A stretch of 35,998 nucleotides of DNA, from contig JAKACD010000011.1 in assembly GCA_021821785.1 (NCBI GenBank), positions 1-35,998 of the forward strand, in the 5' to 3' direction. A program made the translations under genes and the position numbers. Below are positions 1 through 35,998 of this stretch, piece after piece. Position 1 is the first letter of the stretch. Each line of letters starts with the position of its first letter. This DNA comes from Thermoplasmata archaeon (GTDB lineage: Archaea; Thermoplasmatota; Thermoplasmata; Lutacidiplasmatales; UBA184). The notes under the pieces are model-generated. The model saw only the letters and a program-made list of their open reading frames with translations, had not been told where the DNA came from and searched no databases.

Positions 1-240
1 CACCGAGACGATCACGTCCACGGCGACCCGGCGCTTCACCGCCATCTCGAACGGATGCGTCCAGCGGCAGCGCTGGCATCGGGCGATACCCCGGGTCGGG
101 GCGTTCGTGCCCTCCCGGCCGGCGACCAGTTTCAGGATTCGGTGCGGCGTCTCCGTCCCGCACGCCTCGCAGTAGAGCGTTCCGGAGCCGACCTGCACCC
201 CGGGAGGGCGCGCGGGCGCGGGAGGTTCCTGCGGAGTCAT
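1..240 (-). CDS. HVO_0476-type archaeal zinc-finger protein (C-terminal part outside window)
   Basis: The reading frame starts at the ATG at 240 and runs off the left edge with 80 residues visible. Two CxxC knuckles (C24/C27 in LYCEACGTET and C55/C58 in RCQRCRW) fit a zinc ribbon followed by a basic, beta-rich segment (FEMAVKRRVAVDVIV). This layout resembles the archaeal HVO_0476/COG1326 family, whose role is unknown and possibly nucleic-acid related. The first 20 residues are proline-rich and probably disordered. A TATA-like element about 27 nt upstream suggests a leaderless transcript. The family assignment rests on pattern only, because the rest of the protein is missing. Confidence 0.65.
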   Translation of the reverse strand, partial: MTPQEPPAPARPPGVQVGSGTLYCEACGTETPHRILKLVAGREGTNAPTRGIARCQRCRWTHPFEMAVKRRVAVDVIVSV

Positions 241-262
241 CGCGGCGGCAGACCCACCAAGA

Positions 263-271
263 CGTTTAGCC
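263..271 (-). promoter_or_regulatory. TATA-like promoter of the zinc-finger gene
   Basis: The minus strand reads GGCTAAACG about 27 nt before the ATG at 240. This is the archaeal TATA spacing expected if transcription starts at or next to the start codon. There is no Shine-Dalgarno sequence between the box and the ATG. The rest of 241-451 shows no gene. Confidence 0.4.
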
Positions 272-451
272 TCTCTTGGCCGCGGCGAGGTGGGACCTTC
301 TCCACGGCGACCGGCGGCGGGAGTCCCGGAAGGACTTCGGAGCGGGGTCGGCTCCCGCTGCGGCACGGTCCGATCGGAGTACTGCGCACGGTGGCGGAGA
401 GGCCGGGCCACCGAACTGGCGCCCGGGCCGGACGCGGGGCACCTGAGAGCG

Positions 452-1438
452 CTACGCGATCTCTTCGTACAGAGCGCGGAGCTTCTCCCCGACGGCCGAG
501 GAGCTGACCTTGGCGAGGACCTCGGGGCTGGGCGGCGCTCCCGGGGCCGAGTGGGCCTCACCGAACGCCGAGATTAGGCTGCGGAGCTCCTTCGACGTGT
601 ACCAGAACACGTTGGCGGCCTGCTTCCCGTACAACTCGACATAGGGCTCAATCGAGGGGAGGACCAGCTTCACTCCCCGGACGTACGCCTCCATGGCGGG
701 CGTGTGGAACCCCTCGTAGGTAGAGGTCGAGACGAGGATCGGGACCGATCGGTACAGCTCGTCTTTCTGCGCTTCCGAAAGTTGCGGCAGGGCGACCACA
801 TTGGTCGTTCGCGCGCGGGTGGCCTCGACGGCCCGCGCGAGGGCATCCCGACCGGGACTGGGCGAGCCTCGCATCGCGAATCGAAGCGCGGGAAACGCCG
901 CCGCGAGAGAGAGGTAGAGTTCCGGGTCTTTGTTCGGAGCGATCCGACCGATCCATAGGGCCGCGTAGCTCGGCTCCGCGGACCGGTTCCAGGGCGGGAT
1001 CTCGTGAGGGAGCGCGATCGTGCGAAACTTCTCTTCGTAGTGGGGGAACAGCCGGGTGCACTCCCGTCGCATCCAGTCGGTGGTCACCACCACCCGCCGC
1101 GCGCGACGGACCGTGAGGCGGGTCTGCCAGACGAAGAAACGGTCGGCGAGGCGATGGTCTTGGAATGGATAGATGTCGTGTACCGTCGCCACGTCCACGC
1201 CGCGCCGGGCCGCGATGGAGGTCTGGTGAACTAGATCGGGGACCCCGTAGCCGCGAAATATCTGCTGAAGGCCCGGTCCAATGAGCCCGCCGACCCTCGA
1301 GCCATAGTGAGAAACGAGCGGCAGGGGATACGCGTCCACCCCCGCGCCCCGCGCCGCGTCCAGCATCGCCTTCGTGACGAGGTACGTGCTGAGGGTTTGG
1401 GGATGGTTCCAGGCCTCGGAGGCGATGGCGACTTTCGT
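452..1438 (-). CDS. GT-B glycosyltransferase (GT4-like), apparent ACG start
   Basis: Predicted cytoplasmic nucleotide-sugar glycosyltransferase of 328 aa. The C-terminal Rossmann half has the GT4-type EX7E signature (YEGFHTPAMEA, about residues 241-251). The N-terminal half has TVHDIYPF, as in its paralog at 1739-2743. The first ATG in frame is at 1366, but similarity to the paralog continues upstream through KVAIASEAW. In that extension the only start-like codon is ACG at 1438-1436, which lies about 8 nt after a strong GGAGGTGA. No ATG, GTG or TTG occurs between it and the in-frame stop upstream. Either ACG initiates translation, or an ATG has mutated and the protein begins at 1366 without its first beta-strand. 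It is last in a minus-strand gene series, and the sugar donor and acceptor cannot be told. Confidence 0.75.
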   Translation of the reverse strand, partial: TKVAIASEAWNHPQTLSTYLVTKAMLDAARGAGVDAYPLPLVSHYGSRVGGLIGPGLQQIFRGYGVPDLVHQTSIAARRGVDVATVHDIYPFQDHRLADRFFVWQTRLTVRRARRVVVTTDWMRRECTRLFPHYEEKFRTIALPHEIPPWNRSAEPSYAALWIGRIAPNKDPELYLSLAAAFPALRFAMRGSPSPGRDALARAVEATRARTTNVVALPQLSEAQKDELYRSVPILVSTSTYEGFHTPAMEAYVRGVKLVLPSIEPYVELYGKQAANVFWYTSKELRSLISAFGEAHSAPGAPPSPEVLAKVSSSAVGEKLRALYEEIA

Positions 1439-1445
1439 ACCCGAT

Positions 1446-1742
1446 TCACCTCCCTCGGAGCGGCTCGTCGACCTTAGCGGCCGGGTCGCTCACCGACTCG
1501 CCTCCGTGGATTCGAAAGCGCGGTCGGCCCTTTCGCACGGGGTGCTGAGACCCGAGGGAGGGTCGATCGACTTTTCCCCCGCGCCCGCCGTTCTCTCCAC
1601 TCGTTCTGGCTACGGCCGGACCTTCGCCCGCCCGCGGTCCCGGCCGACGGAGCCTTCGTTTGGCCACCCCTGGCGAGGGCCGCCGTCGTTCGGTCATGGA
1701 TGGCACGGCCCCGTACTCCGTTGCCGACTCCGGTTCGTTCAT
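1446..1742 (-). CDS. Possible 98-aa hypothetical ORF linking two glycosyltransferases
   Basis: The ATG at 1742 overlaps the TGA of the upstream glycosyltransferase (ATGA). The ORF ends at a TGA at 1446-1448 that lies inside the Shine-Dalgarno sequence of the downstream glycosyltransferase. This arrangement suits translational coupling. The predicted product is rich in Arg, Pro and Gly, and I recognise no domain, signal peptide or membrane segment. It may therefore be chance open frame in a 300-bp spacer between the two glycosyltransferase genes. I list it only because its two ends fit the operon so neatly. Confidence 0.25.
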   Translation of the reverse strand: MNEPESATEYGAVPSMTERRRPSPGVAKRRLRRPGPRAGEGPAVARTSGENGGRGGKVDRPSLGSQHPVRKGRPRFRIHGGESVSDPAAKVDEPLRGR

Positions 1743-2743
1743 GCGGCGGCCTCCTCGTAGAGTGCCTTGAGCTGCCGCCCGACGGTGGCGTGCGAGACGC
1801 GTTCGACGATCGCCTCGCTCGGACTACGGGTCTCTGTCTCGCTCGCGTGCCGAAACGCATCCGCCAAGGAGAGAACGTTCTCCGGCTCGTACCAGAACAC
1901 GTTCGGTGACGGACCCCGGCCGGAGTAGATCTCAATATAGGGCTGGATGAAGGGGAGAACGACCTTCATCCCCCGAATATACCCTTCCATGATGGGGGCG
2001 TGGAATCCCTCGTAGCGCGAGGTCGCGACGATGATGGGGACGGACCGGTAGAGCCGGTCGCGCTCCTCCTCGGGCAGCAGGGGCAAGAAAGTGACGTTCG
2101 GCGGCGCCCTCGCCCAGAGGGCCTCGGCGAACGATTCCCACCCCGGCGCTGCCGAGCCCCGCAGGGCGAACCGCTGCCCGGGAAACGCGGCCGCCAGACG
2201 GAGATAGAGATCCGGATCCTTGTGCGGCGCGAGCCGGGAGACCCAGAGCGCGTCGTAGGGGGCCGGAGTCTGACGGTGCAGGGGTGGCGTCTCGAACGGG
2301 TAGGGGATTACGCGAAGCTTCTCGCGGACCCCGGGAAGAATCTTGCGGATCTCGTCGCCCATCCAGACGGTCGTCACCATCACGCGCTTCGCAAGTCGCA
2401 TCGAGAGGATAGACTCGATGCGGAAGAAGCGGTCCGCGAGACGCTGACTGCGGAAAGGGATGATGTCATGGATGGTGACGATGTCGACGCCGGGCGAGGC
2501 GAAGGGGGTTGCCTGGTGGACGACGTCCGGGGTGTCGTACCGGGCGACGAGTTGGTAGGCGAGCGGGCCCACGAGTCCGCCAAACCGCCGCCCGTGGAAC
2601 ATGCGGCGCGGGAGCGGGTACGCCTCCACCCCCGCCGAGCGCGCGGCCGCCAACATGGCCTCGGTGTAGATGTGGGTCCCGACGTACCGATACCTCGGGA
2701 CGTTCCACCCCTCGGACGCGATGGCAACTCTGGGACCGCTCAT
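1739..2743 (-). CDS. GT-B glycosyltransferase (GT4-like), paralog of the downstream gene
   Basis: Predicted 334-aa glycosyltransferase, probably acting on a lipid- or protein-linked glycan at the cytoplasmic membrane face. The N-terminus (RVAIASEGWN), the IHDIIPF segment, the AALW/DALW..R(I/L)AP.KDP linker strand and the EX7E motif YEGFHAPIMEG (around residue 250) all recur in the gene at 452-1438, so the two are clear tandem paralogs. The frame stays open further upstream to 2953. The ATG at 2743 is preferred because it follows GAGGAGGG and because the paralog starts at the same place. This ATG overlaps the stop of the ORF at 2740-3270 by 4 nt, which implies coupled translation. Confidence 0.82.
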   Translation of the reverse strand: MSGPRVAIASEGWNVPRYRYVGTHIYTEAMLAAARSAGVEAYPLPRRMFHGRRFGGLVGPLAYQLVARYDTPDVVHQATPFASPGVDIVTIHDIIPFRSQRLADRFFRIESILSMRLAKRVMVTTVWMGDEIRKILPGVREKLRVIPYPFETPPLHRQTPAPYDALWVSRLAPHKDPDLYLRLAAAFPGQRFALRGSAAPGWESFAEALWARAPPNVTFLPLLPEEERDRLYRSVPIIVATSRYEGFHAPIMEGYIRGMKVVLPFIQPYIEIYSGRGPSPNVFWYEPENVLSLADAFRHASETETRSPSEAIVERVSHATVGRQLKALYEEAAA

Positions 2744-3270
2744 GCCCTCCTCAAGACGAGGTCGATGAGTGGGGGTATCCCACGACGGCGTCGCGGACGG
2801 GGTCCGTCCAAGGAGGGCGGGGGCGCCTTCCGGTGGTAGTCGACGCCATCGGCGCGCTCGCGCTGCACCGAGGCGCGCGCCCGCCGCTTCCGCGGATAAT
2901 GGGAGTTGGGATCGAATGCCCGGCGGTTGTCGAGCGCAGGGCGGGCGAAGCATCGGCGAGGTGTGAGGATCTCTCCGCCCGCGTGCCTCGGATCCGCGTG
3001 GGGAGGGTCGAACGCAAACGTCCGGCGCGGGCTCAGGACACGCGCCGCCTCGTCCGAGTTCTCGAAGAGGGGTTCCCGTCCTTGTCTACCGGAGGGAAAG
3101 GGTTCGATTTGCGGGTGAGAGACGTCGCGGCGGAACGAGCCGTCCGGGAACGGGCGCGCGACGTCGGGGGCGTCGTGAACCACCTCGACCACCGGGAGTG
3201 CGAAAGCATCCATCCTGAGCGTGGCCACCGTGTCGTTTTCGCGCCCGCCTCCCACGTTGCGAACGTCCAT
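2740..3270 (-). CDS. Degenerate class I SAM methyltransferase-like protein
   Basis: This 176-aa ORF follows the order of a small SAM-dependent methyltransferase: a glycine-rich motif I near the start (NVGGGR), a VVHDAPDVARPFPDGSF stretch, an ARVLSPRRTF block where such proteins normally have RVLKPGGTF, then PHADPRHA, TPRRCF and FDPNSHYP. Many normally conserved residues are replaced by Arg or Pro: IEH is IEP, PGG is PRR, and DYF is lost. The last 50 residues look unrelated to the family. The frame is unbroken and its TGA overlaps the next gene's ATG, so it may be expressed, but catalytic competence is doubtful. It could be a decaying gene kept open as a translational leader. Confidence 0.45.
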   Translation of the reverse strand: MDVRNVGGGRENDTVATLRMDAFALPVVEVVHDAPDVARPFPDGSFRRDVSHPQIEPFPSGRQGREPLFENSDEAARVLSPRRTFAFDPPHADPRHAGGEILTPRRCFARPALDNRRAFDPNSHYPRKRRARASVQRERADGVDYHRKAPPPSLDGPRPRRRRGIPPLIDLVLRRA

Positions 3271-3811
3271 GCCGAGTTGCCTACCCGCTCACCAAGCCGG
3301 CCGCCGTGGGGCGAGAGAGTTCGATGAACTGGGCCGCGATGCGCGGTCAAGGCGACCCGTGCTCCGCCGGCCGACGGGACACCCTCCCACTGCCCGACTC
3401 AGTCTGTCGTCTGTGGCAGGCCCCTGAACGCACTCGTTCATCCCTTTTATGAGCCCGCTCGAGCAGTTTAGGGTTATCGCCCCTCCGATAGTCGGACAAC
3501 TCTCGCTCGAGCCTGACGGGGGGAATGGTAGGTGATCCGGCCCGGGGCGCGCAAAGCGGGTAGGCGAGCCGACCAGCCTCGCGCCGCGGGAGAACGCGGA
3601 TGGGACGGTGTCGGTCAGCTCGCGCTCCACCGAGCTGTGGCCGGACCCTCTCGTGAACCGGTGGTTCCCTGAGGGCGGCCCCCTCGACGTTCGCTCGGGT
3701 GGAAGACGAACTCAATCGGCCGGTTCCCCCGGGGGAGGCACGCAGGGTCGCATGTCTCCTGGGCCGATTATTGAGTACGCGGGCGCCTGGGGGGTGCCGG
3801 CGGGGCCATCC
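3271..3811. other. 541-bp stretch with no convincing gene
   Basis: This spacer lies between the epimerase stop and the methyltransferase-like ORF. Open frames on both strands here are Arg/Pro/Ser-rich and carry no recognisable motif. The most AT-rich part (about 3430-3485) contains a minus-strand CATAAAAG at 3445-3452, which could be the TATA box for the methyltransferase/glycosyltransferase operon with a leader of about 150 nt. No tRNA or long repeat was seen. Confidence 0.4.
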
Positions 3812-4774
3812 TCACGCGTTGCCATCGCGGGCAAGCGCATCGCGCAAGAAGCCTTCCACTCCGTGCTCGCAGTGGACGTCGAGGTCGATCTCGGTCCGTT
3901 TCCGGGACACTTGAAATTTCGGGTCGATCAGCTCGATGCCGCCCCTGGGATTCGGCACCACCTCGATCTCCAGCGGAGCCGCCGTCGCGTGGCGCTCGCC
4001 CCAGAGACGCCGGACCTCTTCGGCGAGCTCGGCGACCGAGAAGTTCTCCCCGCTCGCCACGTTGAACGTCCGGGTTTCGGGGTGGTTCACACGCGATGCG
4101 AGCCAACCCACGACCGCCGTCCAGTGGGCGACGACGTCCTCGAAGTGGATGAAGTCGCGTCGTTGGGTACCGGGGGCATTCACCCTGAGCCGGCCGGCGC
4201 GGGCTTGTTCGAGAAAGAGGGTCAGGACGTTTCCTTTCGAGACCGTTCGGTCGCCGACCGAGTAGGACCCATACACGTTACTCATCCGGAGCACGGCGGT
4301 CGGCATGACCCCCTCCGCTCCCGGTCCCCGAACCACCTGCTCGGCCTCGGCCTTCTGGCGGGCGTACTCGTGCGTCGGCCGGGCGGGGGTCTCTTCTGTC
4401 ACCGGAAGGCGATCGGGAGATCCCACGACCGCCAGACTGCTCGCGAACGCGATCGGGATCCGCCGTTCGCGGCACATCGCCACCAAGCGCCGCGTGCCCT
4501 CAACGTTCACGCGGTACGAGGCGGGTGGGTCTTTCGCGCACGCCATGACGCCCGAGACCGCCCCCAAATGCAGGATCACGTCGGCGTCGGCCAGGTGCCG
4601 CAACCCCCGATCGCTCTCGCACGGGGCCACGAGCGCGGGCCACTCGGGATGGGCGACCCAGACCGGGCCCGTCCGATCGTCGACGACGAGCGGGGTATGC
4701 CCCGCGGCCGCAAGCGCCGGAAGCAGTCCGCCCCCGATGAACCCCGTACCGCCGGTAACCCCAACCCGGACCAT
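3812..4774 (-). CDS. NAD-dependent epimerase/dehydratase (UDP-sugar epimerase-like)
   Basis: Extended short-chain dehydrogenase of 320 aa, the usual length for GalE/RmlB-type enzymes. It has the N-terminal nucleotide-binding motif GGTGFIG (residues 8-14), the ASS segment (S112/S113) and the catalytic pair Y137/K141 (YARQK). The RRDFIHFEDVV and FNVASGENFSV segments are typical of sugar-nucleotide epimerases. It probably makes an activated sugar for the neighbouring glycosyltransferases; whether it epimerises or dehydrates cannot be decided. The ATG at 4774 follows a TATA-like GCTTTAACG by about 27 nt, so it probably has its own leaderless promoter although the GT2 gene is only 47 nt upstream. 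Confidence 0.85.
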   Translation of the reverse strand: MVRVGVTGGTGFIGGGLLPALAAAGHTPLVVDDRTGPVWVAHPEWPALVAPCESDRGLRHLADADVILHLGAVSGVMACAKDPPASYRVNVEGTRRLVAMCRERRIPIAFASSLAVVGSPDRLPVTEETPARPTHEYARQKAEAEQVVRGPGAEGVMPTAVLRMSNVYGSYSVGDRTVSKGNVLTLFLEQARAGRLRVNAPGTQRRDFIHFEDVVAHWTAVVGWLASRVNHPETRTFNVASGENFSVAELAEEVRRLWGERHATAAPLEIEVVPNPRGGIELIDPKFQVSRKRTEIDLDVHCEHGVEGFLRDALARDGNA

Positions 4775-4797
4775 GCCGTGCGTCGGAGGCCGCGGAC

Positions 4798-4806
4798 GTT
4801 AAAGCG
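4798..4806 (-). promoter_or_regulatory. TATA-like promoter of the epimerase gene
   Basis: The minus strand reads GCTTTAACG about 27 nt before the ATG at 4774, inside the 47-nt gap behind the GT2 gene. The spacing fits leaderless initiation. Confidence 0.45.
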
Positions 4807-4821
4807 TGTCGCCCCGAGAGG

Positions 4822-5820
4822 TCACGGGCCGGTACCGATCGTCCCGAGCCGCCAGCGCTTTTGGCTCCGCTGGAAGAGAAGGCGCCGAGCTAGGGCCGGC
4901 GAGATCAGAGCCACGAGCGCGCTCAGGCCGGCGCCCCGGTCCCGTCGGCCGGGTCCCTCGCGCAACTCGCGGATGGCCGAACGCCGAGGGTGCGTGCCGT
5001 TCTCAAGATCGGCAAAGAATTGGAAGGCCGCGCCCCGCTCGGAGAAGTGGCGCGCGATCGGGCTCGCGGGACCCTCTTTCTCGGCGGCGACGCGCGCGAG
5101 CTCGGTGCACGCCCGAGCAAACCGCGCCGACGCGGTGCCATGACGCTCCCGAAACTCCGCCGGGCTCCTTACTCGGGCGTGCGACATGTTGAGGTCGTGG
5201 AGACGAAGCCGCGTCAGGCGCGCGGGGTCCATCGCGATGCCTCCCCGGTCGAGGAGCGCCGCCGTGATCCAGACCCGGTCTGCGGCCCAGCCCGCCGACC
5301 GGAGGAGGGGGGTCCAGCGGAGCGCCCAGGAGCGACGGACAACGGTGGAAGAGTTGTTTCCCGGCCAGATCCGGTCGAAGAGATCGTCGATCTTCGCCGG
5401 ATCCCAACCCAGGAAGGCCGCGGGCTCGCGCGTCCGAAACTCGGGATGACGGGCATCGACCGGCCGACCCTCGACGTCCACGGCCGTCTGTCCGTGGCAA
5501 TAGTACACGAGGTTCGGGTCATCGCCGAACCGGGTACGGACCCGATCAAGCTTTTCCGGGACCCACATGTCGTCGTCGTCTAGGAACGCGATCAGGTCGC
5601 CTCGGGCCCCTTCGACCCCGACCGCGTGCTTGTTCCCGGTCTCGCGCTCCGGGCACGGGAGATCCCGGTACCGACCTTCGACCCCGGGGATCGGCTCGGA
5701 GAAGTTCCGGACCACCAGCACCTCGTCCGCGCCGGCGGTCAGCGCCGAGGTCACGGCTTCCGGCAGAAACGCCGCGCGGTCTTGGGAAGTAATCACCGCG
5801 GTGACGGTCGGCCGGCTCAC
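4822..5820 (-). CDS. Family 2 glycosyltransferase
   Basis: Predicted 332-aa GT-A fold enzyme. The N-terminus (TVTAVITSQDRAAFLPEAV) is the standard GT2 opening, and GDLIAFLDDDD with an acidic run at residues 81-84 supplies the metal/nucleotide-binding aspartates, followed by MWVPEKL. The segment WPGNNSSTVVRRS fits the acceptor side. No transmembrane helix is obvious. The C-terminal 60 residues are basic and could lie on the membrane. The start is a GTG at 5820, 81 nt downstream of the tRNA-Pro 3' end. The donor sugar cannot be told. It probably belongs with the epimerase and the two GT-B genes in one glycan pathway. Confidence 0.82.
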   Translation of the reverse strand: MSRPTVTAVITSQDRAAFLPEAVTSALTAGADEVLVVRNFSEPIPGVEGRYRDLPCPERETGNKHAVGVEGARGDLIAFLDDDDMWVPEKLDRVRTRFGDDPNLVYYCHGQTAVDVEGRPVDARHPEFRTREPAAFLGWDPAKIDDLFDRIWPGNNSSTVVRRSWALRWTPLLRSAGWAADRVWITAALLDRGGIAMDPARLTRLRLHDLNMSHARVRSPAEFRERHGTASARFARACTELARVAAEKEGPASPIARHFSERGAAFQFFADLENGTHPRRSAIRELREGPGRRDRGAGLSALVALISPALARRLLFQRSQKRWRLGTIGTGP

Positions 5821-5901
5821 GAGGTGTCCCCCTCGGGTACGATCCCGCTGACGGACTCTTTCCGGCGGAGGGCGGGTCGCTGCGTTCGCCGGGTCGCGGA
5901 A

Positions 5902-6010
5902 TGGGGCTGCCCGAATTTGAATCGGGGTCCCGGGCTCCCAAAGCCCGAAGGATGGACCAGTAGAGCGGACGGAGGCGCGTTCCTCGCGCCCGTAGCTACC
6001 CCACAGCCCC
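5902..6010 (-). tRNA. tRNA-Pro(TGG) with an insertion in the D-loop
   Basis: All arms can be drawn: a perfect 7-bp acceptor stem (GGGGCTG/CAGCCCC), the anticodon stem CGGGC/GCCCG with loop TTTGGGA (anticodon TGG at 5940-5938), the T-stem CCCGA/TCGGG with loop TTCAAAT, a 4-nt variable region and discriminator A. No CCA is encoded. The D-arm starts GGGTAG and resumes at GGTCCA, but 37 nt lie between them where 1-3 are normal. Removing about 35 nt gives a 74-nt tRNA with D-loop AGCTGGTCCA. The insert is probably a noncanonical intron. Confidence 0.85.
5958..5994 (-). other. D-loop insertion or intron of tRNA-Pro
   Basis: These are the 37 nt between the D-loop A14-G15 and G18-G19. They contain a strong hairpin (GGCGCG, loop AGGAA, CGCGCC) flanked by ACGG/CCGT. 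A short CTA repeat at both ends leaves the exact splice points ambiguous; a 35-nt intron leaving CT in the loop fits best. Only a relaxed bulge-helix-bulge with wobble pairs (GGGT/GCTC, bulges AGC and TAC) could be drawn. An unspliced, expanded D-loop is the alternative. Confidence 0.6.
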
Positions 6011-6024
6011 GCATGCCGTCCCGA

Positions 6025-6453
6025 CTAGACGGCCTCGACCTGCTTCAACGTTCGGCCGATGCGGCACTCCGCTGGGCCGTCCTGGACCGCCGTGACCCGG
6101 AACCGTTGTTTCACCGGGAGCGACGGGCCGGCGCACGCCCACCAGTTCGGGCAGTCGAGACGGCGGCACTGGTAGCGGCCGACTTCCACCGAGCTCCCCA
6201 CGATCGCACTCTGGGCTTCGACCAGCAGGGACCGCGGGACCGGCCGGACCTCGACCACGTTCGCTTCGGTCTCCTGGAGGGCGCACGGGTGCGATACCGG
6301 CCGGACCTTCGTCACCGCGTAGCGGCGACCGGGGTCGAGGGTCAGGCAGGCGTGGCGGTACGGGCACGTCCGACAGACGGCCCCGCCCCCCTGGTAAACG
6401 AACTCGTAGCCTTCGTGCGCCTCGGACTTCGCCAGCAACGTGATCTCGGCCAT
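6025..6453 (-). CDS. UPF0179 family protein
   Basis: Archaeal protein of 142 aa and unknown function. The order of motifs matches the UPF0179 family: an N-terminal ITLLAKSEAHEGYEFVY strand, CRTCPYRHAC, EPGRRY-like DPGRRYAVTKVR, HPCALQE, then CRRLDCPNWWAC and a final Cys. Eight cysteines are visible (C27, C30, C36, C57, C96, C101, C107, C130), so metal or Fe-S binding is plausible but unproven. The ATG at 6453 lies 15 nt after the egsA stop, so the two are probably co-transcribed. The tRNA-Pro gene begins 14 nt beyond its stop on the same strand. Confidence 0.85.
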   Translation of the reverse strand: MAEITLLAKSEAHEGYEFVYQGGGAVCRTCPYRHACLTLDPGRRYAVTKVRPVSHPCALQETEANVVEVRPVPRSLLVEAQSAIVGSSVEVGRYQCRRLDCPNWWACAGPSLPVKQRFRVTAVQDGPAECRIGRTLKQVEAV

Positions 6454-6468
6454 GATTCAGGATCCTAC

Positions 6469-7578
6469 CTACTCCACCACCCCGGTGACGCGGGCGAGAC
6501 GTTCGGCGGCATCGCGGGTGAGTCCGTTGTCGCCGAGGATCGTGTAGCGCTCGGGGCGGATCGAGTGGGCCATCACGAGGGCCCGGGTGACCTCGTCCTT
6601 CGAGACCCCGAGCTCGCGGGCCGTGGTCGGCGCCCCGATCGCGAGCAGGGTGTTCTTGAGCCGCTTCCAGTCGCCGCCATGAAGGTACATCATCATGATC
6701 GCGCCGACGCCGCACTGCTCACCGTGCAGGCTCGGACGCTCGGATACACGATCGAGCGCGTGGCTGAACAGGTGCTCGCTGCCGGAGCAGGGGCGGGAGG
6801 AGCCGGCCACGCTCATCGCGATCCCCGCGACGAGGATCGGCCGGATCGCGATCCACACCGATTCCTCGAGGTTCGGCTTGATCAGGTCCGCGTGGTCGAT
6901 GATCTCCTGGGCGGCGTACTCGCTGAGGGCCGCCGCGGTGCTCGAGTACTCCTCGTTCCGCAGGCGGACCGCGAGCCGCCAGTCGAGGACGGCCGTGGTG
7001 TTGGAGATGACGTCCGCGCAGCCCGAGGCGAGCAGGCGGAACGGGGCCTGGACGATCAGCTCCGTGTCCGCGATGACCCCGATCGGGACCGCTGCCTCGG
7101 TGCTCGTGATCGTATCGACCCCGTGCAGCGAGGCCCGCGGCGAGGAGATGCCGTCGTGCGCCGCGGAGGTCGGGAGGCTCACGAACGGGATCCGCCGGCG
7201 GGCGGCGACGACCTTCGTGATGTCGATCTTGCTCCCGCCGCCGACGCCGACGAGGAAGCGGGCGCCGCTCTCGCGCACGGCCGCCTCGACACGGGCGACC
7301 TCGGCTTCCGTCGCCTCCCGCGCGAGGACGGTCGTCGTGTCGAACCCACCGTCGTTCAGGATCTGGGTCGCTCGGTGCCCCGCGAGCTCCCCGGTCTTCG
7401 GTCCGGTGATGACCGCTCCCTGCCGCGGGAAGTCGAAGTCGCGGCAGGTGCTCGCGAGATCGGCGAGCACCCCGTGGCCGACGAGGACCACGCGGGGGAA
7501 GACCATCCCCTTCGCCTTACCGAACGCGGCATCGAGCCCGGGCACCGGCCCGGCGGAGAGGGGAGGCTCATCGACCAT
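6469..7578 (-). CDS. egsA: Glycerol-1-phosphate dehydrogenase [NAD(P)+]
   Basis: Reduces dihydroxyacetone phosphate to sn-glycerol-1-phosphate, the stereospecific backbone of archaeal membrane lipids, in the cytoplasm. The dinucleotide-binding GVGGGSKIDITK is at residues 111-122. The zinc ligands expected for this iron-alcohol-dehydrogenase-like fold are visible at D142 (AAHDGISS), H269 (GSEHLFSHALD) and H285 (LHGEQCGVG). At 369 aa it is slightly longer than usual. The first 24 residues may not be translated, because homologs normally begin near MVFPRVVLVGHG (M25). I keep the ATG at 7578 because a TATA-like GGCTAATGAG lies about 34 nt upstream. This enzyme is diagnostic of Archaea. Confidence 0.93.
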   Translation of the reverse strand: MVDEPPLSAGPVPGLDAAFGKAKGMVFPRVVLVGHGVLADLASTCRDFDFPRQGAVITGPKTGELAGHRATQILNDGGFDTTTVLAREATEAEVARVEAAVRESGARFLVGVGGGSKIDITKVVAARRRIPFVSLPTSAAHDGISSPRASLHGVDTITSTEAAVPIGVIADTELIVQAPFRLLASGCADVISNTTAVLDWRLAVRLRNEEYSSTAAALSEYAAQEIIDHADLIKPNLEESVWIAIRPILVAGIAMSVAGSSRPCSGSEHLFSHALDRVSERPSLHGEQCGVGAIMMMYLHGGDWKRLKNTLLAIGAPTTARELGVSKDEVTRALVMAHSIRPERYTILGDNGLTRDAAERLARVTGVVE

Positions 7579-7666
7579 GGCCCGAGGGGCCGAACGATGG
7601 CCGCTCCCTCATTAGCCTTCCGTCCCGAGCCGTCAGGACGTCGGGGAGCGTCCGGGCACGGTCGGA

Positions 7667-8296
7667 TCAACGGCCGCGGACATCGCCCCAGAGCACCTTG
7701 TGCTCCTGGAGCATCACCCGTACGTCCAGCCGATCCGCAAGGACCCAGTCCGCCAGGCGTCCCGCGTCCGAGCCCCACGCCGGCTGAAACACCCGGGTGG
7801 CCGGGCCGGCGTAGCCGCGGAGCACGCGCTTCGCGTACGTGTAGTCGCGGCGGTCCGAGATCACGAACTTGAGGACGTCCTGAGCTCGTAGGAGCGGAAG
7901 ATTCGTCCAGCGGTTCCGTCCCTCCATCCGGGAGGACGGGCATTTCACGTCCACGCTGAGGGTGACCTCCGGCACCTCCAGGTACGGGGTGACGTCGAGC
8001 GAGCCGCCGGTCTCGATCACGGTCGAGATCCCCCGGGCGGCGAGCGCGGTCACGAGATCACGCGACTCCTTCTGGAGGAGCGGCTCCCCGCCGGTCAAGC
8101 ACACATGACGGGTGCGGTTCCGCTCGACCTCCCGGACCAGGGAGGCCACGGTACGCACGCGTCCCGGTCCGAAGGAGTAGGTCGTGTCGCACCAGGCGCA
8201 GCGAAGGTTGCAGCGGGCGGTGCGGATGAACGTCATGCGGACCCCGGTGAGAGGTCCCTCCCCCTGGAGCGAATGGAAGACCTCGATGATCCGCAT
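7667..8296 (-). CDS. queE: 7-carboxy-7-deazaguanine synthase (radical SAM)
   Basis: Radical SAM enzyme that makes 7-carboxy-7-deazaguanine on the way to preQ0, the precursor of archaeosine in archaeal tRNA. The 209-aa protein opens with IIEVFHSLQGEGPLTG, typical of QueE, then has the 4Fe-4S cluster motif C29-x3-C33-x2-C36 (CNLRCAWC), followed by DTTYSF and the SAM-binding TGGEPLLQ. The frame is open further upstream to 8617, but the ATG at 8296 is where QueE homology begins. It is transcribed divergently from leuS. No other queuosine-pathway gene is present in the window. Confidence 0.92.
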   Translation of the reverse strand: MRIIEVFHSLQGEGPLTGVRMTFIRTARCNLRCAWCDTTYSFGPGRVRTVASLVREVERNRTRHVCLTGGEPLLQKESRDLVTALAARGISTVIETGGSLDVTPYLEVPEVTLSVDVKCPSSRMEGRNRWTNLPLLRAQDVLKFVISDRRDYTYAKRVLRGYAGPATRVFQPAWGSDAGRLADWVLADRLDVRVMLQEHKVLWGDVRGR

Positions 8297-8360
8297 CGAC
8301 CCGGTCGCTCGTCGTGCGGGCTCTTGGCGTTTCCGCTCCGCGGGGCCCGGGCGGGGACCC

Positions 8361-8368
8361 GATAAATA
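8361..8368 (+). promoter_or_regulatory. TATA box of leuS, leaderless promoter
   Basis: GATAAATA is centred about 28 nt before the leuS ATG at 8393, in the 96-bp divergent region shared with queE. There is no Shine-Dalgarno sequence between the box and the ATG. The spacing puts the transcription start at or very close to the start codon. Confidence 0.6.
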
Positions 8369-8392
8369 CGATGGCCGCGTGAAAGCCGCCGC

Positions 8393-11302
8393 ATGGAACC
8401 GGCCCGGGCCCGCCACTGGCAAGCAGAGTGGGCCCGGGCAGGCCTTTCGACCGGGCAGCGGTCGCCCGGGCGAGGGAAGTTCTTCGCCCTGGTCGCCTAC
8501 CCGGGCGCGAGCGGGTTCTTCCACGTCGGGCACCTCCGGGGGTACGCCTACGCGGACGCGCTCCACCGATATCACCGGATGCGGGGCGAGGCGGTCTTCT
8601 TCCCGTTCGGCGTGCACGCGTCGGGCCTACCGGCCGTCACCTTCGCCCAGAAGGTGAAGGACCGGGACCCCCTCGTCCTCCAGCAGCTCGAGACCGAGCA
8701 CGTTCCCCCGGACGCGTGGGGGCCGCTCGAGGAACCTGAGGCCGCCGCGCGGTTCCTGGGGGAGTCGTACCGACGGGTACTCCGCGGCCTCGGGGTGCTG
8801 GTCGACGAGACCGCGTACGTCACGACGATCGATGAGGACTACCGGGCCTTCATCCGCTGGCAGTTCCACGCGCTTCGCGAGACGGGCGCGCTCGTCCAAG
8901 GGACGTACTACGCCTCGGTCTGTCCGGTCTGCGGCCCGGTCGCGGTCGACCCATCCGAGACCGACCTCTCGGCCGGCGGCACCGCGGAGGTCATTCGCTA
9001 CACCACGGTCCCGTTCTCGCTCGACGACGGACGGATCCTGCTCGCCGCGACGCTGCGGCCGGAAACGGTCTACGGTGTGACCAACCTCTGGCTCGCTCCG
9101 GGGGAGACGCTGGTCGTCTGGCACCACGAGAGCGGTGCCTATCTGGTCGCCCGCCCGGGGGGCGAGCGGCTCGTCGAGCAGCACGGGGGCCATCTCGGCC
9201 ACGAGGTTCCCGCGGCGGAGCTCCTCGGACGGAGCGTACGGGTACCCTTCCGGGAGTCGTCCGTTCCAATCCTGGCGAGCCCGCTCGTCGACCCCACGGT
9301 GGGCACGGGCGTCGTGATGAGCGTCCCCGCGCATGCCCCGGCGGACGCGGTAGCGCTCTTCGGCCTCGCACCGAACGAGCGGTCCGCGCTCGGCCCTCCC
9401 CCCGTCCTTCTCGAGGTCGGGGATCCCGAGGAGCTCTCGCCATCGGAGCGTGAGCTCCAGGGCGGCACGGGAACGCCGGCGGAACGGGCGCTGCGCGCGA
9501 CCGGGACCCGGGGGCTCGACGACGCGGAGCATCTCAAGGAGGCGACCGAGCGGCTCTACCGGCTCGAGTACGTGCGCGGTCGGATGACCATACCGGCCCT
9601 CGCCGGGATCCCCGTGCGGGAGGCGCGCGACCGCGTGGCCGCCACCCTGCGGGCCGAGAGGACGAGCTTCGACCTCCAGGAGTTCTCTCTCCCCGTCCGC
9701 TGCCGGAACGGTCATGACGTCATCATCCGCCGGGTCCCCGACCAGTGGTTCCTCCACTACGCCGACGCGGAGTGGAAGGCGCGGACCGCGGAGGTCGCGG
9801 GCCGTCTCGTTACGTCGCCGGTCGACTACGGCCGGGAGCTCGGGGGGATCCTCGACTGGTTCGCGGACCGGCCGTGCACCCGCCGCGGTCGCTGGCTCGG
9901 AACGCCGTTCCCGTTCGACCCGGAGTGGACGATCGAACCGATCGCGGATTCGACCCTCTACATGGCATATTTCGTCGTGCGCCGGTTCGTCGCCTCGGGG
10001 CGCCTGCGCACCGAGCAGCTCACCGATGCGTTCTTCGACTACGTGTTCCGGGGGAAGGGTCCGGGCGAACCCTCGGTGGACCGGACCCTCCTCGAGGAGA
10101 TCCGGGCGGAGTTCGAGTTCTGGTATCCGCTCGACTTCAACATCGGTGGGAAGGAGCACAAGCGCGTCCATTTCCCGGTCTTCCTCTACACCCACGCGCG
10201 CCTCCTCGCGCCGGCGTTCCAGCCCCGGGGGATCCTGGTGCACGGCTGGATCACCGGCCCGAGCGGCACCAAGCTCTCCAAGAAGGAGATGGGACGGAGG
10301 ATCCCGTCGATCGAGAGTGCCCTCGCAGAGTGGGGCCCGGACCCGCTCCGCCTGTTCTACCTGATCGCGAGCTCCGTGTCCCAGGACCTCGAGTGGGACT
10401 CCGAGCTCGTCGACGCGGCCGCGCAACGGCTCGCGGACGTGGAGCGGCTCGCCCGCGAGAGCCAGGGCGATGGCGACGGGCCGCCGGAGCTCGACGCCTG
10501 GCTCCGTTCCCAGATGCACCAGAGGGTCGCCGCGATCCACGCCGCCTACGCTGCGACCGACCTTCGGGCGGTCGCCGAACTCACGTGCGTCGCAATCCCG
10601 ACGCTGCTCCGACGGTACTACGCACGGGGAGGCGCCCCCGGGAGGGCCACCGACGAGGTGGGCCGCGCCTGGATCCGCCTCCTCGCCCCGATCGCGCCGC
10701 ATCTCGCCGAGGAGCTCGGGGCGGGTCGGTTCCCGGGCCTTGTCGCGGTCCAGCCCCTCCCGGCGGTCGAGGAGTTCCCGCGGTCCGAGGTCGCCGAGGC
10801 GCGCGAGGAGTATCTCGAGCGGGTCGAGGAGGACCTGCGGGCCGTTCTCCGGCCCGTACTCGACCGCGGGAGTCCGGTCCCGGCGGAGGCGATCTTCTAC
10901 GTCGCCGAGTCGTGGAAGGCGCTCGTGGAGAGCTGGATGCGGGAACGCGTGGACCGGGGCGAGACCCCGACGATCCGGGAGATCATCGAGCGCGGGACCG
11001 CCCACCCCGAGGTCGACGCCCATCGGGCCGAGGTCGCGAAGTACGTTCAGCGGGTCCTCCCGCTGCTGCGGGCCGAGAGCGCCCCGACCGGTCCGGCGGT
11101 CGATGAGCCCGAGACGTTGCGATCCGCGGAAGGCTACCTCTCCCGACGGTTCGGCTTCGCGGTGATCTCCGTCCTCCGGGAATCGGAGGCCGGCGGGGCC
11201 GACCCGCTCGGCCGACGGGACCGGGCCCGGCCCGGACGTCCCGCGTTCTATCTCGTGGCCCACGGCTCCGCCGAGCGCCCGCCGACCGAGCCGTCCCCCT
11301 AG
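8393..11302 (+). CDS. leuS: Leucyl-tRNA synthetase, archaeal type
   Basis: Charges tRNA-Leu with leucine in the cytoplasm. The 969-aa length and domain order fit archaeal/eukaryotic LeuRS. The class I HIGH motif is HVGH (residues 44-47) followed by LRGYAYADALHRYHRMRGE. A long inserted editing domain (about residues 190-420) contains TLRPETVYGVTNLW. The KMSKS loop is GTKLSKKEMG (K627-L-S-K-K631), which departs from the usual KMSKS but keeps both key lysines. The C-terminal half has the anticodon-binding helices and the ATWEDSWKAL-like stretch FYVAESWKALVESW. A CPVCG knuckle is present near residue 179. The stop codon shares CTAG with the convergent acetyltransferase gene. Confidence 0.95.
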   Translation: MEPARARHWQAEWARAGLSTGQRSPGRGKFFALVAYPGASGFFHVGHLRGYAYADALHRYHRMRGEAVFFPFGVHASGLPAVTFAQKVKDRDPLVLQQLETEHVPPDAWGPLEEPEAAARFLGESYRRVLRGLGVLVDETAYVTTIDEDYRAFIRWQFHALRETGALVQGTYYASVCPVCGPVAVDPSETDLSAGGTAEVIRYTTVPFSLDDGRILLAATLRPETVYGVTNLWLAPGETLVVWHHESGAYLVARPGGERLVEQHGGHLGHEVPAAELLGRSVRVPFRESSVPILASPLVDPTVGTGVVMSVPAHAPADAVALFGLAPNERSALGPPPVLLEVGDPEELSPSERELQGGTGTPAERALRATGTRGLDDAEHLKEATERLYRLEYVRGRMTIPALAGIPVREARDRVAATLRAERTSFDLQEFSLPVRCRNGHDVIIRRVPDQWFLHYADAEWKARTAEVAGRLVTSPVDYGRELGGILDWFADRPCTRRGRWLGTPFPFDPEWTIEPIADSTLYMAYFVVRRFVASGRLRTEQLTDAFFDYVFRGKGPGEPSVDRTLLEEIRAEFEFWYPLDFNIGGKEHKRVHFPVFLYTHARLLAPAFQPRGILVHGWITGPSGTKLSKKEMGRRIPSIESALAEWGPDPLRLFYLIASSVSQDLEWDSELVDAAAQRLADVERLARESQGDGDGPPELDAWLRSQMHQRVAAIHAAYAATDLRAVAELTCVAIPTLLRRYYARGGAPGRATDEVGRAWIRLLAPIAPHLAEELGAGRFPGLVAVQPLPAVEEFPRSEVAEAREEYLERVEEDLRAVLRPVLDRGSPVPAEAIFYVAESWKALVESWMRERVDRGETPTIREIIERGTAHPEVDAHRAEVAKYVQRVLPLLRAESAPTGPAVDEPETLRSAEGYLSRRFGFAVISVLRESEAGGADPLGRRDRARPGRPAFYLVAHGSAERPPTEPSP

Positions 11303-11892
11303 TCCGGAGGCCCCCGGCGGGGTCGGTCGGTCGAGAGCCGAGAGAACACGAGCGTCGTGCACCAGCGTCCGTCCTTCTTCACGTAGTCGCGAAGAACCCC
11401 TTCGCGCGTGAAGCCCGCGCGCCGCAGCACCGCGATCGAGGCCCGGTTCCCCGGCAGGACGCCGGCCTCGATGCGATGGAGCCCGAGCTCGCGGTAACCG
11501 ATCTTCAGGAGGGCCTCCACCGCTTCGGCTACGTAGCCCATCCCGCGGTACCTCCGTCCGAGCCAGTACCCGACCTCCGCCCGTGCCCCCTCGTCGGAGA
11601 GGTCGTGAAGGCCGATGCCTCCGATCAACACTCGGTCCTCGCGGCGGACGATCTGGAGCGAGAGGCCCTTCCCGGCCCGGAACCGTCGTCGCGCCCGCAG
11701 GACGTACTCGCGCGCGTCGCTCGGGGAGTAGGGGTAAGGAATATGGAGCGTCCAGCGGGCGATCTCGGGGGTCCGAAGGAGCTCCACGAGCTCCGGAACC
11801 TGAGCGGGGTCCGGCAGGACGAGCTCGAGGCGGCGCGTCCGGAGCGGTAGGCGGAGGCGACGCACCCGCTGCTCGAGCGAGCCTCGGGGCAT
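11299..11892 (-). CDS. GNAT-family N-acetyltransferase (RimJ/RimL-like)
   Basis: Acetyl-CoA-dependent acetyltransferase of 197 aa. LRTRRLELVLPDPAQVPELVELL is the usual RimJ-like opening, GYWLGRRYRGMGYVAEAVEALL contains the acetyl-CoA pyrophosphate-binding RxxGxG/A motif, and HRIEAGVLPGNRASIAVLRRAGF is the conserved last block. The substrate may be a protein N-terminus or a small amine. It starts 4 nt after the dcd stop, so it is probably in an operon with dcd. Its TAG overlaps the leuS TAG in a single CTAG. Confidence 0.88.
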   Translation of the reverse strand: MPRGSLEQRVRRLRLPLRTRRLELVLPDPAQVPELVELLRTPEIARWTLHIPYPYSPSDAREYVLRARRRFRAGKGLSLQIVRREDRVLIGGIGLHDLSDEGARAEVGYWLGRRYRGMGYVAEAVEALLKIGYRELGLHRIEAGVLPGNRASIAVLRRAGFTREGVLRDYVKKDGRWCTTLVFSRLSTDRPRRGPPD

Positions 11893-11896
11893 CGAT

Positions 11897-12496
11897 CTAT
11901 CCCTTCGATCGGCGGCGGGCTCGGGAGCCGGGCCGGCGCGGGGGCGGGTCCGCGCGGGGAGTCCGGAAGTTGAGGTACATCCGCGAGGGGGTGGGGTGCC
12001 GGCTCACCGTCCGGTACTTCGCCGAACGCTTCCGGGAGTAGCTGCGCTCGACCGCGCCCGAGATCTCGAAGTAGATCAGCTGTCCCACCGGCATGCCGGC
12101 GTAGATCCGGACCGGGATCTTCACGCTCATCTCGAGCGTCCAGTAGTTGCAGAACCCCTCGTCGCCCTTCCCCGCGGTCGAGTGGATGTCGATGCCGAGC
12201 CGGCCGACGCTCGACTTTCCCTCGAGAAAGGGAACGAACCCGTGGGTCTCCGTGTACTCTTCGGTGACACCGAGGTAGAGCTGCCCGGGGACGAGCACGA
12301 ACCCGGACTTCGGGATACGGAACTCCGTCACCGCGTTCGGCCGGCGCGCGTCGAGCGCGGCGTCCTGGTAGATCGATAGGTACGGGCCCAGATGGACGTC
12401 GTAGGAGTTCGTGCCGAGACATTCCGGATCGAACGGCCGGATGACGATCCGGCCCTCGTCCATGGCGGCACGGATCCGAGTATCGGAGAGGATCAT
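11897..12496 (-). CDS. dcd: dCTP deaminase (possibly bifunctional with dUTPase)
   Basis: Deaminates dCTP to dUTP for thymidylate synthesis. The 199-aa protein has MILSDTRIRAAM at the start, GTNSYDVHLG, the nucleotide-binding GKSSVGRLGIDIH (residues 93-105) and the catalytic glutamate E122 in WTLEMSV. Archaeal homologs are sometimes bifunctional dCTP deaminase/dUTP diphosphatase; the sequence alone does not settle this. The ATG at 12496 is chosen over an upstream codon at 12568 because family similarity begins there and a TATA box lies about 33 nt before it. Downstream is the GNAT gene after 4 nt. Confidence 0.92.
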   Translation of the reverse strand: MILSDTRIRAAMDEGRIVIRPFDPECLGTNSYDVHLGPYLSIYQDAALDARRPNAVTEFRIPKSGFVLVPGQLYLGVTEEYTETHGFVPFLEGKSSVGRLGIDIHSTAGKGDEGFCNYWTLEMSVKIPVRIYAGMPVGQLIYFEISGAVERSYSRKRSAKYRTVSRHPTPSRMYLNFRTPRADPPPRRPGSRARRRSKG

Positions 12497-12523
12497 CGCG
12501 GACGGGCGCGCCGAGCCTCCCCC

Positions 12524-12534
12524 GCTATTTAACG
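12524..12534 (-). promoter_or_regulatory. TATA box of dcd overlapping the MEMO1-family stop codon
   Basis: The minus strand reads CGTTAAATAGC. The TAG at 12527-12525 is the stop codon of the upstream MEMO1-family gene, and the whole element is centred about 33 nt before the dcd ATG. Confidence 0.55.
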
Positions 12535-13388
12535 GGCGGCGGGGGGGCCTCTGTCGTCTCGAGGACAAGGGCGGCGTAGCCGACGACGTCGCGCATCGGC
12601 TCCGTCTCCCCGGAGTGACCCCATCGCAGGAGCCGGGCGGTCACCGGCCAGTCTTGAGTCGCCGCGAGCAGGACGGTGACGGGCGCCACGCCGCACATCG
12701 AGATGTCGTGGCGGAGGACGGTGTCGTACAGGCGCTTGGCGCTTCGCGCCTCGATCGCCTCGAGCGCCAGCCGGTCGAGCCGCTGGGCCTTCACCGGGGG
12801 GATATAATGGGAGAAATCGGTCGAGGCGATCAGGAGGACGTCCCGCTCTCGGACCGCCTCCCGCACCACCGTTGCGACCTCCTCGAGAAAATCGAGCGGG
12901 CCGAAGCCGACCTCGAGCGCCACGAATCGGGGCTTCGGAAGGACGTACTCCAGGAACGGGAGCTCGACCTCGATCGAGTGTTCGCGGGCGTGCGCGGCCT
13001 CGTCGACCACGATAGGCCCGCGAGCGAGCGCGGAAACGAGTTCGTGGTCGACGGCCGTCGGGCCGAGCGGCGTGAGCCACGCCCGGTCGGAAAGGCTCGC
13101 TCCCGAGCTCATGCCGTAGTGGTCGACCCCCAGCACGAGCACGGATGCGGGGGGCCGGTCCCGGGCGATGCGCGCGAACGCGTGCGCGGCGATCGGGCCG
13201 GAATAGACGTACCCCGCGTGCGGGACGATCGCCGCGCGCACGCGGCGAGCCGGGGCCCGGTGCGGGGACGGGAGCTCCCCGGGGCCGCGGGGGTCGGTGA
13301 AGCAGCGTTCGATCTCGTGGGCGAGCGCCGACGGATCGGAGGGATAGAACTGCCCCGCGACCGCCGGTCGACGGGGCTCGAGCGACAT
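12525..13388 (-). CDS. MEMO1 family protein (AmmeMemoRadiSam system protein B)
   Basis: 287-aa member of the MEMO family, related to the extradiol dioxygenase LigB fold. RRPAVAGQFYPSDP is the characteristic opening. Conserved histidines appear in IVPHAGYVYSG (H57), VLGVDHYG and EHSIEVELPFLEY, and STDFSHY and MCGVAPV are further family blocks. In Archaea this protein is often associated with AMMECR1 and a radical SAM protein; neither is in this window. Its biochemical role is unsettled (non-heme iron enzyme or redox factor). It follows the HIT gene by 6 nt and is probably co-transcribed with it. Confidence 0.9.
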   Translation of the reverse strand: MSLEPRRPAVAGQFYPSDPSALAHEIERCFTDPRGPGELPSPHRAPARRVRAAIVPHAGYVYSGPIAAHAFARIARDRPPASVLVLGVDHYGMSSGASLSDRAWLTPLGPTAVDHELVSALARGPIVVDEAAHAREHSIEVELPFLEYVLPKPRFVALEVGFGPLDFLEEVATVVREAVRERDVLLIASTDFSHYIPPVKAQRLDRLALEAIEARSAKRLYDTVLRHDISMCGVAPVTVLLAATQDWPVTARLLRWGHSGETEPMRDVVGYAALVLETTEAPPPPVK

Positions 13389-13394
13389 GGTCCC

Positions 13395-13820
13395 TCAGTC
13401 CCCGGCGAGCTCCGCGACGAGCGTCCGGGCCTCCAGCTCGGTGAGCGGCGGCCGCGAGGTGGCTCGGAACGGATTCGATTCGCCGTAGCGGGGGATCACG
13501 TGGAAGTGGACGTGGAAGACGATCTGGCCGGCCCTCGCCCCGGCGTTCAGCGCCACGTTGTAGTCGTCCGTGAGCCGCTCGACCCGACGGCAGACCTCGT
13601 CGAGGCTCCGGACGAGGGCCGTCTGCTGCTCGAACGGGAGGTCGGTGAGCCGCGCCCCGTGGTGCTTCGGGATCACGAGGAGGTGGCCCCGGGTGAACGG
13701 GAAGATGTCGAGGAACGCCATGGTTCCCTCGTCCTCGTAGATGATCCACGCGGGCGACCGTCGGGCGACGATGTCGCAGAAGACGCACTTCTCGGACGCC
13801 CGGGACGGACCGGTGACCAT
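13395..13820 (-). CDS. HIT-family nucleotide hydrolase/transferase
   Basis: Histidine-triad protein of 141 aa. The triad is HVHFHVIP (H103, H105, H107), where H105 would form the nucleotidyl intermediate. An N-terminal CVFC (C12/C15) fits the zinc site seen in many HIT proteins, and LDIFPFTRGHLLVIPKHHG is the usual core. It probably hydrolyses nucleoside phosphoramidates or adenylated compounds. The ATG at 13820 sits about 27 nt after a TATA-like CCTTTAGCCC, so it appears to be the leaderless first gene of the HIT-MEMO1 operon. Confidence 0.92.
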   Translation of the reverse strand: MVTGPSRASEKCVFCDIVARRSPAWIIYEDEGTMAFLDIFPFTRGHLLVIPKHHGARLTDLPFEQQTALVRSLDEVCRRVERLTDDYNVALNAGARAGQIVFHVHFHVIPRYGESNPFRATSRPPLTELEARTLVAELAGD

Positions 13821-13843
13821 CGGTCGGGGCGAGCCCGGCGCGG

Positions 13844-13851
13844 GCTAAAGG
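13844..13851 (-). promoter_or_regulatory. TATA-like promoter of the HIT-MEMO1 operon
   Basis: The minus strand reads CCTTTAGC about 27 nt before the ATG at 13820. It lies back to back with the protease promoter in an 88-bp divergent region. Confidence 0.5.
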
Positions 13852-13871
13852 GTTGGTGGCGCGACCGGGCG

Positions 13872-13883
13872 TACAATTGATTA
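13872..13883 (+). promoter_or_regulatory. AT-rich promoter of the S53 protease gene
   Basis: TACAATTGATTA is the only AT-rich stretch in the divergent region and lies about 30 nt before the GTG at 13909, consistent with leaderless transcription. Confidence 0.45.
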
Positions 13884-13908
13884 GCCTCCGGCCGTCCCTA
13901 CGTCCATC

Positions 13909-16263
13909 GTGCAGCGGCGAACTGGCGTCGCGTCCCTCCTCCTTGCGGCGGTCGTGGTGTGTGGCTCCTTCGGGGCACTGAGCGCGGCCGCGCCCGGCTC
14001 GGGTGCCCGGGCCTCTGCACCCATCCCGGTGCCATCGGTCGTCACGGACGCGCTCCCCCTACCGGCGGGCGGCCCGGCTCGGCCCTTGGCGGCGGGTTAT
14101 CCCGTGCCGGTCACGCTCACGCTTGCGTCGCCGCACGCGGCCACGCTGGCCGCGTTCGTTTCGGACGTGGGGAACCCGGCGTCCCCGCGCTATCACCATT
14201 TCCTCACCTATCCTCAGTACGTCGAACAGTTCTCTCCCAGCCCCTCCGCCGTGGCCGCCGTGGCCGGCGCGCTCCGGGGCGCGGGGGCCACCTCCTTGAG
14301 CGTCTCCCCGGACCGCTTTGGGATCTCGGCGACGCTGCCAGCGGCGGGGGTCCAGTCGCTCTTCGGAGTCGAGCTCGAGGAGTACGGGGCGGCGAACGGG
14401 TCCCCCCTCTACACGGCGGTCGGCGCGCTCCATCTGGTAGCCCCCCTCCAGGGACTGATCGCGGGAGTCGACGGGCTGAGCGCCACCGGTCCTGCGCACC
14501 TCATTCCGAACCTTGCGGTCCAAAGCGCCCCGCTACCGCTCCAAGCCTCGACCGGCCCGGGCCTCTTCGTCCACGATCCGCAGTCGAACTCGGACCTCTA
14601 CGTGGGCTCGGACTTCACCCAGGCCTACAACGCGAGCCGATTGTTCCCCGGGAGCGGGCTCTCCGGCGCCACCTACCCGACCGGCGTCGCGGTCGCGACC
14701 CTGCTCGCGAGCGGATACAACGCGAGCAAAGGGGTGAACCTGCCGCCGTGGGACCCCAGCGTGATCACCACCTACTTCAACGACACGTTCCCCTCGGCCT
14801 GGCCCAAGCCGAAGCTCTACGGGGTCCCGGTCACCTTCGATGGACTGACGCCGCCCCTACCGGGCTCCTTCGGGAAGCTCAACGACTCGACACCGGATGA
14901 GATCGAGAACTCCCTCGACCTCGAGATGGCGGGGAGCCTCGCCCCGGGCGCCTCGATCTACAACTTCTACTTCGCGGGCAATCTGACCACGGGCAACGTC
15001 TCGGGAGGGACGCTCGCCTCGGCGTTCGCCCAGAGCCTTGCGGCCGCGCTCGCGTACAACTACTCGCCCGCCCACCTCGGCGCGGTCTCGGGATCGTTCG
15101 GGCTCCCCGACCTCAACAACTCGTTCTGGAACCAGGAGCTGACGACCGCCGCCGCCACCGGCGTCTCGGTCGTCATCGCGAGCGGGGACCAGGGCAACGC
15201 CCCCGACTCCCTCACCGGCCGCACCGACGGCCCGACCCCGACGTGGCCCGGGAGCGCCGCCTTCAACTCGACCGGGTCCACGGCGGTCGGCGGAGTCTCG
15301 CTGGCGTTGCAGGGGCTCCCGACGGGCTCCATCAACTCGACCTCGGTCAACATCACCTACGACCCCTACGTGACCGGGATCCGTTCGATGTCCGCCTGGT
15401 GGGACACGTCGGCGGGTCCGGGGAACTATGCCGGGACCGAAGGCGGGATCAGCACTCTCTATTCCGAACCGTACTGGCAGCGCCACTCGGCCGCCCAGCC
15501 CGCGATCGTGAACGCCACCGTCCTGCAGGGCGCGCCGACGCTCGGCCGGGCCGAGCCGGACCTCGCGTTCGCCGCGAACACCACGATCGCGACCGTCTTC
15601 GCCAACTCGACCGGCACGATCTTCGCGCTCATCCTGGGCGGCACGAGCGTCGCGGCGCCCATCTTCGCCGGGCTCATCGCGGACGAGCTCGCGGTCCGGA
15701 ACAGCGCCGGGACCGGCAACTGGACCGGCCTCGGCTACCTTTCTCCGATGCTGTACCGGGCCGCGAGCTACTTCGCCGCGCAACCCGGCTCCGCGGTCAT
15801 CGACCCGTTCCTCGACGTGACCGTCGGCGGGAACTACCTGTTCTCGGCCGGTCCCGGCTGGGACCCGACCACCGGCTGGGGCGGGCTCGACGCGCTTCGC
15901 TTCCTCACCGTGCTCGGGTACCTCGCGATCCAGAACTACACCTACACCGGCCCGGTGCCGGGCCTCCCCCCGCCGTCCAGCTCGGGCCCGGTCGTGCCCT
16001 GGACTACGATCTTCCTCATCTTCGGCGTTTCGGTGGCCGCGGCGCTCGGACTCGTCCTTCTGTTCGCCCGGCCGAAGCGGGGGACGGAAGCCCCGGCCCT
16101 GATCCCGTTCGGGGCGCACGCGGACTTCGGGGCCCCCTACGGTCCCCCAGCGCCCGGCGTCCCGGGTTCGGCCGCGTCGGCCCCGGCGACGTTCGCCTGT
16201 CCGTACTGCGGCGCGGTCCGACCGGCGGAGCCGGTGCGCTGCCCGCGGTGCGGCGCGTTCTAG
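13909..16263 (+). CDS. Secreted membrane-anchored S53 (sedolisin) serine-carboxyl protease with zinc ribbon tail
   Basis: 784-aa preproprotein of the sedolisin family, endopeptidases active at acid pH. It begins with a signal peptide (hydrophobic run at about residues 8-28), then an activation prodomain (SPRYHHFLTYPQYVEQFSP). In the catalytic domain E333 and D337 (EIENSLD), D427 (ASGDQG) and the nucleophile S580 (GGTSVAAP) are all in place, and GPGWDPTTGWG near residues 647-657 fits the calcium-site region. A Pro/Ser linker leads to one transmembrane helix (about 699-720). A basic stop-transfer (RPKR) and a proline-rich cytoplasmic tail end in a four-cysteine ribbon (C764, C767, C778, C781). 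The GTG start is supported by the promoter 30 nt upstream. N-glycosylation sequons (NxS/T) are frequent in the extracellular part. Confidence 0.93.
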   Translation: MQRRTGVASLLLAAVVVCGSFGALSAAAPGSGARASAPIPVPSVVTDALPLPAGGPARPLAAGYPVPVTLTLASPHAATLAAFVSDVGNPASPRYHHFLTYPQYVEQFSPSPSAVAAVAGALRGAGATSLSVSPDRFGISATLPAAGVQSLFGVELEEYGAANGSPLYTAVGALHLVAPLQGLIAGVDGLSATGPAHLIPNLAVQSAPLPLQASTGPGLFVHDPQSNSDLYVGSDFTQAYNASRLFPGSGLSGATYPTGVAVATLLASGYNASKGVNLPPWDPSVITTYFNDTFPSAWPKPKLYGVPVTFDGLTPPLPGSFGKLNDSTPDEIENSLDLEMAGSLAPGASIYNFYFAGNLTTGNVSGGTLASAFAQSLAAALAYNYSPAHLGAVSGSFGLPDLNNSFWNQELTTAAATGVSVVIASGDQGNAPDSLTGRTDGPTPTWPGSAAFNSTGSTAVGGVSLALQGLPTGSINSTSVNITYDPYVTGIRSMSAWWDTSAGPGNYAGTEGGISTLYSEPYWQRHSAAQPAIVNATVLQGAPTLGRAEPDLAFAANTTIATVFANSTGTIFALILGGTSVAAPIFAGLIADELAVRNSAGTGNWTGLGYLSPMLYRAASYFAAQPGSAVIDPFLDVTVGGNYLFSAGPGWDPTTGWGGLDALRFLTVLGYLAIQNYTYTGPVPGLPPPSSSGPVVPWTTIFLIFGVSVAAALGLVLLFARPKRGTEAPALIPFGAHADFGAPYGPPAPGVPGSAASAPATFACPYCGAVRPAEPVRCPRCGAF

Positions 16264-16952
16264 GACGAAGAGGAGCCCGACGGCTCGGCGATCGGCCCGC
16301 CTTCCGCGGCGGTCGATCCGCTCGGCGTCGGTTCCGCGGGCTCGGGCTCGCCTGGGGGTGCCTCGATCGCGGTAGGGTCGGAGGCGGCGGTCCCGATCGA
16401 GGCCCCCTCGGGGGCGACGCCGGGAGCGGGGGACGGCGCCACGCCAAGCTTCTGCTCAAGGAAGTGCCGGATCTCCTCCGGCCGCGAGGAGGCGATGCCG
16501 AAGTACTCCGCGAAGCGTCGGGTCGTCACGAGCTCAAGGGTCGAGCCCTTCGGCTCGGTGTGCACAAGGCCGAGCCCGCGCAGGTGCTGGACCTCCTCGT
16601 AGGCGACATCGCCGATCATCCGCACCAGCACGCTCTGGAGGATCGGCTGGTGGTAGGCGACGAGGGTCAGTGCCTTGAGGGTCCGGGGCGCCATCTCGAC
16701 GGGCGTCACGGCGTGGACGCTCGGGACGTACCGCTCCTGGAGCTGGAGGGCGTACCGCTCTCCGACGCGCCGCACCTCGAGCGCCGACTGCCGGTGGGAG
16801 TAGGTCTGCTCGAGCGTCCGGACGGCCTTCTGGACCGGCCGATAGTCGTCGAGGCCGAGCGCGGTCGTGAGCTCTTTCACGCTCATCGGGCGTCCGCTGG
16901 CGAACAGCACGGCTTCGACCTGGAACACGAGCTCATCGAGCTTGCTCGGCAT
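16260..16952 (-). CDS. scpB: Segregation and condensation protein B
   Basis: Kleisin-partner winged-helix protein of the SMC condensin complex. In its 230 aa the tandem winged-helix core spans about residues 5-180 (VFQVEAVLFASGRPMSVKEL, then TLKALTLVAYHQPILQSVLVRMIGDVAYEEVQHL), typical of ScpB. The last 50 residues are a low-complexity Pro/Glu/Ser tail. The ATG at 16952 is chosen because ScpB similarity starts there and it lies 2 nt after the scpA stop. It is last in the smc-scpA-scpB operon. Its TAG shares a CTAG with the convergent protease gene. Confidence 0.9.
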   Translation of the reverse strand: MPSKLDELVFQVEAVLFASGRPMSVKELTTALGLDDYRPVQKAVRTLEQTYSHRQSALEVRRVGERYALQLQERYVPSVHAVTPVEMAPRTLKALTLVAYHQPILQSVLVRMIGDVAYEEVQHLRGLGLVHTEPKGSTLELVTTRRFAEYFGIASSRPEEIRHFLEQKLGVAPSPAPGVAPEGASIGTAASDPTAIEAPPGEPEPAEPTPSGSTAAEGGPIAEPSGSSSS

Positions 16953-16954
16953 GG

Positions 16955-17914
16955 TTACGGCTCCTCCTGGACGGGCATCCGCGTCTCCGCTGTCCGCACG
17001 ACCAGGACCGGCGACTCGCCGAGCTGCTCCTGCCGGAGCTCGATCGACCGTTCGCGGGCGAGGAAGAGGGCCGCGAGGAAGACGGCGACCAGACGGTCGC
17101 GTCCTTGGAGCGGGTTCCACAGGTCGAGGAACGGGAACGCCTCGCCCACCGGGTGGCGTCGGGCGGCCTCCCACGCATCCTCGAGGTCCTGCTCGGGGAT
17201 GTCCCCGTGGACGAGCACCTCGGGCGGGGCCCGCTGCTCATCGCGCAGCCGCTCCCGCAGCTCCTGGATCCGGAGCGAGCGGGCGGCGTCGGCTTCGGCC
17301 TCGCCGAACGCCCGGACCAGCTCGAGGAGCGAGACCGGCCGGGTCTCGGGGTGCCGGACCATCTCGAGGAGCGGCGGCGGGTCGGCCGACCCGAGCACCG
17401 CGCTCGTGACGTCGACCGCCTCCGGGGTCTCGAGGAGGGGCAGGTAGCCATCGTCGGTGACCGAGAGCGGGTCGGCCTCTCCGCCTTCGGGGAGGGGGGC
17501 CGGTGTCTCGCGCAGCTTGAGCAGCGCCTCCGACTGAAGGTAGAGGATATTCCACGCCATGTAGAGGAGACGGCCGGCGATCGCGAAGTTGACCGCGCCC
17601 TCCTTCTCGACCCGGTCGAGGTAGGACTGGGTGAACTTGACGAGGTCGATCTCCCACGGATCGAACTCCTCCTCCATCACGAGCTCGAAGAGGAGCGCCA
17701 TCGCTTTCTGGAACGGATCCGCGATCACGACGTGGACCCCCTCCTTCAGGTTCTGGACCAGGGCCAGGTACCGCTCCAGGAGGGCGGAGGAGTCCGCCGA
17801 CTCGCCGAGGAGCGAGCGGTGGAAGACGAGGTAGCGCAGGACCTTCTCCGCGGCCTCCCTCGGCACGGCGCTCGGGGCGCCGAGACCGGCCGCCTCGAGC
17901 TCGGAGATCGTCAT
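16955..17914 (-). CDS. scpA: Segregation and condensation protein A (kleisin)
   Basis: Kleisin subunit bridging the SMC heads. The N-terminal domain has DPFQKAMALLFELVMEEEFDPWEIDLVKFTQSYL followed by FAIAGRLLYMAWNILYLQSEALL, the standard ScpA signature. The C-terminal winged helix is in LDLWNPLQGRDRLVAVFLAALFLARERSIELRQEQ. At 319 aa it is longer than many ScpA proteins. The extra length is an acidic/proline-rich middle (about residues 135-235) and an N-terminal extension. The ATG overlaps the smc TGA (ATGA), so translation is coupled. Confidence 0.92.
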   Translation of the reverse strand: MTISELEAAGLGAPSAVPREAAEKVLRYLVFHRSLLGESADSSALLERYLALVQNLKEGVHVVIADPFQKAMALLFELVMEEEFDPWEIDLVKFTQSYLDRVEKEGAVNFAIAGRLLYMAWNILYLQSEALLKLRETPAPLPEGGEADPLSVTDDGYLPLLETPEAVDVTSAVLGSADPPPLLEMVRHPETRPVSLLELVRAFGEAEADAARSLRIQELRERLRDEQRAPPEVLVHGDIPEQDLEDAWEAARRHPVGEAFPFLDLWNPLQGRDRLVAVFLAALFLARERSIELRQEQLGESPVLVVRTAETRMPVQEEP

Positions 17915-20900
17915 CGCGCCTCCACCGCCGGCGCCGCACCCTCAGGGGCGCGGGCGTTCTCCCGGCTCTCGACATCGTGGATGTCGTCGAGGTGGATCCC
18001 GACGACGCGCGAGCAGCCGTCGCCGCGCATCGTCACGCCGAAGAGATGGTGGGCGAACTTGAGCGTCACCTTGCGGAGCGAGATCACGATGAACTGGGCC
18101 CGCTCGGCGTTCCGCCGGAGCATCCGACCCACGTACTCGGCGTTCAGCCCGTCGAGCGACATGTCGACCTCGTCGAACACGTAGAGCGGGCTCGGATCGT
18201 AGCGCTGCATCGCGAAGATGAACGCGAGGCTCGCGAGCGACTTCTCCCCACCCGAGAGCTGCTCGAGCCGGGCGACCGTCTTGCCGATCGGGCGGGCTCG
18301 GATGAGCAGGCCGCCCGCCAGCGGGTCGTCGGGGTTCTCGAGCACGATCTCCCCTTCGCCGCCGGCCGACAGCTCGCCGTAGATCTCGCGGAAGTTGACG
18401 TTGACCTGGGTGACGACCTCGGTGATCTTCTCCCGCTTCTTCTTCTCGATCTCGGTGACGAGCCCGATCAGCTCGTTCTTCTCGGTGGTGAGCCGCTCGA
18501 CCTCCGACTGGAACTCGTCGAGCCGCGACTTCTCCGCATCGTACTCCTCGACCGCCCGCTGGTTCACGTCCCCGAGCGCCGCGAGCTCGGTCTCGAGCGC
18601 GGCGATCCGCTTCTTGAGCTGGTCCACGCTCATCGGCTTCTCGTCGGCTTCGGGTTCCGGGAACTGACGGAGCGCTTCCTCGAGCTCGTGGAAGCGCTGC
18701 TCGGCCTGGGCGACCCGGGTCTCTTCTCCCGTGAGCATCGACCGGCGGGTCTCGAGGTTCGCCACGACCTGGCCGAGCTTTCCGGTGACCTCGAGCCGCT
18801 CGGAATCGAGCCGTCGCTTCTTCTCCGAGAGCCCTTGGGCCGCCTCGGACTGCTTCGACTCGATCGACTTGAGCGCGTCCAGCGCCTGCCGGGCCTCCGC
18901 GAGCTGGCGCTCGGCCGCGGCGATCTCCTTCTTCCGCGCGGCGGCCTCCTTCTGGGCCTTCTCGCGCTCCTTGCGTCGCGTCTCGAGGTTGGCATCGATC
19001 GCCTGGAGCGACGCGCGGACCGACTCGAGCTCGCCGTTCACCCGGACCCGCTCGTTCGCGGTCTTCTCGCTCGATTCCTGGAGCGAGCGAAGCCGGCTCG
19101 AGATCGTGTCGGGAAGCTGGTTGAGGTACTGTTCCTGGGCCTTCTGGATGCGGCCTTTCAGGTCGGCGACCTCCTCCGCGTCGCGCGCGAGCTCCTGCTC
19201 GGCCTCGCGGAGCGTGTCGACGGCCTTCTTCTGCTCGGCGACCGCGGACTTGATCCGGTCCCGCGCCGCTCCGAGCCGCTCGCGGGCGGCCGCGAGATCC
19301 TTCGCGACGACCTCGAGGGTGGACTGGTGGGCCTGGTCCTGGATCGAACGCTTCGAGAGCTCTTCGGCGAGGGCGCGGATGCGCTCCGTCGCCTTGCCGA
19401 GCTCGGTCCGGGCCGCGGACTCGGCCCCGCTCTTCTCGCGGAGCTCATCGCCGAGGCGCTTCAGCTCGACGGCGCTGTCGGCGCCACGGCCCTGGTTCGA
19501 GGGGTCAAGATAGCCGCCCGAGATCGCCCCCGTCGCCTCGATCAGGTCCCCCGAGAGGGTTACCAGTCGGACGCCGCCCATCTGGGCGCGGGCGTGGGCG
19601 AGGTCGTCCATGACGACCGTCTCGCCGAAGACGTACCAGAACGCGGGCCGGAGCGCCTCATCGAATTGGACGAGGTCGATGGCGAAGCCCGCGGCCCCGG
19701 TCGCCTTCGAGACCACGAGCGACTTGCCGTGGGCACGTCCGGCGAGCATCTTGTTGAGCGGGAGGAACGTCGCGCGGCCGCGCTTCTCCTGCCGCAGGAG
19801 CTGGATGCACTCCTCGGCGATCTGATCGGTCTCGACGACGAGCGCCTGGAAGCGATTCCCGCCGGCCGCCTGGAGCGCGACCTTGTGCTTCGGGTCGAAA
19901 TCGGCGAGCTCTTCGACGGTCCCGCGGATTCCCGGGATCTTCCCGAGGTTGCGCTGCGAGAGGAGGAAGTCGACCGCGGCGAGCTGGTTCGGACGGCCCC
20001 CGGACTCGGCCCGCGCCTTGAGTCGGGCATCGAGGGTCAGGTAGCGACGGTTGAGCTCCTGGACCTCCTGGGCGAGCCGGTCCGCCTCGGCGGTCAGGCT
20101 CTTCTCCTTCGACTTGAGCTGGAAGAGCTCCTTCTGGAGGTCCCCGGTCGAGCCGCCCGTCGCGGACTTCGCGGGGCTCGCCTCCTTGGCGCGTAGCTCG
20201 AAGTCCTTCACCTCGACCTCGCGTTCCCGCAGGTCCTCTTCGGCCTGCGCCTGGGCCTTTTCCGCCGCTTCGCGGGCCGCGTTCGCGGCCTCGCGGGCCT
20301 GGACCGCCGCCTGCCACGCCTTCTGCTTCGCCTCGAGCTGACGCTCGAGCTCGAGCTGGAGCTTCCGGGCCGCGGCCAGCTTCTCCTGGGACTTACCCGG
20401 CGTGCCGGTGGCGCCCTGGATCTCCCGACCGAGCTCTTCGGACCGCTTGGCGAGCTCCGCGAGCTCGCTCGCGAGCTTCGTCTCCTGGCCCCCGAGGCTC
20501 TTGCGCTGGGTTCCTTCCTGCTCGATCGACTTTGAGAGCTCGCCGACCTGGGACTCGATCGCTTCGAGAGCTTCGGCGAGGTGGCTGCGGCTCTGGTCGA
20601 GCCGCGCGAACGCCATCTTCTTCTCGTCGAGCTCCTGCTTGAACTTCACCGCCGCCGCGCCGCCCGCCTCGGCGATCTCGCGGTCGATCGCGTCGATCTC
20701 CCGGCCGAGCTCCTCCTGGCGCGTCGCGAGTCCGGACCGTTCGCCCTCGAGACGCTCGATCTCCCGGCGAACGGCGTCGACCTGCTTGCGGCAGGTGGCC
20801 AGCTCCTGCTCCGCGAGGCGGTGACCCGCGCGGGCGAGGCGCGCCTCGTTCCGCCGCTTGTCGTCCTGAAGCTGCTTGTACTGGATCGCCTGGAGCCGCT

Positions 20901-21540
20901 GACCTTCGAGCGAGGCCAGTCGGCTCTTGATGTCGGTGAGGAGTGTCTGGATGCGGTCGAGGTTCTGATCGAGCTCCTGGCGCTTCACGCCCGCCCGTTC
21001 GAGCTCCTCGTCGTACTGGCTGATCCCCGCGAGCCGCTCGAGGAGGCCCCGCCGTGGCACCGGCCCCATCGTGACGACCTTGTTGACGTCGCCCTGCTGG
21101 ACGAGATTGTACCCGTCCCCCGAGAGCCGGGCGTGGGAGAGCAATCCGTCGATCTCGGTCTGGGTCGTCCGCTTACCGTTGACGTAGAAGTACGAGTAGT
21201 AGCCGTTCGGATCGCTCGGCGCGAGCTTGACGTACCGGGTGACCTCGACCTCCTCCGCGTCGGAGGGGAGGAGCTTGTCGGCGTTGTCAAAGACCAGGGA
21301 GACCTCGCACTCGGTCGCCGGCTTCTTCGAGGCGCCCCCGTTGAAGAAGAGGTGCGTGAGCCGCTCCGCGCGCAGCGCCTTCGAGCTCGTCGGCCCGAGA
21401 ACGAAGAGGATCGCGTCCGAGATGTTCGATTTGCCCATCCCGTTCGGTCCGGCCACCCCCGTGAACCCCGTCTGGAACGGGATCTCGGTCGCGCCGGCGA
21501 ACGACTTGAAGTTCCTGAGCTTGATCCGCTTGAGGTGCAT
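17911..21540 (-). CDS. smc: Chromosome segregation protein SMC
   Basis: ATPase that organises and segregates chromosomes. The 1209-aa protein is full length: N-terminal ATPase half with Walker A GPNGMGKS (residues 31-38), two long coiled coils rich in Glu/Lys/Arg/Ala, a hinge at about 520-680 (GIRGTVEELADFDPKHKVALQAAGG region), and the C-terminal half with signature LSGGEK (1095) and Walker B LYVFDEVD (about 1119-1126). Walker A has Met where most SMC proteins have Ser, still within the GxxGxGKS consensus. The ATG at 21540 follows AGGGGAGA. It is first gene of the smc-scpA-scpB operon. Confidence 0.96.
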   Translation of the reverse strand: MHLKRIKLRNFKSFAGATEIPFQTGFTGVAGPNGMGKSNISDAILFVLGPTSSKALRAERLTHLFFNGGASKKPATECEVSLVFDNADKLLPSDAEEVEVTRYVKLAPSDPNGYYSYFYVNGKRTTQTEIDGLLSHARLSGDGYNLVQQGDVNKVVTMGPVPRRGLLERLAGISQYDEELERAGVKRQELDQNLDRIQTLLTDIKSRLASLEGQRLQAIQYKQLQDDKRRNEARLARAGHRLAEQELATCRKQVDAVRREIERLEGERSGLATRQEELGREIDAIDREIAEAGGAAAVKFKQELDEKKMAFARLDQSRSHLAEALEAIESQVGELSKSIEQEGTQRKSLGGQETKLASELAELAKRSEELGREIQGATGTPGKSQEKLAAARKLQLELERQLEAKQKAWQAAVQAREAANAAREAAEKAQAQAEEDLREREVEVKDFELRAKEASPAKSATGGSTGDLQKELFQLKSKEKSLTAEADRLAQEVQELNRRYLTLDARLKARAESGGRPNQLAAVDFLLSQRNLGKIPGIRGTVEELADFDPKHKVALQAAGGNRFQALVVETDQIAEECIQLLRQEKRGRATFLPLNKMLAGRAHGKSLVVSKATGAAGFAIDLVQFDEALRPAFWYVFGETVVMDDLAHARAQMGGVRLVTLSGDLIEATGAISGGYLDPSNQGRGADSAVELKRLGDELREKSGAESAARTELGKATERIRALAEELSKRSIQDQAHQSTLEVVAKDLAAARERLGAARDRIKSAVAEQKKAVDTLREAEQELARDAEEVADLKGRIQKAQEQYLNQLPDTISSRLRSLQESSEKTANERVRVNGELESVRASLQAIDANLETRRKEREKAQKEAAARKKEIAAAERQLAEARQALDALKSIESKQSEAAQGLSEKKRRLDSERLEVTGKLGQVVANLETRRSMLTGEETRVAQAEQRFHELEEALRQFPEPEADEKPMSVDQLKKRIAALETELAALGDVNQRAVEEYDAEKSRLDEFQSEVERLTTEKNELIGLVTEIEKKKREKITEVVTQVNVNFREIYGELSAGGEGEIVLENPDDPLAGGLLIRARPIGKTVARLEQLSGGEKSLASLAFIFAMQRYDPSPLYVFDEVDMSLDGLNAEYVGRMLRRNAERAQFIVISLRKVTLKFAHHLFGVTMRGDGCSRVVGIHLDDIHDVESRENARAPEGAAPAVEAR

Positions 21541-21850
21541 TGAGCGTCTCCCCTGCCGGCTTGTACGTTACGGCACCCGTCGCCGACGACAGCCCGTTTG
21601 TCGGACGTATGTCAGCGCGTCTTCCCGAGCCCTGTCCGCCATATATAACACTATAGCCCGAACGGCAGGCAGGGGGCCCGGAGACCCGGTTCGCGGTGGA
21701 TCAAGAGGTCCGACGAGGGGGGGCCACGGGCTCCCGGTCATCGATGCGGGTCCGTCGGTCGGATGCCTCGCGATTCTCCGGGGCCCAAAATCGTACTTTC
21801 GGCAGGTTCATGTACCCGAAGCCAGTCGGGCTGCTAACGTGTAACATGCC
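21541..21850. other. Divergent intergenic region between smc and the DUF3311/symporter genes
   Basis: About 310 bp without a gene. The clearest element is the minus-strand TTATATAT around 21641-21649, a good TATA box for smc that would give a leader of roughly 75-80 nt ending in the smc Shine-Dalgarno. On the plus strand an AT-rich AAAATCGTACTTT (21785-21797) could serve the DUF3311 gene. The sequence between shows no RNA gene. Confidence 0.45.
21641..21649 (-). promoter_or_regulatory. TATA box of the smc operon
   Basis: The minus strand reads GTTATATAT, one of the strongest TATA-like sequences in this GC-rich window. It lies about 105 nt before the smc ATG, so unlike most genes here smc should have a leader and use its Shine-Dalgarno. 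Confidence 0.5.
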
Positions 21851-22069
21851 ATGAAGCCGCAACATGTGGTAGCAGGGATTCTGATCGTGATACCGCTGCT
21901 GGTCTACCTTTCGATCCCGACGTACGACACGAACGCGCCGGCGTTGGGCGGGATTCCGTTCTTCTACTGGTGGCAGACCCTCTGGCTGGGGCTCTCTGCG
22001 GTGCTGTTCTTCGGGGCCGCGATCCTGATCGACTGGGGGGTTCCCGACACGACCTCCCAGGCGGAGTGA
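21851..22069 (+). CDS. DUF3311 small membrane protein
   Basis: 72-aa protein with two transmembrane helices (about residues 6-20 and 38-62) joined by a short loop containing FYWWQTLW. Size, topology and position directly before a sodium:solute symporter match the DUF3311 family, which often pairs with SSS transporters and may be an accessory subunit. The 6-nt gap to the symporter, with GGAG in its last codons, indicates co-translation. Confidence 0.75.
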   Translation: MKPQHVVAGILIVIPLLVYLSIPTYDTNAPALGGIPFFYWWQTLWLGLSAVLFFGAAILIDWGVPDTTSQAE

Positions 22070-22075
22070 GGAACC

Positions 22076-23575
22076 ATGTGGGATTCCCTCTCCTGGATCG
22101 TCTTCCTGACCCTTTTCGCCGTCTTCGCTGCCCTCGGGTTCGGGGCCGCCATGTGGCGGCGGGGCGACCTTCGAACGATGCACGAGTGGGCCTTGGCCGG
22201 CCGTCGGCTCGGTACCTGGCTCATGTTCTTCCTGGTCGGAGCGGACCTGTATACCGCGTACACGTTCATCGCGGTGCCGTCCTCCGTGTATGCGAAGGGC
22301 GCGGTCTTCTTCTACGCGGTTCCGTACGTGGCGATCACCTTCGGGATCGCGCTTCTCGCCATGCCCCGGATCTGGGAGATCTCCCACAAGAAGGGGTACA
22401 TCACCGCTCCCGACCTGATCAAGGACCGCTTCAACAGCCGGTCGCTTTCCGTGATGGTCGCGCTGACGGGGATCGTCGCGGAACTGCCGTACATCGCCCT
22501 TCAGATCGTGGGGATGCAGGCGGTGCTGGTCGCGATGCTCGCCGGGACCAGTGACGCGAACACCGTGAGCGAGATCGCCCTGGTCATCGCGTTCATCGTG
22601 CTCGCCGCGTTCACGTGGACGAGCGGTCTTCGCGGCGCCACCCTGACGGCCGTCCTCAAGGACATCCTGATCTTCGTGACGGTCATTGCCGTCATCGTCG
22701 TGGTCGCCACCAAAGGCGACTTCGCGAGCGCGTTCGCGGCCCACCCCGCGGCCGCGACCTTGCCGACCCAGCTTCAGAATGCGTACTGGAGCCTGTTCGT
22801 GATGAGCGCCCTCGCGCTCTACCTGTATCCGCACGCCATCAATGGGATCCAGAGTGCCCAGAGCAAGAAGATGCTCCGGCGCAGCACCTCGCTCCTCCCG
22901 CTGTATGGGCTCGGGCTGGCAGGCCTCGCGCTGTTCGGCGTCCTGATCTTCGCGGTTCCGAACGCGCTCGCCTATGTCCACACCTTCCCGGCGAGCACCG
23001 CCGGTACGCAGGTGGTGCCCGGTCTCATCCTCTACACGCTCCCCGACTGGCTCGTAGGGATCGCGTTCCTGGGCATCTTCATCGGCGGCCTGGTGCCGGC
23101 GACGATCATGGCGATGTCCCAGGCGAACCTGCTCACGCGGAACATCATCAAGGAGGGCTGGAAGACCATGAGCCCGCACACCGAGACCACGATCGCGAAG
23201 TGGTCCTCCGTGATCTTCAAGTTCCTCGCGCTCGGGTTCGTGTTCGTCATCCCGTCGACCTACTCCATCCAGCTCCAGCTGCTCGGGGGCGTGCTCATCC
23301 TCCAGATCCTGCCGTCGCTCCTGTTCGGGCTCTTCCCGTACCGCCTCAACAAGTACGCTCTGATGACGGGGCTCGTTGTCGGCATCGGGTACGGGCTCTA
23401 CCTGATGGAGTATGCGAACAACTACGCGGCGTGGCAGACGACGCTCTACAACACCCAGTTCGGCCTGCTCTACATCGGCCTGACCGCCCTGGTGATCAAC
23501 GTCGTGATCGTCCTGGTCGGGAGCGCCCTCGCCGCCGCGGTCCATCGCACCCCGGCGCCGGCCCCGGCCGCCTGA
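22076..23575 (+). CDS. Sodium:solute symporter (SSS family)
   Basis: Integral membrane transporter of 499 aa with about 13 hydrophobic helices spread along the chain. The N-terminal part has the SSS signature order (EWALAGRRLGTWLMFFLVGADLYTAYTFI, then SHKKGYITAPDLIKDRFNSRSLSVMVAL and AELPYIALQIVGMQAV), and FIGGLVPATIMAMSQANLLTRNI is a conserved later block. It would use a Na+ (or H+) gradient to import a small organic solute. The substrate is not evident; related proteins take up carboxylates, amino acids or sugars. The GAGTGAGGAACC before the ATG gives a Shine-Dalgarno. It is preceded by its DUF3311 partner. Confidence 0.88.
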   Translation: MWDSLSWIVFLTLFAVFAALGFGAAMWRRGDLRTMHEWALAGRRLGTWLMFFLVGADLYTAYTFIAVPSSVYAKGAVFFYAVPYVAITFGIALLAMPRIWEISHKKGYITAPDLIKDRFNSRSLSVMVALTGIVAELPYIALQIVGMQAVLVAMLAGTSDANTVSEIALVIAFIVLAAFTWTSGLRGATLTAVLKDILIFVTVIAVIVVVATKGDFASAFAAHPAAATLPTQLQNAYWSLFVMSALALYLYPHAINGIQSAQSKKMLRRSTSLLPLYGLGLAGLALFGVLIFAVPNALAYVHTFPASTAGTQVVPGLILYTLPDWLVGIAFLGIFIGGLVPATIMAMSQANLLTRNIIKEGWKTMSPHTETTIAKWSSVIFKFLALGFVFVIPSTYSIQLQLLGGVLILQILPSLLFGLFPYRLNKYALMTGLVVGIGYGLYLMEYANNYAAWQTTLYNTQFGLLYIGLTALVINVVIVLVGSALAAAVHRTPAPAPAA

Positions 23576-23831
23576 GCTCGGTCGGCCGACACGGACCGCG
23601 GGGGGGGGCCGTGGGACCCCCCTCCCCCGGGGCTCGGAACGAGCGGACCTTCGGGCGCGCCGGCGTGAGCTCGCGTCGGGGAGCCGGGTCCAGCGGTGAC
23701 GGCAGGCTCCCGGGGGGACCTCACGTCGCCCAGGAGGCCCGGGACCCCCCCGTGTTCGTAAAGCCAACTTCACGCGCCCTTCATTCGGCGCACGCCGGAT
23801 ATGCGTCTAACAGGAGGATGGGGACCCGACC

Positions 23832-24413
23832 ATGCGCGACCCCTCTTGGTTCAACCTGATCGCGGGGGCTACCGCGGTCCTGATCGTGGCGTTCGGGGCC
23901 GTTGCGATGGCGTACCCGGCCGCGAGCGTTCCTTCGGCCGCGCTGGGGGGTCCGGCGACGAATCCTACCGTCTACCGCAATCTGACGATCACGTTTAACC
24001 CCACCACCGGGACGTTCGACTACAGCACGAACGCGATCGCGGTCCCGACCGGGGCCACGGTGGTGTTCACGATCACGAACTACGACCCCGGCATCGCGGT
24101 GGTGCCGAATGCCTCCGACGCCCGGGTCGTCGGGACCATGGGGGGGATCATGACCGTCCACGCGAACGGCCAGTCCACTGTCGTCTCCTCGGTCGCGGTC
24201 GGAGACATCGCCCACACGTTCACGATCTCGAGCGGCGCCTACCACCTGAACGTCCCGATCCCGCCCGCGAGCGCCTCGGACGCGCCGACGAGCGTCACGT
24301 TCTCGGTCACGTTCAATGTCCCCGGGACCTACACCTGGGGCTGCGTCGTCCTCTGCGGTCCCGAGTCGACGATGACCCAGGACAAGATGTACGGGTCGTT
24401 GACCATCTCGTAA
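23832..24413 (+). CDS. Membrane-anchored cupredoxin-like protein
   Basis: 193-aa exported protein: an N-terminal hydrophobic helix (about residues 7-28) acts as signal or anchor, followed by an all-beta domain rich in Thr/Val. Candidate copper ligands are H128 (IAHTFTI), C171 and C175 (WGCVVLCG), M181 and M186. The CX3CG pattern after GTYTW recalls the CuA domain of heme-copper oxidase subunit 2, but the second histidine is missing (residues 178-179 are Glu-Ser). A type 1-like or an atypical CuA-like site is possible, as is loss of copper binding. A good AGGAGG lies ahead of the ATG. It may serve extracytoplasmic electron transfer; no oxidase gene is nearby. Confidence 0.65.
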   Translation: MRDPSWFNLIAGATAVLIVAFGAVAMAYPAASVPSAALGGPATNPTVYRNLTITFNPTTGTFDYSTNAIAVPTGATVVFTITNYDPGIAVVPNASDARVVGTMGGIMTVHANGQSTVVSSVAVGDIAHTFTISSGAYHLNVPIPPASASDAPTSVTFSVTFNVPGTYTWGCVVLCGPESTMTQDKMYGSLTIS

Positions 24414-24443
24414 CGACAGGCCATCATCCGGCGCCGGACCCGC

Positions 24444-25163
24444 TCAGAGGAGCGGCGCCTCGCCGTAGAGGACCTCAGCGATCTCGGGCAGGGAGCGGAG
24501 CGCGATCGCCTGGGGAGGCAGGAACGACGAGCCGTCGGGGGCCTTCTCGCAGATCAGCCAGCCGGTCTCCCAGGCGCTCAAGCGCGGCGCGCGGACTTCG
24601 AAGATGAAGTCGAACGCCCGTCGCGACCTCCCGGGCGGGGCCACCCCGCCGAAGAACGGCGAGATCGACGCGGCCAGGAGCGGCGCCAGGACTGGACCGG
24701 CCCCTTCCGGAATCTTGGAGTCGTAGCCGCGGACCCGGTCGGTGTTCGCGATCGCGACCGCATGGGGTCCCTCTCGGATCCCTGCGCGGCCGAGCATCTC
24801 CCGGACCACCGCGGGGCGGTCGAGGAAGTCCGACAGCGTGGCCCGCACGCGATCCGGCGCGTCGGCCCGGACGATCGACCAGAGCGCCAGGTTCCCGACC
24901 GTATCCTTGAGACGGGCCTCGGCGGTCTCGCTCGCCACGAAGAGGTGGTCTGGGCTCAGCCAGCCCAGGTCGACCGGGTTCGGGTCCTCGAATTCGTTGT
25001 CGGGGCCGCGGATGTCGAGCCAGTAGAAGTGAGGGTCGTTGAGGCGGACGAGCGCGTAGAGCACCCGCTTCACGACCGCGCGGGACTCTCCCCACACGAA
25101 CGTGGCCGCCGGTGACCGGGTGAGGTCCGCGAGATCGATCTCCGCGGGCACGGGTTGCTCCAT
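24444..25163 (-). CDS. Conserved-looking hypothetical protein, possibly a degenerate RecA-like fold
   Basis: Soluble 239-aa protein I do not recognise. It alternates hydrophobic strands and amphipathic helices (ATFVWGE, HFYWLDIRG, HLFVAS, HAVAIANTD, FDFIFEV, TGWLICE), which resembles RecA/KaiC-type NTPase folds of archaea, yet no Walker A GKT/S is present. A TTG at 25187 and an ATG at 25163 are both possible starts. I choose the ATG because a TATA-like GGTATTTCC is centred about 33 nt before it and only about 9 nt before the TTG. Function unknown. Confidence 0.6.
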   Translation of the reverse strand: MEQPVPAEIDLADLTRSPAATFVWGESRAVVKRVLYALVRLNDPHFYWLDIRGPDNEFEDPNPVDLGWLSPDHLFVASETAEARLKDTVGNLALWSIVRADAPDRVRATLSDFLDRPAVVREMLGRAGIREGPHAVAIANTDRVRGYDSKIPEGAGPVLAPLLAASISPFFGGVAPPGRSRRAFDFIFEVRAPRLSAWETGWLICEKAPDGSSFLPPQAIALRSLPEIAEVLYGEAPLL

Positions 25164-25191
25164 CTCCTCATGGACCGACCGGGCCAAGGAC

Positions 25192-25200
25192 GGAAATACC
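25192..25200 (-). promoter_or_regulatory. TATA-like promoter of the hypothetical gene
   Basis: The minus strand reads GGTATTTCC about 33 nt before the ATG at 25163. Its position argues against the upstream TTG as start codon. Confidence 0.4.
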
Positions 25201-25303
25201 TCTGGTTCAATCCGTGTGACCCTCGACCTGCCGTTCCCCTGAGCGCATCGCCCCGGGGCGCGGGGGATCCGACTTTTCTCGAGAACGCGCGCGCCCGCAA
25301 AGC

Positions 25304-25311
25304 CTTATACT
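25304..25311 (+). promoter_or_regulatory. TATA-like promoter of the nitroreductase gene
   Basis: CTTATACT stands out in a GC-rich region. It should start transcription near 25330-25337, giving a leader of about 75 nt before the nitroreductase ATG. A 14-codon ORF (25335-25379) begins exactly at that point. Confidence 0.45.
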
Positions 25312-25407
25312 CAGAACCGTCCTCAGAAGAGTGAATGGATCGCCTCCAGACGTGGATTGGCCTCCGGTCCAATCCCTGATCTCGCCTCTCTCTGGTCGGT
25401 TGTTTGC

Positions 25408-25944
25408 ATGGACGTCCTCGAGGCGATACGCTCGTTCCGCCCCTGCCTTCAGTTCCAGATCCGGCCCATTCCTCCGGAGAAGCTCAAGGCCGTGCTCTCG
25501 GCGGCCCGGTTGGCGCCGAGCCAGCGCAACCTCCAGCCCTGGCGGTTCGTCGTGGTCCAGGACGACGAGCTGAAGCGGGTCCTCGCCCAAGCGTCGAACC
25601 AGGGGAAGATCCTCGCCCAGGCCCCGGCGGTCATCGTCGCGTTCGCGGTCGAGGAGGATATCCCGATCACGATCGGGGGCTACATCTCGGCCTACCCGCT
25701 CGACGTCGCGCTCTCGATCGGACACCTTCAGCTCGCCGCGATCGCCGAAGGGCTCGGCACGACCTGGATCGTCGAGTTCAATGAGGAGAAGGTCCGCTCG
25801 GTCCTCCACGTTCCCGAAGGGATCCATCCGCTCGCGGTGATCCCCATCGGATTCCCCGCCGAAGCGGGGAACGGGGGAAAGACCCCGAGCGAGGGGCGCA
25901 AGAGCCCGGACGAGATCATCGCCTACAACGAGTACCCCTGGTAG
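25408..25944 (+). CDS. Nitroreductase-family flavoprotein
   Basis: 178-aa FMN-dependent oxidoreductase of the short nitroreductase type. MDVLEAIRSFR is the usual start and AARLAPSQRNLQPWRFVVV (about residues 32-50) the FMN-binding R...APS..N.QPW motif. The GYISAYPLDVALSIGHLQLAAIAEGLGTTWI segment and the C-terminal VIPIGFPAE are also conserved in the family. The electron donor is probably NAD(P)H; the physiological substrate is unknown. The ATG at 25408 is chosen over an in-frame codon at 25357 on family length. The XTP pyrophosphatase gene follows after 7 nt. Confidence 0.88.
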   Translation: MDVLEAIRSFRPCLQFQIRPIPPEKLKAVLSAARLAPSQRNLQPWRFVVVQDDELKRVLAQASNQGKILAQAPAVIVAFAVEEDIPITIGGYISAYPLDVALSIGHLQLAAIAEGLGTTWIVEFNEEKVRSVLHVPEGIHPLAVIPIGFPAEAGNGGKTPSEGRKSPDEIIAYNEYPW

Positions 25945-25951
25945 GGGGCCC

Positions 25952-26548
25952 GTGTCGGACCTCACCTTCGTCAGCACCAACCCCGGGAAGGCGCGGGAGA
26001 TCGCCGCGGTGCTGGAACCCTTCGGGGTCCGCGTGAAGTGGTACCGCCGCGAGCTCCCCGAGCCGCAGGCCGCCACCCTCGAGGAGGTCGTGGCCGCGAA
26101 GCTCGACGCGGTCCGCGATATCTCGGGCCGGGTCCTCGTGGAGGATTCGGGGCTCTTCATCCCCTCGCTCCGCGGGTTCCCGGGCGTCTACTCGGCCCAC
26201 TTCCTCCGGATCTGGAAGTTCGGTCCGATCTTCGAGCTCCTCGAGTCGCGGCCCCGGCGCGCGTACTTCCGGACCGTCGCCGGACTCCAGGAGGGCCGAC
26301 GCCGCGCGATGTTCGTGGGGGAGGTGCGGGGGTCGATCTCCGACCGTGCCCGCGGCCGCCACGGGTTCGGCTACGACCCGATCTTCATCCCCGACGGCTG
26401 GGACCGCACCTTCGGGGAAGCGCCGGCCGAGGCGAAGAACGGGATCTCGCACCGCGCCCGCGCCGTTCGGAAGGTCGGGACCGCGATCGCCGGCGGCCGA
26501 CCGTTCGGGGCGACCGCCCGGTCGCGCGGGGCCCTTAAGACTCGGTGA
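25952..26548 (+). CDS. rdgB: XTP/dITP diphosphatase (non-canonical purine NTP pyrophosphatase)
   Basis: Hydrolyses XTP, ITP and dITP to monophosphates, keeping deaminated purines out of DNA and RNA. The 198-aa Ham1/RdgB protein has FVSTNPGKAREI (N10, K13) for triphosphate binding, VEDSGLFIPSL with catalytic D65, GFGYDPIFIPDG, and the late block AEAKNGISHRARAVRK. The start is a GTG at 25952, 7 nt after the nitroreductase stop, with GGGGG just upstream, so the two are probably one operon. The last 20 residues are a basic extension. Confidence 0.92.
   Translation: MSDLTFVSTNPGKAREIAAVLEPFGVRVKWYRRELPEPQAATLEEVVAAKLDAVRDISGRVLVEDSGLFIPSLRGFPGVYSAHFLRIWKFGPIFELLESRPRRAYFRTVAGLQEGRRRAMFVGEVRGSISDRARGRHGFGYDPIFIPDGWDRTFGEAPAEAKNGISHRARAVRKVGTAIAGGRPFGATARSRGALKTR
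26533..26540 (+). promoter_or_regulatory. TATA-like promoter of the aminotransferase gene
   Basis: CCTTAAGA lies about 26 nt before the ATG at 26562, inside the last codons of rdgB. The spacing fits a leaderless transcript. Confidence 0.4.
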
Positions 26549-26561
26549 CTATCGTCCCCCC

Positions 26562-27719
26562 ATGCTCGTGGACGAGATCGGAGAATCCCCGATCCTCTCC
26601 CTGATCGATCGCATCTTCGCCCTCCGCGAGCAGGGGGAGTCCGTCCTCGGCCTGCACATCGGCGAGCCGGATTTCGATACCCCGAAAGGCATCCGGGACG
26701 CCGCGTACCGCGCGATGAACGAGGGGCTCACCCATTACGGGTCGGCCCAGGGGATGCCCGAGCTCCGGGCCGCCATCGCCGCTCGGCTCTCCGAGCGGCA
26801 TGCGATTCCCGCTTCGGCCCGGGATGTCGTCGTGCTGAGCGCGAAGTTCGGGATCTACGCGAGCCTCCTCGCGACCGTCGGGGCCGGGGATGAGGTGCTC
26901 CTTCCGAACCCCACGTATCTCTTCGAGCAGCCGATCCGCCTGGTCGGCGCCCGTCCGGTCTATGCGCCGCTCGGGAAGGATTTCGCGCTCGACCCCGCCG
27001 CGCTCGAGGCCGCGGTCACTCCCCGTACGAAGCTCCTGATCCTGGTCTCCCCCGGGAACCCGACGGGTCGGGTGCTCCGTCGCGCGGAGGTCGAGGCGGC
27101 GCTCGAGTTCGCCCGGGACCACGGACTCACGGTCGTGAGCGACGAGACCTACGAGTCGCTCATCTACGAGGGGCAGCACGTCGCCCCCGCGAGCCTCGCG
27201 AAAGGGGAGGTCCCGGTCATCACTATCGGGAGCTTCTCCAAGGTCTACGCGATGACCGGCTGGCGGGCGGGGTACGCGGTCGCTCCGCCCAAGATCCGGG
27301 CCCGGCTCGTCACGATCATGGAGCACACGCTCACGTGCCTGCCGATGTTCATCCAGAAGGCGTGCCTATGGGGCCTCGAGAACGCAGCGGCGGACGAGGT
27401 CCGGTTCCGAGAAGAGTTCCGAGGGCGGCGAGATCATCTTCTCGCGGGGCTCGCCAAGCTCCCCGGGATCTCTCCCGTCCGCCCCGAAGGGGCGTTCTAC
27501 GTCTTTCCGCGGTACTCCTTGCCCCTGCGGTCCGTCGACCTCGCGCTCCGGCTGCTCGAGGAGGAGCGGCTCGCCCTCGTGCCCGGGATCTCCTTCGGCC
27601 CGAGCGGCGAAAGGCACCTCCGGATCTCCTACACGAGCCCGATCGAACAGCTCGACGAGGGGCTCCGACGCCTCGGGCGCTTCCTCGAGCGTCACCGTGC
27701 GGCGGCCCCCTCCCCGTGA
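26562..27719 (+). CDS. Pyridoxal-phosphate aminotransferase, class I/II (aspartate aminotransferase-like)
   Basis: 385-aa fold-type I PLP enzyme. Visible motifs are LHIGEPDFDTP near the N-terminus, YGSAQGMPELRAAIA, NPTG (N167), D194 and Y197 in VVSDETY, and the PLP lysine K227 in GSFSKVYAMTGWRAGY. The C-terminal arginine block is HLRISYTSP. It transfers an amino group between an amino acid and a 2-oxoacid; aspartate or aromatic substrates are likely but not determined. The frame is open far upstream, but homology begins at the ATG at 26562. Confidence 0.92.
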   Translation: MLVDEIGESPILSLIDRIFALREQGESVLGLHIGEPDFDTPKGIRDAAYRAMNEGLTHYGSAQGMPELRAAIAARLSERHAIPASARDVVVLSAKFGIYASLLATVGAGDEVLLPNPTYLFEQPIRLVGARPVYAPLGKDFALDPAALEAAVTPRTKLLILVSPGNPTGRVLRRAEVEAALEFARDHGLTVVSDETYESLIYEGQHVAPASLAKGEVPVITIGSFSKVYAMTGWRAGYAVAPPKIRARLVTIMEHTLTCLPMFIQKACLWGLENAAADEVRFREEFRGRRDHLLAGLAKLPGISPVRPEGAFYVFPRYSLPLRSVDLALRLLEEERLALVPGISFGPSGERHLRISYTSPIEQLDEGLRRLGRFLERHRAAAPSP

Positions 27720-27736
27720 CGGACCAGCCTGTCGAG

Positions 27737-27743
27737 TTTAGTA
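27737..27743 (+). promoter_or_regulatory. TATA-like promoter of the cyclase-family gene
   Basis: TTTAGTA lies about 26 nt before the GTG at 27766 with no Shine-Dalgarno in between, consistent with a leaderless mRNA. Confidence 0.4.
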
Positions 27744-27765
27744 CCTCGAGCGGTTTCCCCTCTCC

Positions 27766-28425
<660 letters not shown>

Positions 28426-28436
28426 TAGGTACCACC

Positions 28437-29231
28437 ATGGGGATCGGATCGGGACTGAACGGGGCGCGGGTGCTCGTGACCGCGGCGAGCCAGGGGATCG
28501 GGTTCGGAGCGGCCCAAGCGTTCCTCGAGGAGGGGGCGCGCGTCGTGATCAATTCCTCGAACGCCGAGCGCCTCGACAGCGCCCGCCGATCGCTCGAGCC
28601 CCTCGGCGAAGTGCACGGGGTCCTCGCCGACCTTCGGGTGCCGGCCGACCTCGATCGTCTTCTCGAGGAGACCTCGCTACGGCTGGGGGGTCTCGACACC
28701 CTCGTCTACGTGACCGGATCCCCGCGGCCGGGGGTCTTCCTCGAGCAGGAGTTCGCGGACTGGGACGCGGCGGCCCGCCTCCTCGTCGTGAGCCCGGCGT
28801 ATCTTGCCCGTCGGGCCGCCGAGCGGATGCTCGCCGGGGGGTCGAAGGGGCGGATGGTCTTCCTGACCTCGGTCGCGATCCGCGAACCGATCCCGACGAT
28901 CGCTACCTCAAGCGTCTGCCGGATCGCGGTCGCCGGTCTCGTGCGCACGCTGGCCCGCGAGCTCGGCCCGAAGGGGATCCGCGTCAACGGCATCCTGCCG
29001 GGCTGGATCCGGACCGGTCGGCTCGACCAGATCATGCAGGACTCGTCACGCCGCAAAGGCACGACTCCGGAAGCGGAGCGGGCCGCGCTCGAGCGGGAGA
29101 TCCCGCTCGGTCGGGTCGGCACCACCGAGGAGCTCGCCCGGGCGATCGTCTTCCTCGGGAGCGAGATGTCGAGCTACGTCTCCGGGGCGCTGCTCCCGGT
29201 CGACGGCGGTCTACTGCGGTCGGTCGGTTAG
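28437..29231 (+). CDS. Divergent short-chain dehydrogenase/reductase lacking the YxxxK motif
   Basis: 264-aa classical-size SDR. The cofactor-binding glycine motif is TAASQGIGFG, followed by GVLADLR, and KGIRVNGILPGWIRT and SGALLPVDGG are normal SDR blocks. At the active site Ser is present in FLTSVAI, but where Tyr-xxx-Lys is expected the sequence is SSVCR, so Tyr is replaced by Ser and Lys by Arg. A known side branch of FabG-like SDRs shows the same change, so this is probably a real subfamily rather than an error. Whether it is an oxidoreductase is uncertain. The ATG is at 28437 after a weak GGTACC leader. Confidence 0.85.
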   Translation: MGIGSGLNGARVLVTAASQGIGFGAAQAFLEEGARVVINSSNAERLDSARRSLEPLGEVHGVLADLRVPADLDRLLEETSLRLGGLDTLVYVTGSPRPGVFLEQEFADWDAAARLLVVSPAYLARRAAERMLAGGSKGRMVFLTSVAIREPIPTIATSSVCRIAVAGLVRTLARELGPKGIRVNGILPGWIRTGRLDQIMQDSSRRKGTTPEAERAALEREIPLGRVGTTEELARAIVFLGSEMSSYVSGALLPVDGGLLRSVG

Positions 29232-29263
29232 GCCGCACCCCTTCCTCGGGGCCGCGCGGCCCG

Positions 29264-29620
29264 TCACGGGTGGTCGGGGGGCACCGTCTCCGAGAGGAAA
29301 TCCGCACGCTCCGGCACGAAGATATCGAGGACGACCGTGACGCCGTCCGGTTGGCTGACGAGCTCGTGGGGCACCCCGCCGGCGATGGAATAGGAGGAGC
29401 CTTTCCGTAGGGTATAGACCTCGTCCCCGATGCGGAAGCGACCGCCGCCCTCCAGGAACGTGCCCGCCTGTACGTGCGGGTGGCTGTGCAGCGGGAACGT
29501 GGAGTTCGGGGCGATGGTGTAGAGCACCATCATCACGCCGTTCCCGTGGGTGAGGATGCGGCGCCTTACGCCCGGCAACACCTCGTGCCAGGCCTCCGGG
29601 CGATCTTCCCAGACCGGCAT
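29264..29620 (-). CDS. Small cupin-domain protein
   Basis: 118-aa single-cupin protein. Motif 1 is HSHPHVQAGTFLEGGG with H45, H47 and E57 as likely metal ligands (a further H49 lies between), and motif 2 contains GVPHELV (H85). The N-terminus WHEVLPGVRRRILTHGNGVMMVLY is typical of small archaeal and bacterial cupins. Function is unknown; such proteins range from dioxygenases and isomerases to ligand-binding regulators. The ATG at 29620 follows a CCAAATACCC element by about 24 nt (leaderless). Its 3' end converges on the SDR gene. Confidence 0.85.
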   Translation of the reverse strand: MPVWEDRPEAWHEVLPGVRRRILTHGNGVMMVLYTIAPNSTFPLHSHPHVQAGTFLEGGGRFRIGDEVYTLRKGSSYSIAGGVPHELVSQPDGVTVVLDIFVPERADFLSETVPPDHP

Positions 29621-29640
29621 GGCCGGAAGTAGGAGGGGGG

Positions 29641-29648
29641 GTATTTGG
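29641..29648 (-). promoter_or_regulatory. TATA-like promoter of the cupin gene
   Basis: The minus strand reads CCAAATAC about 24 nt before the ATG at 29620, in the 259-bp gap behind the thermosome gene. Confidence 0.45.
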
Positions 29649-29820
29649 GCGTGGCGAATCGACCCGAGCGTGGCGCGAGGAATCCCACGCACGGACCCCG
29701 AGTGCACCCCGGGCGGCGAGGGGGCGGCCGCTCTCGCTCACGAGGGAGCAGGATACCGCCTACCGCGGCCCGTACACGACGGCACGGGCTTTCCGGTTAT
29801 GCGAGCAGAATACGCAACGG

Positions 29821-29844
29821 CCTTCGGGGCGTGCGCCCCGAAGG
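29821..29844. terminator. Perfect 10-bp hairpin downstream of the thermosome gene
   Basis: CCTTCGGGGC, loop GTGC, GCCCCGAAGG form an uninterrupted 10-bp stem about 36 nt after the thermosome stop. A U-rich run does not follow, so termination or mRNA 3'-end protection is inferred from position only. Confidence 0.4.
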
Positions 29845-29879
29845 TCGGGAAGAGGTTCGCGACGGGCCCGACGGTCGGC

Positions 29880-31547
29880 TCAGTCCTCGCCGAAGTCGCC
29901 GCCCATCCCGCCCATGCCACCCATGCCGCCCATGCCACCGGGGCCGCCCGGGCCACCGGAGGGAGGCGGGCTCGACTTGGACGCGATGACGTCATCGATC
30001 CGCAGGATCATGACCGCGGCGTCGGTGGCGCTCTCGATCGCCTGGCGGCCGACTCGGATCGGCTCGATCACGTGGAGCTCGCCCATGTCGCCGACCTTGC
30101 CGGCGAGGACGTTCACGCCCGCGCGCGGCTGGTGGGACTTGTGGGCCTTCCTAAGCTCGATCAGGATGTCGATCGGGTCGAGCCCGGCGTTCTCGGCGAG
30201 CGTGCGGGGCACGCTCTCGAGCGCCTCGGCAAAGCTCTCGAACGCGATTTGCTCGCGGCCGCCGACCTTCGCGGCGTGGTCGCGCAGGTGCATCGCGAGC
30301 TCCTCCGCGGTCGCGCCGCCGCCGAAGACGTAGCGTCCGTCCTCGACCGCCACCGCGACCACGTTGAGCGCGTCATCGAGCGAGCGCTCGATCTCGTCGA
30401 GCACGTGCTCGGTGCCGCCCCGGATCAGGATCGAGACGGCCTTCGCCTTCTTCGCGCCCGTCACGAAGGTGAGGGCGTCCTCGCCGATCTTGCGCTCCTC
30501 CACGAGGCCCGCGTGGCCGACGTCCTCGGGGGAAAGCTCGCTGACCTTCGAGACGATGTTCGCCCCGGTGGCCTTCGCCAGCTTCTCCATGTCGGACTTC
30601 TTGACGCGGCGGACGGCGTAGATGCCCTCCTTCGCGAGGAAGTGCTGGGCGAGGTCGTCGATCCCCTTCTGGCAGAGGACGACGTTCGCGCCGGACTTCT
30701 TGACCTGGTCGACCATGCGCCGCAGCATGTTCTCCTCCTCCTGGAGGAAGGCGTTCAGCTGGGACGGGTCGTTGATCTCGATCTTCGCGTCGATCTCGGT
30801 CTTCTTGATCTCGAGCGCCGCGTCAAGGAGCGCGATCTTCGGGTTCTCGACCCGGGCCGGCATCCCCGAGTGGACCTTCTCCTTGTCGACGATGACCCCT
30901 TCGATCAGCTGGGTGTCGGTCATCGCGCCGCCCTGCTTCTTGATCAGCTGGATGTTGTCGAGGTCGACGTAGTACCCCTCGCCCTTCTTCTCTGCGACCG
31001 CGGTGACCGCCTTCACGGCGATGTCGCCGAGCTGATCGCGGTTGAACGAGACCGACTTCGAGCCCATGGAGGTCGTCGCGATGCGGTTCAGGAGCTCGTG
31101 GTCGGCGATGGCGATCGGCTGGCTGACCTGCTGCAGGACCTCGAGCGCCCGCTGCGAGGCCAGGCGGTACCCCTGAGAGATGATCGTAGGGTGGATGTTC
31201 TGCTCGATGAGCGTCTCGGCGCGCTTCAACAGCTCGCCGGCGAGCACGACCGCGGTGGTCGTCCCGTCCCCGGCTTCCTGGTCCTGGGTCTTCGCGACCT
31301 CGACCAGCATCTTCGCCGCCGGGTGCTCGACGTCCATCTCCTTCAGGATGGTGACCCCGTCGTTCGTCACGACCACGTCGCCCATCGAGTCGACGAGCAT
31401 CTTGTCGAGCCCGCGCGGGCCGAGCGTCGAGCGCACCGCGTCGGCGATCGCCTTCGCGGCCTGGATATTGTTCGAAAGCGCTCCGCGTCCCTTCTCTCGC
31501 TTCGTCCCTTCCTTCAGCACCAGGATCGGTGTCTGTCCGGTCAGCAT
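29880..31547 (-). CDS. ths: Thermosome subunit (group II chaperonin)
   Basis: ATP-driven protein-folding chamber of Archaea. The 555-aa protein has [12 protein letters not shown] near residue 42, [12 protein letters not shown], the nucleotide-binding GDGTTT (93-98), and the DQEAGDGTT context of group II chaperonins. The equatorial C-terminus ends in a flexible Gly-Gly-Met repeat followed by DFGED, which lines the chamber base. A Shine-Dalgarno GGAGGT lies 7 nt before the ATG, and a strong TATA box further upstream gives a leader of about 30 nt. Only one subunit gene is in the window; hetero-oligomers would need another elsewhere. Confidence 0.97.
29895..29950 (-). repeat. Gly-Gly-Met/Pro coding repeats at the thermosome C-terminus
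   Basis: Near-tandem 9-nt units (plus strand CCGCCCATG variants) encode repeated GGM and GGP. This is the usual disordered tail of group II chaperonins, not a separate element. Confidence 0.8.
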
Positions 31548-31598
31548 CGTTCGTACCTCCGAGAACCCTCGGTATGCGGATTCGGTAGAAATGCGGTT

Positions 31599-31609
31599 CT
31601 ATTTAAAAG
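31599..31609 (-). promoter_or_regulatory. Strong TATA/BRE promoter of the thermosome gene
   Basis: The minus strand reads CTTTTAAATAG, the best TATA box in the window. It lies about 55-60 nt before the ATG, giving a leader of about 30 nt that carries the GGAGGT. Confidence 0.65.
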
Positions 31610-31697
31610 TAGCCTGTCCCTCTGAGGTAGGCATCCCAGATTGCCGCCCGCTGCGGCGAACGTGACGGGCGTCGGCCCAACGGCTCGGGAAGCGGAC

Positions 31698-31706
31698 TGA
31701 AATACG
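31698..31706 (+). promoter_or_regulatory. TATA-like promoter of the MFS gene
   Basis: TGAAATACG lies about 31 nt before the ATG at 31733 with no Shine-Dalgarno in between. It is divergent from the thermosome promoter. Confidence 0.45.
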
Positions 31707-31732
31707 CGGCCCCTCGTCCGCCCCGAGCGCAG

Positions 31733-33064
31733 ATGGAAGGGACCTCCCCGCGGTCGGCGATCTACTCCCGTCTCCTGCGCAACCGGGCGTACGCTCGGGT
31801 CTTCTCCGCGGGCCTTGCCTCGGTGGCGGGCTCGGCGATCGCGAGCGTCTGTTTCGTGTGGATCGTCTACGCCGAGACCTCTTCCCCGCTGGATGTCGGG
31901 CTCCTCGGCGCGTCGTTCCTCTTCGCGTCGATCCTTTTCAGCCTCGTCGGCGGGGCGTTGGTCGACCGGTACGACCGTCGCCGGCTGATGATCAGTTCGG
32001 ACTTCGCGCGCGCGCTCGCCATGGGCCTCGTCTTCCTGGACCTCGAGTTCCGGGGCTTCGATCTCGTCGGCATCCTCGCCGCGTACTTCGTGCTCGGCGT
32101 CTTCACCCCGATCTTCAACCCGGCCGAGCAGGCGATCGTGCCCCGCCTGGTCTCCGCCGACCTGGTCGCCGACGCGAACGGGCTGGTCCGCTCGAGCCGT
32201 TCGGCGCTGCAGTTCGCCGGCGCCTCGCTGGGAGGCGTGCTGATCGTCACGGTCGGCGGGAATACCGGGATCGGGCTCAACGCGCTGACGTTCCTCGTCT
32301 CGGGCCTCTTGCTCGTGGGCATGGTGGTCCCGGGATCCCCTACGCCTGCCCGCGCGGTGTCGGCCCTCCGGCCCGGATACTTCCGGGAGATCGCCGAGGG
32401 TTTCCGCTGGCTGTGGGCCGCGACCGGGTTCCTCGAGCTGACCGCCTCCGCGATGGTCTTCAACTTCTGCCAGAGCCTCGTCGCGACGTTCCTGGTGGTC
32501 TTCTCGATCCTCGTGCTGCACGGGTCCGCGCTCGTCTATGCCCTCCTCCTCGCGAGCGAGGTCGCCGGGACGGCGATCGGCTCGCTCCTCGTCGGTCCCG
32601 CGCACGCCGAGCGGTACGCCGGGAAGGCGTGGGTCGTGGCGTACGGGGTCCTGGGCGGCCTCGCGGCCCTCGTGGCCGTCCTCTTTTCGACCGCGCCGGT
32701 CGCCCTCGGAGCGTTCTTCGCTCTCGGGGTCGTCTCCGGGTTCGCCGGCACGGCCTGGTTGACCGCCGCCCAGCTCCTCGTGCCGACCGAGATGCAGGGC
32801 CGCTATTTCGGGATCGACAATCTCGGGAGCATCGCGATCGTCCCCGCCGCCCAGATCGGCGGGGCGTTCCTGATCGAAGCGACCGGGATCCGGAGCGCCT
32901 ACCTCGCCGTTGGACTCCTCTGGTTCCTCGCGGGGCTCGCGTTCCTCGCGCCCGGCGCGCTCCGTCGGCTCGGCGTGCGGCCCGGTGGGCCGAGCCCTAC
33001 GTTCCGTACCGCCGCCGACGGAGCTGGAACGCGCGGATCGCCCGAAGGAACTCGAGACGCGTGA
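31733..33064 (+). CDS. Major facilitator superfamily transporter (EntS-like exporter type)
   Basis: 443-aa membrane protein with about 12 hydrophobic helices. The loop GGALVDRYDRRRLMI between helices 2 and 3 is the MFS signature (G-x3-D-R-x-x-R-R). FNPAEQAIVPRLV and the VLGVFTPIFNPA region match the enterobactin-exporter/macrolide-efflux branch of MFS. It is probably a drug or metabolite exporter, substrate unknown. The last ~30 residues are hydrophilic, and their codons overlap the 3' end of the convergent uppS gene by 68 nt. An earlier stop would remove this overlap but none is present. Confidence 0.88.
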   Translation: MEGTSPRSAIYSRLLRNRAYARVFSAGLASVAGSAIASVCFVWIVYAETSSPLDVGLLGASFLFASILFSLVGGALVDRYDRRRLMISSDFARALAMGLVFLDLEFRGFDLVGILAAYFVLGVFTPIFNPAEQAIVPRLVSADLVADANGLVRSSRSALQFAGASLGGVLIVTVGGNTGIGLNALTFLVSGLLLVGMVVPGSPTPARAVSALRPGYFREIAEGFRWLWAATGFLELTASAMVFNFCQSLVATFLVVFSILVLHGSALVYALLLASEVAGTAIGSLLVGPAHAERYAGKAWVVAYGVLGGLAALVAVLFSTAPVALGAFFALGVVSGFAGTAWLTAAQLLVPTEMQGRYFGIDNLGSIAIVPAAQIGGAFLIEATGIRSAYLAVGLLWFLAGLAFLAPGALRRLGVRPGGPSPTFRTAADGAGTRGSPEGTRDA

Positions 33065-33815
33065 GCCCGGGCCAAAGGACCTCCGAGAAGTACAGCTCGC
33101 TGTAGGCGGACTGCCACAGCAGGAAGTTCGAGATCCGTTCCTCCCCGCTGGTCCGGAAGACGAGGTCGGGGTCCGGGAGGTCCTTCGTGTACAGGTGACG
33201 CGACACCGCCGCGGAGTCGATCTCCTCCGGCGTCATGCGACCGTCCCTCACCTCGCGCGCGAGGGCCCGGATCGCTTCCACGATCTCGTCCCGCCCGCCG
33301 TAGCCGAGCGCCACGTTGTACCGGTACCGGGAGTACCCTTCGGTCGCGGACTCCGCGATGCGGATCGCCTCCTGAACCCGTGGGGGGAGCAGCGCGCGGT
33401 TGCCGATCACGCGTACCCGGATCTGGTGGCGGTGCACGCGTTCGTCGACCGCGATCTGGCGGAGCGCGCGGTCGAAGAGGTCCATGAGCCCGTCGAGCTC
33501 CTCCTTCGGGCGGGAGAGGTTCTCGGTCGAGAGGGCGTAGACCGTCAGCACGCGGATGTCGAGCTCGAGGCACCAGTCGAGCAGCTCCTCGAGGGTGTCG
33601 CGGCCCTTCTCATGCCCGTTCTTGACGCCAATCCCGGCCGACAGGGCGAACCGACGGTTCCCGTCCATGATGATCGCGAGGTGCTGCGGAACCGGCTCCT
33701 TCTGAATGAGCTCGAAGAGACGCTTCTCGGTGAGATCCCGGATCGCATCCCCGACGATCTGCGAGAGGTAGGGCGGCGACGCCGACGATCGCTTCGGTCG
33801 CTCGGGGTCGCTCAC
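32997..33815 (-). CDS. uppS: cis-Prenyltransferase (undecaprenyl/dolichyl diphosphate synthase family)
   Basis: Adds isopentenyl diphosphate units in cis to make the long polyprenyl diphosphate that carries glycans across the membrane. The 272-aa protein has the catalytic DGNRR (D51-R55), NGHEKG, LTVYALSTENLSRP, VRVIGNR, LGYGGRDEIVEA, and the C-terminal DLVFRTSGEERISNFLLWQSAYSEL with the substrate-binding arginines. The first 40 residues form an extra N-terminal helix seen in archaeal homologs. It could supply the lipid carrier for the glycosyltransferases at the left of the window. It overlaps the MFS gene tail-to-tail. Confidence 0.94.
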   Translation of the reverse strand: MSDPERPKRSSASPPYLSQIVGDAIRDLTEKRLFELIQKEPVPQHLAIIMDGNRRFALSAGIGVKNGHEKGRDTLEELLDWCLELDIRVLTVYALSTENLSRPKEELDGLMDLFDRALRQIAVDERVHRHQIRVRVIGNRALLPPRVQEAIRIAESATEGYSRYRYNVALGYGGRDEIVEAIRALAREVRDGRMTPEEIDSAAVSRHLYTKDLPDPDLVFRTSGEERISNFLLWQSAYSELYFSEVLWPGLTRLEFLRAIRAFQLRRRRYGT

Positions 33816-33886
33816 GTTCGTCCTAGGTCGCCCGGCGGCATAAGGGGTCGCGGCGCCGGTCGGTCATCGTGTCCGGGAAGGGGAGG

Positions 33887-33992
33887 CGCCCTGGTCGGGA
33901 ATTTCGGGCGAAGGGGGTGGGCCCCTTCGCGCCTTCGAACCCGAGTCGCAGGCTCGACAGACCTACATCCTAGACCACTAGACTACCAGGGC
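33887..33992 (-). tRNA. tRNA-Asp(GTC) interrupted by a T-loop intron
   Basis: Acceptor stem GCCCTGG/CCAGGGC is a perfect 7 bp with discriminator G. The anticodon stem TAGGT/GCCTG (with wobbles) holds the loop CTGTCGA, anticodon GTC at 33958-33956. The T-stem TCGGG/CCCGA is perfect but separated by 40 nt instead of 7. Removing a 33-nt intron leaves T-loop TTCGAAT and a mature length of exactly 73 nt. CCA is not encoded. A minus-strand TTCATAGG about 26-33 nt upstream may be its promoter. Confidence 0.93.
33901..33933 (-). other. Noncanonical tRNA intron (T-loop, position 59/60) with bulge-helix-bulge
   Basis: The 33-nt intron follows TTCGAA and precedes TCCCGA. A bulge-helix-bulge is visible: the outer helix is the T-stem TCGGG/CCCGA, the 4-bp central helix is TTCG/CGAA, the 5' bulge AAG and the 3' bulge ATT are each 3 nt, and the inner intron hairpin is GCGAAGGGG/CCCCTTCGC. 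Cleavage between the second and third nucleotide of each bulge, as tRNA splicing endonuclease does, gives precisely the 73-nt tRNA-Asp. Confidence 0.88.
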
Positions 33993-34158
33993 AACCTCGC
34001 AGGCCTATTCGCTCGGCCCTATGAACCTTACCTGCGCCCGGGCGCAGTCGCTGCCGCGCATCCCCGGCTCTCGCGCGCGGGCGCGGGAGCGGGCGCGCCC
34101 GCGTTCGACCGGCGGGATTCCTCGTCGGCCCGCGACCCCGATTGCGAGTCGAAGTTCC

Positions 34159-34166
34159 GATTTATG
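34159..34166 (+). promoter_or_regulatory. TATA-like promoter of the 50-aa membrane protein gene
   Basis: GATTTATG would start transcription near 34187 and give a leader of about 24 nt carrying GGAGG before the ATG at 34211. Confidence 0.45.
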
Positions 34167-34210
34167 TAGCCGGTCGGGCGATGGAACCCACTACCTGGAG
34201 GCGCGAATCC

Positions 34211-34363
34211 ATGAGCGCAGCAATGAGCTGGTTCGTCTCGGTCATGGCCGTTCTCGGCCTGGTGCTCGCCCTGCATCACCTCGGCGTCGACCTCACGGCG
34301 ACCGTCGGGATGACGCTCCGCAGCACCGAACACCTTCTCGGCCAACCCCTCGGCTCCCTGTAA
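34211..34363 (+). CDS. Small single-pass membrane protein, function unknown
   Basis: 50-aa protein with one clear transmembrane helix (SWFVSVMAVLGLVLALHHLG, about residues 6-25) and a short polar tail that contains a second weak amphipathic segment. An in-frame ATG exists upstream at 34142, but the ATG at 34211 is preceded by GGAGG at the right distance and by a TATA-like box, so it is the better start. I do not recognise a family. Its stop codon lies within the stem-loop that may end its own transcript. Confidence 0.6.
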   Translation: MSAAMSWFVSVMAVLGLVLALHHLGVDLTATVGMTLRSTEHLLGQPLGSL

Positions 34364-34391
34364 GGGAGCGAGGGGCCCGGCCCCTCGGCTC
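34346..34391. terminator. Two competing hairpins between convergent genes
   Basis: An 11-nt direct repeat CCCCTCGGCTC occurs at 34346-34356 and 34381-34391. Between the copies GAGCGAGGGG (34366-34375) can pair with either one. The left hairpin covers the stop codon of the small membrane protein; the right one (CGAGGGGCC/GGCCCCTCG) reaches the stop of mtnA. Probably a bidirectional terminator. Confidence 0.5.
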
Positions 34392-35382
34392 ACTCTCGCG
34401 AACGCTCGGAGAGCACGCGAGGGAGGTCGCGGGGCCGGACGATCCCCGACGGGGTCACGAAGGCCGTCACGTACCGGGACGGCGTGACGTCGAAGGCGGG
34501 ATTGCGGGCGTGACTACGGAGGGGCGCGGTCCGCCGGCCGGCGAGCGCGAGCACTTCCTCCTCGGCACGTTCCTCGACCGGGATCGAGCGTCCGTCCTTG
34601 CGGCGGGCGTCGAACGTGCTCCAGGGGGCCGCGACGTAGAACGGCACGCCGTTCTCGTGCGCCACGACGGCCTTCTCGTAGGTGCCGATCTTGTTCGCGA
34701 AATCGCCGTTCCGGGCGATCCGGTCCGCGCCGACGATCACGGCGTCGACCTGGCCCGTCGCGAGGTAGTGGCCGGCGGCGTTGTCGGCGATGACCGCATG
34801 CGGGATCCGTTCGCGGGCCAGTTCCCAGGCGGTCAGGCGGGAGCCTTGGAGGAGCGGCCGGGTCTCGTCGACCCAGACGAAGAGGTGGGCGCCGGCCGCG
34901 CGGGCGACCCGCAGCGGCGCGAGCGCGGTGCCCCATTCCACGGTGGCGAGGGCGCCGGCGTTGCAATGGGTCAGGACCCGCCGGGTGCGGCGGAATAGTG
35001 GAGCGCCCGAGACGCCGATCTGATGACATTCCTCAACGGTCCGGGCCCGGTAGCCCTCCGCGGCCCGCGCCACGTCCCCTCCGTCGGCCCAGACCGAACG
35101 GACGGCCTCGACTCCGACGAAGAGGTCGACCGCGGTGGGTCGGGTCGCTCGGAGGACCCGGGCCGCCGCGTCGGGTCCGAGCTTTCCCTCCCGCTGGGCG
35201 AGGAGCATGCCGTACGCCGCCGCGACCCCGATCGCGGGCGCCCCGCGGACCGTGAGCGTGCGGATCGCCTCGGCGACCTCGGTGAGATGGCGGAGCCGGA
35301 GGACGCGGGTCCGTTCCGGGAGCGCCCGCTGGTCGATCAGCGAGAGGATGCCGCCGCGATACCAGAGCGCCCGGACCGCCAT
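34390..35382 (-). CDS. mtnA: S-methyl-5-thioribose-1-phosphate isomerase (or related ribose-1,5-bisphosphate isomerase)
   Basis: Aldose-ketose isomerase of the eIF2B-like family, 330 aa. TVRGAPAIGVAAAYG (R46 onward), the catalytic cysteine C140 in LTHCNAGALAT, the catalytic aspartate D220 in VIVGADRIARNGDFANKIGTY (N230/K231) match MtnA of the methionine salvage pathway. The archaeal ribose-1,5-bisphosphate isomerase shares these residues, so the substrate is not fully certain, although the RGAPAIG and NKIGTY forms favour MtnA. The ATG at 35382 is 14 nt after the phosphofructokinase stop, so the two are probably co-transcribed. Confidence 0.88.
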   Translation of the reverse strand: MAVRALWYRGGILSLIDQRALPERTRVLRLRHLTEVAEAIRTLTVRGAPAIGVAAAYGMLLAQREGKLGPDAAARVLRATRPTAVDLFVGVEAVRSVWADGGDVARAAEGYRARTVEECHQIGVSGAPLFRRTRRVLTHCNAGALATVEWGTALAPLRVARAAGAHLFVWVDETRPLLQGSRLTAWELARERIPHAVIADNAAGHYLATGQVDAVIVGADRIARNGDFANKIGTYEKAVVAHENGVPFYVAAPWSTFDARRKDGRSIPVEERAEEEVLALAGRRTAPLRSHARNPAFDVTPSRYVTAFVTPSGIVRPRDLPRVLSERSRE

Positions 35383-35396
35383 CCTCGGTGGAACCC

Positions 35397-35998
35397 CTAC
35401 GCGTCGAACGTGTGGAGGAGATCAAGCCAGTCCGGCGTGACGATCTTCGAGGTCCCGACCGCCTCGGTGAGCGGGATCCCCTCGACACGGGGGCCGTGCA
35501 GCACGGCCACCTCGCCGAACCGGCCCTTAAGGGCGAGATCGACGGCGTACGCGCCCAGCCGGGTCGCTAGGATGCGGTCGAACAGCTCGGGCGAACCGCC
35601 CCGCTGGATGTGGCCGATCTGGGCGCTGCGGGTCTCCACGCCGGTCCGCTCCTCGATCCGTCGCGCGAGCTCGGTGCCGACCTGCCGCTCGCGCAGGAGC
35701 TCATGGCCAAACTCGTCCTTCGCGCCCGAGGACCCCCGGCGCGGGCCAAGGTCGATCCCTTCGCTCACCACGACGAGGGCGTACCCGCGGGTGCGCACAG
35801 CGGACCGCACGCGGTCGAAGAGCGCCGGCTCGTCATACTTCTCCTCGGGGACCAGGGTCGCGTCCGCGCCGCCCGCGAGCCCGGTCGCCAGCGCGACCCA
35901 GCCCGCGTGGCGGCCCATCACTTCGAGCACAATCGCGCGGTGGTGGCTTTCGGCCGTGTCGCGAAGGCGTTCGAGGGCATCGACCGCGACCGCGGTCG
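35397..35998 (-). CDS. pfkA: 6-phosphofructokinase (PfkA family), C-terminal part
   Basis: The frame continues past the right edge, so the N-terminal half is missing and no start is visible. The visible 200 residues include the substrate-binding EVMGRHAGWVALATGLAGGAD, VPEEKYD, VVSEGID and the C-terminal GHIQRGGSPELFDRILATRLG, all standard for PfkA. The GGAD and MGR blocks bind fructose-6-phosphate. Whether ATP or pyrophosphate is the phosphoryl donor is decided by residues outside the window. PfkA-type enzymes are less usual in Archaea than ADP-dependent kinases, so horizontal origin is possible. It lies upstream of mtnA in the same direction. Confidence 0.9.
   Translation of the reverse strand, partial: TAVAVDALERLRDTAESHHRAIVLEVMGRHAGWVALATGLAGGADATLVPEEKYDEPALFDRVRSAVRTRGYALVVVSEGIDLGPRRGSSGAKDEFGHELLRERQVGTELARRIEERTGVETRSAQIGHIQRGGSPELFDRILATRLGAYAVDLALKGRFGEVAVLHGPRVEGIPLTEAVGTSKIVTPDWLDLLHTFDA

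Follow-up and report, generated by a model that had tools for sequence, protein, structure and literature searches.

The tRNA-Asp gene and its intron

The window, that is, the whole stretch of 35,998 nucleotides that was analyzed, has a G+C content of 69.5%. This value and the named relatives used for comparison may point to the Candidatus Lutacidiplasmatales, described as archaea of acid soils with about 69% GC (PMC9287336), or to a closely related group; the records of those relatives are titled 'Thermoplasmata archaeon'. At coordinates 33887-33992, which the initial annotation had given correctly, a gene for tRNA-Asp(GTC) lies on the minus strand, interrupted in its T-loop, and is followed downstream on the same strand by a gene that provides context outside the intron. 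The features are these:

33887..33992, minus strand: complete gene for tRNA-Asp(GTC), interrupted in the T-loop; its pre-tRNA has 106 nt
33992-33934, minus strand: exon 1, positions 1-59 of the tRNA; 59 nt, with the T-loop sequence TTCGAA at its 3′ end
33933-33901, minus strand: intron at 59/60; 33 nt, GGCGCGAAGGGGCCCACCCCCTTCGCCCGAAAT, with a bulge-helix-bulge (BHB) at both ends and a 9-bp internal hairpin
33900-33887, minus strand: exon 2; 14 nt, consisting of T60, the 3′ T-stem strand CCCGA, the acceptor 3′ strand CCAGGGC and the discriminator G
33936..33939, minus strand: 5′ half of the BHB central helix, T54 T55 C56 G57; its partner is the intron CGAA, paired in 26/26 orthologues
33903..33906, minus strand: 3′ half of the BHB central helix, CGAA within the intron; CGAA or CGGA in nearly all orthologues
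32997..33815, minus strand: undecaprenyl/polyprenyl diphosphate synthase-like gene (MDGNRR motif), downstream of tRNA-Asp

Read from 33992 to 33887, the pre-tRNA begins with GCCCTGG TA GTCT AGTGGTCTA GGAT G TAGGT CTGTCGA GCCTG CGAC TCGGG TTCGAA, continues with the intron, and ends with T CCCGA CCAGGGC G. Removal of the insert leaves a standard tRNA-Asp(GTC) of 73 nt with the T-loop TTCGAAT and a normal cloverleaf, and this reading of the junctions bears out the 33-nt T-loop insert at 59/60 and the spliced product that the initial annotation had proposed. At this locus ARAGORN returns a wrong tRNA of 75 nt in which the 3′ half is misplaced, and the Rfam tRNA score, at 20.6 bits, falls short of the cut-off of 29. 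A self-splicing group I or group II intron was ruled out, as no match to the Rfam models was found in the window at gathering scores and 33 nt is far too short for one. The polyprenyl diphosphate synthase-like gene lies directly downstream of tRNA-Asp, and at least five named relatives (L128-L132) have the two genes in this order.

Geometry and folding of the junctions

Both junctions conform to a strict 3-4-3 BHB, with bulges of 3 nt on either side of a central helix of 4 bp (UUCG/CGAA); AA^G and AU^U form the bulges, the outer helix is closed by G53-C61, and the inner helix is made up of a G-C pair beside the 5′ bulge, a single bulged C and a 9-bp stem. All the elements that the initial annotation had described, namely the TTCG/CGAA helix, the two bulges and the 9-bp hairpin, are present, to which the G-C pair and the bulged C have to be added. 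Cuts after the second base of each bulge would restore TTCGAAT.

At the level of predicted energy, the isolated Asp T-arm has its BHB at -25.3 kcal/mol and its best fold, in which the first two bases of the intron are paired, at -28.7; this difference of 3.4 kcal/mol counts against our main explanation. In three other tRNAs of the genome, Arg(TCG), Gly(TCC) and Gln(CTG), no predicted fold has a lower energy than the BHB. In shuffled introns the 4-bp central helix arises by chance in 3.7% of cases, and the helix together with a 9-bp hairpin in 0.035%, although the orthologues are a much stronger argument than these odds.

Orthologues and covariation

The search for tRNA-Asp spanned 61 genomes. 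The matches within the genus are strong, nearly all of them ending at base 59, and most of the genus members listed have an exon 1 with 92% to full identity. In total, 26 distinct intron-bearing tRNA-Asp genes were collected (from 24 genomes and the named records L128 and L131), all interrupted at the same base, and no tRNA-Asp lacking the intron was found among the genus members read at the DNA level; one genome (G024) looks uninterrupted to BLAST because its intron begins with TCCC, which mimics exon 2, and reading of the DNA reveals the intron. Over the 26 orthologues mean identity is 96.7% in the exons and 64.8% in the introns, shuffled introns giving 48.6%.

Covariation was computed on the ungapped alignment A3; padded alignments (A2 and A3) had replaced the plain MAFFT alignment, where the T-stems were out of register. 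In A3 every cell of the central helix is paired (26/26), the inner helix has changes on both sides in seven of its eight pairs, and double changes are found in 44 cells, where 13.1 are expected from shuffles. None of the 500 shuffles matches any of the observed measures of covariation, and a slide of one column makes the pairing fall from 96% to 61% or 53%. The pairs with double changes number nine, two of which come from the two variable exon helices and the remainder from the intron. The pattern is that of selection on structure.

Uninterrupted tRNA-Asp genes occur in two genomes of the same order (G037 and G039, 73 nt), and also in G042, G044, G057 and G060. In another genus of the same family, f1 (G096), the orthologous tRNA-Asp carries the intron, with A57 facing G where the Asp of the studied genus has G57 facing C. 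Being found in a second genus and absent from relatives of the same order, the Asp intron is older than the divergence of family f1.

T-loop introns across the genome

The tRNA inventory was drawn up with Rfam and with a model (R1) derived from six of the genome's own tRNAs with T-loop introns. The number of different tRNA genes recognized is about 38, and in at least 12 of them there is an intron at 59/60: Asp, Asn, Arg(TCT), Arg(TCG), Gly(TCC), Gln(CTG), Ala(GGC), Ser(GCT), Ser(GGA), Ser(CGA), His and Leu(TAG). Apparent D-loop introns are found in Leu(TAG), in addition to its T-loop intron, in the initiator Met and in Arg(GCG) (L026, L031, L245), and anticodon-loop introns in Tyr and Leu(TAA). 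A relative whose genome is 100% complete (G029) has most of the same set together with T-loop introns in Glu(CTC) and in Lys(TTT), where a second intron sits in the D-loop; its Pro(TGG) has an apparent D-loop intron as well (L226). The isotypes missing here (Trp, Ile, Thr(TGT) and others) may reflect either the incompleteness of the genome or introns invisible to the searches. For the majority of the genes with T-loop introns here, ARAGORN and the gathering scores of Rfam gave a wrong tRNA or none, and since most of these tRNAs score under the Rfam cut-off, automatic annotation counts too few tRNAs in such assemblies.

Recent copying of introns between the tRNAs of this genome was considered and set aside, the similarity being too weak: in the comparison of 12 intron cores, 2 of the 66 pairs reach p<0.01 and 6 reach p<0.05, so that any spread must be old. 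The Asn intron is the most relaxed of the set, its central helix being incomplete in both of the genomes examined (L025 and L200, with CCCAAA and CCAAAC ends).

Distribution beyond the genus and pairing of position 57

In a search of 24 other genomes of the class, in which the central helix was required, T-loop introns were found in at least 14 of the 18 sampled Thermoplasmata families, its own family counted, and among the matches listed they are mostly in Lys, Arg(TCT), Arg(CCG) and Ala; a sample of the phylum gave four further families (f21, f35, f38 and f44). The initial annotation had held that such an intron would be unusual in a Thermoplasmata-like genome, a view that these families and the 12 or more T-loop introns of this genome contradict: 59/60 introns are the rule in Thermoplasmata, and the Asp intron is ordinary for its lineage.

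A tRNA-Lys(TTT) with both a D-loop and a T-loop intron was seen in G029 (L216), G039 and G037 (L287 and L290), G041 and G054 (L263 and L276), G060 (L278) and G096 (L337), and as it recurs in several families of the class, this gene looks old. In family f21 the T-loop introns of different tRNAs (L297, L304, L306, L326 and L327) have in common a TTGCAATGCAA-like palindrome, which could mean the spread of one intron between tRNAs.

Outside the genus 31 introns were scored, a number that includes one spurious row (L126); G57 faces C in 21 of them and A57 faces U in 6, with all four pairs formed in 27 of the 31, and position 57 and its intron partner co-vary. Within the genus G57 faces C in 37 of 37 cases, and of the 43 introns with A57, 41 have G as the facing base. 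Arg(TCT) orthologues, which are not independent events, make up many of the 43; the same pattern of A57 facing G is seen in Ala, three Ser, Leu and Glu. The exceptions in this genome are Arg(TCT), with A as the base facing A57, and His, with T, which pairs. Where A57 faces G, the predicted central helix is left with 3 bp, and judged by this pairing part of the genus set is relaxed.

The splicing endonuclease EndA and RtcB

The sole EndA gene found in the genome (L067:500-1594) has two PF01974 domains, which are both of the PF01974 matches of the genome, and no second subunit, catalytic or structural, was found there. Among solved structures it comes closest to the M. kandleri chain 5x89, the alpha'2 EndA of A. 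fulgidus (1r0v, 2gjw) and the alpha4 enzyme of M. jannaschii (1a79), and its catalytic domain retains the Tyr, His and Lys. Where the A. fulgidus variant 3p1y has received the crenarchaeal loop (CSL), the protein reads YGSRVGDRLELSLIE, with the same length as wild-type A. fulgidus; neither of the two loops to which broad specificity is due, CSL and ASL, is present in the EndAs of the genus (354-364 aa), in those of the class that were aligned, or in the checked members of the phylum with T-loop introns. Between the YGS and the LSL(I/L)E motif there is no insertion and the genome has one PF01974 locus, which sets the enzyme apart from the (alpha beta)2 system, and the lack of an ASL sets it apart from epsilon2, the three-unit organization being judged by domain matches only. 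The protein is an EndA of the homodimeric alpha'2 type without CSL or ASL, and thus, among the types that the initial annotation had named, neither epsilon2 nor heteromeric. RtcB is also encoded (E=7e-173).

The initial annotation had taken the T-loop intron to imply an endonuclease with a broad range of substrates. This does not follow for the present gene, since with a strict Asp junction and an alpha'2 EndA lacking CSL and ASL, ordinary BHB specificity suffices for Asp. Relaxed cutting would have to occur in the A57 subset, Asn being relaxed too.

Discussion

The interpretation we favor, and hold to be very probably correct, is that the locus carries a functional archaeal BHB intron within a single tRNA-Asp(GTC) gene, spliced by way of EndA and RtcB. 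The gene, the geometry of its junctions, the covariation and the presence of EndA and RtcB are read from the sequence, and from them we infer the cutting, the ligation and the circle. The T-arm of the pre-tRNA would fold with the T-stem as the outer helix, T54-G57 paired with the CGAA near the 3′ end of the intron as the central helix, and the intron hairpin as the inner helix; the alpha'2 homodimer would cut in each of the 3-nt bulges, after A59 in one and before T60 in the other, RtcB would ligate the exons into the 73-nt tRNA with its T-loop TTCGAAT, and the intron would be released, probably in circular form. Because the T-loop is occupied, recognition by EndA of the BHB composed of T-stem, T-loop and intron hairpin would need no tRNA elbow. 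An intron with CGAA or CGGA near its 3′ end could form a BHB in almost any tRNA, and the near invariance of TTCRAA in tRNA T-loops may explain the preference for 59/60.

Alternative explanations for the locus are that it is a degenerate pseudogene or the scar of a mobile element, another tRNA-Asp doing the work, that the insert is retained in the mature tRNA as an expanded T-loop and is no intron, or that it arose as an artefact of assembly or a chimera. The misreading or low scoring of the locus by standard tools would suit a pseudogene, but this we hold to be highly improbable: a second tRNA-Asp, which for the initial annotation would have pointed that way, was found neither by the Rfam searches nor by the tRNA-Asp searches of this genome (about 91% complete), the intron-bearing gene is likewise the only tRNA-Asp shown in the complete relative G029, and the exons, with the two strands of the acceptor stem and of the T stem, are almost invariant over the 26 orthologues. 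Retention of the insert, which would accord with the great stability of the hairpin, is also very unlikely, given that the BHB geometry is in exact register in 26/26, that position 57 and its partner co-vary in other families, that one site is common to many isotypes and that the genome encodes EndA and RtcB. Moreover, an unspliced hairpin in the T-loop would disrupt the contact between D-loop and T-loop. As for an artefact, also raised at the outset, the assembly is fragmented (99 contigs), but its probability is negligible, since many independent assemblies carry the intron, with differing sequences in the 24 genomes of the genus and in the public records L128 and L131.

A further alternative, which would add to the splicing of a real intron and does not exclude it, is that the specificity of EndA has been broadened without CSL or ASL. 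In its favor are the 3-bp central helices of the genus, where A57 faces G in 41 of 43 cases, the relaxed Asn intron, and the report that homodimeric EndAs cut BHL-like motifs (PMC8707768); yet the enzyme has neither the insertions nor an extra subunit, and normal specificity covers most of the introns, that is, the strict Asp and 27 of the 31 scored in other families, so that we regard such a broadening as rather unlikely.

The kind of the Asp intron is not new, as BHB introns are known and 59/60 is already among the known sites of archaeal tRNA introns (PMC4090602). Non-canonical introns have been described as almost exclusively crenarchaeal (PMC3218864), and the reviews assign to Euryarchaeota with alpha2 or alpha4 EndA introns at 37/38 only, the architecture of the enzyme setting the diversity of introns (PMC4090602, PMC4033280, PMC6379350); for Euryarchaeota, introns in fewer than 10% of tRNA genes are quoted (PMC4090602). 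The Crenarchaeota and Thermoproteales (PMC4090602, PMC3218864) resemble the present case in the BHB, the 59/60 site, several introns per genome and some two-intron tRNAs, but their EndA is (alpha beta)2 with a CSL and their sites are many and scattered, whereas here a loop-less alpha'2 goes with sites mainly at 59/60, and a few in the D-loop and at 37/38. The ARMAN archaea (PMC12397907, PMC4033280) also lie outside the Crenarchaeota and have introns at several tRNA positions, but with epsilon2 EndA, in contrast to the alpha'2-like enzyme here, with two PF01974 domains and no ASL. With the canonical 37/38 introns of Euryarchaeota (alpha2/alpha4), to which those of Tyr and Leu(TAA) here correspond, the enzyme class and the strict BHB are shared, although the canonical introns occupy the anticodon loop, and here it is the T-loop, with far more introns per genome. 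The Asgard Atabeyarchaeia and Freyarchaeia, whose intron-rich tRNAs are a recent exception to the crenarchaeal restriction (PMC11291895), are likewise uncultured archaea of soil that lie outside Thermoproteota and whose tRNAs have many non-canonical introns, but they belong to a different phylum and are affected in 92-95% of tRNA genes, against about 40% here. Lastly, the permuted tRNAs of Thermofilum and Cyanidioschyzon merolae (PMC3218864) are also joined at 59/60, whereas here the halves stand in normal order within one gene. Our literature search found no paper on T-loop introns of Thermoplasmata, although one may exist. The novelty lies in the setting, namely in Thermoplasmata and further euryarchaeal families, with a loop-less alpha'2 EndA and one dominant site.

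In this context, the Asp intron would belong to an old 59/60 set, present in Thermoplasmata and some other euryarchaeal lineages and enlarged in family f1. As a tentative proposal, about which we keep considerable doubt, a loop-less alpha'2 EndA of the type called narrow (PMC6379350) could serve T-loop introns genome-wide, including the relaxed A57:G subclass with three central pairs, and the TTCRAAT half-site could have let introns spread from tRNA to tRNA, making 59/60 the main non-canonical site of uncultured Euryarchaeota. In practice, tRNA finders miss such genes and assembly counts of tRNAs come out too low. A whole class, the Thermoplasmata, with a loop-less alpha'2 EndA and with T-loop introns in the majority of its sampled families contradicts the part of the 37/38-only rule that concerns position, and the strict G57:C, the strict A57:U and the relaxed A57 facing G would together constitute a natural substrate set for the limits of what alpha'2 accepts.
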